DNA from: an uncultured Thermomicrobiaceae bacterium
GTDB taxonomy: Bacteria > Chloroflexota > Chloroflexia > Thermomicrobiales > Thermomicrobiaceae
NCBI GenBank assembly: GCA_938082375.1
Contig: CALKCJ010000007.1
Span: 62,001 to 126,000 of the forward strand
Length of the DNA: 64,000 bases
Direction: 5' to 3'
The notes beneath the pieces are model-generated. The model saw only the letters and a list, made by a program, of their open reading frames with translations, did not search any database and was not told where the DNA came from. Positions 1-64,000 of the stretch are shown here, piece by piece (the first letter of the stretch is position 1; each line of letters begins with the position of its first letter). Position numbers and translations under genes: made by a program.

Positions 1-476
1 ATGTGGTTAGTCTTCTGCTCGCGGTCCGGGCGCACCAGCGGCGCGCCGGGCTCCAGCGCCTTGAACGGGTCGAGCACCGGCGTCAGCGGCTCGTACTCGA
101 CCTCGACGGCCAGCACCGCGTCGGCTGCGGTGTAGCGGTCAGTCGCGACGACCGCCGCCACCTCCTGGGCGTAGTAGACGACTCGCTCGGTGGGCAGCAC
201 CATCTGGCGGTCGCTCATCAGCGTCGGCATCCAGGCAAGCCCGGCTTTCTCCAGCTCGGCGCCGGTGATGACGTCGACGACCCCAGGCATGGCGAGCGCC
301 TTGGATGGGTCGATCCGCTTGATGCGAGCGTGCGCGTAGGGGCTGCGCACGATGTCAAGGTACAGCATGCCGGGGAGCTTGATGTCGTCTACATAGGTTC
401 CCTTGCCCCGGATGAAACGGGGATCCTCTTTGCGCTTGACCGGGTGGCCGAGGCCACGGATCGGTGTCGTGGTCAT
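1..476 (-). CDS. coxL: Carbon monoxide dehydrogenase large (molybdenum) subunit, N-terminal part
   Basis: The reading frame starts at ATG 476 behind a GGAAGGAGAG ribosome site that lies inside the end of coxS, and runs open off the left edge, so only about 158 residues are seen. The start MTTTPIRGLGHPVKRKEDP followed by the RGKGTYVDDI motif is the typical N-terminus of the xanthine-oxidase-family large subunit, which holds the molybdopterin cytosine dinucleotide site. It follows coxM and coxS in one minus-strand operon. The active-site loop that tells true CO dehydrogenase (AYxCSFR) from related hydroxylases lies beyond the window, so the substrate is inferred from operon order and from the MocA homologue nearby. 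Confidence 0.88.
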   Translation of the reverse strand, partial: MTTTPIRGLGHPVKRKEDPRFIRGKGTYVDDIKLPGMLYLDIVRSPYAHARIKRIDPSKALAMPGVVDVITGAELEKAGLAWMPTLMSDRQMVLPTERVVYYAQEVAAVVATDRYTAADAVLAVEVEYEPLTPVLDPFKALEPGAPLVRPDREQKTNH

Positions 477-480
477 AGGC

Positions 481-990
481 TTACTCTCCTTCCGCAATGC
501 CGGCGGCAGCCGGTACCGTCTCGCGCATCGTGTGTGCCGCGTATTGGATCGCCTTCACGATGTTGACGTAGCCGGTGCAGCGACACAGGTTACCGGAGAT
601 GGCCTTACGGATCTCCTCCTCGCTGGGATCCGGGTTCTCTTGGAGCAGCGCCACGGCAGTCATCATCATGCCCGGCGTGCAGAAGCCACACTGGAGGCCA
701 TGTTCCTCCCAGAAGCCCTCCTGTACCGGGTGGAGCTGGCCGTCGCGCTCGAGCCCCTCGACTGTCAGGAGCTCGCCGCCATCGGCCTGGACGGCGAAGA
801 CGGTGCAGGACTTGACCGGCCGGCCGTTCCATAGGACAGTGCAGGCGCCGCAACTGGTTGTATCGCAGCCGATATGGGTACCGGTGAGGTTGAGCACGTC
901 ACGGATGAAGTGGACGAGCAGCATGCGCGGCTCGACTTCGACCTGGTAGGATTGGCCGTTCACCGTGAGCTGAATCGGGACTCGCTCCAT
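481..990 (-). CDS. coxS: Carbon monoxide dehydrogenase small (2x[2Fe-2S]) subunit
   Basis: A 169-residue protein with an N-terminal plant-type ferredoxin fold binding the first [2Fe-2S] cluster (Cys42, Cys47, Cys50, Cys62). A C-terminal helical domain binds the second (Cys101 and Cys104 in [10 protein letters not shown], Cys136 and Cys138 in CRCTG). It passes electrons from the molybdenum site to the FAD subunit. The length is normal for the family. ATG 990 has a GGGAGAGG ribosome site. The gene lies 24 bases after coxM and 4 bases before coxL, so the three are co-transcribed. The family also serves other molybdenum hydroxylases, so the CO assignment rests on context. Confidence 0.92.
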
Positions 991-1014
991 GAGATCCTCT
1001 CCCTTCGTGAGCGA

Positions 1015-1887
1015 CTAGGCTGCCCGTGCCCGGCTCAACGCTTTCTGGAGGGCGCGCAAGGTCATCGTTCGGGCGACCGCGCGCTTGTACTCGGCCGGCC
1101 CGCGCAGGTCACTGGTGGGATCAGCAGCCTGGGCTGCCAGTTCAGCGGCAGCGCGGAACAGCTCGTCGGACGGAGCCTGGCCGAGCAGCGCGCGCTCGGC
1201 CGCCTCGGCACGCAGCGGTTTGTGATACACGTTGGTCAGTCCAATACCCGCACGGGCGATCTTCCCGGCCTCGTCGAGTGCCAGGAAAGCAGCCGCGGCC
1301 GCGACCGCGTAGTCGCCCACCTTGCGCTCGAATTTCATGTAGGCTCCACCGCAGTGCGGCGGTGGAGCCGGAACCCGGATCTCGGTGAGGATCTCGTCCG
1401 GGGCCAGTGCGGTAGTGAAGGTATCGACGAAGAACTCGTCGATCGGGATGACTCGCTCGCCGCTCGGGCCGCGCGCGACCACCTCGGCCCGGAGCGCCAG
1501 CATAGTCGCTGGGTGGTCGTTGGCCGGGTCACCGTGGGCGAGGTTGCCGCCCACCGTGGCGAGGTTCCGTACCAGTGGATCGGCGATGACTTCAGCGGTG
1601 TCAGCGATGATCGGGTACTGCTGGCGGATAAGCGGTGAGCGCTCAAGCGTGGTTTCTCGCACGAGGCCGCCGATAGCGAGGAGGCCGTTGTGCTCCTCGA
1701 TGGTGTCGAGACCAGGAACACCGTTGATGTCGACGATGACCGCGGGCTCGGCGAGGCGGAACTTCATCATCGGGATGAGGCTCTGGCCCCCGCTGAGTAT
1801 CTTGGCGTCACCGCCGTACTGCTGGAGTAAGGCGATGGCCTCCTCAATCGACGCCGCTCTGCGGTAGCTGAATGGCGCTGGTATCAT
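1015..1887 (-). CDS. coxM: Carbon monoxide dehydrogenase medium (FAD) subunit
   Basis: A 290-residue FAD-binding subunit of a molybdenum hydroxylase. The two flavin-contact motifs are visible: SGGQSLIPMM (about residues 32-41) and TVGGNLAHGDPANDHP (from about 111). It receives electrons from the CoxS clusters and delivers them to quinone or the respiratory chain. ATG 1887 has a clear GGGAGGT ribosome site 6 bases upstream. It is the first gene of the operon, giving the order M-S-L, which is the order usual for form I CO dehydrogenases. No strong promoter could be named in the roughly 340 bases upstream. Confidence 0.9.
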   Translation of the reverse strand: MIPAPFSYRRAASIEEAIALLQQYGGDAKILSGGQSLIPMMKFRLAEPAVIVDINGVPGLDTIEEHNGLLAIGGLVRETTLERSPLIRQQYPIIADTAEVIADPLVRNLATVGGNLAHGDPANDHPATMLALRAEVVARGPSGERVIPIDEFFVDTFTTALAPDEILTEIRVPAPPPHCGGAYMKFERKVGDYAVAAAAAFLALDEAGKIARAGIGLTNVYHKPLRAEAAERALLGQAPSDELFRAAAELAAQAADPTSDLRGPAEYKRAVARTMTLRALQKALSRARAA

Positions 1888-2225
1888 GGCCTGACCTCCC
1901 CTTCAGCCTGCCGGTGAACCTGAGAGAACCACCAGGGAACAGCGCGACGAGCGCCGCAGGCGTCAACGATCCGATCTGTTTAGCTACAGTGCGTTTTCGC
2001 GCTACAAAGAAGTCTACTCGAATCTGGACTGCGACAGAACCCTACCAGGGCGGGCATCTATCCCACCTGAATGGAGGGATTGTTTTCTCCATAGGGAGGG
2101 GGAAGTGCACCAATGGGATCTAGTTGGTGAGCGAGAACGTCCTCAAGATCGGTTGCCGCCCTGCTCCCCACCTCCTGAAACACTACGAGGGCCGGTATAG
2201 CTGAACAGCCAGTACAATTCGAGGT
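1888..2225. other. Intergenic stretch upstream of coxM
   Basis: About 340 bases with no gene that can be supported on either strand. It must hold the promoter of the leftward cox operon. A weak TTGTAG-like element lies on the minus strand near 1996-2010, but no convincing -10 is placed at the right distance. Confidence 0.4.
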
Positions 2226-2512
2226 CAGGAGGACTTCTACGCCCAGCGGTTGCTGGGCCCGGAGGACGTCCTGCTCCTCGTCGAAGTCGCTGAGAGTTCG
2301 GCTAGGTACGACCAGGAAGTGAAGTGCCCCTGTATGGCCAAGCAGGTGTGCCCGAGGCATGGGTCGTCGACCTGGCGGAGAAGCGCGCCATAGTCTATAA
2401 GAGCCCGACTCCTCAGGGATACCGTGAGGTACGGGTCGCGCTCCGGGGCGAGACGATGAGTCCCGAGAGCTTTCCTGAGCGACAGGTCGGCGTCGCCGCG
2501 CTCCTAAGCTAG
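2226..2512 (+). pseudogene. Uma2-family (DUF820) nuclease remnant, frameshifted and 5'-truncated
   Basis: Two overlapping frames together give the C-terminal half of a Uma2/DUF820 restriction-endonuclease-fold protein. The first reads EDFYAQRLLGPEDVLLLVEV and on to RYDQEVK (ending about 2324). The second reads PLYGQAGVPEAWVVDL and runs to the TAG at 2510-2512. The family consensus runs straight across this junction (EVKLPLYAQAGVPEVW), so one base has been lost near 2324. No N-terminal half is recognisable upstream. Uma2 genes are numerous in Chloroflexota and cyanobacteria and often decay. Confidence 0.72.
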
Positions 2513-2619
2513 CGGCACGATGGATACGGTATGGCTGTCGATATCTGTCCGGGTTCCCCGCCTTACTCCTTTCCCGGTTGGTGCTTGCCTAGTTGTCCTG
2601 GCGGTTTGCGGGAGTCACC

Positions 2620-4548
2620 TTACACGTTGAGGTGTCGCTTGAACCAGCCGAGGATGCGTCCGAGTAAGTCCCGCTGGTGGTTGTATTCCTCGATGGTGTG
2701 ACCTTCCCGCGGGTATGTGACGAGCTCACAGCTCTTCCCCAACGTCCGAAGCGCCTGATACATCTGGATGCTCTCGCTAACGGCGACACGGCGGTCTTCC
2801 TCACCATGGACAATCAAGAGTGGCGTGCGGACGTGTTGCACGTAACGGATCGGTGAGCGCTCCCAGTATGGTTCTGGATCCTTGTAGGGCGAGCGCTCGA
2901 AGTAGGAGAGATTGGCGCTCGGGATGTCGCCCAGGCTGTTGTCGCTGATCAGGTTGGAGAGGCCGGCACCCATCACCGCGGCCTTGAAACGGTGCGTCTG
3001 CGTGACTGTCCAGGCGGTCATGTAGCCGCCCCAGCTCCAGCCACACACCCCCAACCGCTCGGGATCCGCGATTCCCCGGGCGATCATCGCATCCACTCCG
3101 CTCATGATGTCGCGGAACTCACCACCGGCAACGTCGCCGAAAATCGCGTTGGCCCACGTGGGACCGCGCCCGGTGCTGCCGCGCGGATTGGGGAGCAACA
3201 CGGCGCAGCCGAGGCTGGCGAGTGGCTGTGCCCAGTCGTGCCAGGAGCCGAGAAACTCGTTCGACCACAGGCTGGTTGGCCCACCGTGTATTTGGACGAT
3301 AAGCGGTACACGTTCCCCTTCCCGGTAGCTGGACGGGAGGACGAGCAAACCCTGGACGGTTATGCCAGGGTCACTCTGCCACTGCAGAGCGTAGGTAGGG
3401 GCCAGTCCGGTGGAGTAGCGGGTGGAGAGGTGTGTTTGGGCTTGTGGTGGTGTCTCAAGGGATATGTCGTCAGCGAGCGCCCAGCTCACCACCTCCAGCC
3501 CATGCTCCCCGTCCGACCACACCCCTGCCAGACGATCCCCACTGGCGCTCGCCACCACCGCGCCGTGGAACGTGCCGTGTGGCCCATGCGGCAGCAGGCT
3601 CTCACGCCGCCCGTCCCACTCTAGACGATAGACCATCGAGTCCAACCCTTCGAACGCGGTAGCCACCAGTGCTCTGCCATCTCCCACACCCCGCAACGCC
3701 TCGACTGTTCCCTCAAATCCCGCGGTCAGGCAAACCGGATCGCCTCCCTCAATCCGCCGGGCATAGACGTACTCCCCATGAACGACTCGCCCCGCCGGTG
3801 CTCGGTAAGCCAGCCACTCTCCATCCCTCGACCAGGTGAGATCTTCCGCTAACCCCGTGACCCGAAACAGCGGTCGCAACTCGCCACCATCGCGAGAGAG
3901 GATCGCGACCTCCGTCTCGCGGAAGATGTCGTCTATCTTCGGCGTCGGGCTCGTATTAATCGCTAGCCTGCTGCCGTCCGGCGACCACGCGTAGCCCCGC
4001 ACCTGCCGATCCGGCGGCGAAATCACCAAGCTCTGCCCACTCTCGAGGTCAATGACCCACAGGCGCTGGTATTTGTAGTCGGTGTCCCAGACGCGGTGAT
4101 CCTCTTTCGCCTCTCGTCGTCGCTTCTCTTCTTCTGTCTCCGGATCAGTCATCAACACAGCGAGCGATCGCCCGTCCGGCGACCACGAGAGCATCGACAG
4201 CTCACCCTGCCGGTCAAAGACGCGCACGGCTTCGCCGCCGTCCCGCGGCATGACGAACACGCTCAGCTTGCCCCGCTCGGCGCGATCCGAGAGAAAAGCG
4301 AGGCGACTGCCGTCCGGCGACCAGCGCGGAGATTCGTCCTGCCACAGCCCGCTGGTGAACTGCCGCGGCTCGCCTCCACTCCACGGCACGACCCAGATCG
4401 CCGATTCCCAGTACTGGCCGCTCCGGCTCACCGGCCGAACAACGTATGCGATGAGTGCCCCGTCCGGCGAGAGCTGAACATCGGCGGGCCGCCGCTGGTC
4501 GACCCAGCGTTCGAGGTCAAAGGGTCGTCCGGTCGTCTCTGCGCTCAT
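2620..4548 (-). CDS. S9 family peptidase (acylaminoacyl-peptidase/prolyl oligopeptidase type)
   Basis: A 642-residue cytoplasmic serine peptidase; no signal peptide is seen. Residues ~1-380 form a beta-propeller made of repeated WSPDG units (WSPDGSRLAFLSD, WSPDGRSLAVL and others). The C-terminal alpha/beta-hydrolase domain has the nucleophile Ser505 in GWSWGGYM, Asp585 in HGEEDRRV and His617 in REGHT. The length and layout match DPP-IV/acylaminoacyl peptidases, which trim short peptides. ATG 4548 is preceded by a GGGAGCACC stretch. The gene stands alone on the minus strand and ends about 100 bases before the Uma2 remnant. The exact cleavage preference cannot be told from sequence. Confidence 0.9.
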   Translation of the reverse strand: MSAETTGRPFDLERWVDQRRPADVQLSPDGALIAYVVRPVSRSGQYWESAIWVVPWSGGEPRQFTSGLWQDESPRWSPDGSRLAFLSDRAERGKLSVFVMPRDGGEAVRVFDRQGELSMLSWSPDGRSLAVLMTDPETEEEKRRREAKEDHRVWDTDYKYQRLWVIDLESGQSLVISPPDRQVRGYAWSPDGSRLAINTSPTPKIDDIFRETEVAILSRDGGELRPLFRVTGLAEDLTWSRDGEWLAYRAPAGRVVHGEYVYARRIEGGDPVCLTAGFEGTVEALRGVGDGRALVATAFEGLDSMVYRLEWDGRRESLLPHGPHGTFHGAVVASASGDRLAGVWSDGEHGLEVVSWALADDISLETPPQAQTHLSTRYSTGLAPTYALQWQSDPGITVQGLLVLPSSYREGERVPLIVQIHGGPTSLWSNEFLGSWHDWAQPLASLGCAVLLPNPRGSTGRGPTWANAIFGDVAGGEFRDIMSGVDAMIARGIADPERLGVCGWSWGGYMTAWTVTQTHRFKAAVMGAGLSNLISDNSLGDIPSANLSYFERSPYKDPEPYWERSPIRYVQHVRTPLLIVHGEEDRRVAVSESIQMYQALRTLGKSCELVTYPREGHTIEEYNHQRDLLGRILGWFKRHLNV

Positions 4549-4610
4549 GGTGCTCCCTTCCCGTACTCAGGGGACAGTCGCCAATCGCCATTATCCAGGG
4601 GGCGGGCCCA

Positions 4611-5237
4611 TCAGCGCGTCTGCGTCGTGCCAGCGAGCAGGGCACGGTAGTCAGCCCAGGTATCGATATCTCGAGGATATGGCGCATCCACGTCCACGAT
4701 GAGCGCTGTATCCAGTCGCCGATCGACGAGCTTCCAGGCAGCCTTGTCTCCCCGCAGGGCAGCCAGCTCGCCAAACAGCACCCGCCCGAACAAAAGCGGG
4801 TGGCCCAGCTCACCCCGGTAACGCAGCAGCGCCACCGGGGTCCGCTGTTTTCGCCAGGCGCTCACCAGCCGGTCGATGACCGCCGCCGAAATCCCCGGTT
4901 GATCACCGAGGATGATACCCACCGCCTCCGTCCTCGGAGACACCTGACCAAGACCAGCTCGATAGGAGGCGCTGCAGCCAGCGCTCGGCTCCGCAACGAC
5001 GACCGTTGTCGCCCGCCCCCAGTCACGCTCAGCGGCCCACTCCGCCAGCCGAGCGTTAAGCACTACGACGACCTCATCGAGCAGGGTAGCCCGGCAGGCC
5101 TCCCGCACCACCCATTCAAGCACCGTTGCTCCCTGATAGGGGAGCAGTTGCTTGGGATAGCCCAAACGCTCCGACCGCCCCCCGGCCAGGACGAGCCCTG
5201 CGATCGATGCCCGTTCCGCCTGCCTACCGCGCTTCAC
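4611..5237 (-). CDS. mocA: Molybdenum cofactor cytidylyltransferase-like NTP transferase (MocA family)
   Basis: A 208-residue nucleotidyltransferase. The N-terminal LVLAGGRSERLGYPKQLLP is the nucleotide-binding loop of the MobA/MocA superfamily, and GDQPGIS (residues ~105-111) gives the metal-binding Asp. MocA adds CMP to molybdopterin to make the cytosine dinucleotide cofactor used by CO dehydrogenase and its relatives, so its place near coxMSL makes sense. Its ATG overlaps the stop of the upstream response regulator by 4 bases (ATGA), so the kinase, regulator and this gene form one minus-strand unit. A different transferase role in the same superfamily is possible. Confidence 0.75.
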   Translation of the reverse strand: MKRGRQAERASIAGLVLAGGRSERLGYPKQLLPYQGATVLEWVVREACRATLLDEVVVVLNARLAEWAAERDWGRATTVVVAEPSAGCSASYRAGLGQVSPRTEAVGIILGDQPGISAAVIDRLVSAWRKQRTPVALLRYRGELGHPLLFGRVLFGELAALRGDKAAWKLVDRRLDTALIVDVDAPYPRDIDTWADYRALLAGTTQTR

Positions 5238-5881
5238 AGCCAGCCCTCCCGGTTGGCGATCAGCACCGCCTCCAGCCGGTTCCGCGCACCCAGTCGTCGC
5301 AACACCTCTTGCACATAGCCCTTGACCGTGTTCTCGCTCAGGAACAGCCGCTCAGCGATCTCCCGATTCGAGAGGCCCTGCGCCATCAGCCGCAGCACTG
5401 AGAACTGGTGCGGTGTGAGCGGGTGCTTCGGCGGCTGGTCACCCTTGCGGAGCCGCTCCAACACCACCGGTGCCACCCGCGGGTCGATCACCGCTTCGCC
5501 CCGGGCCACTGCCTTCAAGCTCTGTTTGAGGTCGAAGTGGACAATGTCTTTGAGCACATAGCCGCGGGCCCCGGCCACCAGGCAGCGATAGACCAGCTCC
5601 TCCTCGCCGAAGGCGCTCAGCACCAGCACCTTGACCTCAGGGGCCCGCTCGGCCAGCAGCCGGCAGACGTCGTCACCGTGCATCGAGGGCAGTCGGACGT
5701 CGAGCAGTACTACGTCTGGCCGCACGGCATCGACCATTGCGACCCCGCTCGGCCCGTCATCGGCCTCGCCCACCACCACGAAGTCAGGGTCACCGTCGAG
5801 GATATGTTTCAACCCCGTACGGACGATCTCGTGGTCATCGATCATCGCCACGCGCAGGGGAGCGGCGAGCGAGCGCACCAC
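5234..5881 (-). CDS. NarL/FixJ-type response regulator
   Basis: A 215-residue two-component regulator. It has a receiver domain (residues ~8-125) with the acidic pair DD15-16, phospho-acceptor Asp61 in VVLLDVRLPS and Lys111 in GYVLKDI. A LuxR-type helix-turn-helix (residues ~148-212) contains LSNREIAERLFLSENTVKGY. It starts at GTG 5881 behind a strong GGAGGTGA site, 3 bases after the histidine kinase stop, so the two are translated together. Its target genes are unknown. The neighbouring mocA and nearby coxMSL make molybdenum hydroxylase control a reasonable guess, but it is a guess. Confidence 0.92.
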   Translation of the reverse strand: MVRSLAAPLRVAMIDDHEIVRTGLKHILDGDPDFVVVGEADDGPSGVAMVDAVRPDVVLLDVRLPSMHGDDVCRLLAERAPEVKVLVLSAFGEEELVYRCLVAGARGYVLKDIVHFDLKQSLKAVARGEAVIDPRVAPVVLERLRKGDQPPKHPLTPHQFSVLRLMAQGLSNREIAERLFLSENTVKGYVQEVLRRLGARNRLEAVLIANREGWL

Positions 5882-5884
5882 GAC

Positions 5885-7171
5885 TCACCTCCGAGGCTCG
5901 GCTGGGATCACAGCGCGGAGAACCAGGCCGCCATCCTCACCGTTGTGCAGCTGGAGCTGCCCACCGAGCGTCACGACCCGGCGCTGCATCGAGCGCAGGC
6001 CGAAATGGCTCGCCTGCTGCAATGTCCACTCCAGCAGGCCTGGCGAAATCCCTCGGCCATTATCCTGCACTACGAGTGTCACCGCCTGCGGGCTGTACTG
6101 GAGGCTAACGATCGCAAGATCTGCCCCCGCATGCCGACGCACATTGCTCAGAGCCTCTGCCACCACGCGGAGGATCGTCTCTTCGGCCTCGTGCGCCAGG
6201 CGTCGCGGCCGACCGTCGACGACCAGATCGACCTGGAGACCCGGCCCCTGGAACGACCCGACGAGCTCACGCAGCTCCTCCACCAGCTCTCGTCCCGCTA
6301 GCGGCTCGGCAGCCAGGTCATAGACCGCCCGGCGGATCTCGGCAGCGCCCCGTGCAGCAAGGTCGCGAATCCGCGTGAGCGAGCTGGCCAGCTCCGGCGA
6401 GATACCCGATCGTCCCAGGCACCACGTCGCCTCGATGCCGATGCCGAAGATGATCTGCGCTACCCGGTCGTGGAGTTCCTCGGCAATCCGGTTCCGCTCC
6501 TGGTGGATGAGCGCCTCCACCTGAGCAGCGTTCAGGCGGGCATGGAGCGCTTGCAGATCGGCGATCATCTGCCGCTGTTGCTCGTACAGCCGCGCATTAG
6601 CGATGGCGACCGCAACTTGGTTTGCGAAGGTGCTGAGAAGCCGCTCGTGGTCGGCGTCGTAGCCGTTGGGCCGGTTCGCTACGCCGATCATCCCGATCGT
6701 CTCGTCGCGTACTTTAAGGGGCACTCCCAGGAACGTCCGCACCGGCGGGTGGCCGCGCGGCGAGCCGACGTGCAACGGGTCATTCAAGACGTCGTTCGAG
6801 AGGCTGGAACGTCCCTCGAGGATGACGATTCCGAAGATCGTGCGGCGGATCGGGATCTTACGAAAGCGCTCGTAGAATCCTGGCCGATCCGGCACGAAGC
6901 CCCGGATCGCGGCGACGTCCATGGTGTCCGGCCCGTCTACCAGCCCGATGAAGCCGAAGGCCGAGGAGGTGAGCGCCAAGCAATACTCGAGCGCTCGATC
7001 CATCACCTGGCTGAGTTCGCGCAACCCAGCGATCTCCACCGAGATGGCATAGAGCGACTCGAGCTGGGCCTGCCAGCCATCGGCATCGGTAGGCGGTTGC
7101 GCGGAGACAAGCCAGGAACGGTGCACCACAGGCGGTTTCTCCTCCTGGACACGACGCACCCAGTCTAGCAC
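5885..7171 (-). CDS. GAF-domain sensor histidine kinase (HisKA_3 type)
   Basis: A 428-residue soluble kinase without membrane segments. It has a GAF domain (about residues 55-195), a short coiled coil, a HisKA_3 dimerisation domain with phospho-acceptor His234 in RIAEELHDRVAQ, and a C-terminal ATPase domain with the N-box ALSNVRRHAG and G1-box VVQDNGRGI. This layout (GAF + NarL-type kinase) senses a small ligand or redox state inside the cell and phosphorylates the regulator encoded next. The first possible start is GTG 7171. A later GTG behind CCAGGAGGAG is an alternative and would shorten the N-terminus by about 15 residues. Confidence 0.9.
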   Translation of the reverse strand: MLDWVRRVQEEKPPVVHRSWLVSAQPPTDADGWQAQLESLYAISVEIAGLRELSQVMDRALEYCLALTSSAFGFIGLVDGPDTMDVAAIRGFVPDRPGFYERFRKIPIRRTIFGIVILEGRSSLSNDVLNDPLHVGSPRGHPPVRTFLGVPLKVRDETIGMIGVANRPNGYDADHERLLSTFANQVAVAIANARLYEQQRQMIADLQALHARLNAAQVEALIHQERNRIAEELHDRVAQIIFGIGIEATWCLGRSGISPELASSLTRIRDLAARGAAEIRRAVYDLAAEPLAGRELVEELRELVGSFQGPGLQVDLVVDGRPRRLAHEAEETILRVVAEALSNVRRHAGADLAIVSLQYSPQAVTLVVQDNGRGISPGLLEWTLQQASHFGLRSMQRRVVTLGGQLQLHNGEDGGLVLRAVIPAEPRR

Positions 7172-7279
7172 TCACTCCGCATCCTTCGCGAGGGCATGCA
7201 CTGCTCGTCCGTTGACCTCAGCGCCTCCATCGGGCGTCTTCTTCCCACCACAGGGTGACGCATCAGGAAGACGCCGATC

Positions 7280-7324
7280 TTCGCAGCCCTGGCAGAGCAT
7301 GCTACCCTACCACAAGTAGTGGTT
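7280..7324 (+). promoter_or_regulatory. Candidate promoter with overlapping palindrome before the GS-like gene
   Basis: TTCGCA (7280-7285) and TACCCT (7303-7308) are 17 bases apart, giving a modest sigma-70-like promoter for the rightward three-gene unit. The inverted repeat ACCAC-aagta-GTGGT covers 7310-7324, where transcription would begin, a usual place for a repressor site. This is a motif match by eye only. Confidence 0.3.
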
Positions 7325-7342
7325 CGAGCGGGGGAGGATGCA

Positions 7343-8674
7343 ATGGTGCTCGGCACGCTCGCTGACCGGCTGGTCGCCGAGGGCTACGCCCAGCTCTGGA
7401 TCTGCTACACCGATTACAACGGCCGGCTGGCCGGTCGCAGCATCCCGCGCTCGCGCTTTGCCCACGTCGCGGAGCGGGGAACCAATTTCGCCAAGGCGAA
7501 CTTCAACTTCACTATCCTCGACCAACAGGTCCCGGATCCACGCTTCACCGCCGACACCGGCGACGTGCTCGCCCTCCCCGACCCGGAGGCCGTCTATCCG
7601 CTGCCCTTTCATCCCGGTTCTGCGCTCTCCCTCGCGCAGCTGCACGAGGAAGACGGCTCGCTGTGGGCGGGCTGTCCCCGCGCCGCCCTCAAGCGCGCGG
7701 CTGCCGCGCTCGCCGATGTCGGTCTGGGCGCCCTCGTGGGCCTGGAGCCGGAGTTCTACCTCTTCACTGACGAGGCACTGACCCCGGCCACACAGGCCGG
7801 GATGTACACCATCGCTGGGCTGGATGCTCAGGCCCTCTTCATCGAGCAGCTCACCCAGCACCTCGTCGAGATGGACATCCCCCTGGAGCAAATCGGGAAG
7901 GAGTACGGGCCAGGCCAGTACGAAGCCACCGTCAGCCCCGCCGACCCGGTGACCGCGGTCGACCGCTACCTGGTCTTCCGGTTGACGGTACGCTCAGTCG
8001 CTCGCGCGCACGGCTTGCTCGCGTCGTTCATGCCCAAGCCGGATGCCGCTCTGGCTGGCTGCGGCCTGCACGTGCACCTGAGCCTGCGTGACCTCGCCAG
8101 CGGCGCCGACCGGACATCCGATCCCAACCATCCGAGCGGGCTCTCGACAGAGGCTCGTGCCTTCCTGGGAGGCTGGCTCGCGCACGCCGAGGCCTTGACC
8201 GGCCTGGGCGCACCCACTGCCAACTCGGCCAAGCGCCTGCAACCGGCCTCGTGGGCCCCAGCACACATCTGCTGGGGGGTCGGCAACCGAGCCGCGCTTG
8301 TGCGTGTGCCGGGTGTGGGAACTCGCGCCCGGCTGGAGTTCCGCTCCGGTGACAACACCTGTAACCCGTACCTCTTTGTCGCCGGGCTGATCTGGGCCGG
8401 GCTGGACGGGCTGCGACGCAGCCTCGATCCCGGCCCGTCGGTCGAGGCTGATGTCGGCCGCCTACCGGCGCGCGAGCTAGCCGCCCGCGGCATCCGTGGC
8501 CTGCCCCGCAGCACTGAGGCGGCCTTGGCCGCCCTGGCTGAGGATACGGTACTGGGCACGGGACTCGGCCCGCTCCTGCATCAGGAGTTCTTGCGCGTCA
8601 AGCGGGCTGAGCTGGCAAGCTACGAGCTGCAGGTTACTCCCTGGGAGCGCACAGCCTACTTTGCCGCGCCGTAG
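7343..8674 (+). CDS. Glutamine synthetase-family gamma-glutamyl ligase
   Basis: A 443-residue class III-like glutamine synthetase catalytic domain. Visible motifs are LEPEFYLF (metal ligands), EYGPGQYEA, PKPDAALAGCGLHVHLSL (metal-binding His), NSAKRLQPASWAP, WGVGNRAALVRVP and RLEFRSGDNTCNPYL. ATG 7343 is chosen because GGGGGAGG sits 5 bases before it; the frame stays open further upstream. True nitrogen-assimilation GlnA usually stands alone. Here the gene is followed at once by an amidohydrolase, the pairing seen fused in eukaryotic FluG and in gamma-glutamyl-amine pathways, so the acceptor is probably an amine rather than ammonia. The substrate is not known. Confidence 0.87.
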   Translation: MVLGTLADRLVAEGYAQLWICYTDYNGRLAGRSIPRSRFAHVAERGTNFAKANFNFTILDQQVPDPRFTADTGDVLALPDPEAVYPLPFHPGSALSLAQLHEEDGSLWAGCPRAALKRAAAALADVGLGALVGLEPEFYLFTDEALTPATQAGMYTIAGLDAQALFIEQLTQHLVEMDIPLEQIGKEYGPGQYEATVSPADPVTAVDRYLVFRLTVRSVARAHGLLASFMPKPDAALAGCGLHVHLSLRDLASGADRTSDPNHPSGLSTEARAFLGGWLAHAEALTGLGAPTANSAKRLQPASWAPAHICWGVGNRAALVRVPGVGTRARLEFRSGDNTCNPYLFVAGLIWAGLDGLRRSLDPGPSVEADVGRLPARELAARGIRGLPRSTEAALAALAEDTVLGTGLGPLLHQEFLRVKRAELASYELQVTPWERTAYFAAP

Positions 8675-8690
8675 TAAGAGGGAGAGTACC

Positions 8691-9854
8691 ATGCCCGCCT
8701 CTGAGAGGCTCGCGGAACAGATCGCCGAGATGCCGCTCGTCGACCACCACTGTCACGCTCCGCAGCGGCTTTCCCAGCAGATTAAGGCCGCGCACCTTCG
8801 ACGGCCATTCACCGAGTCAGTCGTATCCGACGTCATCGAGCAGGACGTCCCCCACACCGTCGCCTATCGGACGATGATCCGCTGGTTAGCCGGTCTGCTC
8901 GGCACCGACCCGACCGAGCAGGCAGTGCTGGAGGCGCGCGCCCAGTACGATCCGCCAAGCTACCACCGCTTGCTGGCAGACGACGCGAGGCTCGCAGCGT
9001 GTTACGACGACTACCTGTACGACGAGGAACGATGCTACTCGCCCGGTGAATGGGCTGAGTTGATCGGCCGGGCTGTGCGGCCAGTGGTACGGATTGAGAC
9101 CGTTGCCGAGCGCCTGCTACCGCACGCCGGGTCGTGGGATGACCTCAGGCAACGTTTCGCCCAGGAACTCGTCGCTGCTGCTGGTGGTGGTGCCGTCGCG
9201 CTCAAGAGCATCGCGGCCTATCGCAGCGGCCTCGAGATCCAGCGCGTCGACGCAGCCACCGCCGATCAGGCGTTTTACGAGGTGATCGCCGACATCGAGG
9301 CCGGCACCTTCTGGCGGCTCGAGCACAAGACGCTCATCGACGCCCTGCTCTGGGAAGCGCTCGAGGTTGCGGCCGAACTGGGCCTCCCGCTCCAGCTCCA
9401 CGTCGGGCTGGGCGACGATGACGTATACCTGCCCACCAGTAACCCCACCTTGCTCCGTGCCGTGCTCCAGGAGGAGCGCTACCGGCACGTCCCGATCGTC
9501 CTGCTCCACTGCTATCCGTACCTGCACGAGGCAGCTTACCTGGCCAGTGTCTATCCCAATGCTTACGTCGACTTGGGCCTGACGCTACCCCTGGCTGCGG
9601 GCGAAGCGACAGACATCGTCCAAGCAGTGCTCGGCCTTGCCCCAGCCAATAAAGTGCTCGCCTCCACCGACGGGCACGCACTACCCGAGTTCCAGTGGTT
9701 CGCCGCTCGGCTCTGGCGCGCCTCCTTGACACGCGCGCTCGGCAGGCTCGTGGATGAGCACCTTCTCACTGACGCGGATGCTCTGGAGTTCGCGGCGATG
9801 ATCCTGGACGCGAACGCAAAGCGGATCTACCCGGAAGAGAGGAGCACGTCATGA
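8691..9854 (+). CDS. Amidohydrolase-family protein (FluG N-domain-like)
   Basis: A 387-residue TIM-barrel metal-dependent hydrolase of the amidohydrolase_2 superfamily. Metal ligands are visible: HxH in VDHHCHAP near the N-terminus, a Lys/His pair in KSIAAYRSGL and LPLQLHVGLGDDD, VLLHCYPY, and the conserved Asp in LASTDGHALPEF. ATG 8691 has GAGGGAGAG upstream and lies 16 bases after the ligase stop. It would hydrolyse an amide or ester linked to the product of the neighbouring gamma-glutamyl ligase. Together the two genes look like a split form of FluG, whose amidohydrolase and GS domains are fused. The reaction has not been shown for this type. Confidence 0.85.
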   Translation: MPASERLAEQIAEMPLVDHHCHAPQRLSQQIKAAHLRRPFTESVVSDVIEQDVPHTVAYRTMIRWLAGLLGTDPTEQAVLEARAQYDPPSYHRLLADDARLAACYDDYLYDEERCYSPGEWAELIGRAVRPVVRIETVAERLLPHAGSWDDLRQRFAQELVAAAGGGAVALKSIAAYRSGLEIQRVDAATADQAFYEVIADIEAGTFWRLEHKTLIDALLWEALEVAAELGLPLQLHVGLGDDDVYLPTSNPTLLRAVLQEERYRHVPIVLLHCYPYLHEAAYLASVYPNAYVDLGLTLPLAAGEATDIVQAVLGLAPANKVLASTDGHALPEFQWFAARLWRASLTRALGRLVDEHLLTDADALEFAAMILDANAKRIYPEERSTS

Positions 9855-10957
9855 CCTATCTCCCACCGAACCCGCAGCGGCTCGAGCGCGCGCGGCAGCT
9901 CATGGCGTCGAGCGCCATCGACCTCATGCTGCTCGGCCCCTCGGCCGACTTCCGCTACTTCACCGGACGGCCAGGGCATCTGAGCGAGCGGCTGACCGCT
10001 CTGGTCATCGGACGCGAGGGGCCTCCCGCGCTGGTTGTCCCGAAACTGGAGACCCCGCTCTACGCCGACCTAGAGAACTCCTTTCGGCTCATCGCCTGGG
10101 CAGACGGCGAAGACCCGATCGCCCAGCTCGTCATCCTGGCCCAGACGACCGGCAGCCGTGCCATCGCCGTCAACGACCAGTTCTGGAGTGGGTTTCTGCT
10201 CCAGCTCCAGGATCGCCTGCCCGAGCGCTCCTTCTGCCGCGCCAGCCCGCTGCTCCGCCGGCTGCGCATGACGAAGGATGCCGAGGAGATCACGCTACTA
10301 CGCGAAGCCGTGCGGCGCACCGACGCCGCCTGGGAGTACTTCTGCGCACACGAGCGGCTGACCGGGCGTACCGAGCGCGAGGTAGCCGCCCGGCTGAGCG
10401 AGCTACTACTCGCCGAGGGGCTGCACGAGGTCGCCTTCTGCATCGTCGCGAGCGGGCCCAACGGCGCCTCGCCGCACCACCAGACCAGTGACCGGGTGAT
10501 CCGGCCCGGCGATCCCGTGGTGATCGACTTCGGCGGGAGCTACTACGGCTATTACTCCGATATCACGCGCACGCCGGTCGCCAGCGAACCGCCTTCCGGC
10601 TTCGCGGACGCGTACGAGGCTGTGCTCGAGGCGCAGCAGACTGCGTTCGCTGCCATCCGGCCGGGTGTACCCTGCCAGGACGTCGACCGCGCGGCACGCC
10701 AGGTGTTGGTGGAGCGCGGTTATGGGCCCTACTTTATTCACCGGTTGGGGCATGGTGTTGGACTGACTGTACATGAGGATCCGTATCTCGTCGAGGGAAA
10801 CGATGAGCCACTCGGGCCGGGGATGGTCGTCTCCGACGAGCCAGGCGTCTACATTCCCGGCCAGTGGGGTGTCAGGATCGAGGATCTGGTGGTGGTCACC
10901 GAGGACGGTGCCGAGCGCCTCAATCGGGTCTCTCACGAGCTGTTGCGCCTCCCCTGA
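9851..10957 (+). CDS. M24 family metallopeptidase (Xaa-Pro dipeptidase-like)
   Basis: A 368-residue cytoplasmic peptidase. An N-terminal creatinase-type domain (residues ~8-145) is followed by a pita-bread catalytic domain with all five dinuclear-metal ligands: Asp in VIDFGGSYYG, Asp in YYSDITRT, His in HRLGHGVGL, Glu in DEPGVYIPG and Glu in GVRIEDLVVV. Its ATG overlaps the amidohydrolase stop by 4 bases, so it is translationally coupled and is the last gene of the unit. It may cleave a dipeptide or gamma-glutamyl product made by its neighbours; a housekeeping prolidase role is the alternative. Confidence 0.92.
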   Translation: MTYLPPNPQRLERARQLMASSAIDLMLLGPSADFRYFTGRPGHLSERLTALVIGREGPPALVVPKLETPLYADLENSFRLIAWADGEDPIAQLVILAQTTGSRAIAVNDQFWSGFLLQLQDRLPERSFCRASPLLRRLRMTKDAEEITLLREAVRRTDAAWEYFCAHERLTGRTEREVAARLSELLLAEGLHEVAFCIVASGPNGASPHHQTSDRVIRPGDPVVIDFGGSYYGYYSDITRTPVASEPPSGFADAYEAVLEAQQTAFAAIRPGVPCQDVDRAARQVLVERGYGPYFIHRLGHGVGLTVHEDPYLVEGNDEPLGPGMVVSDEPGVYIPGQWGVRIEDLVVVTEDGAERLNRVSHELLRLP

Positions 10958-11057
10958 TCGACGGCCTGTCGCTGCCCGTGGCCGAACCAGGCCCGAGCCT
11001 TCCCAGGACTACTCTTCGCTTCGCGACGAGGCCCACGGCGCATACTGCTCTGCGACC

Positions 11058-13364
11058 TCAGCCGCCGAGGGCTTCGTCACGGGGCTCCGGAGATGGGTTA
11101 TCGCGGGCGAGCGCGACTCGGTTGCCACCTTGCCGCTTGGCACGGTACATCGCGTCGTCAGCAGCGCGGATCAGCTCGTCAGGCGTGGCGCCGTCATCAG
11201 GGTAGGCAGCGATGCCGATCGAAATGGTCAGACTCACCGCTGTGCCCTCGTGCACGAACGGCTCTCTGGCTACCGCGCGCCGCAGCCGCTCGGCGACCTC
11301 GACCGCCTCGCCGAGATCGATCTCCGCGAGCACAACGGCAAACTCGTCGCCGGCATAGCGGGCGAGCAGGTCGTCAGGCCGGATCAGTCGGGCGAGACGG
11401 TCCGCGACTTGTTGCAGTACAGCATCGCCGAAGAGATGGCCACGCTCGTCGTTGAGCCGCTTGAAACCGTCGAAGTCGATGAGCAGGACTACTGCGCGGT
11501 GAACCCGACGGTCGCGCGTGACCTGCTGGAGACGATCCACCAAGGCACGGCGGTTCGCCAGACCGGTCAATGGGTCGGTGAGCGCCTGTCTCGACAGCCG
11601 GTCGGTCAGTTCCACTTGTTCCATGAGGAGCTCGAGGTGGACGGCGACGTTCTCGGCGAGCCGCAGGTCTTCCTCATCCAGGCGATGCCCGGGAGCGCTC
11701 TCGATATTCAGTACCCCGATCGGTTCACCCCAGCGCCGGAGCAGCACGACGATCTCACTCTCAGCGGCGAATCCGGGAAGAGGCGCAAAGTAATCGGGAT
11801 CCGCTCGGACATCGAGGACGAGCTGCGAGCGGTTCTCACGGAGCGCCCGGCCGGTCACACCGCGACTCGTGAGCCATTCGTTGAACGACACCTCGCCCGG
11901 AGCTCTGATCGTCTGGCCAATGAAGCGTTGCCGATCCTGGCTGAGCACCGCCAGCCCGACCAGCGCAAATCCGAAGTCCTGCTGGAGCCGTTCCGCCACC
12001 ATGCGAAAGGCCGCATCCAGATCCCGGTGGTCGGTAACCATCCGCGTGAGATCCTGTAGCAGCTCCAGCTCGAGTAACCGCCGTCGCTCCAAGGTCACAT
12101 CCTCTAGCAGGAACTGGAGGCAGGGGTGCCATTGCTCGCCAGCCGCGTCCGGCAGCTCGATCGCTTGCACACGACATTCAAGCTCGCGGAATCGACGGTC
12201 GATACTCGACACTTGGACGATCACGGTTTCCGCGACCATCCCGGGAGCGAGCTGGCGCCAACTGTCCCAAGGGAGCTCGCTACGGGCACGAAACATTGTG
12301 GGCAGCGATGCTCCCACCAATTGCGCATGCGTGACGCCAAGCATACGCGCTGCTGCGTGGTTCGCCAGCCGCACCGTCCCGTCCATGCCGCTGACGATGA
12401 CCCCCACCTGTAAGCCCGCGACCAGCTCGCTCAACATGCGTTGACTGGCCACGAGTTGGCGACGCGCGCGGGAGATCGCCAGCGCGGTGGCGAGAATTCC
12501 CGCCACGGCGTCGTAGACCGGAAGCTCCTCCTTGTCGAACGGTTCTTGTTCGGAGAAGTAGAAACTGATGAACCCCCGTAACCGCCCTGCCTCTCGATAG
12601 GGTACCGCGACTGCCTGGCGCAAGCCGAGTTCCTGGCGCGCCTCTGGTGGCGTAATGAGTCGCGGATCGGCCGACTCCGGGTGGAGCTCGATCGGCTGCA
12701 GCGGGCTCTCCAAGAGAGCGTCGACGATCGCACGAGCGCGTCCAACCGAGCTCCGTTCGGCCTCCACCAGGTACTGCTCGGGCAAGCCGATCGCACCGAG
12801 GCAGCGGAGCTGGTCTGTGGTCTCCACCAGCTCCCACAACGCCAAAGCCGGTAGGTCGAGGAGGCGCCGAACGAATTCAAGAGCCCGAGTCAGCCAGTTG
12901 GAGGTTAGATCCGCGAGAGTGAGGATCTCGACCTCGAGCTGCCGTAACGCTTCCGCCCGGCGTGCTCTCCGCCGCTCGGCATCGCTTGTGCGCCGCAAGA
13001 TTTCTTCGGCCAGCCGCAGTACCCGGTCGATCTCGACTCGCGTGAGCGGATCGTAGAGCACCGCGTGGAATCCCGAGGCCAGGTACGCGGTCGCCAACCC
13101 CTCTCCAGCCCGCGCGATGACGACTTTCACGACCGACTGCGGCGGGTCGATCGGTAACCACGGGTTACTACCAGGCACCGCCTGGCCGGCAAGCTCGCTT
13201 GCGACCATGATCACATTCGGCGGTTTCGCCCTGACCAGCTCACCCACCTCCTGCAAGTGGGCCACCGCGTCGACGGGTACCTCCGCGAGCAAACGGACAA
13301 GCACGTCGCGACGTCCGGGGTCGGGATCCACAACCAATACTCGAACCCTAGGTCCACCGTCCAT
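11058..13364 (-). CDS. Multi-sensor diguanylate cyclase (REC-like, GAF, PAS, GAF, GGDEF)
   Basis: A 768-residue soluble protein. It begins with a receiver-like domain (VRVLVVDPDPGRRDVL), then a GAF-like region, a PAS domain (about residues 310-430, starting SELVAGLQVGVIVS), a second GAF (about 440-590) and a C-terminal GGDEF domain. The active-site signature is AGDEF (671-675), a tolerated variant of GGDEF. The RPDD product-inhibition site (662-665) lies exactly five residues before it. It should therefore make c-di-GMP from GTP and be feedback-inhibited. It stands alone and converges on the M24 gene. A PilZ receptor gene at 51 kb could be a reader of its product. Confidence 0.9.
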   Translation of the reverse strand: MDGGPRVRVLVVDPDPGRRDVLVRLLAEVPVDAVAHLQEVGELVRAKPPNVIMVASELAGQAVPGSNPWLPIDPPQSVVKVVIARAGEGLATAYLASGFHAVLYDPLTRVEIDRVLRLAEEILRRTSDAERRRARRAEALRQLEVEILTLADLTSNWLTRALEFVRRLLDLPALALWELVETTDQLRCLGAIGLPEQYLVEAERSSVGRARAIVDALLESPLQPIELHPESADPRLITPPEARQELGLRQAVAVPYREAGRLRGFISFYFSEQEPFDKEELPVYDAVAGILATALAISRARRQLVASQRMLSELVAGLQVGVIVSGMDGTVRLANHAAARMLGVTHAQLVGASLPTMFRARSELPWDSWRQLAPGMVAETVIVQVSSIDRRFRELECRVQAIELPDAAGEQWHPCLQFLLEDVTLERRRLLELELLQDLTRMVTDHRDLDAAFRMVAERLQQDFGFALVGLAVLSQDRQRFIGQTIRAPGEVSFNEWLTSRGVTGRALRENRSQLVLDVRADPDYFAPLPGFAAESEIVVLLRRWGEPIGVLNIESAPGHRLDEEDLRLAENVAVHLELLMEQVELTDRLSRQALTDPLTGLANRRALVDRLQQVTRDRRVHRAVVLLIDFDGFKRLNDERGHLFGDAVLQQVADRLARLIRPDDLLARYAGDEFAVVLAEIDLGEAVEVAERLRRAVAREPFVHEGTAVSLTISIGIAAYPDDGATPDELIRAADDAMYRAKRQGGNRVALARDNPSPEPRDEALGG

Positions 13365-13564
13365 ATCGACATCGACTCCGTAAGCGCAGAGTTCAGTTGT
13401 CGGTAGTCGCTGGCCCGCCCAGTCGTCCGGTACAAGCCATCACGTGGCCGGGCCATACCGCAATGACCCACCAGTGCGGGAGTCCACGAGCGGCGGATGA
13501 CCTGGGTACTGGCATCCCGCTTACGTAGGTACTGCTACTGTATACAGCGACTGGAACAAGCGGT

Positions 13565-13587
13565 ATAGTACTTTTAGATAGTACTTT
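13565..13587. repeat. Short AT-rich direct repeat upstream of the diguanylate cyclase
   Basis: ATAGTACTTT occurs twice (13565-13574 and 13578-13587), 13 bases apart, in otherwise GC-rich DNA. Each copy contains the palindrome AGTACT. It lies in a gene-free stretch of 336 bases (13365-13700) between two leftward genes. Nothing else was recognised there. It may be a binding site for a regulator of the cyclase gene. Confidence 0.35.
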
Positions 13588-13700
13588 AGTCCCACCCCGG
13601 TCTGGCTTTCGGGAACCCGAAGACACCCGGCAGCCGATCGGGTCGCGCACTACCAGGAGACCCGTCCCGGTCAGGGCTCTCTGCCTCACCCACTGGCTGG

Positions 13701-14984
13701 CTAGTCGTCGCTACTCGGCTGAGGCAGTACCTGCCCAGCGACCGCACGATACTGCTGCCGCAGCTCTTCGCCCCGGTAGAGCCAGAGGCCGGGTGCCCAC
13801 CACCGAGAGCTAAGCGCAGTCAACAGACAGGCGATACCTCCGCCGACCATCGCCCACTGCGCGCCGATCAAGCTGGCGACAAGCCCAGCCTGGAACTGGC
13901 CGAGACGGGGGCCGCTGGTCGCGAACACCGAGGCGAGTGCTCCCACTCGGCCGCGATAGGCATCCGGCGTAGCCAGTTGACGCACGGTATGGCGCATCGC
14001 CATGCTGACCGCATCGAGCGCGCCCGCCGCAGCCAACAGCGCGAGAGCCACAGGGAACCAGCGCGACAATCCGAAGAGTGCGAGCGACATGCCGTACCCG
14101 ACGGTGACCAGCACCACAACGTAGCCCGGCCGTCGGGGTGCTGGCAGAAAGGCGAACAGGAGTGAGCCGGCGATCGCGCCAGCGCTCGGGGCCGCGAAGA
14201 GAAGCCCCAGGCCGTTCGGGCCGACGCGCAGGATGTCTTTGGCGAACACCGGCAGTAGGCCGATCGAGGAGACGAGCAGGGTGGCGAAGAAGTCCAACAG
14301 CATGAGTTGCCAGAGGATTGGGCGCTCCCTGACGAACGCAAGCCCGTCGAGGAACGCTGCCCAGCCGCGCCGGAGCGGAGCCGGTGGCGCCACGCTCGCC
14401 CGCATCGAGAACAGGACGACCACCACGACCAGGTAGGTTGCTGCGTTAGCCCAGAACGCAGAGGCGGTACCGAATGCACCGATGAGGACACCGCCGATGG
14501 CTGGCCCCAGCACCGCCGCCGTGTCGAACGCGAGCACGTTCAGGGTCAGCGCGTTGGTCAGCCGCTCGCGCGGCACGAGTGCTGGTATCAGGGCCTGGCG
14601 CGCTGGGCTATCGAACGCCATCGCGCTCGAGGTCGCGAGCGCGAAGCCGTACAAGAGCGGCATCGACGTCCAGCCGACCGACACCGCCACTGCCAGCAGC
14701 GTGAGCAGCACCGCTGCCAGGCTCTGGGTGACAATCAAGAGCCGCCGCCGATCGACCTGATCAGCCAGCGTCCCGCCGAACAGGGAGAGCGCGATGGTCG
14801 GCAGCGCTCGCGCCAGGGCGATGCCACCGAGCTGAGTCGTCGAGCCAGTGAGATCGTAGACCAGCCAGCTCAAAGCCACGGTCTGCATCTGAACGCCCAG
14901 CATCGAGATGAACTGACCGATCCAAAGGAGCCGATAGTCTCGATACCGGAGCGCGCCGAAGGCTTGCGGCAAACGAAGGGGCAC
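13701..14984 (-). CDS. MFS transporter (EntS/multidrug exporter-like)
   Basis: A 427-residue major facilitator with about 12 predicted membrane segments. The N-terminal FGALRYRDYRLLWIGQF and WLVYDLTGS are typical of the EntS-like exporter subfamily, and the loop 2-3 motif appears as GGTLADQVDRRRLL. GTG 14984 is chosen as start because TGGAGGA lies upstream at the right distance and the homologous region begins there; an upstream ATG at 15080 would add 32 residues with no membrane character. The substrate is unknown. The 460 bases between it and the tRNA promoter hold no recognisable gene. Confidence 0.85.
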   Translation of the reverse strand: MPLRLPQAFGALRYRDYRLLWIGQFISMLGVQMQTVALSWLVYDLTGSTTQLGGIALARALPTIALSLFGGTLADQVDRRRLLIVTQSLAAVLLTLLAVAVSVGWTSMPLLYGFALATSSAMAFDSPARQALIPALVPRERLTNALTLNVLAFDTAAVLGPAIGGVLIGAFGTASAFWANAATYLVVVVVLFSMRASVAPPAPLRRGWAAFLDGLAFVRERPILWQLMLLDFFATLLVSSIGLLPVFAKDILRVGPNGLGLLFAAPSAGAIAGSLLFAFLPAPRRPGYVVVLVTVGYGMSLALFGLSRWFPVALALLAAAGALDAVSMAMRHTVRQLATPDAYRGRVGALASVFATSGPRLGQFQAGLVASLIGAQWAMVGGGIACLLTALSSRWWAPGLWLYRGEELRQQYRAVAGQVLPQPSSDD

Positions 14985-15396
14985 GCGAACCGATCCTCCA
15001 CACGAGATCCAACGGCCGCTGTTCCGTTGAGGTTGGACAATACCATGCTGACCCCGTGCCCGACATCCCCATGTAGCCAAGGGGGTAAGCCACAGTACCC
15101 CATCCCCGGTGAGAGCAGCTGCTGTCGACTCGGAGTAAGCTTACTTCCGTTCCAAGCGGCTCCGGGTGCCCTATCCACAACCAAATTGCTGGTGGTGCTG
15201 CCGCTCATACCGAGGCGCAGCGCCGGTTGCACGCAAGCTGGTGCGCTGCTCCTCTTCGTACGTGGTCTCGACCGACCGGCGTCTAGTAGCTTCGCCCGCC
15301 TACAGACCGTCAGGATGGCGTGGAGCTGACCTGGGTGATCGCTGTCGTTCGATTGTGGCGCAACGGGTGCAATCGACCTGCACCGCGCGATCCGAG

Positions 15397-15425
15397 TTGC
15401 ACGAAGGCAAGTGTCCGGATATACT
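15397..15425 (+). promoter_or_regulatory. Promoter of tRNA-Lys
   Basis: TTGCAC (15397-15402) and TATACT (15420-15425) are separated by exactly 17 bases, a near-consensus sigma-70 promoter. Transcription would start near 15432, about 14 bases before the tRNA. Confidence 0.7.
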
Positions 15426-15445
15426 TCCTAAGGCGAGCGACGCGT

Positions 15446-15521
<76 letters not shown>

Positions 15522-15777
15522 CGGGCAACTCGAACACGAGAGGCAAACCGCCCAGCAGGCTGGGGCAAGGTTCCAGAGCTATCGACCGCATGCTGGACGC
15601 CACCATGCCGCAGCTTTCCCCGGGCCAAGTCGAAGGCTAGTTCAGGCCAGCGGTCGACCGCTCGCGAGTAGCGGCACTGTCGGCGCTAGCTGCGAGTAGG
15701 CGGCTTCCCCGGCTGCTCACGCCGCGCCCAGGGTGGACGGGTTCCAGCGCTGTGTGCTCGCTGCCGGGAGGCGGACA

Positions 15778-15796
15778 GCCCGCCCGAGGGGCGGGC
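15778..15796. other. GC-rich hairpin before the Mrp promoter
   Basis: GCCCGCCC and GGGCGGGC form a perfect 8-bp stem with a GAG loop, 4 bases before the -35 box of the mrp promoter. There is no T-run, so it is at best a weak terminator insulating the mrp operon. The rest of 15522-15777 holds no recognised gene. Confidence 0.35.
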
Positions 15797-15800
15797 AATC

Positions 15801-15829
15801 TTGCCAAGACTGTTGGCAACAGGTACACT
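15801..15829 (+). promoter_or_regulatory. Promoter of the mrp operon with operator-like palindrome
   Basis: TTGCCA (15801-15806) and TACACT (15824-15829) are 17 bases apart. A perfect inverted repeat TTGCCAA-gactg-TTGGCAA (15801-15819) covers the -35 box and spacer, so a dimeric repressor bound there would block RNA polymerase. The leader to mrpA is about 150 bases and contains another short hairpin (CGCCCC-GCA-GGGGCG). No regulator gene is adjacent. Confidence 0.55.
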
Positions 15830-15988
15830 CCGCTGGGTCGCGCCCGCGGCCTGCAGGTCGAGGCTTCTGCGAGACGACCGGCCAGGGTCTGGTCGCCCCG
15901 CAGGGGCGCTCGGCGCCGATCGACCGGCCGTCAATCAGTCCTCCGAGCGTAACGACCAGGCCACGGCAGCCCGGAGAAGGGGCGGGAG

Positions 15989-18316
15989 ATGCTCATTGGC
16001 CTCCTGGTTTTGAGCGTGTTGGCCGTCATCGCGCCGCTAGGCGTCCGGCTGCTCAGACGCCGCTTCGGTTACCTGGCTGCGCTCGTCTCGCTGGTGCTCT
16101 TGGTGTGGTACGCCAGTCTCCTCCCCAGCATTTCGCGTGGTGATGAGCGGCGGGAGGTACTGAGCTGGTTACCGACGCTCGGGAGCGCTGTCGCGTTGCG
16201 TCTGGACGGGCTGGCCCTCCTTTTCGCGCTCCTCATCACTGGGATTGGCACGCTCGTCGCCCTCTACACCGTCGGTTACCTTGAAGACCACCCCCGGCTC
16301 GCACGGTTCTGGGTGTCGCTGCTCCTGTTCCAGACGGCGATGCTCGGTATCGTGCTCGCGGACGACATGATCGTCCTCTTCGTCTTTTGGGAACTGACGA
16401 GCGTTGCCTCATTCTTCCTTATCGGGTTTGCCGAGGAGCGTGCCCGCGCCCGCATGAGCGCTCAGCAAGCGTTCCTCGTCACCGCCGTGGGTGGTCTCGG
16501 CTTGCTCGTCGGTCTGCTCCTGCTGGCAAAGCAGACGGGATCCTTCCGACTCAGCGAGATCCTCGCGCAGGGCCCTCTTCCTGCGGGAGAGATCCTCGTG
16601 ACCAGCGCGTTCATCCTCGTCCTGCTCGGCGCGGCCACCAAGTCTGCACAGGTGCCCTTCCATTTTTGGCTCCCAAACGCGATGGAGGCCCCCACACCGG
16701 TGAGTGCCTATCTCCACTCGGCCACGATGGTCAAGGCGGGTGTTTACCTGCTCGCACGCCTCAGTCCGGTTTTCAGTGCACACCCGTGGTGGGAGCCGAG
16801 TCTTGTCGCGCTCGGCGGCCTAACCGCGCTTGCTGGTGCGCTGCTGACGGTTCCGCAGCGCGATCTCAAGCGACTGCTGGCGTACAGCACGGTCAGTGCT
16901 CTTGGTCTGTTGATCCTCTTGCTCGGACTCGGCGAGCGTGGGGCGAAGGCCTTTACACTCTTCGTGCTCGCGCATGCGCTCTACAAAGGCGCGGCGTTCC
17001 TTGTCGCTGGCGCGATCGAGCACGCCACTGGGCAGCGAACGTTGGACACTCTGGGAGATCTCAGGCGCGTGACCCCCCTACTCGCCTCGACCGTAGCGAT
17101 CGTAGTGCTCGCCGCAGCCGGTCTGCCACCGAGCGCGGGGTTTGTTGCCAAGGAAACGATCCTCGGCGTCACGCTGCAGCAGCGGTTACCGCCAGTTGTG
17201 CTTCTCACAAGCCTTGCCCTGATAGGCCAGACTGCCGCCGCCTGGTTGGTGTTGCGACCCCTGTTCGGACGGCGGCCAGCACACCTCCATGCTCATGAGC
17301 TGCACTGGACACTCCTCGCTTGCCCGATACTGCTCGGGACGACGGCGCTCGTCGGCGGCATCGTTGCCCCGGCTTTCGCGCCACTCGTCTCAGCGGTGAC
17401 GGCGAGTGTCCTTGGAACCACGTTGCCAATGTACGAGCTGGCGTTCTGGCACGGCGTCACGGTCGAGCTGGGAGTCAGCATGCTGATCATCGTTACCGCC
17501 GCAGCGCTGGCAGTCGCCTGGCCTCGTCTCATCCGGCTCGGCGATCGCCTCGCGCTCACCGAGCCACTAGCTGATCGCCCGAGAGGGCTTGGCCGGATCG
17601 GGTTTGAGCGCCTCTACCACACTGGCGTCGCGGGCATCGTAAGACTCGGCACACAACAGACCCGGCTCCTCCAGAACGGGTATCTGCGCATCTACATCAC
17701 TACGATCGTGGTTACCGCCCTGCTGCTGGTCGGCGCGACCGTACTGCGCACTCCGTACCTGTGGCCGTCGTCGCTCCCCTCTTGGAGCCTCGTGGACGTC
17801 GTGGACATCCTGCTTGTACTGATCATCCTCGTCAGCAGTCTCGCCGCGGTCCGTGCCACCGAGCGGTTAGCGGCCATCGCTGCCCTCGGAGCACTGGGCT
17901 TTTGTCTGGCTCTGCTCTATGCTCGCTTTGGAGCTCCGGATCTGGCCATCACACAGGTTTTGGTCGATACGTTGACCGTCGTCCTCCTCGTCTTCGCCTT
18001 CTACCGGCTTCCGCGCTACGCCCGCTTGTCGTCAACACGCGCGCGCTTCCGCGATGCCGTGCTCGCGGCCGCTTTCGGCGCGATGATGGCTGCTTTCGCC
18101 CTGGCCACGCAGGCCTTCCGCTACTCGGAACGGATTTCCGCCTACTTCGCCGAGCAAGCCTACCCATTGGCACATGGACGGAACGTTGTCAACGTGATCC
18201 TGGTCGACTTCCGTGCCCTCGATACGCTCGGGGAGATCACCGTTTTGGCGCTCGCGGCGCTGGGGGTGGCGGCACTGTTAGCTCGGCGGAGTAGGAGACG
18301 AGAGGGCTCGGCATGA
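15989..18316 (+). CDS. mrpA: Mrp Na+/H+ antiporter subunit A
   Basis: A 775-residue integral membrane protein, the largest Mrp subunit and homologous to complex I subunit NuoL. Segments [36 protein letters not shown] and the channel motif [29 protein letters not shown] (residues ~220-248) mark the antiporter core. The C-terminal part has the MrpA-specific helices ([21 protein letters not shown]). It forms the proton/sodium path of a multi-subunit antiporter driven by the proton gradient, giving sodium and pH tolerance. ATG 15989 follows GGGGCGGGAG. The stop overlaps mrpB by 4 bases. Confidence 0.95.
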
Positions 18317-18735
18317 GCACCCTGACGTCAATCATCCTCCGTACCGCTGTCCGCTGGATTTCACCGCTCCTCTTGCTCTTTAGCGTGTTTCTGTTGCTGC
18401 GGGGGCACCACGAGCCGGGCGGTGGCTTCTCCGGCGGGTTGATCGCCGCCACCGGGTTCGCGCTACTGACGTTCGGTTACAGCGTGCGCACCGCCCAGCG
18501 CGTACTCCGTATTGAGCCACTCAGCCTGACCGCCTGCGGCCTCGTACTGGCGCTACTCAGCGGGCTCCCTAGCCTGCTGACCGGACAACCGTTCTTGACC
18601 GGCCTCTGGATCGATATCTCTTTGCCAGGCAATGTCGTGCTCGAGCTGGGGACACCCCTCCTGTTCGATGTCGGCGTCTACCTGGCCGTGATCGGCGCGA
18701 CCCTGACGATGCTGTTCGAGTTCGCGGAGGAGTGA
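18313..18735 (+). CDS. mrpB: Mrp antiporter subunit B
   Basis: A 140-residue protein with four predicted membrane helices. The motif [20 protein letters not shown] (residues ~30-49) is the conserved MnhB/MrpB signature. The ATG overlaps the mrpA stop (ATGA). It is a structural subunit of the membrane antiporter complex; loss of any subunit usually abolishes transport in this family. Confidence 0.94.
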
Positions 18736-18737
18736 CG

Positions 18738-19163
18738 GTGGAGATCCTCTTCGCCTTGATGGTCGGAACACTCTATGGCTGTGCCCTCTATTTGCTGCTG
18801 CGGCGGAGCATCGTCAAGCTGCTGATTGGGCTCATCCTCCTCGGGAACGGGACAAACCTGCTGATCTTCAGCGGCTCAGGCCTGGTTCGCGGTCGCCCGC
18901 CGCTGGTCCCGGTTGACGCCACCAGCGTCCCAGCACCGTACGCAGACCCCCTCCCCCAAGCACTGATCCTGACAGCGATCGTCATCAGCTTCGGTGTCCT
19001 GGTCTATGCAGTCGCGCTCATCTACCGCACCTACCGGGCCCTTGCTACCGACGACCTCGACAACCTAACCAGTACGGATCGATTAGGCGAAGTGCCCGCC
19101 ACAGCGCACGTGGCGGTGGAAGTGCCGCTTCAGCCTATCCATGGCTCCGGGAAGGGTGGCTGA
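18738..19163 (+). CDS. mrpC: Mrp antiporter subunit C (NuoK-like)
   Basis: A roughly 141-residue NuoK-like membrane protein with three helices: YGCALYLLLRRSIVKLLIGL, ILLGNGTNLLIFSG and LPQALILTAIVISFGV carry the subunit C signatures. Two GTG codons are possible. GTG 18738 is preferred because CGGAGG lies 7 bases before it, while GTG 18732 would leave only 1 base. The stop is 3 bases before mrpD. Confidence 0.93.
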   Translation: MEILFALMVGTLYGCALYLLLRRSIVKLLIGLILLGNGTNLLIFSGSGLVRGRPPLVPVDATSVPAPYADPLPQALILTAIVISFGVLVYAVALIYRTYRALATDDLDNLTSTDRLGEVPATAHVAVEVPLQPIHGSGKGG

Positions 19164-19166
19164 CCC

Positions 19167-20687
19167 GTGGGCTGGACCCTTTTCCTTCCTCTCCTGATCC
19201 CGCTCAGTACCGGTATCGTCCTCTTCGGTCTCCGGAGGCGGCGCCGACTGGTGCACACGTTGGCCATCACCGCCTCCACCCTCCTGCTCGCGAGTGCGGC
19301 GCTCCTACTCTTTGTCGTCCAGCGAGACGGGATCCAGGTCGTCGCTCTGGGAACTTGGCCAGCACCATACGGTATCGTGCTCGTCGCCGACCTGCTCAGT
19401 GCGAGCCTGCTGCTCGTCTGCGTGCTCGTTTCCTGGGCGACAGTGATCTACGCGACGACCTGGATCGATCCGGGGCGCGAGCGCGCGGGTTTCTACTCAC
19501 TGGTTTTTATACTCTTGCTCGGTGTCAATGGGGCCTTTCTTACTGGCGATCTCTTTAACCTGTATGTCTGGTTCGAAGTAACACTGATGGCCTCGTTCGT
19601 TTTGCTCGTCCTCGGCGTCGAGCGCGGAGAGGTCGAGGGCGGCATCAAGTACGTCTCGTTGAACTTAATCGCCTCGGCATTCTTCCTCAGCGCGACGGGC
19701 ATTCTGTATGGTCTTGCTGGCACACTCAATCTTGCCGACCTGAGCCAGGTGCTACCGTCGATTGATTCGCATCTCGTGAACCTGGTCGCCGTCCTGTTTG
19801 GCATCGCTTTCGGGATCAAGGCAGGTCTGTTCCCTCTCTTCTTCTGGCTGCCTGCGTCCTACCATACGCCACCAGTGCCGGTCTCTGCACTCTTCGCCGG
19901 GCTCTTGACCAAGGTCGGTGTCTACGCTCTGATCCGCGTCTTCACGTTGCTGTTCCGGCAGGATCCCGATTGGACACACGGTATCCTGCTCGCCTGCTCC
20001 GCACTCACTATGCTGACAGGCGTTCTCGGCGCACTAGTGCAACAAGATATCCGCCGTATCCTCTCCTTCCATATCGTGAGTCAGATTGGATACATGGTCT
20101 TTGGCTTGGCACTTCTCACGCCGTTGGGGCTTGCCAGCAGCGTCTTCTATCTCATCCACCATATCGTGGTGAAAACGAACCTCTTCCTGATCGGCGGTTT
20201 GGTCGAGCGGGTTGGCCGTAGTAGCTCGCTCGACCGACTCGGCGGAATCTTTCGGGCGCGCGCCTGGTTGGGCATCGTGTTCTTGATCCCGGCGTTTTCG
20301 CTTGCCGGGATCCCCCCACTCTCAGGCTTCATCGCCAAGCTCCTGGTGGTGCGTGCCGGCCTCGACGCTGGCGCCTACCTCGCAACCGCCGTCGCTGTCG
20401 CTGTGGGACTGCTCACCTTGATGTCGATGCTCAAGATCTGGAACGAAGCGTTCTGGAAAGATCCTCCAACATCTGGAGTACTAGGCGACCCGAACATTCC
20501 GATCCGACTCGTCGTACCCGTCTTGGTGCTCGCCGCCGTCACACTCCTGCTCGGGCTCCTCGCAGAGCCACTGCTCGATCTGTCGACCCAGGCTGCCGAG
20601 CAAGTACTCGACGCCGACGCCTACCGGGCCGCGGTGTTCGGGCTGCATTCGAGTCTCGAGAACCTCACGGGAGGAGGCGTACCATGA
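19167..20687 (+). CDS. mrpD: Mrp antiporter subunit D (NuoM/N-like)
   Basis: A 506-residue membrane protein homologous to NuoM/NuoN with about 14 helices. Visible motifs are FNLYVWFEVTLMASFVLLVLG (residues ~128-148), the channel segment FPLFFWLPASYHTPPVPVSALF (~213) and LSFHIVSQIGYMVFGLAL. With MrpA it provides the second antiporter-like channel. It starts at GTG 19167 behind GGGAAGGGTGG and overlaps mrpE by 4 bases. Confidence 0.94.
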   Translation: MGWTLFLPLLIPLSTGIVLFGLRRRRRLVHTLAITASTLLLASAALLLFVVQRDGIQVVALGTWPAPYGIVLVADLLSASLLLVCVLVSWATVIYATTWIDPGRERAGFYSLVFILLLGVNGAFLTGDLFNLYVWFEVTLMASFVLLVLGVERGEVEGGIKYVSLNLIASAFFLSATGILYGLAGTLNLADLSQVLPSIDSHLVNLVAVLFGIAFGIKAGLFPLFFWLPASYHTPPVPVSALFAGLLTKVGVYALIRVFTLLFRQDPDWTHGILLACSALTMLTGVLGALVQQDIRRILSFHIVSQIGYMVFGLALLTPLGLASSVFYLIHHIVVKTNLFLIGGLVERVGRSSSLDRLGGIFRARAWLGIVFLIPAFSLAGIPPLSGFIAKLLVVRAGLDAGAYLATAVAVAVGLLTLMSMLKIWNEAFWKDPPTSGVLGDPNIPIRLVVPVLVLAAVTLLLGLLAEPLLDLSTQAAEQVLDADAYRAAVFGLHSSLENLTGGGVP

Positions 20688-21157
20688 ACCTCTTCCTCCT
20701 TAACGTCCTCCTGGCTATCGTCTGGACAATGGCTGTGGGCAGGTTCACATTCCAGCAGTTATCGCTTGGTTTTCTCCTGGGGTTTCTTGTCATCGTGGTG
20801 ATCGAGCCGCTCTGGGGTAAACAGGCCTATACTCCGCGGGTCTGGCGCACACTGCGTTTCACCGGCTTCTTCTTGTGGGAAATGTTCCTGAGCAACCTGC
20901 AGATCGCCTACGACGTGCTCACCCACCGCCTGTACGCGCGCCCGCAGATCATCGCGGTTCCTCTCGACACACGTACCGCGGCTGAGATCACGCTCCTGGC
21001 CAATTTCCTGACGCTGACGCCGGGCACGCTGTCACTCGACGTGTCGACCGATCGGCAAACGCTCTATGTCCACGCTATGTATGTCAAAGACCGTGAGCGA
21101 TTCATCGACGAGGTCAAGCGCGGGCTGGAGGCCCGCTTGTTAGAGGTACTCCGGTGA
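20684..21157 (+). CDS. mrpE: Mrp antiporter subunit E
   Basis: A 157-residue MnhE/MrpE protein with two N-terminal membrane helices and a cytoplasmic C-terminal domain. The family motif [17 protein letters not shown] is present at about residues 107-123. The start overlaps mrpD by 4 bases and the stop overlaps mrpF by 4 bases. Confidence 0.93.
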
Positions 21158-21447
21158 TCGAGTGGCTGATCGGGCTACCGACTGATACACCGTTGCTGGC
21201 TGCCCCCATGGCGATCCTCGTCGCCGCGCTCGCGCTCGCGTTCGTCCGCGTGGTACGCGGACCGACGATTCCGGATCGCGTGATCGCACTTGACCTGATG
21301 GCCTCGCTCGTGGTCGGCCTCCTACTCCTCCTCGGCGCCGTCCTCGATCTCCTCGCCATCGTCGACATCGCGATCGTGCTAGCGCTGATCGCCTTCCTGA
21401 CTACCGTCGCTTTCGCGTCGCTCATCGAACGGAGGACACGCGAATGA
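21154..21447 (+). CDS. mrpF: Mrp antiporter subunit F
   Basis: A 97-residue protein with three helices. [20 protein letters not shown] (about residues 29-48) is the MnhF/MrpF signature. It starts at GTG 21154, overlapping mrpE, and overlaps mrpG by 4 bases. Confidence 0.93.
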
Positions 21448-21827
21448 GCGAGATCGTAAGTGGCCTCCTTGCCCTGGCCGGAGCACTCTTGATGCTCATC
21501 GCCGCCATCGGCCTTCTCCGAATGCCGGACTTTTACACGCGGATGCAGGCAGCCGCTAAGGCCGGTACCCTCGGGATCCTCTTGATCGTCGCCGCCACCG
21601 GGATCACGCTTGGCAGCGTGTCAGCGCTCCTCCATGCGCTGCTCGCGAGTCTGTTCTTCCTCCTCACCACGCCGGTCGCCGCGCACCTGCTCGGGCGCGC
21701 GGCGTACCTCTCGGGCATCCGTCCCTGGGTCTTGCATGACGACCTCGCGGGCCGCTACCACCCGAGCACACACGAGCTGAGCGGCGAACCATCGGCCGCA
21801 CCCCCAGAGCCAGACGTCTCCCAGTGA
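21444..21827 (+). CDS. mrpG: Mrp antiporter subunit G
   Basis: A 127-residue MnhG/MrpG protein with three helices. [20 protein letters not shown] (about residues 24-43) is the family signature. A 40-residue hydrophilic, Pro- and Glu-rich tail follows the last helix. It is the last gene of the seven-gene mrp operon; every internal junction overlaps or is 2-3 bases long, so the operon is one translational unit. Confidence 0.93.
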
Positions 21828-21933
21828 TGCAAGCCACCGCTGGCTCCCACCATCGCCTTCACTTCGACTGGTACGTGCGACCACAGCGTTGCGCTCATGC
21901 ACGAGGCACACCGAACAATGCCGGGGTGCTCCG

Positions 21934-22464
21934 CTACGACACGTCTAATGGACGTGCCGCCGAGCGATACGCGTCGGCCCGCTGGCGGTAACGCTCCGCT
22001 GCCGCACGGATCGCCGCCACTTCCGCGTCGGTCACCGCCCGCACCACCCGGGCCGGCACGCCCATCACGAGCGTGCGCTCCGGGATCTCCCGGCCCTCCG
22101 GGATCAGCGCCCCAGCGGCCACGATGCACCCCGGCCCGAGTCGAGCACCGTTAAGCACGAGCGCCCCCATCCCGATCAGGCAGTCGTCGCCGACCTGGCA
22201 GCCATGGAGGATCGCCCCGTGGCCGACCACCACCCGGGCGCCGACGACGCACGGGTAGCCCGGGTCGGCGTGCACGACCGCACCGTCCTGGACGTTCGTG
22301 CCCTCGCCGATCACGATCTGTTCTGTGTCACCGCGCAGTACCGCGTTGAACCAGACGCTGGCATTCGGGCCGAGCACCACCTCGCCAATGACCCGGGCAC
22401 CGTCCGCGATGTAGGCGCTGGGGTCGGCCTGAGGCCGGCGCTCTCCAAGCGCATAGACAGCCAC
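21934..22464 (-). CDS. Gamma-carbonic anhydrase family hexapeptide-repeat protein
   Basis: A 176-residue left-handed beta-helix protein built of hexapeptide repeats (VIGEVVLGPNASVWFNAVLRG and following). Three zinc-ligand histidines are in place: VVHADPG, VVGHGAILHGC (two). The family hydrates CO2 to bicarbonate or binds acyl groups. GTG 22464 is preferred because GGAGGGAGCAGG precedes it; a further upstream start adds nine residues. It converges on the mrp operon, so a role in pH or bicarbonate balance would fit, but co-regulation is not shown. Confidence 0.85.
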   Translation of the reverse strand: MAVYALGERRPQADPSAYIADGARVIGEVVLGPNASVWFNAVLRGDTEQIVIGEGTNVQDGAVVHADPGYPCVVGARVVVGHGAILHGCQVGDDCLIGMGALVLNGARLGPGCIVAAGALIPEGREIPERTLVMGVPARVVRAVTDAEVAAIRAAAERYRQRADAYRSAARPLDVS

Positions 22465-22641
22465 CCTGCTCCCTCCTTGCCCCGCTTCCACGCGCGCCCC
22501 TTCCCCGCTTCAACTGGCAGGCAGCGAGTCACCTTGCACGGCATGATAGCCGGTTGCGTGCGGCGGCTCCAGCGGGGGAAGGGGAGGCGCGTCTGCTACA
22601 CTGGGTGCGAGCGGAGCAGGCCGAGCGGAAGGGCCAACACA

Positions 22642-23886
22642 GTGGAAGAGGGTTCGAAGCTGGAGCGCGCGCCACTCGCAGGAGTCCGGGTACTCGACCT
22701 GGGCCGGCATCTCGCCGGGCCGACCTGCGCCATGTGGCTGGGCGACCTCGGCGCCGACGTCATCAAGATCGAGAAGCCGGGCGAGGGCGACGACGGCCGC
22801 GCGTCTGGCCCGCCCTTCTTCGATGGCCAAAGCGCCTTCTTCCTGGCGGCAAACCGCAATAAGCGCTCCATCGAGCTCGATATCAAGCAGCCGGAGGGTC
22901 AGGAGATCTTCCGCCGGCTCGCGGAGACCGCCGACGTGGTCGTCGAGAACTTCCGCCCCGGCGTGATGGACGCGCTGGGGATCGGCTACCAGGCGATGGC
23001 CGAGCGCAACCCGCGCATCATCTACTGCTCCATCTCCGGCTTCGGCGCCGACGGGCCCTACGCCGATCGCCCCGGCCTCGACCAGATTATCCAGGGCGTC
23101 TCGGGGTTGATGAGCGTCACCGGGTTCGAGGGCGGCGAGCCGGTGCGCGTCGGCATCCCGATCGCCGACCTGCTCACCGGGCTGTTCGCGGCCTACGGCG
23201 TGCTGGCGGCGTTGCAGGCCCGAGAGCGCACCGGGCGCGGCCAGCACGTGCAAACCTCGCTGCTCGAGGGGATGGTCGGGATGCTGAGCTTCCAGGCTGT
23301 ACGTTACCTCAACGGCGCCGGGGCGCCGCCACCGGCGGGCAACCACCATCCGCTCAACGCGCCCTACGGCGTCTTTCGCGCCAAAGATGGGTATCTGACC
23401 ATTGGCGCGACCGGCGCCAAGCGCTGGCGCAAGCTGTGCGAAGTGCTCGCGGCCGAGGAGTGGTTGGACGACCCGCGCTTCAAGACCAACGGCGACCGCT
23501 ACCGCAACCGCGAGCTGCTGGCTGAGCTGATCAGCGAGCGCCTGCAGGCACATACCATCGACGAGTGGGAGCGTATCCTGAACGCGGCCGGAATCCCCTG
23601 CGGGCCGATCTACCGCATCGACCAGGCGCTGGAGCACCCTCAGGTGCGGCACCGGCAGATGGTGGTCGAGCTTCCCCACCCGGCGATGGGAACCGTTCGC
23701 CTGCTGGGGCTACCGGTGAAGCTGAGCGAGACGCCAGGCGCGATCCGACTCGCCCCGCCGCTCCTCGGCCAGCATACCGACGAGGTGCTGCGGGAGATCG
23801 GTATCAGCGACGATGAGCTGCGCCGGCTGCGCGAGCACGGCGTGATCGGCAGTGGCCCTGCCGTCCAGGCGGAGGCAGCGGGCTAA
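22642..23886 (+). CDS. CaiB/BaiF family (class III) CoA-transferase
   Basis: A 414-residue class III CoA-transferase, normal length for the family. The N-terminal VRVLDLGRHLAGPTCAMWLGDLGADVIKIEKP and the segment PGLDQIIQGVSGLMSVTG, which carries the catalytic Asp, are clear. It moves CoA between an acyl-CoA donor and a carboxylic acid through an aspartyl-CoA anhydride. GTG 22642 is the only suitable start near the domain edge; the frame is open further upstream without homology. The crotonase gene follows 47 bases later, so the pair activates and then converts one acid, in the manner of CaiB and CaiD. The acid is unknown. Confidence 0.88.
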   Translation: MEEGSKLERAPLAGVRVLDLGRHLAGPTCAMWLGDLGADVIKIEKPGEGDDGRASGPPFFDGQSAFFLAANRNKRSIELDIKQPEGQEIFRRLAETADVVVENFRPGVMDALGIGYQAMAERNPRIIYCSISGFGADGPYADRPGLDQIIQGVSGLMSVTGFEGGEPVRVGIPIADLLTGLFAAYGVLAALQARERTGRGQHVQTSLLEGMVGMLSFQAVRYLNGAGAPPPAGNHHPLNAPYGVFRAKDGYLTIGATGAKRWRKLCEVLAAEEWLDDPRFKTNGDRYRNRELLAELISERLQAHTIDEWERILNAAGIPCGPIYRIDQALEHPQVRHRQMVVELPHPAMGTVRLLGLPVKLSETPGAIRLAPPLLGQHTDEVLREIGISDDELRRLREHGVIGSGPAVQAEAAG

Positions 23887-23933
23887 GGGTTCGAGAGCGG
23901 GCAGAGGCGTACGTGGAGCGAGACGGAGGAGCG

Positions 23934-24719
23934 ATGGAGATCGGTACCCCTGACCTGGTGTTCGAGCGTCGGGGCCGCGTGGCCTGGCTCACCTTCAACC
24001 GGCCGGAGACGCGCAACGCGATGACGTTCGCCATGTACGACGACCTGGCGCGCGTATGCGAGCTGGTAGAGCAGGATCCGGAGATCCGGGTACTCGTGCT
24101 GACTGGCGCCGGAGACAAGGCGTTCGTGGCTGGCACCGACATCAGCCAGTTCCGAACCTTCACCGACCCGCAGCACGCGCTCGACTACGAGGAGCGGATG
24201 GACCAGGTGATCGGCCGGCTGGAGGCCCTGCCCCGCCCGACCATCGCCGCCATCCGCGGCTACGCCGTGGGCGGGGGCGCGAGCATCGCGCTCGCCTGCG
24301 ACCTGCGCATCTGCACGCCCGATGCCCGCTTCGGCATCCCGATCGCCCGCACGCTCGGCAATTGCCTCTCGATGGCCAATTACGCCCGGCTGGTCGACCT
24401 GATCGGGCCGGCGCGCACCAAGGAGCTGCTCTTCACCGCGCGGATGATTGAGGCCGAGGAGGCCAGGGCGATCGGCCTGGTCAACGCGATCGTGGAGCCA
24501 GAGGCGCTGGTTGACCGCGCGCAGGAGCTGGCCGAGCAGATCGCCGCCAACGCGCCCCTGACGATCCAAGCGACGAAGGAGGCGGTACGTCGGGTGCTGG
24601 CCCACCGGCGCCCGCCGCGGGCCGAAGACCTAATCCTTACCTGCTACATGAGCGAGGACTTCCGCGAAGGGGTCAGCGCCTTCCTCGAGAAGCGCGCGCC
24701 CCAGTGGAAGGGCCGGTGA
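23934..24719 (+). CDS. Enoyl-CoA hydratase/isomerase family (crotonase-like) protein
   Basis: A 261-residue crotonase-fold protein. The CoA-binding and oxyanion-hole segments are AGTDISQF and GYAVGGGASIALACDLRI (residues ~96-113). The segment that in enoyl-CoA hydratases carries the two catalytic Glu residues reads FGIPIARTLGNCLSM here, with neither Glu, so simple hydration is unlikely. ATG 23934 has an ACGGAGGAGCG ribosome site. It lies behind the CoA-transferase and probably acts on the thioester that enzyme makes, as a dehydratase, racemase, decarboxylase or hydrolase of this broad family. Confidence 0.86.
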   Translation: MEIGTPDLVFERRGRVAWLTFNRPETRNAMTFAMYDDLARVCELVEQDPEIRVLVLTGAGDKAFVAGTDISQFRTFTDPQHALDYEERMDQVIGRLEALPRPTIAAIRGYAVGGGASIALACDLRICTPDARFGIPIARTLGNCLSMANYARLVDLIGPARTKELLFTARMIEAEEARAIGLVNAIVEPEALVDRAQELAEQIAANAPLTIQATKEAVRRVLAHRRPPRAEDLILTCYMSEDFREGVSAFLEKRAPQWKGR

Positions 24720-24789
24720 GCCGGGTTGAGCGACCACGCTTGAGTCCACGACCGCGCGAGCGGACGACGAAGGACGTGGCATCTGGCAA

Positions 24790-24820
24790 AGCAGCTCCCC
24801 CGAAGCGTTCGGGGGCTGCT
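24790..24820. terminator. Hairpin between convergent crotonase and sugar-binding-protein genes
   Basis: AGCAGCTCCCCCGAA and TTCGGGGGCTGCT form a long stem with a two-base bulge and a GCG loop in the 127-base gap between convergent genes. On the minus strand it is followed by TTTGCC; there is no clear T-run on the plus strand. It is probably a bidirectional or leftward terminator. Confidence 0.5.
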
Positions 24821-24846
24821 GGTTACGGGGAAATCGGAGCCGCGGC

Positions 24847-26292
24847 TCAGATGAGGCCGCGGTCGCGCCACTTCTTGAACACGTCCTTGATCTTCTGCTC
24901 GGCCTCGTCCAGCGCTGCCTGGGGCTCCGCCTGCCCAGTCGCCACCTTGGTGAACATGTCGTTGATGATCCAGAGATCGAAGATCTCCGCCTCCGCGGCG
25001 TTCATATAGCCCGGCCAGCCGACGTTGACCGCCCACTCGGGGGCGGTGGCCAGCACGGCGTACTTGTCGGTGGGCTTGACGTTGGGGTCATTCTTGACCA
25101 GCTCCTGCCAGTCCGTTACCGCTTTTGGGAAGGAGGAGATGTCAGAGAACTTGCTTGCCAGGAACTTGTCGCGATAGTTCGCGACGAGATCCTTGAGGAA
25201 CTGCTTCGCCAGATCGACCTTAGGCGAGAACTTCCAGATCACGAAGCAGTTGTACCAGTGGGCGCAGCCACGGCGATCGGCCGGGCCGGAGGCCGCCTTG
25301 GCCAGCCCGATGTTCGGCGCCAGGTCGGGATAGGTGCCCTCGATTGTCCGGCTGGCCGAGATCGAGATCGCGTTCAGGATCAGCGCGCCGCGCCCGGAGG
25401 CCAGGAACCGGTTGTTCGATGCAGCGTCCCAGGCCAGCACCTCCTCCGTCTCGGCCTCCTGGAAGAGCTGGCGGGCATAGTTCAGCGCCTCGATGGTCTC
25501 CGGCTTGTTGATGACGATCTCTCCGTTCTCGCCCTGGATCGAGGTGCCGAAGCCCCACATGATGGCGCGCATCGCCATGCCGGTATCGATCTCCAGCGAG
25601 AAGCCGATGCCGATCGGGTTCCCCAGCTGCTTGAGCTGGCGTCCGGCTTCGAGGATCCCCTGCCAGGTGTCGGGATTACCGCCCACCTGCTGGAACAGGT
25701 CAATGCGGTAGTTGATGGGATCGGCTGCCCAGAAGTGTAGGAGGGCGAACCAGGTATCGGTCTTGGGGTTGTAGCAGGAGCGCTCGAGAAGCGGGTAGGG
25801 GTCGCCGTATTCTTTCTTGAAATCCTCGATGAGGTCGTCCCGCTTAACGACCTCCGGCTCATATTGCGCTGGTGGGAAGCCGAACGCGAAGAGATCGTGG
25901 CCGCTCTGCGCCGAGACCTCGGCGGCAGCGCGAGCCGGGATATCGGCATAGTTGATGTGGTCGGAGATAACCGTGACGTTGTTTTCCTGTCCCCACTTCT
26001 GGACGAACGCATCAAACCACTTGTCGCTGTCAGGGACGAAGTGGCTCCACTGGAGGATCTTGAGCTCTTTCGGCCCTGATGGGGTCGGGGAAGCGATGAC
26101 GGTGGGCGACGCTGCGGCGGCCGGGCTGGGACTCGCCGCCCTGGTGGGCGTTGGTGCGGCCGCGGTCGGGCTTGTTGCCGGCGCGGTCGCGCTGCCTGGC
26201 GTTGCCTCTTGCTGTCTACAGGCTGCCAGCAGCCCGGTGGCGGTGGAGACGGCGATCCACTGGAGCAGACCACGGCGGGTAACTCGTCGCAT
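24847..26292 (-). CDS. ABC sugar transporter, extracellular substrate-binding lipoprotein
   Basis: A 481-residue family 1 solute-binding protein. The N-terminus has arginines (TRRGLLQW), a hydrophobic stretch and the lipobox LLAAC with Cys25, so it should be exported and lipid-anchored. Residues ~28-75 are a Pro/Thr/Ser/Ala linker. The mature domain starts near KELKILQWSHFVPDSDKW. It should bind a sugar or oligosaccharide outside the cell and deliver it to two permeases. The frame is intact, but both permease genes just upstream (malF- and malG-like) are broken, so the transporter cannot work as encoded unless other permeases serve it. Confidence 0.88.
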   Translation of the reverse strand: MRRVTRRGLLQWIAVSTATGLLAACRQQEATPGSATAPATSPTAAAPTPTRAASPSPAAAASPTVIASPTPSGPKELKILQWSHFVPDSDKWFDAFVQKWGQENNVTVISDHINYADIPARAAAEVSAQSGHDLFAFGFPPAQYEPEVVKRDDLIEDFKKEYGDPYPLLERSCYNPKTDTWFALLHFWAADPINYRIDLFQQVGGNPDTWQGILEAGRQLKQLGNPIGIGFSLEIDTGMAMRAIMWGFGTSIQGENGEIVINKPETIEALNYARQLFQEAETEEVLAWDAASNNRFLASGRGALILNAISISASRTIEGTYPDLAPNIGLAKAASGPADRRGCAHWYNCFVIWKFSPKVDLAKQFLKDLVANYRDKFLASKFSDISSFPKAVTDWQELVKNDPNVKPTDKYAVLATAPEWAVNVGWPGYMNAAEAEIFDLWIINDMFTKVATGQAEPQAALDEAEQKIKDVFKKWRDRGLI

Positions 26293-26352
26293 CGCTCTAC
26301 CTCCTCACGAGAAGACACACCGGCACCAGCCGCTGTTCACCCCCTGCTCGAG

Positions 26353-27206
26353 CTAGCGAAGCGCTCCCGCGGTCAGGCCCTCCACGAAGCGGTCGAGGAA
26401 GGGGTTGCAGAGGGGCGCGACCGAAAGGCTCACGACGAGTGCCGATCCCATAATGGCTCCCGAAAAGAAGACGTCGCCGCGGATGAGGTCGGTGGGCACG
26501 CCAGCGCTGACGGTCTTGAGGTGCGAGATCGACACGAAGGTCAGGGCATAGGTGAACTCGTTCACCGCCAGGGTGAACGTGAAGATCACGGCGGTGAGAA
26601 TGCCGGGCAGCGCAAGCGGCAGCATAATGCGCCGGAACGCGGTGAACCGGTCAGCGCCGTCGACGAGCGCTGCCTCCTCGAGCTCCTGAGGCAACGAGCG
26701 GAAAAACCCCATGAGGAGCCAGGCGACGAACGGGGTGCTGAGGCTCGGGTAGGTGATGACCAAGGCCCACAGCCTGTCCTGGAACCCGAGAGCGCTGATG
26801 ATCTGGGAGAGCAGCAGGAAGAGCAGCGTCGGCGGCACCAGGTACGTCAGGAAGATAGCGACGGCGAGCTGCTGGCCCAGCCGCCCGCGCAGGCGCGACA
26901 GCGCGTAGGCCGCCGGGACGGCCAGAACCAGGGTGATCAGCACGGTCGAGAGGCCGACCCCCGCAGTGTTGACGATCCAGCGTGGGAACTTCGTCTCCTC
27001 GAAGAGGAGGCGGAAGTGGGTAATAAGAGTAGGCGGCGCGTTGAGGATGTAAGGGTTATTCGTCGGGTTGTACAGGTCGCTGTCGCGCTTGAACGCGGTG
27101 ATCGCCATCCAGGCGAAGGGAAGAGCGCCTGGGCGAGGAAAATTGCCAGAACGGCCACCAACAGCAGTTTGACGAGATACAGGCGAAGGTGGCTCGGCAC
27201 GCTCAC
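26353..27206 (-). pseudogene. MalG-type sugar ABC permease, frameshifted
   Basis: Reading from GTG 27206, the first membrane helix (VPSHLRLYLVKLLLVAVLA and on) is in one frame, and everything from AWMAITAFKRDSDLYNP to the end is in another. The shift lies at about 27115-27120, where one base is missing in CTCTTCCC-TTCGCC (consensus ...FPFAWM). The rest is intact, including the ATPase-contact EAA loop EEAALVDGADRFTAFRRIMLPLALPG. The start overlaps the stop of the malF remnant (GTGA). A single missing C in a C-run could be a sequencing error, but the upstream permease is damaged several times, which favours real decay. Confidence 0.8.
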
Positions 27207-28133
27207 TGCGCTGTCTCCCGGCTGGCCAGATGGAGTACCCAAACCGCGATCACCGCCAGCGCCGACAGCATGAAGAGCGCGATGGCAGCACCCCGCGCCA
27301 AACCACCGGCGAGGATACCGACCTGGAAGGCCCAGCTTGTCAGCACCTGGCTCGTGTTGTACGGCCCGCCGCGGGTCAGGATCCACACCATCGCTGTCGG
27401 TGAAGGTGAAGAGCGCGGTGAACAGCACGGCGACGCCGATGATCGGCCGGATGATCGGCAGGGTAATTCGGCAGGGTAATGCGGAAGAGTCGGGTGAAGA
27501 ACCCGGCACCGTCCACCAGCGCGGCCTCGATCAGCTCACGTGGGACAGCAGTCATCCCGGCCAGGGTAATCACGGTTGCGAACGGCAGGATGCGCCAGAC
27601 CTGCACCACGATGATCGAGATGATGGCTAGGCTCGGGACACCGAGCCACTGGGGAAACTCGAACGGACCGATGATGCGCAGGCGACGCAGCATCTAGTTC
27701 ACCACACTGTACTGGGAATCGAAGACCCACTTCCAGGCGATTGTGCTCATCACGACCGGCGCGGCCCAGGGGAGCAGCAGGAGATAGCGGATGACCGTCC
27801 GACCACGAAACCGCTCGGCAAGCGCGGTGGCCAAGACGGTCGCCAGCACCAGGACGACGACCAGCACGGCCACGGTGATCAGGACGGTGTTCCTGAGTAT
27901 CTGAAGAAAGACTTGATCGCTAAACAGAGCACGGAAGTTCGCCAATGCGGCAAATGAGAGGTCGCGCCGTCCAACCGAGATATGACTGAAGCTGTAGTAG
28001 ATCGAGAGCAGCAGGGGGAAGCCGATGAGGAGGAAGATATACGTGACTGCCGGGGGAGAAGCCAGAACTCCCACGTGATCAGCCGCCGGGGCCGCCGGGC
28101 GGCCGCTTCGCACTGAAGAGCTGTCGATACCAT
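27203..28133 (-). pseudogene. MalF-type sugar ABC permease with one nonsense codon and three frameshifts
   Basis: Starting at ATG 28133, four defects are visible. (1) A one-base loss in the C-run at about 28055 separates TWEFWLLP from PAVTYIFLLIGFP. (2) A TAG replaces an expected Trp after SQYSVVN, at 27694-27696. (3) A perfect 13-bp tandem duplication at 27455-27480 shifts the frame after FRITLP. (4) A further shift near 27390 separates LFTFTDS from MVWILTRGGPYNTSQV. The pieces together cover a full 290-residue permease, including the EAA loop (EAALVDGAGFFTRLFRITLP). The gene is certainly non-functional as encoded. Confidence 0.88.
27455..27480. repeat. 13-bp tandem duplication inside the malF remnant
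   Basis: TCGGCAGGGTAAT is repeated twice without a gap (27455-27467, 27468-27480). Removing one copy restores the reading RITLPIIRPIIGVAVL expected for the permease family. The duplication is therefore a recent frameshifting mutation rather than an assembly slip in a homopolymer. Confidence 0.9.
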
Positions 28134-28754
28134 CCTCTCGCCCGATCGACGCTCCTGGACCGATTGCCGCGTCGAGTCTCGAAGGAATCTCCTTTTCAGC
28201 TTGTCGCTCTCACATTGAAGAGAGGGGGCTTGCCCTCCCGCCGGTCTACTCTGCGTACGGCTTTGCTGCAACGCGGCCGTCGCGCTCTGTCAAGCCTTAG
28301 CGCACCCTTCCGCTTGTCTGGTTGGGACTGCCGTTGCACCGTCCGGGCCGGCTGCCAGGGCTTAGGCAGTCGCGATGCCCAGCCCGCGTCCCCAAGCAGT
28401 GACGTTCGGGCGGCCAGGGAGCTGCCCTACCTGTCGGGCTAGTGTGGCACGAGGGAGCAGGAAGCCCGCTCGGCGCGTGAACTGCTGCCCATGGAGATGG
28501 AACAGGCTGCGAGCGGGGGATCGCCTCGGGTCGCGGTCGCCAGCTCTGTCTTGTAGGTGCCGGCAGCCGTTGCCGAGCCGGCTGTAAGCACAGCGCGCGG
28601 GAGATGCCGACCCCGAGCGAGGGTGGTGGGCACCTGGCAGAGCCACTGTGGGGCACTTGCCCACCTCGTCGCTTCGAGGGTACGCTGCTGGTAGCTAGGT
28701 GCGGTCGAGTCCAAAGTCTGCGCTCCGCAGCAGCGAGAAAAGTGGAGATAAAGC
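28134..28754. other. Gene-free stretch between the ABC cassette and plsY
   Basis: About 620 bases between two divergent units. No frame here shows a recognisable protein and no RNA was identified. It should hold the promoters for the leftward ABC cassette and the rightward plsY-like gene; neither could be placed with confidence. Confidence 0.4.
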
Positions 28755-29387
28755 ATGGATATCGTCCTGATCGGGGTGGGCTACCTCCTCGGCTCTATCC
28801 CAACAGCGTACCTTGCGGCTCGGATCCTGCGCGGGGTCGATTTGCGACAGGTGGCGGCCAGCACGATCAGCGGCTCGGCAGTCTACTACCACGTGGAGCG
28901 TTGGGCCATCGTCCCAGTCGGCGTGATCGATGTGGCGAAAGGGTTTGCGCCGCCTGCGCTCGCGTTATGGCTGGGTTACCAGGAGGGGGTCGCCGTCGCC
29001 GCTGGCCTGGCTTCGGTCGTCGGCCACAACTGGTCACCCTGGTTGGGCCTGCGTGGCGGTCGCGGGCTCAGCCCGTTCATGGGCCTGTTACTCGTCCTGT
29101 ACCCGGCTGGGATGCTCCTCCTGCTCGCTGCGCTGGCAGTCGGGCGACTTTTCCATCTGACGCCGTTGTTTGCGCTACTGGCTCTCTTAGTGCTGCCTGG
29201 AGTGATCGCCGTCCAGGTCGGCCGCGAAGTGCCGGTGCTCGGGGCGCTCGGCATGCTCGTGATCACGGCGCTGAAGCGGCTCGAAGCCAACCGCGTGCCG
29301 CTTCCGAGTGCGCCAGGAACGCGCTGGCCAGTGCTCTGGAGTCGCTTCTGGTTCGATCGCGACGAGCCAGAACCAGAGGAGAAGTAA
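28755..29387 (+). CDS. PlsY-like acyl-phosphate glycerol-3-phosphate acyltransferase
   Basis: A 210-residue membrane protein with five or six helices. It shows PlsY motifs GYLLGSIPTAYLAARIL (residues ~8-24), the IDVAKG segment, and GHNWSPWLGLRGGRGLS (~97-113). PlsY moves an acyl group from acyl-phosphate to glycerol-3-phosphate, the first step of phospholipid synthesis. The usual glycine-rich GSGNxGATN motif is replaced by ASTISGSAVYYHV, so this may be a divergent paralogue with another acceptor. ATG 28755 has GTGGAGATAAAGC upstream. The 23-residue tail is acidic. Confidence 0.75.
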   Translation: MDIVLIGVGYLLGSIPTAYLAARILRGVDLRQVAASTISGSAVYYHVERWAIVPVGVIDVAKGFAPPALALWLGYQEGVAVAAGLASVVGHNWSPWLGLRGGRGLSPFMGLLLVLYPAGMLLLLAALAVGRLFHLTPLFALLALLVLPGVIAVQVGREVPVLGALGMLVITALKRLEANRVPLPSAPGTRWPVLWSRFWFDRDEPEPEEK

Positions 29388-29403
29388 AGAGTTACGGGCT
29401 GGT

Positions 29404-30257
29404 GTGGCCGGCACCGTTGCGATCGTGACCGACAGCATTGCTTGCCTGCCCGCGGACTCGGCCGCCGACCTCGACGTGTACGTCGTACCGGGCCGGATCA
29501 TCCATCGTGGCCAGGTGCTGCACGATCAGCTCGATGTGACGCTCGACGAGGTCTTCCAGTGGCAACGGAGCGGGCAGCCAATGTCGACGTCGCAGCCATC
29601 GGTCGGGGACTTCGTGGAGGCGTATCGCCGGCTCGCAGCCCGTGCCGATGCGATCGTCTCGATCCACGTGTCGGCGGCGATGACGGGCGATTACCAGAGC
29701 GCGCGTCTAGCCGCCTCGCTGGTATCTGAGGTGCCGATCCGGGTGATCGACATTAAGCAGCGACCATCGCCGAAGGGTTTCTCGTGCTCGAGGCAGCCCG
29801 GATGGCACGAGCCGGAGCTACCCTGGACGAGATCGAACGGTTTGTGCTCGCCGTGCGCTCAAGGATCCGGTTCTTCGCCGTTCTCGATACGGTGAAGCAC
29901 CTGGTACGCAGCGGGCGAGCTCCACCGCTGGCGTCGCTGGCTGTCGACGTTTTGCAGATCCAGCCGATTCTCACCTCGGCAGGTGGACGCATCGTCATGC
30001 TGGCGCGGGCGCGCACGCGGCGCCGGGCGCTCCAGGCGATGGTCGAGCGGATGGCGCGGGATGTCGGGGAGCGTCCGGTTCGGGTGGCAGTCTTCCATGC
30101 GGCGGCGCAGGAGGAGGCCGAGCGGCTGCGGTTTGAGGGAGTCGAGCGGTTTGTGTGCCATGAGTGCCTCCTAGTGACGACTACCCCCGCGATGGGCCTC
30201 TACACCGGCCCTGGCCTGCTGGGGCTGGCCTACTACACGGATCCGACCGGCTGCTGA
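29404..30257 (+). pseudogene. DegV family fatty-acid-binding protein, frameshifted
   Basis: The N-terminal half (VAIVTDSIACLPADSA, then QPMSTSQPSVGDFVEAYRRL) starts at GTG 29404 and runs to VPIRVIDIK at about 29757. The C-terminal half (GFLVLEAARMARAGATLDEI to the TGA at 30257) is in another frame. Family members read VIDS(K/R)S..GLGFLVLEAA without a break, so one base has been lost near 29760. DegV proteins bind a fatty acid and hand it to the fatty acid kinase FakA, which makes acyl-phosphate, the substrate of the PlsY-like neighbour. A sequencing error cannot be ruled out for a single indel. Confidence 0.82.
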
Positions 30258-30567
30258 GCCAGACACGGATGGTGGGGATGATCACGGTCACCGAAGGTCG
30301 GCGGGAGTCCAACGGAACGCCTTCCGAATCGGGCCACCTTGATCGGCCCCATGGGGCTCACGAGCTTCTTCTCTGCTGCGTAGTCGCCTGGTCAGGCGGC
30401 ACAGCCTCGAGCCGACCCCTGGTATCGGGCTGCGGCGAGAAACCCGGGATCCGCTGAGCCGATAGGGAATGGAGAAGTCGCTCTCCCTAGCCCTGATGCC
30501 GGTGTGGACTGCTGCTCCATCGCCCTGTCCTCGGTGGAGTGCGCCTGGCGCCGTAGGCGCGCGTCGC

Positions 30568-30595
30568 TTGTGCCTTCCAGCCGAGTTGCTACAAT
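30568..30595 (+). promoter_or_regulatory. Promoter of cofG-cofH
   Basis: TTGTGC (30568-30573) and TACAAT (30590-30595) are 16 bases apart. The leader to cofG would be about 125 bases. The remaining gap from 30258 contains no recognisable gene. Confidence 0.5.
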
Positions 30596-30727
30596 CGCAC
30601 GAAGTTGCACCGGCGCCGGTATGTCTTGGCACGTCATCCCGCCTACGTCTCAGGAGTGAGCCGGGGCGTCCAGCTTGAGAACCCAGACGTGCACGCCGAC
30701 ATGAGATGTCCGAGCAAGGGTTAGGAC

Positions 30728-31963
30728 ATGAGGGTTGCAACGAATACGGTACGAGAGAGCCTCGCGCGGGCACGGGCCGGTGAGCCGCTTCGGCCGGAAG
30801 ATGCCTATCCCCTCGCGCGAGCAGAGGGCGCTGACCTCTGGGCTATGCTCGACGTGGCCAGCGCGCTCCGTGACCACTACAAAGGCCGCGTGGTGACGTA
30901 CTCTCGGAAGGTCTTCATCCCGCTCACCAACCTCTGTCGGGATACGTGCGGCTACTGCGTCTTCGTCAAACGTCCTGGTGAGCCAGAAGCCCATACGATG
31001 ACACCGGAGGAGGTGCTCGCCGTCGCTCGGGCTGGAGAGCGCCAGGGTTGTAAGGAGGTGCTCTTCTCGCTCGGGGATAAGCCCGAGTTGAAATACCCTT
31101 CCTACCGGCGTTGGCTGCACGCGCAGGGCTTTACGACGACGCTGGCGTACCTGCGCGCGATGTGCCAGCGCGTGTTCGAGGAGACCGGGCTCTTACCCCA
31201 CGCGAATCCCGGTCAGATGAGCGAGGCGGATATCGCGATGCTTCGCCCCTACAACCTCTCCATGGGCATCATGCTCGAGAGCATATCGCTCCGGCTGCTG
31301 CAGCCTGGCATGCCCCATCACCGTTGCCCGGATAAAGTACCACGGCGGCGCCTCGAAACCATTGCGGCGGCGGGGCGGCAACACGTGGCCTTCACGACAG
31401 GGATCTTGATCGGGATCGGCGAGACTCCGGAGGAACGGGTCGACTCCCTCTGTGCCATCCGTGCCCTGCAGGCGACCGGCCAGCACATTCAGGAGGTGAT
31501 CATCCAGAACTTCCGGGCCAAGCCAGGCACGCCAATGGCCGAGCATCCGGAGCCAACACTTCACGAGATGTTGCGCACGATCGCCGTCGCGCGCCTGCTC
31601 ATGCCCCAGATGAATATCCAGGCTCCTCCAAACCTGGCGCCGCGAGAGTACCGCTGGTACCTCCATGCTGGCCTGAACGACTGGGGAGGAATCTCTCCGG
31701 TCACCCGCGATTGGATTAACCCGGAAGCACCGTGGCCCAAAGTCGCCGAGCTCGACGGCGTGTGTCGGGCCGAGGGCTTCACCTTGCGCGAGCGGCTCGC
31801 GCTCTACCCCGAGTACGTGCGCGAAGGTGAGCGCTGGATCCCTCCAGCGCTGCGAGCGCGCGTCGCTGCGCTCGTGGATGAGACGGGGCTGGTGCGGCAT
31901 ACCGCCGCGGGCGAACCATTGGGGCCCGCTCAGACCGCAAGACACGAAGGGGGTGATTGGTAA
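30728..31963 (+). CDS. cofG: FO synthase subunit 1 (7,8-didemethyl-8-hydroxy-5-deazariboflavin synthase)
   Basis: A 411-residue radical SAM enzyme. The cluster-binding motif CRDTCGYC uses Cys70, Cys74 and Cys77. GDKPELKYPSYRRWL and the PHANPGQMS segment are typical of CofG. With CofH it makes FO, the deazaflavin core of cofactor F420, from tyrosine and 5-amino-6-ribitylaminouracil. ATG 30728 opens the unit, and the stop overlaps the cofH start (TAATG). F420 is known in Actinobacteria, methanogens and some Chloroflexota; in many actinobacteria the two parts are fused as FbiC, here they are separate. Confidence 0.94.
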   Translation: MRVATNTVRESLARARAGEPLRPEDAYPLARAEGADLWAMLDVASALRDHYKGRVVTYSRKVFIPLTNLCRDTCGYCVFVKRPGEPEAHTMTPEEVLAVARAGERQGCKEVLFSLGDKPELKYPSYRRWLHAQGFTTTLAYLRAMCQRVFEETGLLPHANPGQMSEADIAMLRPYNLSMGIMLESISLRLLQPGMPHHRCPDKVPRRRLETIAAAGRQHVAFTTGILIGIGETPEERVDSLCAIRALQATGQHIQEVIIQNFRAKPGTPMAEHPEPTLHEMLRTIAVARLLMPQMNIQAPPNLAPREYRWYLHAGLNDWGGISPVTRDWINPEAPWPKVAELDGVCRAEGFTLRERLALYPEYVREGERWIPPALRARVAALVDETGLVRHTAAGEPLGPAQTARHEGGDW

Positions 31964-33321
31964 TGGGATCGCAGGAAAGGACAGCAGGCGCGTTGAGCCA
32001 GCTCGACGGGCTATGGCGGCGGGTGCTTGAACAGCTCGACCGCGAGTTCGCTCAGATTCTCGACCGAGCGCTTGGGGGAGAAGACATCACGCTCGAGGAA
32101 GGCGAGCGCCTCTTCGCGGCCGAGGGACTGGAGTTGAACGCGCTGCTCCTCGTGGCCGATGAGCTGCGCCGACGTCGGGTCGGCGATGTCGTGACGTATG
32201 TGATCAACCGTAACATCAACTTCACGAACGTCTGCGTCAAGCGCTGTGGATTCTGCGCGTTCTCGCGTGGCCACCGTGAGGAGGAAGCGTACTTCCTCCC
32301 GGTCGACGAGGTGGTGCGCCGCGCACGCGAAGCGTGGGAACTCGGCGCGACCGAGGTCTGCATCCAGGCCGGGTTGCCGCCGAAGATGAGCGGGTACTAC
32401 TACGTCGACTTGGCACAGGCGATCAAGCGCGAACTGCCGGAACTCCATATTCATGGCTTCTCCCCTGAGGAAGTCTGGTACGGTGCGGTGCGGGCACGCT
32501 GCTCGGTTGAAGACTACCTGAGGGCGCTCAAGGGGGCAGGGGTCGGCTCACTGCCTGGCACCTCGGCGGAGATCCTCGACGATGAGCTTCGCAAGCGTAT
32601 TTCCCCTGGCCGGATCACGGTTGCCCAGTGGATCGAGGTCATCACCACAGCACACCGGCTCGGTATTCCGACCACGGCAACCATCATGTATGGCCATGTC
32701 GAGACGAACCGCCACAAGGCGGCTCACCTCGCGCTTCTCCGTGACATCCAACGCCAGACAGGTGGCTTCACGGAGTTCGTCCCGCTCTCGTTCGTCGCCG
32801 AGGAGGCGCCGATGTACCGCAAGCGGCTCGTGCCGGGCGTTCGCCCGGGGGCGACCGGCGCCGAGGTGGTCAAGATGTATGCAGTCTCGCGCCTCATGCT
32901 CAACAACTGGATTCCCAACCTCCAAGCCTCGTGGGTGAAGGAGGGGCCGAAGTTCGCGCAGTTCTGCCTCAATGCCGGCTGCAACGACTTCATGGGCACG
33001 CTCATCAACGAATCGATCTCGACCGCTGCCGGGGCTCAATACGGCCAGCGGCTCAAGCCGCGCGAGATGCGCCGGTTGATTCGCGATATCGGCCGCATCC
33101 CCGCCGAGCGCACCACGACCTATCAGATCCGCCGTCTCTTCCCGCCGGACGGCGACGATCACTACGACCCTCTCGACCTCCTCGATGATGGGGCGGCGGA
33201 AGCCCGCTTCGGCTCGTACCAGGCACTTGTCCAGCGGCAGGACTTGCGCTTCTCCCAGCTCCGGCATCTGGTGCAGGTGCCCACCATCAGGGCAGCGGAG
33301 CAGGAGACGGACCGCACATAG
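31963..33321 (+). CDS. cofH: FO synthase subunit 2 (5-amino-6-(D-ribitylamino)uracil-L-tyrosine transferase)
   Basis: A 452-residue radical SAM enzyme with the motif CVKRCGFC (Cys91, Cys95, Cys98) preceded by INRNINFTNV, the CofH signature. HGFSPEEVWYG and MYGHVETNRHKAAHL are also conserved. It cleaves tyrosine and joins the fragment to the ribityl-uracil, feeding CofG. ATG 31963 is preferred because AAGGGGGTGA lies 6 bases before it and it overlaps the cofG stop. The last 40 residues are less conserved. No other F420 gene (cofC, cofD, cofE) is in the window. Confidence 0.94.
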   Translation: MGSQERTAGALSQLDGLWRRVLEQLDREFAQILDRALGGEDITLEEGERLFAAEGLELNALLLVADELRRRRVGDVVTYVINRNINFTNVCVKRCGFCAFSRGHREEEAYFLPVDEVVRRAREAWELGATEVCIQAGLPPKMSGYYYVDLAQAIKRELPELHIHGFSPEEVWYGAVRARCSVEDYLRALKGAGVGSLPGTSAEILDDELRKRISPGRITVAQWIEVITTAHRLGIPTTATIMYGHVETNRHKAAHLALLRDIQRQTGGFTEFVPLSFVAEEAPMYRKRLVPGVRPGATGAEVVKMYAVSRLMLNNWIPNLQASWVKEGPKFAQFCLNAGCNDFMGTLINESISTAAGAQYGQRLKPREMRRLIRDIGRIPAERTTTYQIRRLFPPDGDDHYDPLDLLDDGAAEARFGSYQALVQRQDLRFSQLRHLVQVPTIRAAEQETDRT

Positions 33322-33362
33322 AAGGCGATGCCAACAGTACCTGGCCGGCCAGACGAACCCGC

Positions 33363-35645
33363 TCAGTGCTGCGCGAATGCCGCGACCGCGGCCTGGCCCA
33401 GGCTGATACCTCCATCGTTTGGCGGTACCTCGCGGTTCACCAGGACGGCGAGCTCCGGGTAGGCCGTAAGCCTCTCCCGAACGCAGGTGAGCAGCAGGCG
33501 GTTCTGGAACACGCCGCCGGAGAGGACGAGGTAGCGAATCCCCTCCCCTTCAGCGTACTGGAGCGCGACCTGCTCGATCGCCTGGGCGATCGCCTCATGG
33601 AAGGCGCGGGCGATCTCGGCAGGGTCGCGGCCACGCAACCGGTCTTCTACGACGGCGGCGAGCAGGGGGCGAAAGTCGAGCTCGCGCCCCTCCAGCGGGA
33701 AGGGGTACGGCTGGGCCGGCGGCGCTGTCCGTGCGAGGTGCTCCAGCCAGATGGCCGCCTGCCCCTCGAAGGTGATGCCGCGGGTGAAGCCGAGCAGCGC
33801 GGCTACCGTATCGAAGAGCCGCCCGACCGAGGTGGTGGGGAACGTGCGCACGCCCTTCACTACCAGCTCGCGGGCGTGCGAATACCGCCCAGGGAAGCCG
33901 ATCGGCGGTACCAAAAGGTTCGGCAGATCCGGGAGCTGGGTGAGGAAGCCGGCTGCCGCCTGCACCGGCCAGCGCGCGGCGGCGTCGCCTCCGGGCAGGG
34001 CGGCCGGGCGCAGGTGGGCGACGCGCTCGAAGCCGCTCTCCAGTGATCCAACGAAGACCTCGCCACCCCAGATCGTGCCGTCGTCACCGTAGCCAGTGCC
34101 GTCGAAGGCGAAGCCAAGCACCCGCGTTTCCCAGAGCCCGCGCTCGGTCAGGACGCTGGCGATGTGGGCGCGGTGGTGCTGCACGCCGAGGCGCTCGCCC
34201 GGCAGCTCCAGCGCATATCTCGTCGAGGCATACTCCGGATGGAGGTCGTGCGCCACTCGCGTGTCCTCTAACCGCACCTCGTACATCCGGCACAGGTCCT
34301 GTACCGTCTCGGTAAAGGCATGGAAGGCCGCGTAGTGGTCCAGGTCGCCGATGTGCTGGCTCACGAACGCCTGCCCGTCGACCACCAGGGTCACGGTGTT
34401 CTTGAGGTCGGCGCCGACCGCCAGGATCGGCCGCCGGGTCGGGAGTGTCGCGACCGCGCCCGGCGCGTAGCCGCGTGATCGACGTAGGATCATCGGGCCG
34501 AACGGGCCGGCCCGTGCGACCGAGTCGTCCACGCGCCGGGCGATCGGCCGCTCGCCGACCAGGAAGGCGTCGGCGATGCCAGACAGCCGCTCGAAGGCGT
34601 CGTCGTCCTGGTAGGCGATCGGCTCCTCCGAGCGGTTGGCGCTGGTCATGACCAGGGCATCGGGCGCGCCGAACGCGAAGAGGAGATGGTGTAGCGGGGT
34701 GTATGGTAGCATCAGGCCAAGGTCGCGGTTGTCCGGAGCGACGCCCGGGAGCTCGACCCTTGCCGGCGCGAGGACGATCGGCCGGGCGGTCGAGCCGAGG
34801 AGGGCGAGCGCCACCTCGTCCAGCTCCACCAGGCGCTGCGCGGCGCCCAGGTCGCGCACCATCAGGGCGAAGGGCTTCTCCTTGCGGAACTTCCGCTCGC
34901 GCAACGCCTGAACGCCTCCTGCATCGCGGGCGTCGCAGGCGAGGTGGTACCCACCAAGCCCCTTCACCGCGAGGATCCGCCCGGCCTTGAGCCAGCGAAC
35001 TGCCTCCACGATCGCGTCCTCGCCACGCGCGAGCACCCGGTCGTCAATGCGCAGCAGGTAGTTCGGGCCACAGCGCGGGCAGGCTACCGGCTGCGCGTGA
35101 AAGCGCCGATCGGTTGGATCAGCATACTCCCGAGCGCAGTCCGGGCACATCGGCCAGTCGCGCATGGTCGTGCGGGGGCGGTCATAGGGCAGGCTCAGGA
35201 TGATGCTGTAGCGCGGCCCGCAGTCGGTGCAGGTGATGTAGGGGTAGTGGAGGCGCCGGTCGTGCGGGTCGAACAGCTCGCGCAGGCAGGCCTGGCAGAC
35301 CGGTAGATCCGGCGAGATGCGAACCGTGGGGAGCGCCGTCTTCTGGCTCTCCAGGATGGAGAAGCCGTCGAACCCCTCGGCCGGAACCGCGACGGACTCG
35401 AGGCCCGCGATGCGGGCGGCCGGAGGCGGGCGATGCTGGAGCTCGTCAAGGAACGCAGCGAGCGACTCCGGGGAGCCTTCGGCGTGGATCTCGACGCCGC
35501 CCTCGTGGTTGAGCACCCATCCGCCCACCTGGTGGCTCTGGGCGACGCGGTAGACGAAGGGGCGGAAGCCCACCCCCTGGACGATGCCGGTGACCCGGAT
35601 ACGCCGGGCAGCGCGCTCACGTGCGCGCTCAGATGGTACAGCCAC
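33363..35645 (-). CDS. hypF: Carbamoyltransferase HypF, hydrogenase CN-ligand synthesis
   Basis: A 760-residue HypF of normal length. It has an acylphosphatase domain (IRVTGIVQGVGFRPFVYRV, near residue 15), two zinc fingers (CQACLRELFD..CTDCGPRYS and CPDCAREYAD..CPRCGPNY), a YrdC domain, and a Kae1-like domain with VAHDLHPEY, QHHRAHIAS and GTGYGDDGTIWGGE. It uses carbamoyl-phosphate and ATP to carbamoylate the C-terminal Cys of HypE, the source of the CN ligands on the NiFe centre. GTG 35645 is the first start that fits the domain edge; it lies inside the end of the glutaredoxin gene by 17 bases. It is the last gene of the hyp operon. Confidence 0.95.
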   Translation of the reverse strand: MAVPSERARERAARRIRVTGIVQGVGFRPFVYRVAQSHQVGGWVLNHEGGVEIHAEGSPESLAAFLDELQHRPPPAARIAGLESVAVPAEGFDGFSILESQKTALPTVRISPDLPVCQACLRELFDPHDRRLHYPYITCTDCGPRYSIILSLPYDRPRTTMRDWPMCPDCAREYADPTDRRFHAQPVACPRCGPNYLLRIDDRVLARGEDAIVEAVRWLKAGRILAVKGLGGYHLACDARDAGGVQALRERKFRKEKPFALMVRDLGAAQRLVELDEVALALLGSTARPIVLAPARVELPGVAPDNRDLGLMLPYTPLHHLLFAFGAPDALVMTSANRSEEPIAYQDDDAFERLSGIADAFLVGERPIARRVDDSVARAGPFGPMILRRSRGYAPGAVATLPTRRPILAVGADLKNTVTLVVDGQAFVSQHIGDLDHYAAFHAFTETVQDLCRMYEVRLEDTRVAHDLHPEYASTRYALELPGERLGVQHHRAHIASVLTERGLWETRVLGFAFDGTGYGDDGTIWGGEVFVGSLESGFERVAHLRPAALPGGDAAARWPVQAAAGFLTQLPDLPNLLVPPIGFPGRYSHARELVVKGVRTFPTTSVGRLFDTVAALLGFTRGITFEGQAAIWLEHLARTAPPAQPYPFPLEGRELDFRPLLAAVVEDRLRGRDPAEIARAFHEAIAQAIEQVALQYAEGEGIRYLVLSGGVFQNRLLLTCVRERLTAYPELAVLVNREVPPNDGGISLGQAAVAAFAQH

Positions 35646-35856
35646 GGCCCTGCCACCCGACCTCGACGACTCGCCCGTCCTCGACCAGCACCGGCACGGT
35701 GCGCACCCCGCCGGTGAGCTGGAGGAGCCGCTCGCGGGCTGCCGGGTCGGCCTCGACGTCGTATTCCACGAAGGTCGCTCCGCGCCATTCGAGTGCCCCG
35801 CGCAGCTCGGCGGTGTAGGGGCACCAGCGCGTGCCGTATAGCTCAAGCCGTCCCAT
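35629..35856 (-). CDS. Small glutaredoxin-like protein with C-terminal Cys-x-x-stop (Uxx-star-like)
   Basis: A 75-residue thioredoxin-fold protein beginning MGRLELYGTRWCPYT, with a single active-site Cys12 (CPYT) and the cis-Pro segment VRTVPVLVEDG. It ends GRGCTI, placing a second Cys exactly three residues before the stop. That ending recalls the Uxx-star glutaredoxin-like (seleno)protein families, in which selenocysteine or cysteine holds this position; the family match is from memory. ATG 35856 overlaps the end of the SIS gene by 14 bases and the gene's end overlaps the hypF start by 17 bases, so it is locked into the hyp operon. A redox or metal-delivery job in cofactor assembly is inferred. 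Confidence 0.68.
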   Translation of the reverse strand: MGRLELYGTRWCPYTAELRGALEWRGATFVEYDVEADPAARERLLQLTGGVRTVPVLVEDGRVVEVGWQGRGCTI

Positions 35857-37030
35857 AGAGCACGACCTCCAGCGCCTCGCGCAAGACGTGATACGCCGAA
35901 GCCTGGGCCTCCTGGATACGCGGAACGTAGTCAGAATGCACGACGATGGCGTAGTCGACAAGCTGACGCCGGAGAATCTCGCCGCCGTCGTAGCCCAGCA
36001 GCCCCACGGTCAGCACGCCATGCTTGCGCGCCTCTTCCAGCGCGATGATCACGTTCTTCGAGCTCCCGCTCGTCGAGATCCCGAGTGCGACGTCGGCAGG
36101 CTGCTCGTGCGGGATGAGCTGGCGCAGGAACATGACTTCCTGCCCGACGTCGTTGGCGATGGCGGTCAGGTTGGCCGGTTCGAGCGAAAGGGAGATGGCC
36201 GGGATCGGGTGGTAGCCCGTCGGCGGCAGGACGCAGTCCAGGGCAAGATCGTTGGCGTCCGTCGCTGAGCCGCCGTTGCCGAAGCAGATGAGCTTACCGC
36301 CGCGCGCCACCCGCTTGGCGATCGCCTCCGCGGCTCGGGCGATGAGCTCCGCCTGCTCGTCCGCGATCTCGGCGCGCAGGCGCTCGTCGTCCTGTGCCTT
36401 CATGACGATGGAGCGCGCCACCTCGGGCTCGACCTGGCGCAGGTCGACTTGCTCGCCGCCGAGGAATGGGTAGAAGACGGCCGTCTCGCCAATGTCCTCC
36501 CCGGAGAGCTGGCGGTGCTCGAAGAAGACGTGCACGGTCTCCCAGAGCGTGTGGTAGAGGATCTCCAGGAACTCCTGGTGGATGAAGGGGTCTGCGCTCG
36601 GCGTCGTCACGGCGTAGTCGCTGTCGCTCACCCGCCCGGGGAGAGCCAGCGTGAGCGCGCCGCGTCGGCGGGCCACTGCCAGGGCCGCGTGCACTGTCGA
36701 ATCGCCCTCCGGTGGGCCAAACCCCATCACGATGTCCTGCGAGGTCGTGATCGCCTCGATCCAGGGTTCGAACGCGAGGCTGAGGTCGAGCGCCGGTAAG
36801 GCCCGCTTCCCGACGATCACCGGATGGATGAACTCCACGGACACGTGCTGGGCATCGGTGGCATAGGGGCCGCGGCCGAAGGCGAGCAGGCGTGCCCCGT
36901 CGAGGAAGCGCTCGGCCATGAGCCGGCAGACGGCGGCCAGCCGCGGCGCTTCCTCTGGGAAGAAGCGCTGGGAGAGCGCGTTGCGCTCGAGCAGTCGATC
37001 GCGAATCTGCGCCGCGAGTGGGCGTGCCAT
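35843..37030 (-). CDS. Double SIS-domain protein in the hyp operon
   Basis: A 395-residue protein with two sugar-isomerase (SIS) folds. The first (residues ~30-190) has FGRGPYATDAQHVSVEF and SQDIVMGFGPPEGDSTVH. The second (~225-385) has GGKLICFGNGGSATDANDLA and LGISTSGSSKNVIIAL, close to phosphoheptose isomerase GmhA. SIS domains bind phosphosugars. ATG 37030 has GGGAGGCGAGG upstream. It lies 45 bases after hypE. GmhA-like genes have been noted near some actinobacterial-type hydrogenases, as far as I recall, but no role in maturation is established. It is not a normal GmhA, which has one domain of about 190 residues. Confidence 0.8.
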   Translation of the reverse strand: MARPLAAQIRDRLLERNALSQRFFPEEAPRLAAVCRLMAERFLDGARLLAFGRGPYATDAQHVSVEFIHPVIVGKRALPALDLSLAFEPWIEAITTSQDIVMGFGPPEGDSTVHAALAVARRRGALTLALPGRVSDSDYAVTTPSADPFIHQEFLEILYHTLWETVHVFFEHRQLSGEDIGETAVFYPFLGGEQVDLRQVEPEVARSIVMKAQDDERLRAEIADEQAELIARAAEAIAKRVARGGKLICFGNGGSATDANDLALDCVLPPTGYHPIPAISLSLEPANLTAIANDVGQEVMFLRQLIPHEQPADVALGISTSGSSKNVIIALEEARKHGVLTVGLLGYDGGEILRRQLVDYAIVVHSDYVPRIQEAQASAYHVLREALEVVLYGTA

Positions 37031-37075
37031 CGGCCTCGCCTCCCGTCTCGTGCGGGGATCGATCACCCTCGGGAG

Positions 37076-38113
37076 CTAGCAGATGCGCGGCAGGGGATCG
37101 CCGACCAGCATATCGACCACCCGCGACCCGCCGTAGGCGGTCAGCGCCAGCACGGTGCGCGCCGGCTCCGGGCGAACCTCCCCGATCAGCGCTGCGCCCT
37201 CGCCGCCGGGCGTCGCATGGAGCGCGGCCAGCGCCGCCTCGGCGTAGTCCGGCGCGACCACGGCCAGGAACTGCCCCTCGCTCGCCACGTGCAGCGGGTC
37301 GAGCCCCAGGATCTCGCAGGCGCCGCGTACTGCCTCCCGGATCGGGATGGCCTCCTCGAAGAGGACGATCCCATGGCCGCAGTCCCGGGCGAGCTCGTTG
37401 AGCGCCGAGGCCACCCCGCCGCGCGTGGGGTCGCGCATCCAGCGCAGGCCGGGCGCGGCCGCCTCGATCACGGCCTGGACGAGCGGAGTGATCGGCCGGG
37501 TATCCGATTCCAGGTCGGCCTCGAGGTCTAGGTCGCCGCGGGCCAGCAGGATCGTCACCCCGTGGTCGCCTACCGGGCCGGAGACCAGGATCTGGTCGCC
37601 GGGTCGTACCTGGCCGGCTCCGAGCGAAACCCGCGGGTCGACGAGCCCCAGGCCGGTGGTCGCGATGTAGATGCCGTCGGCCGAACCGTGCTCGACCACC
37701 TTGGTGTCGCCGGTCACGACCGTGACCCCAGCTTCCGCGGCGGCCCGCGCCATCGCCTCTACCTCGGCCTGGAGCAGGTCGCTGCCGATGCCGGCCTCCA
37801 GGATGAAGGCGGCCGAGAGCGCCAGCGGCCGCGCACCCGCGACGGCCAGGTCGTTGACCGTACCAAAGACGGCCAGCTCGGCGATCGAGCCCCCGGGGAA
37901 GCGCAGCGGCTTGACCACGAAGGCATCGGTCGTCAGCGCCAGCCGGCTCTCGCCGACGTGGAGCAGGGCGGCGTCGGCGAGCTCGAGGAGGACTGGGTTG
38001 GCCAGCAGCGGGAGGAACAGCCCTTCGATCAGCCGGCGAGTCGCCTTGCCCCCGGCCCCGTGGGCGAGCTCGATGCGAGGGTCGCGGAAGGACAAAGTAA
38101 CCGTCGTCGCCAT
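37076..38113 (-). CDS. hypE: Hydrogenase maturation protein HypE (carbamoyl dehydratase)
   Basis: A 345-residue PurM-like ATPase. It has AHGAGGKATRRLIEGLFLP near residue 18, TGDTKVVEHGSADGIYI in the middle, and ends in PRIC, the Cys that HypF carbamoylates. HypE then dehydrates the thiocarboxamide with ATP to a thiocyanate and passes CN to the HypC-HypD iron. The length is normal. It starts 3 bases after the hypD stop. Confidence 0.96.
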   Translation of the reverse strand: MATTVTLSFRDPRIELAHGAGGKATRRLIEGLFLPLLANPVLLELADAALLHVGESRLALTTDAFVVKPLRFPGGSIAELAVFGTVNDLAVAGARPLALSAAFILEAGIGSDLLQAEVEAMARAAAEAGVTVVTGDTKVVEHGSADGIYIATTGLGLVDPRVSLGAGQVRPGDQILVSGPVGDHGVTILLARGDLDLEADLESDTRPITPLVQAVIEAAAPGLRWMRDPTRGGVASALNELARDCGHGIVLFEEAIPIREAVRGACEILGLDPLHVASEGQFLAVVAPDYAEAALAALHATPGGEGAALIGEVRPEPARTVLALTAYGGSRVVDMLVGDPLPRIC

Positions 38114-38116
38114 CGT

Positions 38117-39229
38117 TCAGTCCGCCACTGCTGCAGCGCGATGGATGTAGTCATAGTAGGCTGCACAGGCCCCTTCGCTTGAGACCATCAGCGCGCCGAT
38201 GGGGTGCTCGGGCGTGCACTCGCGTCCGAAGAGCTTGCACTGGTGAGGCTTGAGCACGCCCTTGAGCACCTCGCCGCACTGGGCCGCCTTGGGGTCGGTG
38301 ACGCGCACCCCCGGTATCTCGAACCGGCGCTCGGCATCCCACTCGGCACACGCTTCCGAGATCTTCAGCGCCGACTGCGAGATGAAGCCCAGGCCGCGCC
38401 ACTCGAAGTACGGTCGCAGCTCGAAGACGTCGGCCATCGCCCTCAGCGCCGCCTGGTTGCCGTCCCAGGGCACCACCCGGCTGTACTGGTTTTCCACCTC
38501 GGCCCGCCCCTCGGCCAGTTGGCGCAAAATCATCACCATCGACTGGAGCAGATCGACCGGCTCGAAGCCGGAGATCACGATCGGCTTGCGGTAGTTGCGG
38601 GCGATGAACAGGTATGGCCGGCAACCGATCACGGTCGAGACGTGACCGGGGCCGATGAACGCGTCCAGCCGCATGTCGGGCGAGTCGAGGATCGCCCGGA
38701 TAGCCGGAACGATCAGCACGTGGTTGCAGAAGACCGAGAAGTTCCGGATCCCCAGCGCCTTCGCCCGCATGATCGTCAGCGCCGTGGAGGGGGCGGTCGT
38801 CTCGAAGCCGATCGCGAAGAAGACCACGTGCCGATCAGGGTTCTCCTGGGCAAGCTTGAGCGCGTCGAGCGGCGAATAGACCACGCGCACGTCGGCACCG
38901 CGCGCCTTGTACTCGAGGGGGCTGCCGTGGGTGCCCGGCACGCGCATCATGTCACCGAACGCCGTGAAGATCACGTCCGGATACTGGGTGAGCGATAGCC
39001 CGTCGTCAACCCGGCCCATCGGCAGGACGCAGACCGGGCAGCCAGGCCCGTGGATCAGGTCGATATTCTCCGGCAGCAGGCTCTTGATGCCGTGCCGGTA
39101 GATCGCGTGGGTGTGCCCGCCGCAGACTTCCATGATCCGGTAGTGGTAGCCCGGATCGGCCAGCCGGGCGATCTCGTCGGCCAGTGCCCGGATCAGCTTG
39201 GGGTCTCGGAACTCGTCGACGTACCTCAC
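38117..39229 (-). CDS. hypD: Hydrogenase maturation protein HypD
   Basis: A 370-residue iron-sulfur scaffold protein. Conserved Cys motifs are MEVCGGHTHAIYRHG, HGPGCPVCVLP and, near the C-terminus, CKLFGRECTPEHPIGALMVS followed by SEGACAAYY, which binds the [4Fe-4S] cluster. With HypC it holds the Fe that receives two CN and one CO. It overlaps the second HypC-like gene by 4 bases. Confidence 0.97.
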   Translation of the reverse strand: MRYVDEFRDPKLIRALADEIARLADPGYHYRIMEVCGGHTHAIYRHGIKSLLPENIDLIHGPGCPVCVLPMGRVDDGLSLTQYPDVIFTAFGDMMRVPGTHGSPLEYKARGADVRVVYSPLDALKLAQENPDRHVVFFAIGFETTAPSTALTIMRAKALGIRNFSVFCNHVLIVPAIRAILDSPDMRLDAFIGPGHVSTVIGCRPYLFIARNYRKPIVISGFEPVDLLQSMVMILRQLAEGRAEVENQYSRVVPWDGNQAALRAMADVFELRPYFEWRGLGFISQSALKISEACAEWDAERRFEIPGVRVTDPKAAQCGEVLKGVLKPHQCKLFGRECTPEHPIGALMVSSEGACAAYYDYIHRAAAVAD

Positions 39230-39465
39230 CGGCTTGCCTCCTTGACCCGGGCGATCGCCACACCCAGGTGCACGAGCAGCACGTCGCCTGGGGCGACCGG
39301 CACCACGAAGTCGGTGGCGATCAGCGCGCGCTGCCCGAGCCGATCCTCGCAGAGTGCCTCCTGCCCGTGCACCTCGAGCACGCGTACCGGGATGGCGGTG
39401 TCACCGCAGGTCACGCAGCCGTCCTGGTCGAGCGTGCAGGATCCGTAGATGCTCAGATCGATCAT
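39226..39465 (-). CDS. Second HypC/HupF-like chaperone, Cys-rich N-terminus
   Basis: A 79-residue OB-fold protein of the HypC family. The core RALIATDFVVPVAPGDVLLVHLGVAIARV matches HypC, but the N-terminus is different: it lacks the universal MCLA and instead carries CTLDQDGCVTC, three Cys in eleven residues. ATG 39465 overlaps the hypC stop, and its own stop overlaps hypD. HypC normally carries iron between HypD and the large subunit through Cys2, so this copy must bind iron, if at all, through other Cys residues. It may be specific for one hydrogenase or for transfer between assembly stages. Confidence 0.8.
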   Translation of the reverse strand: MIDLSIYGSCTLDQDGCVTCGDTAIPVRVLEVHGQEALCEDRLGQRALIATDFVVPVAPGDVLLVHLGVAIARVKEASR

Positions 39466-39743
39466 CCCGAGAGCTCCTCGAACCGGTAACCGAGAACCTC
39501 CTCCATCGCCTGCTGATCCTCGCCGAGGGCGGCCAGCAGCCGGATCTGGGCGGCCGCCTCGGCTTCGCTCACCTTGCTCAAGGCGAAGCCGACGTGGATC
39601 AGCACCCAGTCGCCCTCCGTCAACCCCTCTCCCCGGATGAGATCGACGTTCACCTTCCGCCGGACGCCGCTCACCTCCACCAGCGCGAAGTGCGGATCGT
39701 CCGGTGACAAGCGTAAAACCTTGCCAGGGATCGCCAGGCACAT
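39462..39743 (-). CDS. hypC: Hydrogenase maturation chaperone HypC
   Basis: A 93-residue protein starting MCLAIPGKVL, with the iron-binding Cys2 of the family. RKVNVDLI and WVLIHVGFALSKV complete the OB fold. The C-terminal 25 residues form a helix (EDQQAMEEVLGYRFEEL). It starts at ATG 39743; the GTG just before is not used because the N-terminal Met is removed to expose Cys2. It is followed directly by a second, divergent HypC. Confidence 0.95.
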   Translation of the reverse strand: MCLAIPGKVLRLSPDDPHFALVEVSGVRRKVNVDLIRGEGLTEGDWVLIHVGFALSKVSEAEAAAQIRLLAALGEDQQAMEEVLGYRFEELSG

Positions 39744-39761
39744 CACCGCCTCCTCACGGTC

Positions 39762-40331
39762 TCACTCACTACCGGCGGCGTCCGCGCTTCCCATCGGTAC
39801 GGGAAAAGCGCGCGGAGTAGCTACGCGCTCGCGCTCGAGCAGCTCCTCGGCGAGCTGGCGGACGCGCTCGACGGCCAGCTCGACCGCCTGCTCCACGCGC
39901 TGGGTGAGGCCGACCTCCATCTCGTCCACCTCTGCAGGCTCACAGCCGAGCAGCCTGACGAAGGGCGGTAGGACTCCGAGTGCCCGTGCCAGCACGAAGA
40001 CCTTCGACGGTTGAGTATAGTGCGTGTCGGCCAGAAACGCGCGTCGCTCAGCATCAGTCCACTCGCGCAGGTCGTCGACCTCTGGCTCGAGCAGATAGAG
40101 CGTGCCCGGCTCTCCACCGCGTCGTACCGCGTCGATCACGATCAGCGCGTCATAGCCGTCCAGCAGCTCCTGCACCACGGCGATGCCACCGGTGCCGGCA
40201 TCCAGCAGCGTGACACCTGGTGGGAGCGGCCGCCACTCGGCCAGAAGTCGCTGAACGACTGCCACCCCGAAGCCGTCATCCTGCCGAAGGACTGAACCCA
40301 TCCCGGCAATCAGCACCCGTCTCGGGCTCAT
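39762..40331 (-). CDS. Hydrogenase maturation protease (HycI/HyaD family)
   Basis: A 189-residue nickel-dependent endopeptidase. The N-terminus VLIAGMGSVLRQDDGFGVAVVQRLL is the family signature, with the acidic DD pair at the nickel-ligand position. LLDAGTGGIAVVQELLDGYDALIVIDAV carries the second Asp. After Ni insertion it cuts the C-terminal tail from the hydrogenase large subunit. ATG 40331 overlaps the NifU-Rieske gene by 4 bases. The enzyme implies that a matching large subunit exists elsewhere in the genome. Confidence 0.9.
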   Translation of the reverse strand: MSPRRVLIAGMGSVLRQDDGFGVAVVQRLLAEWRPLPPGVTLLDAGTGGIAVVQELLDGYDALIVIDAVRRGGEPGTLYLLEPEVDDLREWTDAERRAFLADTHYTQPSKVFVLARALGVLPPFVRLLGCEPAEVDEMEVGLTQRVEQAVELAVERVRQLAEELLERERVATPRAFPVPMGSADAAGSE

Positions 40332-41236
40332 GTGCGCACCACCTGCCGCGGACGGCCGACAATGATTTGGCCATCTCGCACTGCCACTGGTACGACGTCG
40401 AGTGACTGGCCGGCGCGATCGAGCCGCCGCCCACTATGCAGGTCGAACCGGCATCCGTGCCAGGGACAGGCGATGATGCCCTCCTCCCGAGGGATGTCAT
40501 GCCCCATGTCGAGCGGCAACGGGGTTCCCGGGCAGGCGTTACGGGAGGCGTGGATGTCGTCACCGCGTCGGACCAGCAACACGGAAAGGCCGCTGACATC
40601 GATCCGCACCACCCCGACCTCGGGCAACGCGTCCAGCGGCGTCGCCACCTGCCACTCGAGGCCCGGGCGATCACCGCAACGGTTCGCCAGCGGCACGAGT
40701 CGACGCCCTGGCTGGAGTGGGCGCGGGGCAATGGGAGCCGCCGGCTCGACCTCAAGCCGCTCGAACTCCGGCATGCCCTCGCGGAGCGCCGCCTCGACCA
40801 CGTGACGGAGCGTCTGGCTGGAGGCCGGGCAGCCCGAGCATGTCCCGCCGAGCTGGACGCGAACCACGCCCTCCGGCACGCTGAGCACTCGCAGCTCGAC
40901 TCCGCGCGAGGCGATGTACGGCTGCACCTCCGCCAGGATCCGGTCGACCCGGGTGCGCTGTCCCGCCTCATCGAGCTCGTAGAGCTCCGACAGCAGGCTG
41001 ACAGCGGGGTCATCCAGCGTCTCCTGGAAGGCCTGGGGAGCTGCCCGCTGGAAGCGCTGCACCAGCCGTCCGATACCCACACGGTGGAACAGGTCGATCA
41101 GTTGCAGAAGTCTCAGCGCCTGATCGCGCAGCACCGGATCGGGCGCCGACTCGAAACCCTGGACGAGCGCGTCGATCTCGGCGAGTGCCTGCTGGAGTCG
41201 CCTCGCGGTTATCTCATCTCGTGGCTCGGCAGCCAT
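40328..41236 (-). CDS. NifU-domain and Rieske-domain fusion protein
   Basis: A 302-residue two-part protein. Residues ~1-85 are helical; ~90-165 are a NifU C-terminal-type scaffold with Cys133 and Cys136 (GTCSGCPASS) that can hold an Fe-S cluster. Residues ~195-300 are a Rieske fold with CPWHGCRFDL (Cys257, His260). The first Rieske motif reads CPG at Cys235-Gly237 where CPH or CxH is expected, so one His ligand is missing. Fusions of this kind occur in group 1h-type hydrogenase operons as far as I recall. It may build or carry the cluster of the hydrogenase or its electron acceptor. Confidence 0.85.
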   Translation of the reverse strand: MAAEPRDEITARRLQQALAEIDALVQGFESAPDPVLRDQALRLLQLIDLFHRVGIGRLVQRFQRAAPQAFQETLDDPAVSLLSELYELDEAGQRTRVDRILAEVQPYIASRGVELRVLSVPEGVVRVQLGGTCSGCPASSQTLRHVVEAALREGMPEFERLEVEPAAPIAPRPLQPGRRLVPLANRCGDRPGLEWQVATPLDALPEVGVVRIDVSGLSVLLVRRGDDIHASRNACPGTPLPLDMGHDIPREEGIIACPWHGCRFDLHSGRRLDRAGQSLDVVPVAVRDGQIIVGRPRQVVRT

Positions 41237-41253
41237 GGCTCGCTACTTCCCGC

Positions 41254-41625
41254 TTAAGTGCGTGAGCGATCGGGATGGCTGGGGCAGGGCTCACCAGCGT
41301 GCGCTGGGTCGTGGCACGAGCAGCCGGGGGCGCACTCGCCGTGAGCCGGTCGGGTCAGGTCGGCGAAGGCGTCACGGAAGCGCACAGCTCCTTCCCGCCT
41401 GCCCTGCTCCGTCAAGCGATACCGGCCGTGCTCACAGGCCAGGTCACCGCTCGCGACCAGGCGGTCGAGGTGGGCCCGGATCAGCTCGACGTCGGAGACC
41501 AGGAAGCGGGCTAGCTCGGCGGCGTCAACATCCCACGCTAGCCCCTCGCCGTGCATCCAGTACATCGCCTCCAGGATCTCATCTCGCCAGAAGAGATTGT
41601 CGAGCGCACTCGATCCGCTCGTCAT
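41254..41625 (-). CDS. Small winged-helix-like protein with Cys/His-rich tail
   Basis: A 123-residue protein of unknown function. Residues ~10-80 look like a winged helix (DAAELARFLVSDVELIRAHL, then GRYRLTEQGRREG). The last 30 residues are rich in possible metal ligands (GECAPGCSCHDPAHAGEPCP). It lies 11 bases after the protease-like gene and 17 bases before the NifU-Rieske gene, inside the operon. It could be a metal- or redox-sensing regulator or a metal-handling protein. Confidence 0.7.
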   Translation of the reverse strand: MTSGSSALDNLFWRDEILEAMYWMHGEGLAWDVDAAELARFLVSDVELIRAHLDRLVASGDLACEHGRYRLTEQGRREGAVRFRDAFADLTRPAHGECAPGCSCHDPAHAGEPCPSHPDRSRT

Positions 41626-41636
41626 CTGCCCGGCTC

Positions 41637-42266
41637 CTACGCCTCCGCTTCAGCCAGCGCCTGGCGGAGCAGCGCGCGGACGCGCCGCTCCGCCTCCTCG
41701 AGCGCGGCTTCGCCGAGCGCGCTGAAGCTGTCTCCCCAGGACTGGTCGAACGGCTCGATCTCAACGACGGTCATCTGCTCGGGCAGCGCGCCGAAGTGAT
41801 CCAGGATCAGCAGCAGGTTCTCGAGGTCGATCAGCCCAGTGATTGCCTCGCTCACCCGGCTCTGCAGCTCGTCCGGGGTGACGGCAGGCGGATTCCAGGG
41901 CATTACCGACACGCTCCCGGGCGGGTGCCCCCGCGGCACCGCGCGAGCGAAGATGCCCAGTGAGAGGCGCGGCGCCGCCTGGAGCTGGAAGAGCACATCG
42001 ATCGGGCCGTAGCTGAAATCGGCGATGACCACGCCTGCGGGCCACCGGTTGCCCTGCAGCCGGGCCACCAGTGCTGGGCCGAGCGAGAGGTCGCGCAGGT
42101 TGGTATAGCCGACTCCGGCCACCAGTACCCGCCGCTCCCCGAAGAGCCGCTGCTCCACAGCGACATCGCGCTGGGGATCGGTCATCGCCTGGGGACGGGC
42201 ATGGCTGGGCCAGAGCGATCCTGCCAGCGGATCGATGATCCGTTCGACCTGGTAACAACCCTTCAT
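41637..42266 (-). CDS. Hydrogenase maturation protease-like paralogue with degenerate active site
   Basis: A 209-residue protein. From about residue 48 it resembles the HycI/HyaD fold (RRVLVAGVGYTNLRDLSLGPALVARL), with VVIADFSYGPIDVLFQLQ in place of the second metal segment. The Asp/Glu that binds nickel after the GxGN-like loop is not preserved, so proteolysis is doubtful. The N-terminal 45 residues (VERIIDPLAGSLWPSHARPQ) are extra. ATG 42266 follows AAGGA at a good distance; ATG 42185 is a weaker alternative. It is the first gene of the hyp operon. It may be a large-subunit chaperone rather than a protease. Confidence 0.62.
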   Translation of the reverse strand: MKGCYQVERIIDPLAGSLWPSHARPQAMTDPQRDVAVEQRLFGERRVLVAGVGYTNLRDLSLGPALVARLQGNRWPAGVVIADFSYGPIDVLFQLQAAPRLSLGIFARAVPRGHPPGSVSVMPWNPPAVTPDELQSRVSEAITGLIDLENLLLILDHFGALPEQMTVVEIEPFDQSWGDSFSALGEAALEEAERRVRALLRQALAEAEA

Positions 42267-42548
42267 CCGGTCGTTCCTTACTTTTCGCGGAAATGCCGGG
42301 GATGGACGCAAGCTGAGCTGGCCGAGCGCTTGCAGGTACGCCAGTCGGCGATCTCTCACTGGGAGAGCAGCCGCGAACGGCCGGCGCTTGAGCATCTGCT
42401 TCTGCTTCTCGTCCTCTTTCCCAATCTCCTCACGATGCTCACGTTCGACGAGCGCCGCCAGCTCTCTAGCTTGACCCGTGTCCAGCGAGCTCTGGCGACG
42501 GAATGCCCTTGCTCAGGCTGTCGCTGTAGCGTGGGCACCACCGCATGA
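42201..42548 (+). CDS. XRE-type helix-turn-helix protein with CxCxxCxC tail, divergent from the hyp operon
   Basis: A frame of 115 codons. Residues ~34-70 (GWTQAELAERLQVRQSAISH, then WESSRERPAL) are a clear XRE/Cro helix-turn-helix. The C-terminus CPCSGCRC has four Cys in eight residues, suggesting a metal or Fe-S sensor. The only in-frame ATG (42201) lies inside the 5' end of the divergent protease-like gene, and the first 30 residues look unrelated to the domain. So the true start may have been lost and the gene may be a remnant. If alive, it is well placed to control the hyp operon. Confidence 0.45.
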   Translation: MAGPERSCQRIDDPFDLVTTLHPVVPYFSRKCRGWTQAELAERLQVRQSAISHWESSRERPALEHLLLLLVLFPNLLTMLTFDERRQLSSLTRVQRALATECPCSGCRCSVGTTA

Positions 42549-42689
42549 CCGCACGCGGTTCGAAAGGGTCAGCGCGAAGAGCCAGCCAAGCTGCATGGCC
42601 TGATGGTCTCTTGCACCCCCTGTACGACCGGTGTAGCTCGTCGCCGCTGGAAGCGGCCGCTCCAGCCGGTGCCCCCTCTCGCTGGTGCG

Positions 42690-44455
42690 AGGTCCACGCT
42701 CCCAGCTCACCATCGAGGAGGATCGCCGAGCCTGACTCCAGCTCCCCGGCGAGCAAGGCCCGGGCAATCGGGTCCAGCACCTCGCGGTCGATGAGCGGCC
42801 GGAGCAGGCGCGCGCCGAGCTCCGGGTCGTACCCAGCGCGGGCGAGGGCGCTGCGGGCACTGGGGACAGGCGCACCCTGACTTCCCAGAGACTAAGCCGC
42901 CGCTGCACGCTCGAGCTGGAGCTCGACGACTCGCTCAATAGCCTCGAGGGAGAGCGGCGCGAACAGGACGATGTCGTCGAGGCGGTTAAGCAGCTCGGGA
43001 CGAAAGAGCCGGCGAGCGAAGGAGAGAAACACCTCGCCCCGCCCGGTCGCCGGCCCCGATCGCCTCCTGGGAACCGGCATTCAAGGCGAGCACGATCACC
43101 GTATTGTGGAAGTCGACAGTCCGGCAATACCCATCGGTGAGGCGTCCATCCTCCAGGAGCTGGAGCAGCAGGTTCAGCAGTTTTGGATGCGCCTTCTCGG
43201 CTTCGTCGAAGAGGACAAGGAACAAACCTAGCGCGCGGCGAGGATCGCCGAGGCCGGTGCGCGCCCGCCGGAGCGCTTTGGCGACGGCTCGGATCGCCGG
43301 TTCCTGGCCGACCACCCGCCCGGCCAGAGTCGCTTCGATCTCCAGCCAGCGGCGTCCGCCACCGGAGCCGGGCGAGAGCATGTCCAGCCCGCTGAGCGGC
43401 AACCCGGTGCGCAGCGCGACCGCCTCGAGCAGCCGGTTGCGCCCAACCTGCGTCTCGCCATCCAGGTGTGTGAGCGCTGCCGCGTGATCGAGCACCTGCA
43501 AGGCGATGCCAGGCAGGGCGTGTGTGCGCAGATAGCGCTGGGCCAGCCAGATGGCTAGGCGCGGAGCCTCCGGCGCGAATTCGACCTGATGGCGCGCTTG
43601 CAGCCGCGGCAGGTGGGCCCGTAACACGACCTCGCACGACGCCTCGTTCCAGGCCGGCATCTCAATGACCTGCACCAGCATGTCCCAGTTGGGGATGACT
43701 GATGCGAGGCGTGCTGCCTGCTCGGCGGTGAGTGGCAGCGCGATCCCGCCCGGGTGCAGGAGCGCGCGGAGGGCAAAGCTGCCGGAGGTTGCGTCGCCGT
43801 CGCTTTGCACCAGCAGCTCGGCCCCCTCGAGGATGACCACCAGACGGCCCCGCCCAGCGGCGATCTCCCGACCGAGCTGCTCTACACGCTGCTCCAGCTC
43901 GCCGCGGTAGCGAGCGCCGGAGACGAGGCGAGCCATATCGACCCAGAAGACCTGGTATACCAGGAGCTCAACCGGGGCATCGCGCTCCGCCACCGCTTGA
44001 GCCAGCGCCCGCAGGGCAGTGCGCTAGGCAGAGCCGGGAGGCCCGGCCAGCGCGACGTTTCCTCCAAACGTGCTGCGGAGCGCGCTCACCAGGCGCCTGC
44101 TCACCGCGCGCCGCTGGATCAGAGGCTCCGGCTGATCCAGCACCGCCTTGGTGAGGTCGTAGCCGTGGCGGCCGAGCTCATTCCAGCGCGCCCACCCGGA
44201 AGCATTCCCCCTGCACACCATGCACGGGCCTACAACGAGCCCGATCGCGACGAGGATCGGCCGCGTGCCGACTGGCGAGACCTTATCGAGCGCGAACAGG
44301 GCGGCATTCAAGCCGGCTGCCCAGGTGACACCAGCCACCAGCCCGACGCTTCGGCAGAGACTCGCTGCCACACCGCCGGCCCAGCCAGCAGCGACACGGG
44401 CCTGCCAGTCAGCGGCAGACTCGGAACCAGCCAGTGCGCGAGTGTTCGCTGCCAT
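42690..44455 (-). pseudogene. Clp/Hsp100-type AAA ATPase with N-terminal membrane segment, decayed
   Basis: Starting at ATG 44455 behind AGGAGGCGCGC, the protein has two hydrophobic stretches (GLVAGVTWAAGLNAALFAL and GTRPILVAIGLVVGPCMV), then a first AAA module. Its Walker A is broken by a TAG at 44024-44026 (GPPGSA-stop-RTALRAL). The second module keeps VLFDEAEKAHPKLLNLLLQL and DGRLTDGYCRTVDF, but about 75 residues, including its Walker A, have been deleted after RRALGLFL (~43225). A frameshift near 43060 leads to FRPELLNRLDDIVLFAPLS, and a TAG (42892-42894) interrupts before GYDPELGARLLRPLIDREVL. It cannot encode a working ATPase. Confidence 0.85.
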
Positions 44456-44459
44456 GCGC

Positions 44460-44904
44460 GCCTCCTATCCACCAAGTCGCGGGTACTGGAAAAGCCGATG
44501 AGGTTCAGGATGGCCGACAGCACCACCATGGAGGCCATGTAGCCCGCCAGCGCTCAGGCCGAGAGGCGAAAGAGCGTCCGCCGGAAGACGTCGCGGTACT
44601 GCGCTGGAGGCAGCTCCTGACGATACCCCCGGGTGAGCCAGCGGGCCAGCCCAACGATCAGTAGGATTGCGAGGGGCGTCGAGAGCAGGGTGATCCCTCG
44701 CATGTTGGCTCCGCCGCGCATGAAGGTAACCGCGCCGACAGCACCGATCAGCGTGGCGACAACTGCCGCCAGGCCGCCACCTCAGCAGACCGCGGCGATG
44801 ACGCCGCCACCGACGGCGCAGGCCTTGCCAGCGGACGTAACCCGCGGCTTTTCGAGCGCGTAGGTCTGCAGAGCTGGTCTCGGCTGCGCCTGCGGTTCAG
44901 CCAT
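44460..44904 (-). pseudogene. Small membrane protein with two in-frame TGA stops
   Basis: From ATG 44904 one frame runs MAEPQAQPRPALQTYALEKP and on through several hydrophobic stretches (GGGVIAAVC, GGGLAAVVATLIGAVGAV, LSTPLAILLIVGLARW, MASMVVLSAILNLIGFS). It is interrupted by TGA at about 44782 and at about 44560. Both can be explained by single changes from Cys/Gly or Trp codons. It lies directly upstream of the Clp remnant and was probably in the same operon. No family was recognised. Confidence 0.6.
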
Positions 44905-44942
44905 ACCCGCTACCCTCGTTATCAGTTTGACTGGCAGGTTGC

Positions 44943-44956
44943 ATTAGCATGCTAAT
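44943..44956. promoter_or_regulatory. Perfect 14-bp palindrome upstream of the decayed Clp operon
   Basis: ATTAGCATGCTAAT is a perfect palindrome in an AT-rich patch 39 bases before the leftward membrane-protein/Clp unit. Its TTAGC...GCTAA ends resemble the outer parts of the CIRCE heat-shock operator, but the internal bases and spacing are missing. It may be an operator left over from the decayed unit. Confidence 0.4.
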
Positions 44957-45164
44957 ACACCCACACACATATTCGTCAAGCCACAAACCTGAGAGTGGAG
45001 AGTTTCGCCTGCCCCCGGCTCCCTCTCCCGGCGCGCACGGAAGACATACGATGTGCTTAGCAGTCGCAATCCCGCGCATAGGCGCGAGAAAAGCGGGGCA
45101 TGGCGGCCCGGTCAGGCACCCTGTGGCTGAAAAAGGCCCTGCGAGAAAACGTTACTCTCAGGTC

Positions 45165-45193
45165 TTGACACAGGGGCACGGGCGTGCTAGTAT
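45165..45193 (+). promoter_or_regulatory. Promoter of the structured leader and GYD gene
   Basis: A perfect TTGACA (45165-45170) and TAGTAT (45188-45193) are 17 bases apart, the best -35 box in the window. Transcription would begin at about 45200, exactly where the long stem of the leader RNA starts. Confidence 0.75.
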
Positions 45194-45199
45194 AGTAGT

Positions 45200-45284
45200 G
45201 GATCCCGGCGGTTTGCGGGAGGGAAATCGAAAGCCGAAAGGCGAGTAGAAAGTACCAACCAAGGATCGCCGGGATCCGTTTTGC
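45200..45284 (+). ncRNA. Unassigned structured leader or small RNA closed by an 11-bp stem
   Basis: GGATCCCGGCG (45200-45210) pairs perfectly with CGCCGGGATCC (45267-45277), enclosing 56 purine-rich bases. The interior has a GCC-GAAA-GGC hairpin (45233-45242) and a possible GTA-GAAAG-TAC hairpin (45245-45255). GTTTTGCTTCT follows the stem, so the stem could also act as a terminator. It starts at the predicted transcription start and ends 40 bases before the GYD gene, so it is either a riboswitch-like leader or a free small RNA. It matches no riboswitch class I know. Confidence 0.6.
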
Positions 45285-45323
45285 TTCTGGCTCGCTTCAC
45301 CCCGTCTCAGAAAGGAGCTCGCG

Positions 45324-45671
45324 ATGCCTACCTATGCGCTACTGACGAGACTTTCCCCGGCCACATTGGGCGAGTGGGCCAAGTGGGCCGGGAAGGAGAC
45401 GGCCGCCGATCCAAAGCTCATCGCCGACCTCGGCGAGCAAGTGTCGCACGCACTCAAGCAACAGGTCCCGGAGGCCCGCTGGATCGCCAGCTACGCCGTC
45501 CTCGGCCCATATGACTACCTCGACATCTTCGAGGCGCCTGACAACGAGACGGCTGCCAAGGTGGCAGCGGTCGTCCGAACCCACGGAAACGCCACCACCG
45601 AGACCTGGCCACTCACTCCGTGGGATCGCTTCCGCGACTTGCTCCGCGGGATGGGCGCCCGGCGCACATAA
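45324..45671 (+). CDS. GYD-domain (DUF3303-like) small protein
   Basis: A 115-residue protein with a ferredoxin-like alpha/beta fold. The family signature is present as SYAVLGPYDYLDIFEAPDNETAAKVA (about residues 50-75) and ends TETWPLTPWDRF. GYD proteins are small, cytoplasmic and of unknown function, often dimeric like the Dabb/antibiotic-monooxygenase fold. ATG 45324 has AAAGGAGCTCGCG upstream. It is intact amid decayed genes and has its own strong promoter and structured leader, so it is under selection. Confidence 0.85.
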   Translation: MPTYALLTRLSPATLGEWAKWAGKETAADPKLIADLGEQVSHALKQQVPEARWIASYAVLGPYDYLDIFEAPDNETAAKVAAVVRTHGNATTETWPLTPWDRFRDLLRGMGARRT

Positions 45672-45677
45672 CGCCGC

Positions 45678-46934
45678 TTAGTCCCCGGGCTGGAGCGTGC
45701 CCGGTACTCTAGGCAGCGATTCGCCTTCTCGCTCGCCCGCGATGCGAGCCCCACGGAGGAGTGCGAAGAGCGCAAGGTCGTAGACGCTCTTGAGGAGACC
45801 GGCTGCGAGCAGCGGCAGACCAGACAGTGGGTCGCTCCAGAGGAGCCCCGCAGCCGCCGGTGCGACCGCCGACCCAGCCGTGCGCGCGGCAGCGGTCAAC
45901 CCGGCGGCTGCTGCCCGCTCGTCCGACTCGACCAACGAGAGCAAGAGCGTCTACCGCGGTTGGGCATCAAGTGCGGCCGTCAGATGCCCAGCGACGAAGA
46001 GCGCTGCTGCCAGCGGGAAGGTGGGCATAACCGGCACAAGTGCCAGCATCACGTTGGCTGGCAAATGCGTGAACACCATCGTGCGAACCGGGCTGAAGCG
46101 CTGGGTCAGGGGTGGTGCCATCAACAGCGAGCCTGCCATTAAGAACTGAGACAGCGAGAAAATCATCCCCAGAGTTGGTGTCGATACGCCGAACTTCACG
46201 ACAAACCAGTAAGCGACCGCACTCTGCACCGCTAAGCCCACGGCGAAGGCATCCGCGGCGAACAGCCCGGAGAGCGATAGGACGAGCCGACGCGAGTGGC
46301 GCAGCCCCAGCAGTGAGCGGCCGGCCACGGCGCGAGTAGCCGGTTCGATTGTGGCCGGTAGTCGGCTCACGAGACCAAGCAACAGCGCCCCAGTTACAGC
46401 AGCGCCAAAGAACACCGCTCGGGAAGCCTCCGCTCCGACGAGACCCAGGAGATGAGGGGCCGAGGTTGCCAGCGCGCCGACCCTGCTGCCGAGCATCGCC
46501 ACGAGCGTCTAAGCCGCGATAACGCTGGTGCGTTGCTCCGCCCTGGTGGCTTCCGCTAGAGCTGCCTGCTCCAGCGCGAGCGCTGGCCCCGTATCGTAGC
46601 CGGTCGGGCCGATCGTTCCCAGGATCGCCGCCGTGAGCAGCAAAGCCGGCAGACTGCTGAGGGCGAAGACGAGGCTCGCGAGCGCTAGTGACAGCGACGC
46701 CAGCAGGAGCAGCCGCCGCCGACCCAGCCGATCGGCCAGCAGGCCGAAGAGCGCGGAACTGGCAGCTCCGATGGCCAGCATCGCGGTAAAGACCCCGCCA
46801 GCAGCTATCGGCTCGAAGCCGAGCGCGCTCAGGTGCAGGCCGAGCACGACCGCGATCGCGCCGAGCGCGATATGCCTGAGCCCAGCCATCGCTAGCAGTA
46901 GCCAGGCCGCTTTCGGCCAGCCCCAGCCGAACAC
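45678..46934 (-). pseudogene. MFS transporter with two in-frame TAG stops
   Basis: One uninterrupted reading frame of about 418 codons starts at GTG 46934 behind GGAGGACAGG and would give a 12-helix major facilitator (LLADRLGRRRLLLLASLSLAL is the loop 2-3 motif). It is broken only by TAG at 46509-46511 (after RTSVIAA, an expected Tyr or Trp) and TAG at 45951-45953 (after DAQPR, an expected Gln). Both stops are followed by the same bases ACGCTC. No frameshift is needed, so the damage is recent or the gene is occasionally read through. The substrate is unknown. Confidence 0.82.
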
Positions 46935-47181
46935 AGCCCCCTGTCCTCCCCCTCACACCTGCCGCCCAGGTTTCCCTGTCAGTCGCTCATACCCCGAGAC
47001 ACTGGCGAGCCGGTGGCCAATCTCTCGGGTCGAGCACGATCGGACGAAGGCGACGTGCAAGCTGCGCGGATCGGCACAGATAGGCTTCCAGCCTAACGCT
47101 GCCCGCTGCTAAGGCTGATCCGCTTGCCCGCAGACGTCCCGAGGCGCACTTCCTTTCCGCCGTACGGTGGGCATCGCTTCA

Positions 47182-47568
47182 CTATCCCAACGACCCCAAC
47201 GGCGGTGCCGTCGCTCCGCGGCGTTGCCCCCACTTATGCGCCCGCGCCTGCACCATAGCCCGGATCACCAGCAGGAAGGCGATTGCCACGAGCTGGCCGC
47301 CAAGGATGATCCGGTTCACGTCCAACGCCGGCTGCCAAGTGACGGTGCCGCCCTTGATCATGTAGACGCCGGCTGGTTTTGCGCTCACACCGAAACCACC
47401 ACCCCAGCCGCGCTCCTGTGCTTCGCTCTCGCCGCTCCCACCCCCTGCACCACCGGAGATCTTGGCCACCGGGATAATCGTCACACCGTCCTTCTCGTAC
47501 GGATCGCCGAAAACGCGCTTCACGCTCATCACGTCCTGGGCCTGTGCCAGAAGATCGCGAATGTCCAT
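47182..47568 (-). CDS. GerW/YtfJ family protein
   Basis: A 128-residue protein. MDIRDLLAQAQDVMSVKRVFG and VTIIPVAKISGGAGGGSG are the YtfJ/GerW signature, followed by a glycine-rich stretch (RGWGGGFGVSAKPAGVYMI) and one C-terminal hydrophobic helix (IILGGQLVAIAFLLVI). In Bacillus GerW is needed for spore germination, but homologues are widespread in non-sporing bacteria. ATG 47568 is chosen for its GGGAGGGTAGTC ribosome site. It follows the PspC gene by about 50 bases on the same strand. Confidence 0.85.
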   Translation of the reverse strand: MDIRDLLAQAQDVMSVKRVFGDPYEKDGVTIIPVAKISGGAGGGSGESEAQERGWGGGFGVSAKPAGVYMIKGGTVTWQPALDVNRIILGGQLVAIAFLLVIRAMVQARAHKWGQRRGATAPPLGSLG

Positions 47569-47619
47569 GACTACCCTCCCTGTCGGCTCCTTGCTGCCCG
47601 AGCCCATCGGCTGGCCCAC

Positions 47620-47820
47620 CTATTCTTCCGGCTCCAGCGGGACGATGATCCACAGGAGCACGTACGGGACCACGCCGGGCAGCCCACCAGGAAGCAAGAG
47701 CAGAATCCAGATCAGGCGCACCAGCCAGACAGGCGCGCCGAAGCGCTCTGCCAGGCCGCCTGCGACGCCGCCGATAATCCGGTACCGTCGCGAACGGCAC
47801 AAGCAACGTCGTGTAGCCAT
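47620..47820 (-). CDS. PspC-domain membrane protein
   Basis: A 66-residue protein with the PspC signature IIGGVAGGLAERFGAPVWLVRLIW and two membrane helices (LVRLIWILLLLPGGLPGVVP and VVPYVLLWIIVPL). PspC proteins take part in membrane-stress responses. ATG 47820 has GGAG six bases upstream; a start at 47835 would add five residues. It ends PLEPEE. Confidence 0.87.
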   Translation of the reverse strand: MATRRCLCRSRRYRIIGGVAGGLAERFGAPVWLVRLIWILLLLPGGLPGVVPYVLLWIIVPLEPEE

Positions 47821-47836
47821 CGCCATCTCCGTCACT

Positions 47837-48751
47837 CTAGCACAAGCTGGCGACGCGGAGCAGCGGCGCGAGGTCTGCCAGGAGCGCGTCCAGCTCGCGT
47901 AGATCCAGCACGTCCAGCGGGTTGCCGGCGGCAGCGCGCACGTAGTTGCTGCGAATCACCCCACGACGCCGCAACACTTCCTTGTACATGGCGACGCCGT
48001 GCAGGGCTTCGTAGTTCAGCAGCGGTAGCAGCCGGGCGTGCAGGTTGCGGGCCGTGCGCTCGTCGCCTTGTTCCAGAGCGTGCCAGATCTGGACGTGCAC
48101 GTCGGCTGCCTGACAGGCTGGCATCGTGCCACAGGCACCGCGCCGGTACTCGTCCAAAAGGTAGCGCCCACCGATGCCACCCATCACGCCCTGAAGCCGC
48201 GGCCCAGCCCGCTCCAGCAAAGCGGAGATAGCCCGCCCAGGCGGGAGCGTCTCCTCTTTCACGTACCAGGCGTGGTCGATCTCGTCCACCAGCCGGGCGA
48301 GGAACTCCGGTTCCAGGCGCGTACCCAGCGGCGCGTCGTGGTTCTGGATGAAGATCGGGATCGTGACCGCCTCGCTGAGCGCCCGGTAGTACTCCCAAAT
48401 CACGGTCGCCGGAACCGGCCGGGCATAGGGTGGCATCGCCATCACCGCGCTCGCCCCGATCTCCTGCGCGTGCCGGGCCAGCTCGACCGCCGCCTGGGCG
48501 CTACCGGCCGTGACTCCGACCACCGTCGGGACACGCCCGGCGACCTCCTCGACCATAATCCGAGCGAAGCGGCGCCGCTCCTCGTCGGTGAGCGTCCAAA
48601 ACTCGGAGGCGTTGGCCGGGCCAACGACCCCGTGCACCCCCGCATCCAGACAGAACCGGATCTCCCGGCGTAGGCTCTCTTCATCGAATGCCCCACGCTC
48701 GTCGAACGGGGTGCAGAGGATCACGTACACGCCGCGCATCTGCTGCGCCAT
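47837..48751 (-). CDS. Dihydrodipicolinate synthase/N-acetylneuraminate lyase family aldolase
   Basis: A 304-residue TIM-barrel class I aldolase. The Schiff-base Lys is Lys165 in AWYVKEETLPPG, and GVVGPANASEFWTLTDEER (residues ~41-59) gives the pyruvate-binding region. The Tyr that completes the catalytic triad in DapA is replaced (IFIQNHDAP, Gln at about 136), so it is probably not the lysine-pathway enzyme but a dehydratase or aldolase for a sugar acid or another keto acid. It stands next to the LutB-LutA gene on the same strand. Confidence 0.85.
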   Translation of the reverse strand: MAQQMRGVYVILCTPFDERGAFDEESLRREIRFCLDAGVHGVVGPANASEFWTLTDEERRRFARIMVEEVAGRVPTVVGVTAGSAQAAVELARHAQEIGASAVMAMPPYARPVPATVIWEYYRALSEAVTIPIFIQNHDAPLGTRLEPEFLARLVDEIDHAWYVKEETLPPGRAISALLERAGPRLQGVMGGIGGRYLLDEYRRGACGTMPACQAADVHVQIWHALEQGDERTARNLHARLLPLLNYEALHGVAMYKEVLRRRGVIRSNYVRAAAGNPLDVLDLRELDALLADLAPLLRVASLC

Positions 48752-48803
48752 TCCACCCCTCCTTCCTGGGCGATGCGTCGCTCGCGCCTAGCCCTTTGTG
48801 GAT

Positions 48804-51071
48804 TCAGGCGATTGGCTCGCCTCTCGCTGCCACGGCGCTCTCGTCAGCGCGTGTTTCGACCAGATCAGCCAGCCGTTCGGCGACGAGTTCTGCCAGGTGC
48901 ACCGCCCGCACCGTGCTCCCCCGCGCGTGCAGCCCACCCCGGATCTGCATCAGACACCCCGGATTGTCGGCCACGATTAAGTCGGCCCCGGTCTGCGCCG
49001 CGTTGTCCAGCTTGCGCGCGAGGATCGCCGACGAGAGCTGCGGGTAGTCCACCGAGAACGAGCCGCCGAAGCCGCAGCAGACGCTCGACTCGCGCATTTC
49101 GAGGAGGTCGCAGCCCAGCACCTCGGTCAGGAGCCGGCGTGGCGCCTCATCGATGCCGAGCGCATTGTGCGACTGGCAGGCGTCGTGATACGTCACCCGA
49201 GGGCCAGGGCGGCTCCAGCGCTGCGGCCCGAGAGCTGCGATCCGATCCAGGAACGTCGTGAAGTCGATCAGGCGTTCAGCTTGCCAGGCCGCCCGCTCCC
49301 GCCATTCGGGCTCCGTCCAGAACAGATGCTGGTAATCCTGTACCACTGCCGCCAGGCAGCTGGTCGAATTGGTCACGATCCAGTCGGCTTCGGTCGCCTC
49401 CAGCATCTGGATCGTCTGCCGGGCCATGGCCCGCGCCCGCGGCCGATCCCCCATGTTCGCCGCCACCAGGCCACAGCAGTGCTGGTCGACTGGGAACACG
49501 ACGCGGCAGCCGCAGGCTTCGAGGACACGCACGACCGCCTCACCCATCTCGGGGAGCACCCGGTCGGTCAGACAACCGGGAAAGAACGCGACGGTCATCC
49601 CGGCGGCGCGGCTGCCCTGGAAGCGCGGAGCGGGGGCAGGCCTCAGGTACGCGGCCCGGCCGACCAGGTGGCGCAAGCGGTCGCGCAGGGGCTTCCGCGC
49701 CGGAGCGATGAGATGGCGCTGCTCCGTTGCTCCGTTCAAGAAGGGGGTTCGGCGGAGGTACCTCTCGCGGTCGGCCAGTGGAGCGGTGACCAGCGCGGCC
49801 AGCCGGGCCCAGCGGTCGCCGCTCTCCGGCTTGGTCCAGCGCTCGAGCGCCTGCTCCTTCAGCGTGGGCAGTCCCAGGTGCTCGGCCACCCGGGCGCGCA
49901 CGTCGAGGATCAGCCGCGGGATCGGGATGGCCACCGGGCAGACCAGCTCGCAGGCGTTGCAGGAGACACAGAGGCTCTGCGGGTCGGCGACCGGCTCCAG
50001 CCCGTGATGGATGGCGGTGAGCGGCAGGCCGATCGGCCCGGTGTAGATGTAGCCGAAGAGATGGCCGCTCACGACCTGGTACGGCGGGCAGACGTTGGAG
50101 CAGGCGCCGCAGCGGATGCAGTAGAGCGCATCGACCAGCTCTGGATCCTCGCGAGCTGTCAGCCGGCCATTGTCGAGCAGCACGATATGCAGCTCCTTGG
50201 GGCCATGCGCGCCGCGCACCGGGGTCAGCTCGATGTCAGCGGTGCGACTCGGCCCGGTGATGAGGCTCACGCGCACAGTGAGCTTCTGGGCAGTGCCCGA
50301 GCGCGGCAGCAGCCGCAGCATGGCGGTCACGTCGTCGAGCGTGGGCACGATCTTCTCCACGCCCAGGACAGCCACGTGCACTGGCGGTAGTGTCGTCACC
50401 AGCTCGGCGTTGCCCTCGTTCGTCACGATGACCAGCGTGCCAGTCTCGGCCACGGCGGCGTTAGCGCCGGTAATGCCCATCCCTGCCTCGATGAAGTAAC
50501 GGCGCAGCTCCTGCCGGGCCACGCCCACCAGCTCGGGCGGATCGGGTGGGATCTCTCGCCCGAGCAGCCGGCTGAACAGCGCAGCGATCTCCTCCCGGGA
50601 CTTGTGGATCGCTGGCGCAATCAGGTGCGAAGGGTGCTCACCGGCGAGCTGGATGATCCACTCGCCCAGGTCGGACTCGACCACCTGGACGCCGGCCTGC
50701 TCCAGCGCCCGGTTGAGCCGGATCTCCTCGGTCGCCATCGACTTCGTCTTGACGGCCAGCCGGACGCCGTGGCGCGCGGCGATGTCCTGGACGATCGCGC
50801 ACGCCTCCTCCGCCGTGCCGGCCAGGTACACCTGCGCGCCGACCGCCTCAGCCTCGCGTTTAAACTGCTCGATGAGCTCGGGGAGCCGGGCGATGGCACT
50901 CGCCTTCCTCCGACGCAGGTCCTGGCGCATGGCTGCGAAATCCAGCCCGGCGAAGGCCTGCTCGCGCCGCTCGCGGAAGGTCGACAGCGCCCGTTCGAGC
51001 GCGCGGGCCAGGTTCGGGTCGGCAATCGCTGTCTCGAGTTCTCGCTGGAACGTCTTGCTGCGGGCCGGCAT
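48804..51071 (-). CDS. Fused LutB-LutA iron-sulfur protein (L-lactate oxidation type)
   Basis: A 755-residue fusion. The N-terminal LUD domain (residues ~1-300) has TAEEACAIVQDIAARHGVRL and GITGANAAVAETGTLVI. Two [4Fe-4S] motifs follow, CIRCGACSNVCPPYQ and CVSCNACELVCPVAIP (~320-400). The C-terminal LutA-like part has two Cys-Cys-Gly domains, FFPGCLTD..QHCCGLVA and YHDACQSHN..CCGFGGSF. In Bacillus these are separate LutB and LutA proteins that oxidise L-lactate to pyruvate with LutC. Fused forms also serve glycolate-type oxidases. LutC was not found here. Confidence 0.87.
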   Translation of the reverse strand: MPARSKTFQRELETAIADPNLARALERALSTFRERREQAFAGLDFAAMRQDLRRRKASAIARLPELIEQFKREAEAVGAQVYLAGTAEEACAIVQDIAARHGVRLAVKTKSMATEEIRLNRALEQAGVQVVESDLGEWIIQLAGEHPSHLIAPAIHKSREEIAALFSRLLGREIPPDPPELVGVARQELRRYFIEAGMGITGANAAVAETGTLVIVTNEGNAELVTTLPPVHVAVLGVEKIVPTLDDVTAMLRLLPRSGTAQKLTVRVSLITGPSRTADIELTPVRGAHGPKELHIVLLDNGRLTAREDPELVDALYCIRCGACSNVCPPYQVVSGHLFGYIYTGPIGLPLTAIHHGLEPVADPQSLCVSCNACELVCPVAIPIPRLILDVRARVAEHLGLPTLKEQALERWTKPESGDRWARLAALVTAPLADRERYLRRTPFLNGATEQRHLIAPARKPLRDRLRHLVGRAAYLRPAPAPRFQGSRAAGMTVAFFPGCLTDRVLPEMGEAVVRVLEACGCRVVFPVDQHCCGLVAANMGDRPRARAMARQTIQMLEATEADWIVTNSTSCLAAVVQDYQHLFWTEPEWRERAAWQAERLIDFTTFLDRIAALGPQRWSRPGPRVTYHDACQSHNALGIDEAPRRLLTEVLGCDLLEMRESSVCCGFGGSFSVDYPQLSSAILARKLDNAAQTGADLIVADNPGCLMQIRGGLHARGSTVRAVHLAELVAERLADLVETRADESAVAARGEPIA

Positions 51072-51216
51072 CGGGTGGGCCTTTCTCTGCGGCAGCGTGA
51101 CAGGTCATTCGCGAGAATCGTACCGCTGAGCGGGCTTCCGGAACACGGTGCCGTCGGCGTAGCCCTTCGGGCCGATACAGGAAGCGCCGATACGACTAGA
51201 GTAGAACAACTCCAGC

Positions 51217-51966
51217 GTGGTGCTGCTGGCTCGACGCGAGCGCTCGATTGGTACCGGCGCGACTGGGATAGAGAGGGCGGTGGCTTCTCCAGCAGGTCTT
51301 CCCAAAGGGTTCGCGATCTGGCACGCCGTCGAGCTCGGCGTGCGCGACGCGGGCGAGACGCGCTGGTATCGGACGCGCCTCGAGGAGTACGACACGCAAA
51401 CCGGCACACTCGCCGTCGGCTGGCCCATGGTCCAGCTCAGCTACGTCTCTGTCCACCGCGGGGACCTGGTCTACTTGGGCGCGGCGATCCTCAACGACGC
51501 GCTCTATGTCGTCGAGTGCGTCGTGGAAGAGGCCACGCTGCAGCCGCAGGCTCGGCTGGGACTCCGCCCGGCCGGGGAGTGGCACCGCATGCAGCGACGA
51601 GAGCACGTGCGCATCGAGGTCTACATCGTTCCGGAAAGCGTGCATCTTCTGGTGCCCGGGGGCGAGCCGGAGCCGCTCATGGCGAGGATGCTCGATCTGA
51701 GCGCTGGCGGCGCCCGCCTGCGCCTCGGGAAGCCGCTGCGCGTGGGCGACCGGCTGGAGATCGCGTTCACGGTGCCGGGCTGCCCGCGGCTGATCACGAC
51801 TCGCGCAGAGGTGCGGCGCTGTTGGCCGGTCGAGCATGCCGATCCCCCGCGCTGGGACGCCGGCTGTCGCTTCGAAGGACTGGGGCGGCAGGAGGCGGAT
51901 CAGCTCGTGCGCTTCATCTTCACCCGTCAGCGCGAGCTCGCTCGCCAGCTCCGTGGCGACCGGTGA
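51217..51966 (+). CDS. PilZ-domain c-di-GMP-binding protein (YcgR-like)
   Basis: A 249-residue frame with an N-terminal YcgR-type beta-barrel (residues ~35-125) and a C-terminal PilZ domain (~127-245). The c-di-GMP motif is complete: QRREHVR (RxxxR) and DLSAGGARL (D-x-S-x-x-G). It should bind the messenger made by cyclases such as the one at 11-13 kb and alter motility or surface behaviour. The start is uncertain: GTG 51217 has no clear ribosome site, and GTG 51280 has GAGAGGG only 2 bases away. Confidence 0.82.
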   Translation: MVLLARRERSIGTGATGIERAVASPAGLPKGFAIWHAVELGVRDAGETRWYRTRLEEYDTQTGTLAVGWPMVQLSYVSVHRGDLVYLGAAILNDALYVVECVVEEATLQPQARLGLRPAGEWHRMQRREHVRIEVYIVPESVHLLVPGGEPEPLMARMLDLSAGGARLRLGKPLRVGDRLEIAFTVPGCPRLITTRAEVRRCWPVEHADPPRWDAGCRFEGLGRQEADQLVRFIFTRQRELARQLRGDR

Positions 51967-52441
51967 CCGGGGTCGAGGTGCCAGCACTTCGGCCCCCTTC
52001 AGGTGAGGGCCGGAGCGCTGGTGCGCCCGTTATCAGACTGAGGGAACGAGGTGAATTCGTCGAACCCACAGTCTTTGGCACTCCCCTAGGGTTAATCTTC
52101 GACGTGACATTTTGGCCCGTCTATGCTGCCGCCAATATCTATCATGACGGGACACCGTTTGCGACTCCGTGTACGCACTGAGGAGACCCGAGATGTACCT
52201 GGCGCCGTTCTGCGCCCTCCTGGAACTGCCGGCCATGGCCATCAGGACGTCGCGGCACCTTAGACCAGCTAGACCGTCCCTATGGTGGAGACCTCACGCT
52301 TGGCTCAGACGCCTATGCTGCGCCGCCTTGGCGTAGGTGGCGCGAAGCGACTCCACGTGGTGGCCGGACAGGAGCGGTTTGCGCATCCATCGCCCGGCTC
52401 CGCACGCCGGCTTCGCTCGCTGAATAAGTCGACTGTGCCGC
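51967..52441 (+). other. Gene-free stretch before the T-box promoter
   Basis: About 475 bases with short open frames only; none resembles a known protein. Nothing supportable is seen here on either strand. Confidence 0.4.
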
Positions 52442-52470
52442 TGGACAGCAGGGGCCGTATGGGCTACACT
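52442..52470 (+). promoter_or_regulatory. Promoter of the T-box leader
   Basis: TGGACA (52442-52447) and TACACT (52465-52470) are 17 bases apart. Transcription would start near 52477, just before stem I of the T-box. Confidence 0.65.
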
Positions 52471-52476
52471 ACCTGT

Positions 52477-52764
52477 GCCAACGCGATACGGCAGCGGCGG
52501 TGAAGAGGAGAGTAGTCGGCGGGACCGGTACAGAGAGCCGCGAGAGCTGAGAGAGCGGCCCGTTACTGCCGGCGAAGAAGGCCTCGGAGCTTCGCCCCGA
52601 GCCCGCGGATCGTGGGGGTAGGCGGCGACGGTCGGTTCCCGTTAGCGAACCGCTGTGTCTCACGACGAGGCACAGGCTGAGGCCGCCGCCCGCGAGGGCG
52701 CGGCGAAGCGGGGTGGTACCGCGAAAGTAGACCGCTCGCCCCCGTTCGGGCGAGCGGTCTTTGG
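52477..52764 (+). promoter_or_regulatory. T-box riboswitch with lysine (AAG) specifier
   Basis: A full tRNA-sensing leader. Stem I is closed by GGTGAAG (52499-52505) with CTTCGCC (52590-52596). The AGTA (52511-52514) and GAA (52574-52576) sides of the loop-E motif are present, joined by GTCGGC/GCCGGC. The apical AGAGAGCCG..GCTGAGA..CGG region follows. One base after GAA comes the triplet AAG (52578-52580), in the specifier position known from glyQS leaders, so it should read tRNA-Lys(CTT). The T-box AAGCGGGGTGGTACCGCG is at 52706-52723. Uncharged tRNA would bind the TGG bulge and block the terminator that follows, turning on the LysX-type gene downstream. Confidence 0.9.
52730..52763 (+). terminator. 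Intrinsic terminator of the T-box leader
   Basis: GACCGCTCGCCC and GGGCGAGCGGTC form a perfect 12-bp stem with a short loop, followed by TTTGGATTT. It lies 6 bases after the T-box sequence, the normal place for the terminator that competes with the antiterminator. Confidence 0.9.
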
Positions 52765-53085
52765 ATTTCAACGGCGGCGTGGTGATGCTCTATCGTGCGG
52801 CGAAGGTTAGCGCCGAGTCAATCGAGATGTCCGGTACCTGTCATTGTTGCCGGGCCGGCCGGGTGACGCTCTGCCACCCGGCGGGGCGATTTCCCAGCCT
52901 GGGCATCCGCTCGTCTCGATTGCTGGCCCCGGTCGCGCATCGTACCGATCGCTGGAGCTGGTTCCCTCTCTGGCGGGCCGGCATCGCGAAACGCTCAAAA
53001 CGGGCAGCCAAACCGAAACGGCTGACCCGTGGAGGGATGACGATGCCGGTTGTCTGTATCGAGAGACGCCAGAGAGGCCGAACCC
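52765..53085 (+). other. Leader between the T-box terminator and the LysX-type gene
   Basis: About 320 bases inside the predicted transcript. LysW, the small Glu-rich zinc protein that normally partners LysX, was looked for in all three frames and not found. A frame with MSGTCHCCRAGRVTLC lacks the CPxCG pairs of LysW. No gene is supported. Confidence 0.45.
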
Positions 53086-53982
53086 ATGAGGCACCAGATC
53101 AGGATCGCACTCGTCCATGGCCCACTTCGGGCCGAAGAGCAACTCCTCCTCGCCGAGTTCGACCGGCGAGGCATCCCCTGTGACCGTATCTACGACCGGA
53201 CAGTCCGGATCGAGCTGGCTGGCCCGCCCTGGCCCTACGACCTCGTGCTCGGCCGGAGCATCAGCCAGCAGCGCGCGCTGCACATCGCGAGCGTCTGCGC
53301 AGCCTGGGGCATCGCCACCGTCAATCCGCCGCAGGTGCTCGATATCTGCAACGACAAGCTGCGCACGTCGGCGGCGCTGGCAGCAGCCGGCGTGCCCCAG
53401 CCTCGAACGGTCATCGCCTTCAGCCCAGAGGAGGCGGTGGCGGCAATGGAGGAGCTGGGCTATCCCGTGGTGCTCAAGCCACCGCTCGGCTCTTGGGGCC
53501 GGTTACTCGCGCGGGTCAATAGCCGTTCCACCGCCGAGGCGCTGCTGCGGCACAAGGTGGCGCTCGGCGGGTTCCACCACGGCACCTTCTACATCCAGGA
53601 GCACGTCGAGAAGCCCGGCCGCGATATCCGCGCCTTCGTCGTCGGCGAGGAGACGATCTGTGCCATCTATCGCACTTCCGAGCACTGGATCACGAACACC
53701 GCTCGCGGCGGTCTGGCCTCCAACTGCCCGGTCACACCCGAGCTGGCCGAGCTGTGCGGCCGAGCAGCGCGCGCCGTCGGCGGTGGGGTGCTGGCGATCG
53801 ACCTCTTCGAACACCCCGAGCGCGGCCTCCTCGTGAACGAGGTCAACGCGACTATGGAGTTCCGCAATAGCATCAAGCCAACTGGAGTCGACATCCCGGC
53901 CCGCATCGTCGACTACGCACTCGCACTCGCCCGCGGTGGGGGCAAGCGGCTGGCTCCACCGCTTCCCGTGGCCGTGCCCTGA
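53086..53982 (+). CDS. lysX: LysX-type ATP-grasp ligase (alpha-aminoadipate/glutamate-LysW ligase)
   Basis: A 298-residue RimK-like ATP-grasp enzyme. [20 protein letters not shown] is the ATP-grasp lysine/glycine loop, [17 protein letters not shown] and [11 protein letters not shown] followed by [13 protein letters not shown] are the LysX/ArgX family marks. LysX joins alpha-aminoadipate to the C-terminal Glu of the carrier LysW in lysine synthesis; related forms act on glutamate for arginine. ATG 53086 follows AGAGAGG. The upstream T-box with an AAG specifier supports lysine as the end product. LysW and the other lys genes are not in the window. Confidence 0.86.
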
Positions 53983-54120
53983 AGGTCACCCACCGGCTTG
54001 GCCGGTGTCACCTGCACACCGTCTGGCCGATCCAACGACTCGCGGAGCGAGGTCGGACGTACAATCTACACGGTGACCCGGACGTACTGGCCTGCCGGCC
54101 ACAAGTGGGGAGAGCGCGCC

Positions 54121-55245
54121 ATGGCGGAGGAGCTCTACCGTCCCGGACTCGAAGGAGTGATCGCGACCGAGACGGCCATTTCCTTTCTCGACGTGGATCG
54201 AGAGGAAATCGTGATACGCGGTTACAACCTCCTCGACCTCGCGCGGGAACGGACGTACGTCGACGTCGTCGGGCTGCTGATCGACGGGCGTCTGCCGGAC
54301 GACCAGGCACGCGCAGAACTGGAGCGCCGGCTCCTGGAGAGCGCGACGGTGCCGGAGGAGATCTGGGAACTGCTCCGGATCCTGCCGCCTCGGATGCACG
54401 CGATGGATCGGTTGCGCACCGCGGTCTCGGCGCTGGGAGGCTTCGATCCGGGAGTTGAACGCGTCGATCCCGACCAGGATCGCGAAAGCGGCCTCCGGAT
54501 CGTGGCACAGTCGGCCACGCTGGTGGCAAACCTCGTACGCCTGCGTGAGGGTGGCCAGCCGCTCGCACCCGATCGTGCCAAGTCCTTCCCCGCCAGCTTC
54601 TTGTCTATGATCACCGGTCGCGAGCACAGCCCGGCCGAAGTGCGCGTCTTCGACCAGGCGCTGATTGCCTACAGCGAGCACGAGTTACCGAACTCCACCT
54701 TCGCTGCTCGGGTGATCGCCTCCACCCTGGCCGATATCTATGGCGCGCTCACCGGTGCCGTCGCTTCGCTCAAGGGCCCGCTGCACGGGGGCGCGAACGA
54801 GGCGGTCATGGAGATGCTACTCGAGGCCGGCGACGAGGAGGGGATCGAGCGCTGGATCCGGGAGCGGCTGGCTCGCAGGGAACGGATCATGGGCTTCGGA
54901 CATCGGGTCTACATGCGGCGCATGGATCCGCGCGCCCAGCTTCTCAAGGAGACACTGCAACACCTCGTCGCCGAGCGCGGCGATCGCGAGAGCGAGCGTC
55001 TGCTGCGCATGTGCGAGCGCGCCGAGCGCCTGATGCACGCCGAAAAAGGTCTCTACCCGAACCTCGATTACTACGCCGCGCCGGTCTTCTACGTCCTCGG
55101 CATCCCGATCGAGCTCTACACGCCGATCTTCTTCGCCGCGCGCACAGCGGGCTTAGTCGCTCACGTCATCGAGCAGCACGCCCACAACCGGCTCTTCCGG
55201 CCGCGAGTGCGCTACACTGGCCCGCGGGGGCTCAAGCCGGTGTAG
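54121..55245 (+). CDS. prpC: Citrate/2-methylcitrate synthase
   Basis: A 374-residue short-type citrate synthase. Catalytic residues are His222 (LKGPLHGGANEAV), His261 (MGFGHRVYMRR) and Asp316 (PNLDYYAAPVFY). It condenses acyl-CoA with oxaloacetate. Because prpD- and prpB-type genes follow at 42 and 12 bases, propionyl-CoA is the likely substrate, giving 2-methylcitrate; citrate synthase activity is also possible. ATG 54121 has GGGGAGAGCGCC upstream. A TACAAT box lies at 54060-54065, but no good -35 was seen. Confidence 0.88.
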   Translation: MAEELYRPGLEGVIATETAISFLDVDREEIVIRGYNLLDLARERTYVDVVGLLIDGRLPDDQARAELERRLLESATVPEEIWELLRILPPRMHAMDRLRTAVSALGGFDPGVERVDPDQDRESGLRIVAQSATLVANLVRLREGGQPLAPDRAKSFPASFLSMITGREHSPAEVRVFDQALIAYSEHELPNSTFAARVIASTLADIYGALTGAVASLKGPLHGGANEAVMEMLLEAGDEEGIERWIRERLARRERIMGFGHRVYMRRMDPRAQLLKETLQHLVAERGDRESERLLRMCERAERLMHAEKGLYPNLDYYAAPVFYVLGIPIELYTPIFFAARTAGLVAHVIEQHAHNRLFRPRVRYTGPRGLKPV

Positions 55246-55287
55246 ACGACTGCTGGCTCGACGCTTCGCAGCGAGAGGAATAAGCAG

Positions 55288-56730
55288 GTGGCGACTCACT
55301 CAGAAGCGCGGCTGGAGCCAGACCAGGTACTGCAGGAACTTGCGGACTATACCCTCCGGGCCGCGATCACCAGCGAGCTGGCCTATGACACTGCCCGGCT
55401 GGCACTAGCCGACTCACTCGCCTGCGCGTGCGAGTCGCTGGCCTACCCCGAGTGCACCGCGCTGCTGGGACCGGTCGTCCCTGGCACCGTCGTCCCCAAC
55501 GGGGTGAAGGTGCCAGGGACGCCGCACGTCCTCGACCCTGTGCAGGCGGCGTTCAGTATCACGGCCATGATCCGCTGGCTCGACTACAACGACACCTGGC
55601 TGGCGAAGGAGTGGGGACACCCGTCCGACAACTTCGGCGCGGTGCTGGCCGTCGCCGACCACGTGAGCCGGGTACGGCGTAGCCGTGGCCAGGCGCCGCT
55701 CCACGTGCGCGACGCGCTGACGATGGCGATCAAAGCGTATGAGATCCAGGGCGTCCTCGCCCTGGAGAACAGCCTCAACCGCTTCGGCTTCGATCACGTC
55801 CAGTTCGTCAAAGTCGCCTCGGCGGCGACCGCGACTGCCCTCCTCGGCGGTGGGGAGGACGAGGTGCTGAGCGCCCTCTCGAATGCCTGGATCGACGGGC
55901 CAGCACTGCGCACCTATCGCCACTACCCCAACACCGGGCCGCGCAAGTCGTGGGCCGCCGCCGACGCGACGAGCCGGGCCGTCCGGCTTGCGCTCCTGGC
56001 CCTCCGCGGCGAGCCCGGCTACCCCACGGCGCTGAGCGCGCCACGCTGGGGGTTCGAGGACGTGGTGCTGCGCGGCGAGCGGGTCGTGCTCGGCCGGCCG
56101 CTGGGCAGCTACGTGATGGAGAACGTCCTCTTCAAGATCGCCTTCCCAGCGGAGTTCCACGGGCAGACGGCGGTCGAAGCCGCCCTCCGCCTGCACCCAC
56201 TGGTACGCGACCGGCTGGACCAGATCGAGCGGATCGTGATCGAGACGCAGGAATCGGCCGTTCGCATCATCGACAAGCCTGGCCCATTTGCCAACCCGGC
56301 CGACCGCGACCACTCGCTCCAGTACATGACGGCGGTGGCACTCCTCTATGGCGAACTGCGCTACGAGCACTACACTGAGCCGATCGCGTCCGATCCCCGT
56401 ATCCCGGCGCTCATCGCCCGGATGGCCGTGGTCGAGAATCCCCAGTTCAGCCGCGACTACCTCGACCCCGACAAGCGCTCAATCGCGAACGCCGTCCAGG
56501 TCTTCTTCACCGACGGCACCAGCACTGAGCAAATTCTGGTCGAGTTCCCGCTCGGGCACCCGCGGCGCCGGCAGGAAGGGCTGCCGCTCCTGCGCGAGAA
56601 GCTGCGCCGCGCGCTGCGTGTGGCCTTCCCGGAGCACCAGGCTGAGCGGCTCTTCCATCTCCTCGCTGAAGCGCCCGATCTGCTCGACCTGGCTGTTGAC
56701 CACTTCATGGACACGCTCCATCGTGGATAG
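55288..56730 (+). CDS. prpD: MmgE/PrpD family protein (2-methylcitrate dehydratase)
   Basis: A 480-residue MmgE/PrpD protein. Conserved segments are [36 protein letters not shown] (the D-N-D active-site region, residues ~92-113) and YHPLN-type region [19 protein letters not shown]. It dehydrates 2-methylcitrate to methylaconitate in propionate breakdown. It begins at GTG 55288 behind GAGAGGAATAAGCAG. It sits between the citrate synthase and PrpB genes, which supports the assignment. Confidence 0.9.
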
Positions 56731-56742
56731 TGGAAGGACGGC

Positions 56743-57690
56743 GTGCCGGTGAGCTGGCTGCAGCAGAGCCCGACCCTGCAGGCGGCGCTGGCCGAGCAGT
56801 TCCGCGAGCTAGTAGCTCGGGAGCCGCTGGTGCTTCCTGGGGCCTATGATGCCCTCTCTGCGCTGCTGGCCCGGCGCGCCGGCTTCCGCGCGCTCTACCT
56901 CTCCGGCGGAGCCTACACGGCGAGCCGGGGACTGCCCGACCTCGGGCTGGTGGAGCTCAAAGAAATAGTCGAGCGGGCGTGCGACATTGTTCGCGCCACC
57001 GAGCTGCCGCTGATTGTCGATATCGACACCGGGTACGGCGGGGTGCTCAACGCGGCCCGGGCTGCCCGCACGCTGGTGGAGGCCCGGGCGGCGGGGGTGC
57101 AGATCGAGGACCAGAGCTACCCGAAGAAGTGTGGCCACCTCAGCGACAAGTCGCTCGTGCCTCCGGAGGAGCTCGAGCAGAAGATTCAGGCCATCAAGGC
57201 GGTCGCGCCGACGCTCTACGTCATCGCCCGTACCGACGCCCACGAGAGCGAGGGCATCGAGGGTATCCTCGCCCGGGCGCGGCGCTACCTGGCCGCCGGG
57301 GCGGACGCGATCTTCCCCGAGGCGCTGACCAGCGAGCGGGAGTTCCGAGCCGTGAGCGAGGCGCTACCGGGAGTGACGCTGCTGGCCAACTTGACCGAGT
57401 TCGGCAAGACGCCGCCGTACACCGCGGCCGAGCTGGCGCGCTGGGGCTACCGCATTATCTTGTTCCCGGTCTCGGCCCTCCGGGTCGCGGCGCGAGCCAT
57501 GGAGCGGCTCTACCGGCACCTCTGGGAGCATGGCACCACCCGTGACCTTATTGCCGAGATGCAGACCCGCGCGGAGCTCTACGAGACCATCGGCTACTTC
57601 GACTACGAGGCGCTCGATCGCCAGATCGCGCGCTCGACGTTGCCCCAGTGGCCACCGGCCAGTGCTGGTCGTGGCAGCGAGCAGGGATAA
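56743..57690 (+). CDS. prpB: Methylisocitrate lyase (isocitrate lyase/PEP mutase family)
   Basis: A 315-residue TIM-barrel lyase. The catalytic motif KKCGHL (residues 128-133) and VDIDTGYGG (92-100) are exactly as in PrpB. It splits 2-methylisocitrate into pyruvate and succinate, the last step of the methylcitrate cycle. GTG 56743 follows GGAAGGACGGC and is 12 bases after prpD. Methylcitrate cycle genes let the cell use propionate or odd-chain fatty acids. Confidence 0.92.
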   Translation: MPVSWLQQSPTLQAALAEQFRELVAREPLVLPGAYDALSALLARRAGFRALYLSGGAYTASRGLPDLGLVELKEIVERACDIVRATELPLIVDIDTGYGGVLNAARAARTLVEARAAGVQIEDQSYPKKCGHLSDKSLVPPEELEQKIQAIKAVAPTLYVIARTDAHESEGIEGILARARRYLAAGADAIFPEALTSEREFRAVSEALPGVTLLANLTEFGKTPPYTAAELARWGYRIILFPVSALRVAARAMERLYRHLWEHGTTRDLIAEMQTRAELYETIGYFDYEALDRQIARSTLPQWPPASAGRGSEQG

Positions 57691-57712
57691 GTCCACCGGA
57701 GTACAAGCGACC

Positions 57713-58499
57713 ATGAAGCTCGCCTTCATCGGGGCCGAGAGCACAGTATTCGCGCACACGCTGCTACGCGACCTGTCCCTCTTCCGCGAACTCCGCTAGG
57801 CCACCATCGCGCTGATGGACATCGACCCCGCGCGGCTGCACGACACCGAACGGGTGACCCACCGCGTCGTCGAGCAGGCCGGTGCCCAGCAAATGGTCGA
57901 GGCCACGACCAATGAGCGCGGGGCACTCGACGGAGCCGACTACGTTTTCACCATGTTCCAGGTAGGTTGTTAGCGTCCGGCTACGGTGATCGACTTCGCG
58001 ATCCGGAAACGAGACGGCCTGCGCCGAGCTATCGGTGATACCCTCAGTATCGGGAGGCGAACACCGGCATACCGACTGGCTGCGGTTGGGGTAGAAGGAG
58101 GACGCGCAGAGCGTCCGGCCACACCACTCCGGCGAAGACGCCACGCTGATCATTCACTCGCTGGAGATCAGGCAGCCGCAGGTGACCACTGGCACCGTGA
58201 TCGTTTATGGGATGATCGAAAACCTGCCTCCCGGCTATTGGGTGGAGATTCCCTGCCTCGTCGATCGCAACGGGGTGTAGCCGGTGTGGGTGGTTACGCT
58301 GCCACCACAGCTCGCCGCGCTGATCCAGCCGAACGTGAACGTGCAGGCGCTGACGGTCGAGGGGCTATTACCAGCCGACGCGCACGTCTACCACGCGACA
58401 ATGCCGGACCCGCACACCGGCGCCGAGCTTAACCTCGACCAGATCGAGGCGCCAGTCGACGAGCTGCTTGACGCCCACCGCGTGTGGCTGCCCTTCTAA
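57713..58499 (+). pseudogene. GH4 alpha-galactosidase (MelA-like), decayed
   Basis: Recognisable pieces of a family GH4 NAD-dependent glycosidase. The N-terminus is MKLAFIGAESTVFAHTLLRD from ATG 57713. A TAG (57797-57799) precedes ATIALMDIDPARLHDTERV. A second TAG follows MFQVGC, then TVIDFAIRKRDGLRRAIGDT in the same frame. A deletion of about 200 codons follows. The C-terminal part has YWVEIPCLVDRNGV, a third TAG, then LPPQLAALIQPNVNVQALTVE to the true end. It lies downstream of prpB with 22 bases between, and cannot make an active enzyme. Confidence 0.88.
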
Positions 58500-58630
58500 T
58501 ACCTTGTTCACGGCTGGAGCCGCTTCCCCCTGCGGAGCTCCTTCGCCGGCAGTGGACCACGGTCATCTGCACTGGCGAGTACACTGGGACGCGGCATGGC
58601 GATCGTACTCATCCGCTGGGAGGAATGAGC

Positions 58631-60451
58631 ATGGTGCAGCAGCTCACCCGCGAGCAGGTTCCGATCGAGGAGCGCTGGGAACTGGCCGATCTCTACCCGA
58701 CCCCGGCCGATTGGGAAACCGAGCGGCAGGCCGTACTGGCCGAGCTGCCTCGGCTCGAGGGAATGCGCGGCACGCTGCGGCAAGGCGCCCAGCAGATCTT
58801 AGCCGTGCTCACGCTGGCGGACGAGATCGACCAGCGCGTCGAAAAGCTCTTCGCCTACGCGCTCCTGGCCCGCGACCAGGACACCAGGAATCCCGAGGCA
58901 GTCCAGCGCTACGAACAATCGATGTCCCTAGCAGTGGCTGCCAGTCGCGCCGCCGCCTGGATCGCGCCCGAGCTGCTGTCCTTTACCGACGACGAGCTTC
59001 GCTCCTTCCTGGAGCAAGAGCCACAGCTCGCTCCTTTCCGGCGCGAGATCGAGCAGACGATCCGGGTACGGCCACACACCCGCTCGGCCGAAGTCGAGGA
59101 GCTACTGGCCGAGACGGCTGAGCTCGCCCGGGTACCGTCCAACGCCTTCACCTTCCTCGACAACGCCGACATCCGCTACGGCGTCGTCGTAGACGAAGAC
59201 GGCACCGAGATCGAGCTGACCAAGGGCCGCTACCTCCAACTCCTCGAGCGGCGCAACCGACAGGTGCGCCAGCAAGCCTACCAGGTCTTCAACGCGCCCT
59301 ACTTAGCCCATCGCCACACGCTGGGGGCACTGCTCGCCGGGAGCACACAGGCGGACGTCTTCTATGCGCGCGCTCGCCGCTACGAGTCGGCGCTTCAGGC
59401 CGCGCTGTACCCGAACACCATCCCCCTCGAGGTCTACACCACGCTGATCGAGCTCGTGCGACAGCACGCGCCGGTGCTGCAGCGCTACCTGCGCCTGCGT
59501 AAGCAGGCGCTCGGGCTCGACGAGCTGCGGGCCTTCGACCTCTACGTCCCGCTGGTCGAGCGACCAGAGCGGACCTCTACGTACGCCGAGGCCCGTGATC
59601 TGGTGCTAGCCGCCGTAGCGCCGCTCGGCCCCGAGTACACCGAGCCGTTACGCCAGGGCTTGCTCTCCCGCTGGGTCGACGTCCACGAGACGCCGGGTAA
59701 GCGCTCGGGCGGCTACAGTCTGGGCGTCTACGGCGTTCACCCGTACATCCTCCTCAACTGGAACGGCACGCTCCGCGAAGTCTTCGTACTCGCCCACGAG
59801 GTGGGCCACGCGATGCACTCCTACTTCTCCTCGCGGGCTCAGCCACACCCGACCTCACAGTACACGATCTTCGTGGCCGAGGTCGCCTCCACCTTCAACG
59901 AGCGCCTGCTCACCGCTCACCTACTGGCCATCACCGGCGACCCGCGCGAGCGGGCGGCGCTGGTCAACGACGCGTTGGAGACGTTCCGCACCACGCTCTG
60001 GCGCCAGACGCTCTTCGCCGAGTTCGAGCTGCTCACGCACCAGGCGGTCGAGCGGGGCGAGGGATTGAGCCCCGACTGGATGACGCAGGAGTATGGCCGG
60101 CTGTTGGGTGAGTACTACGGACCGGATCTGGTGATCGACCAGCAGCTGGCCCACGAGTGGAGCCGGGTGCCGCACTTCCACCGCGGCTTCTACGTGTTCC
60201 AGTACGCGACTGGGCTGGTGGCGGCCACCGCGCTGGCGCGCGCGGTGCTCTCCGGCGACGAAGAGGCGCGTCGCCGCTACCTGGCGTTCCTGGCCGCCGG
60301 CTCGTCAAAGGACTCGCTCGACCTGCTGCGCGACGCCGGGGTGGACCTGACCACGGCCGAGCCATACCTTGACGCCTTCGCCACTGTTGAGCAGGATCTC
60401 GACACGCTGGAGGCGACACTGCGCGAGCTAGGGCAGATTCAGGACCCTTGA
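58631..60451 (+). CDS. pepF: Oligoendopeptidase F (M3 family zinc peptidase)
   Basis: A 606-residue M3B peptidase, the usual length. The zinc motif HEVGH (residues ~389-393, in VLAHEVGHAMHSYF) and the downstream Glu in FVAEVASTFNE are intact. The N-terminal WELADLYPTPADWE is typical of PepF. It degrades cytoplasmic oligopeptides of about 7-17 residues. ATG 58631 is chosen because GGGAGG lies 7 bases upstream; ATG 58625 would be only 1 base away. Confidence 0.95.
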   Translation: MVQQLTREQVPIEERWELADLYPTPADWETERQAVLAELPRLEGMRGTLRQGAQQILAVLTLADEIDQRVEKLFAYALLARDQDTRNPEAVQRYEQSMSLAVAASRAAAWIAPELLSFTDDELRSFLEQEPQLAPFRREIEQTIRVRPHTRSAEVEELLAETAELARVPSNAFTFLDNADIRYGVVVDEDGTEIELTKGRYLQLLERRNRQVRQQAYQVFNAPYLAHRHTLGALLAGSTQADVFYARARRYESALQAALYPNTIPLEVYTTLIELVRQHAPVLQRYLRLRKQALGLDELRAFDLYVPLVERPERTSTYAEARDLVLAAVAPLGPEYTEPLRQGLLSRWVDVHETPGKRSGGYSLGVYGVHPYILLNWNGTLREVFVLAHEVGHAMHSYFSSRAQPHPTSQYTIFVAEVASTFNERLLTAHLLAITGDPRERAALVNDALETFRTTLWRQTLFAEFELLTHQAVERGEGLSPDWMTQEYGRLLGEYYGPDLVIDQQLAHEWSRVPHFHRGFYVFQYATGLVAATALARAVLSGDEEARRRYLAFLAAGSSKDSLDLLRDAGVDLTTAEPYLDAFATVEQDLDTLEATLRELGQIQDP

Positions 60452-60587
60452 CCGTCAAGTAGATCATGGGATGCCGGCGTCCCAACCGGTGCGGGAGGAA
60501 GACGCTGCCTAAACGGTGGTGGGAGCGAAGGATTACTCGCCCCTGTCGTCCTTACGTTCATGCTCGCCGTGACTGCGGTATCACCAC

Positions 60588-61325
60588 TCAAGCGACGGGT
60601 GGCCGAACCGCCACGTGTAGCGCCACGGTACCCAGCATTAGCCGCCGGAAGCGCACCTCGGCGAGCCCAGCGCCGGCCAGCATGCCAGCCAGCGTCTCGG
60701 CATCAGGGAAGGCGCCCGTCGAGCGCGGCAGGTAGCCGTAGGCGTCACGGTCGCCGCTGATCAGCCCGCCGAGGAACGGCACGACCCGGTCAAAGTAGAG
60801 ATGGAAAAGCGGTGCCAGCCACTGCTGCCGCACCGGCGTAGTCTCCAGGATCACCACGCGCCCGCCTGGCCGTAGCACCCGCGCCATCTCGGCGATGCCG
60901 GCCTGGTAATCCGGCAGGTTGCGCAGGCCGAAGCCGATCGTGCAGGCGTCGAAGATCGCGTCGGGGAAGGGTAGGCGCATCGCGTCCGCGCAGACCAGCT
61001 CGATGCGGGGATAGCCCAGTCGATAAAGCTTTTCCGCCGCGCCGCGCAGCATCTGGCGCGAGAAGTCGAGCGCGACCACCCGGCAAGCGCCCTGGCGCGT
61101 TAGCTCGATGGCCAGATCCCCGGTGCCGCTGGCAACGTCGAGCACTAAGCCGCGGCCGCCGGCCAGCGCCTCGCGCGCCGCCAGCCGGCGCCACGCCAGG
61201 TCGCACCCGCCGGTCATCAACCGGTTCATTAGATCGTAGCGCCGGGAAATCCGGTCGAACATCGACCGGACTTCCTCGGGCGGGCGCAAGGCCCCTGGCC
61301 GTCCTGGCTTGCTCTGCCGGACCAT
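60588..61325 (-). CDS. menG: Demethylmenaquinone methyltransferase (UbiE/MenG)
   Basis: A 245-residue SAM methyltransferase. FDRISRRYDLMNRLMTGG is the UbiE/MenG entry motif, VLDVASGTGDLAIEL is SAM motif I, and RPGGRVVILETT is motif III. It methylates demethylmenaquinone (or the ubiquinone precursor) in the last step of quinone synthesis. In a Chloroflexota-like background menaquinone is the expected product. The start is uncertain: ATG 61325 gives the family length, and GTG 61364 would add 13 residues. Confidence 0.9.
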   Translation of the reverse strand: MVRQSKPGRPGALRPPEEVRSMFDRISRRYDLMNRLMTGGCDLAWRRLAAREALAGGRGLVLDVASGTGDLAIELTRQGACRVVALDFSRQMLRGAAEKLYRLGYPRIELVCADAMRLPFPDAIFDACTIGFGLRNLPDYQAGIAEMARVLRPGGRVVILETTPVRQQWLAPLFHLYFDRVVPFLGGLISGDRDAYGYLPRSTGAFPDAETLAGMLAGAGLAEVRFRRLMLGTVALHVAVRPPVA

Positions 61326-61399
61326 CCCCACACCTGGCCGAACGCAGCCCATCCCGCCTGCCACCAGCTCTGTGATGTAGCACAGCGATCGCCCGCACG

Positions 61400-61984
61400 C
61401 TACTCGCCTCGGCGATAGGTGCCGGTAAGCATCCCACGAGCCAGCGCGTGGCTGGCGATCGCCTCCAGCACCGCCGCTCGCCCGGCGCCGGGCGGCAGGT
61501 CGAGCGGAGCATCGAGCGCGTAGATCGCAAAGCGGTAGCGGTGCTGCTCGCCGCGCGGTGGGCAGGGGCCGCCGTAGCCGGTCCGGCCGAAGTCGTTCTC
61601 GCCCTGCATGCCACCGCCCGGCAGCTCTCGCCCCGCCGGCACGCCCTCGGGTAACGAGCGGGCATCCGCTGACAGGTCGTAGACAAGCCAGTGGGTGAAG
61701 GTTCCGCCCGGCGCGTCGGGGTCGTCCATGACGAGCCCGAGGGCGCGCGTCCCTTCGGGCGGGTCCGACCAGGCGAGCGGCGGCGAGCGGTTATCGCCAT
61801 CGCAGGTGAAGCGCTTGGGAATCTCCGCCCCCTCGGCGAAGGCGGGGCTGGTGAGGCTCATCGTCGCAGGCGCCTCCGGCAGCTCCGGCCCGGCGCGCCG
61901 ACCTGGCACGGCACAGGCAATCAGGGCCAGGCTGAGCAACCCGACCACGCACAGCGACGCCGGGAGCCTGTTCACGCCGTCCAT
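61400..61984 (-). CDS. YbhB/YbcL-type Raf-kinase-inhibitor-like lipoprotein (PEBP family)
   Basis: A 194-residue phosphatidylethanolamine-binding family protein. The first 24 residues form a signal peptide ending in LIAC (Cys24), so it is probably a lipoprotein. The PEBP core shows IPKRFTCDGDNRSPPLAWSDPPEGT and MDDPDAPGGTFTHWLVYDL, with GYGGPCPPRGEQHRYRFAIYAL near the end. The bacterial function is unclear; ligand binding at the cell surface is likely. It is followed at about 75 bases by menG. Confidence 0.9.
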   Translation of the reverse strand: MDGVNRLPASLCVVGLLSLALIACAVPGRRAGPELPEAPATMSLTSPAFAEGAEIPKRFTCDGDNRSPPLAWSDPPEGTRALGLVMDDPDAPGGTFTHWLVYDLSADARSLPEGVPAGRELPGGGMQGENDFGRTGYGGPCPPRGEQHRYRFAIYALDAPLDLPPGAGRAAVLEAIASHALARGMLTGTYRRGE

Positions 61985-62156
61985 GCCTCCCTCCGGCCTT
62001 CCAGTCTACGGCAAACGCCGCACCTCGAGGGCGAGACACAACGCCCGGTGGCGAGATCGAGCGGCACTGTCTCCCCCGGGACAAGACGCCTCGCCTACCG
62101 GTGCCTGGAGACAGGCGCCGGAACAGTCAGTGGCCGAGCGCGCATCCGGAGAGCGC

Positions 62157-62612
62157 GTGCAGGTCCGGCGGGCCGAGCCGGGCGAGGTGGAGGCACTGGC
62201 CGCGCTCTCGCTGCGCTCAAAGGCATATTGGGGTTACGACGAGGCCTTCATGGTTGCTACCGCCCCCGAGCTAGCACTATCGCCCGAGCAGCTCGCGCGA
62301 TACCCGGCCCACGTGCTGGAGGCAGAGGGCCGGCTGGCTGGCTTCTACCTGCTGGAGCCGGTGAACGAGCGCGAGGTGGAGCTGAGCGCGCTTTTCGTGG
62401 AGCCGGATGCGATCGGCTGGGGCTACGGCCGCCGCCTGATGGAACACGCCATTGCCAGAGCGAAGCGCCTGGGTTTCCGCGCGATGCTGATCCCCAGCGA
62501 CCCCAACGCGGAGCCGTTCTACCGGGCGATGGGCGCCGAGCCGATCGGCACGGTGCCCTCGGGCAGCATCCTCGGTCGCGAGTTGCCCCTGCTCCGGGTG
62601 GACCTGGAGTAA
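62157..62612 (+). CDS. GNAT family N-acetyltransferase
   Basis: A 151-residue acetyltransferase. The acetyl-CoA-binding loop is VEPDAIGWGYGRRLMEHAIARA (about residues 79-100), and AEPFYRAMGAEPIGTVPSGSI is the C-terminal GNAT motif. GTG 62157 is preferred because GGAG lies 5 bases upstream; an earlier GTG at 62130 is in frame. The frame is open further upstream without homology. The substrate is unknown. It is divergent from the PEBP gene. Confidence 0.85.
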   Translation: MQVRRAEPGEVEALAALSLRSKAYWGYDEAFMVATAPELALSPEQLARYPAHVLEAEGRLAGFYLLEPVNEREVELSALFVEPDAIGWGYGRRLMEHAIARAKRLGFRAMLIPSDPNAEPFYRAMGAEPIGTVPSGSILGRELPLLRVDLE

Positions 62613-62705
62613 GCGACACTCTCTCGCATACGTGACCAAAGCAGACGTCATCGTCTGACGCATACACTACCCGGCGTGGCCTTTCCAGCATCGAATGAAG
62701 AACTC

Positions 62706-62734
62706 TTGACACTGTATGACCGCCTGAATAGAGT
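62706..62734 (+). promoter_or_regulatory. Promoter of the GlsB-like gene
   Basis: A perfect TTGACA (62706-62711) and TAGAGT (62729-62734) are 17 bases apart. Transcription would start near 62741, followed by a TAGGGGG purine run (62761-62767) that looks like a ribosome site. Confidence 0.65.
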
Positions 62735-62823
62735 GTGAGCATCAGTGCAGTTGTTACAGATAGGGGGTACGTACCGGGCAAGAGACGCTCCTGTTCCTGG
62801 TCCTCGGCGGAGTCGCTGGGCTG

Positions 62824-63042
62824 GTGGCCTATGTCGCGGTGTTTCGCAGTCTCCCACATAAGCCGTGGGGAATCGTGGGCGCTGTCGCTGTGGGTATCCT
62901 TGGCGGTGTCATCGGGGGATGGTTGACCGAGTGGCTCGGTCTTGAGGCAGTCAACTGGGTCAGCTCTCTGGTGGTCGCCTTTGCCGGGGCCCTGTTGCTC
63001 CTCTGGCTGATCGTGCGCGTCCTACCGAAACAACCTGCCTGA
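62824..63042 (+). CDS. GlsB/YeaQ/YmgE-type small membrane protein, start uncertain
   Basis: The frame gives three helices typical of the transglycosylase-associated (GlsB/YeaQ) family: TLLFLVLGGVAGLVAYVAVF, GIVGAVAVGILGGVIGGWL and WVSSLVVAFAGALLLLWLIV. The first helix lies before GTG 62824, in the same open frame from 62764, but no ATG, GTG or TTG stands between the TAGGGGG site and that helix. Either an unusual start is used (GTA at 62767 is one change from GTG) or the gene has lost its start. Starting at 62824 would remove most of the first helix. The function is not established. Confidence 0.6.
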   Translation: MAYVAVFRSLPHKPWGIVGAVAVGILGGVIGGWLTEWLGLEAVNWVSSLVVAFAGALLLLWLIVRVLPKQPA

Positions 63043-63308
63043 GCCCTGGACCGACAGGGAACGAGCTCACGGTGTTGGCGCGTATCGCGCGTTGTCCGCT
63101 CGCTGATTGACCGGTGTTGGCTTTCGGTCGATCGGCACACCGGTTCAGCCAGGGCGGAGCCGTTGGCATCCGCCGGAGTTTCTCACGGATCACTTACGAG
63201 GGCTGCTGGGTATTCGGCAGCTCGTAGACGCCGTAGCCCAGACGCTCTCAGAAGCATCGCATCTTTGGGACGCGAGGCAAGAACGGCGAGGGGGGCGTCT
63301 TTTCTGCC

Positions 63309-63710
63309 CTATTCAAGGGGCTGGCGGCCAAGGTAGCCCACGTCCAGCTCGTGCCAGTACTGGACCGTAGGCTCGTCGACCTTCCAGCATAGGTAGACCT
63401 CGCGGCCGTCCCGCAGGCTGGGAAAATCGACTAAGCCCAAGTCGACGTCTTTGACCTCGACCCCGAGCTCGTTGATCGCCCGAAGCTTCCGGCGGAGTGC
63501 CCGGGCCAGCTCGGTCAGCCGCCGCTCGTGCTCCAGCGCCTCAAGGGCATGACCGTTCTGCTGGATGAGCTGCACCAGTCGGCGTAGCGCCTCCACCTCG
63601 AGGTCGATCTGTTGCTTCTCGGCCTGCATCGCAGTCAACAGGCCGCGCAGCCGGGGAACGAGCGCCCGCGCCTCCTCGACCGTGAAGTATCTGGCGAAGC
63701 GCCTGCTCAT
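63309..63710 (-). CDS. DUF2203 family protein
   Basis: A 133-residue protein of the DUF2203 family. FTVEEARALVPRLRGLLTAM starts a long helical hairpin, then GVEVKDVDLGLVDFPSLRDG followed by VYLCWKVDEPTVQYWHELD form the C-terminal beta part. The function is unknown; the family is common in Chloroflexota, Firmicutes and Deinococcus. ATG 63710 stands alone on the minus strand. The 266 bases before it, back to 63043, show no gene. Confidence 0.88.
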   Translation of the reverse strand: MSRRFARYFTVEEARALVPRLRGLLTAMQAEKQQIDLEVEALRRLVQLIQQNGHALEALEHERRLTELARALRRKLRAINELGVEVKDVDLGLVDFPSLRDGREVYLCWKVDEPTVQYWHELDVGYLGRQPLE

Positions 63711-63855
63711 CCCGGGCCTCCGGTCGCGACGAAGCCGGCTCGCTCTTGCGCGTCACCGGGTGTCCGGCCACACTCTAGGTCCAGTCTAGCACGGCCCCGC
63801 GCACTCGCCGTACCCGGGCGAGTGCAGCGGAAGGCATCGACGCGAGAGGGCAACA

Positions 63856-64000
63856 GTGAGCGATCCGGCAACCACGCCGGCGACCGAGACCCGGCCGCCG
63901 ACCACCACCGATCTGGTCGGGCATCTCCTGCTCACCTTCACCGCCCTCATGTGGGGAGCATCGTTCGTCGGCACAAAGCTCGTCATCGACGCGGTACCAC
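63856..64000 (+). CDS. EamA/DMT family transporter, N-terminal part
   Basis: The frame starts at GTG 63856 behind GAGAGGG at 5 bases and runs off the right edge after 48 codons. After a hydrophilic, Thr/Pro-rich start it enters the first membrane helix HLLLTFTALMWGASFVGTKL, the opening motif of drug/metabolite (EamA) transporters. The family exports amino acids or other metabolites. Only the first helix is visible. Confidence 0.75.
   Translation, partial: MSDPATTPATETRPPTTTDLVGHLLLTFTALMWGASFVGTKLVIDAVP

Follow-up and report, generated by a model that had tools for sequence, protein, structure and literature searches.

Stand-alone small RNAs of bacteria that carry an integrated intrinsic terminator are close counterparts of the element described here. 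Like them, this element lies between genes, appears to have its own promoter, is ∼80–90 nt long, includes its terminator stem within the fold, and has been duplicated as a unit. Unlike them, it forms a rod without a free seed, its interior is conserved as non-canonical loops, and it corresponds to no Rfam family. Bacterial Y RNAs, the partners of Ro60/Rsr, are similarly small and have a long terminal closing stem, and some copies of the present RNA are located near RtcB-type RNA repair genes. However, a Y RNA identity was rejected: the RNA does not match any Rfam family, and none of the 21 family genomes carries a TROVE/Ro60 gene in a search for which the Deinobacterium chartae genome served as positive control. 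One internal loop of the element, GAAA/GAGUA, has the AGUA/GAA signature of the sarcin-ricin/loop-E (bulged-G) motif, which is a building block found in many unrelated RNAs rather than a family.

The same phylum has yielded another candidate structured RNA, Chloroflexi-1 (RF01698), which is listed for Chloroflexus aggregans only (PMC2864571). Its model is included in Rfam and produced no match to this RNA in Rfam scans. The T. roseum genome report counts two small RNA genes, one chromosomal and one megaplasmid-borne, and in the section concerned leaves them unnamed (PMC2615216). No description of the present RNA was found in the open literature searched.

Promoter and fold of the element in the window

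The window, a stretch of 64,000 nt, comes from the genome of an uncultured Thermomicrobiaceae bacterium (G000), and the promoter, the RNA with its parts, and the GYD gene downstream are on its forward (+) strand. The original prediction described a near-perfect promoter followed by an 11-bp perfect pairing, 56 enclosed bases, and GTTTTG, and each of these is present in the sequence. The sigma-70-type promoter (45165–45193) consists of a –35 TTGACA (45165–45170), a 17-nt spacer, and a –10 TAGTAT (45188–45193) that is extended by a TGC directly before it. A promoter scan found no other promoter-like site between 44900 and 45700, where 0.2 sites would be expected from shuffled sequences. All seven Thermalbibacter copies of the RNA share an identical promoter type and promoter–RNA distance. 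The predicted transcript start is near 45200. Positions 45200–45210 (GGATCCCGGCG) are perfectly complementary to 45267–45277, and further pairing lengthens this closing stem to 15 bp (45200–45214 with 45263–45277). A terminator scan yielded a match ending at 45277, directly before the GTTTTG. As modeled from DNA and covariance-model searches and from covariation, the structured RNA covers 83 positions (45200–45282).

The minimum free energy fold of the element is a single rod closed by the 15-bp stem. Its folding energy is only moderately unusual, with a z-score of –2.2 and equally good values for seven of 200 shuffles. Because the z-score is no lower than this, thermodynamics alone would not convince; it is the comparative data that put the structure far beyond chance.

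In the closing helix P1, the 5′ strand (45200–45214) covaries with its partner at alignment pairs 3–76, 4–75, and 9–70 and has G·U variants elsewhere. Fold, terminator scan, and covariation all identify the 3′ strand (45263–45277), which also serves as the putative terminator stem. Together with a T-rich tail (45278–45287) it makes up an intrinsic-terminator-like end, and a T- or pyrimidine-rich tail follows most copies of the RNA. Two short helices were assigned from the alignment: P2 (45217–45218 with 45259–45260; pairs 18–61 and 19–60) and P3 (45221–45222 with 45255–45256 in Thermalbibacter; the Thermomicrobium register is off by one). A first loop-E-like motif, recognized by a GAA strand (45223–45225) facing AGUA (45251–45254), is confined to Thermalbibacter and the genome G012. 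P4 (45227–45228 with 45248–45249) shows UA, CG, and GC exchanges at pairs 28–50 and 29–49. Beyond it lies the conserved internal loop, in which GAAA (45229–45232) faces GAGUA (45243–45247), and which we interpret as a sarcin-ricin/loop-E motif. This combination is found in 16 of the 19 aligned copies, and GAAA/GAUUA, GAGA/GAGUA, and GACA/GAGUA occur once each. The rod is capped by P5 (45233–45242), a GCC-GAAA-GGC hairpin with a GNRA tetraloop whose pair 34–43 is GC, CG, or GU. The terminal loop reads GAAA, GCAA, GCGA, GGAA, or GAGA and conforms to GNRA in every copy. Several GAAA-loop hairpins had been proposed for the element; this one holds, but the remaining GAAA strings are located in internal loops.

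Homologs and covariation

Searches of relatives by DNA similarity and with covariance models R1 and R2 revealed 19 clear copies (E-values from 3e-25 to 7e-14) in 12 of the 21 sampled family genomes. Each of these genomes carries one or two copies, usually two, and the DNA search located a second copy in the window's own genome (G000:C40:17271–17353). The genera represented are Thermalbibacter, Thermomicrobium, and a Sphaerobacter-like group, and the very divergent copy in G017 folds alike. A pattern scan of named genomes returned 14 loci, exclusively from Thermalbibacter longus, Thermomicrobium species, a Sphaerobacter MAG, a Thermomicrobiaceae MAG, and the bins HRbin26, HRbin27, and HRbin28. 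No clear copy was detected outside the family among 158 genomes of the class and a 400-genome sample of the phylum, and viral contigs, plasmids, phages, and E. coli genomes yielded none. The RNA is also absent from four near-complete family genomes (G004, G006, G009, and G010). This narrow and patchy distribution indicates that the RNA is not essential to the family. Weak covariance-model matches in G023 and G024 look like chance, and a match in G007 was rejected as a copy. A candidate diverged copy in G005 (L057 1501–1583; G005:C3:891446–891528) has the same promoter at the same distance and a similar P1, and its interior is replaced.

The copies align nearly without gaps (alignment A2), and 93.7% of cells pair when the rod structure is imposed on the 19 sequences. 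Ten pairs have changed on both sides, against 4.7 in shuffles, and compensation is seen in 36 cells, against 14.5, although these counts ignore tree structure. The covariation score is 0.282, compared to 0.176 in shuffles; in 500 shuffles, neither this score nor the two counts was ever equaled. When partners are slid out of register as a control, covariation collapses. Some compensations are private to one lineage each, including 9–70 in the a copies of G000 and G003; 22–56, 23–55, 27–51, and 29–49 in G017; and 29–49 in copy b of G008. These private changes are thus independent. There are 57 G·U cells across the copies versus five A·C cells, which identifies the + strand as the strand that folds as RNA.

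The original prediction had proposed that stem and interior be checked for covariation across genomes, and the ten compensated pairs bear it out. Covariance-model scans against Rfam 15 gave chance-level matches and no family at its gathering cut-off. With 19 copies across the family, covariation, and no match to a known RNA family, the predicted structured RNA under selection is strongly supported. The comparative data indicate that the element is a real RNA of ∼80 nt, previously uncatalogued, that selection has retained within a single family of thermophilic bacteria. A reading as a peptide (the frame across the RNA ending in NRKPKGE-stop) was rejected. The frame is open in many copies, but its start is not kept, and changes in the terminal loop preserve GNRA yet alter the amino acids.

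Genomic context and the upstream box

A gene for a GYD-domain protein of 115 aa (45324–45671; Pfam GYD, E-value 8.6e-21) follows the RNA in the window as a lineage-specific neighbor. Promoter, RNA, and GYD gene had been described as pristine amid decayed genes, and all three are indeed intact. Decay is seen in an MFS transporter gene (45681–46925), which has in-frame stops, and in a broken ATPase gene (42676–44221), both of which are intact in the sister genome G003; it does not extend to the neighboring GYD gene. In addition, the counterpart of a 365-aa open reading frame of G003 is split across three frames at 47115–48186 of the window.

Elsewhere the surroundings of the RNA differ, and no one neighboring gene is common to all copies. 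The Thermomicrobium copies occupy two conserved intergenic sites: copy a is located 3′ of gltX, and copy b lies between an SDR gene and an opposite-strand 3-hydroxyisobutyrate-dehydrogenase-like gene. About 0.6 kb 3′ of copy a in G016, a fluoride riboswitch (RF01734, E-value 1.9e-10; L040 2143–2220) was observed near a cation/proton antiporter-like gene.

The Thermalbibacter copies all have a near-consensus promoter and no direct-repeat box. Most Thermomicrobium copies, and those of the Sphaerobacter-like group and G017, carry a direct repeat, TGTnrC-N5-TGTnAC, ∼50 bp 5′ of the predicted start. The pattern TGTNRC-N5-TGTNACG has 22 matches in four Thermomicrobium genomes, compared to ten for the reversed control pattern. 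Among the 22 are six RNA promoters, four sites upstream of COX2 (cytochrome oxidase subunit II), and three upstream of an HSP20-BON operon, which in Thermomicrobium is ∼4–5 kb from copy b of the RNA. Since this box is common to the RNA promoter, the cytochrome-oxidase locus, and the HSP20-BON operon, expression of the RNA in Thermomicrobium is probably under stress or redox control through it, and the genes that share it possibly form a small stress/redox regulon. This box, which the COX2 locus and the HSP20-BON operon share (L091, L092, L093, L096; L133, L135, L142), is an 11-bp direct repeat reminiscent of the sites of OmpR/PhoB-type response regulators. Another box match (L139; G016:C109:8843–8860) is upstream of a PspA-like coiled-coil gene and could be due to chance.

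Alternative explanations and proposed mode of action

The position of the RNA in the window raises the possibility that it is a cis-acting leader or attenuator that senses a ligand or protein, with the P1 terminator setting read-through into GYD. In each of the four Thermalbibacter genomes an intact GYD gene comes directly after copy a, the window's version of this gene is 90–96% identical to those of the other genomes, and no promoter-like site was found between RNA and gene in the window. In Thermalbibacter, the gene is possibly, even probably, transcribed by read-through from the RNA promoter. However, the copy b sequences of G000 and G003, whose RNAs are 92–97% identical to copy a, retain promoter, RNA, and terminator in front of a decayed GYD remnant that has 55–58% identity, is truncated, and has lost its start codon. 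Furthermore, no GYD gene is found downstream from the copies in Thermomicrobium, the Sphaerobacter-like group, or G017, and in G005 a GYD relative and the candidate RNA are on different contigs. A role as GYD leader therefore fails as a general explanation: the association is lineage-specific, with an intact GYD gene only behind Thermalbibacter copy a. A leader should also have one downstream gene family across its copies, and none was found. Because GYD is decayed or missing beside copies that have been kept, what selection maintains is the RNA with its flanking signals. A GYD leader is very unlikely on these grounds, and of the two options originally raised, a leader resembling a riboswitch and a stable small RNA, the stand-alone copies favor the latter.

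An RNA of this size, with its own promoter and an intrinsic terminator, would be typical of bacterial sRNAs, and the box that it shares with the COX2 and HSP20-BON loci points to a regulon whose mRNAs might be targets for antisense pairing in trans. The fold argues against this explanation, which we consider unlikely: both ends of the predicted transcript are paired in P1, unpaired runs are 6 nt or shorter outside the tail, and the unpaired positions belong to conserved loop-E and GNRA-like motifs. The RNA might instead serve the RtcB/archease RNA-ligase system, either as its substrate or as its regulator; archease–RtcB operons are reported from diverse bacteria and archaea (PMC3973293). The RNA is beside or near archease in three genera (G001, G012, and G017), with RtcB also there in G001 and G017, and archease is present in all nine near-complete genomes with the RNA and missing in three of five without it. 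This co-occurrence rests on few genomes and ignores relatedness, RNA and archease are far apart in most genomes, RtcB is near-universal in the family, and in T. longus archease retains a promoter-like sequence of its own 3′ of the RNA. The link is a weak lead, and we judge such a role highly unlikely. Finally, a long inverted repeat in two copies per genome could be a palindrome conserved as DNA or a mobile repeat without RNA function. This is scarcely credible given that the G·U pairs are strand-biased, compensatory changes occur inside the rod, the loop varies only within GNRA, and the duplicates are gene-sized and in conserved intergenic positions.

Comparison among the genomes establishes a conserved RNA structure, its transcribed strand, gene-sized duplication, and independence from GYD. 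The structure is conserved with compensatory changes and, as far as sequence can tell, has a promoter and terminator of its own, as expected for a stand-alone RNA. Thus, the element is very probably the gene of a stand-alone small non-coding RNA. Transcription would begin near 45200 from the strong promoter and stop at an intrinsic terminator formed by P1 and the U tract. The product would be a rod of ∼85 nt in which the 15-bp P1 is followed by short helices and non-canonical internal loops, namely the conserved GAAA/GAGUA loop-E-like motif and, in Thermalbibacter, a second such motif, with a GNRA tetraloop as cap. This RNA would act in trans, and its shape suggests that the loop-E/GNRA half is bound by a protein. 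We assign a probability of about 75% to the overall explanation of a stand-alone rod RNA that acts in trans, most likely through protein binding. Protein binding is favored since the rod has no unpaired stretch fit for an antisense seed, but as the specific mode of action it is a tentative proposal, and the RNA may instead bind a ligand or have a weak base-pairing role. It is rather doubtful that the RNA represents a new functional class, in which a lineage-specific, stress/redox-controlled regulator RNA binds protein and is possibly tied to RtcB/archease repair.

With these results, a phylum for which we found almost no small-RNA literature gains a well-supported family of structured RNAs that Rfam does not contain. 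The decay of GYD behind a persisting RNA copy provides an evolutionary record that separates the RNA from its neighbor. In Thermomicrobium, the box common to the RNA, the cytochrome-oxidase locus, and the HSP20-BON operon offers a concrete, testable candidate regulon.
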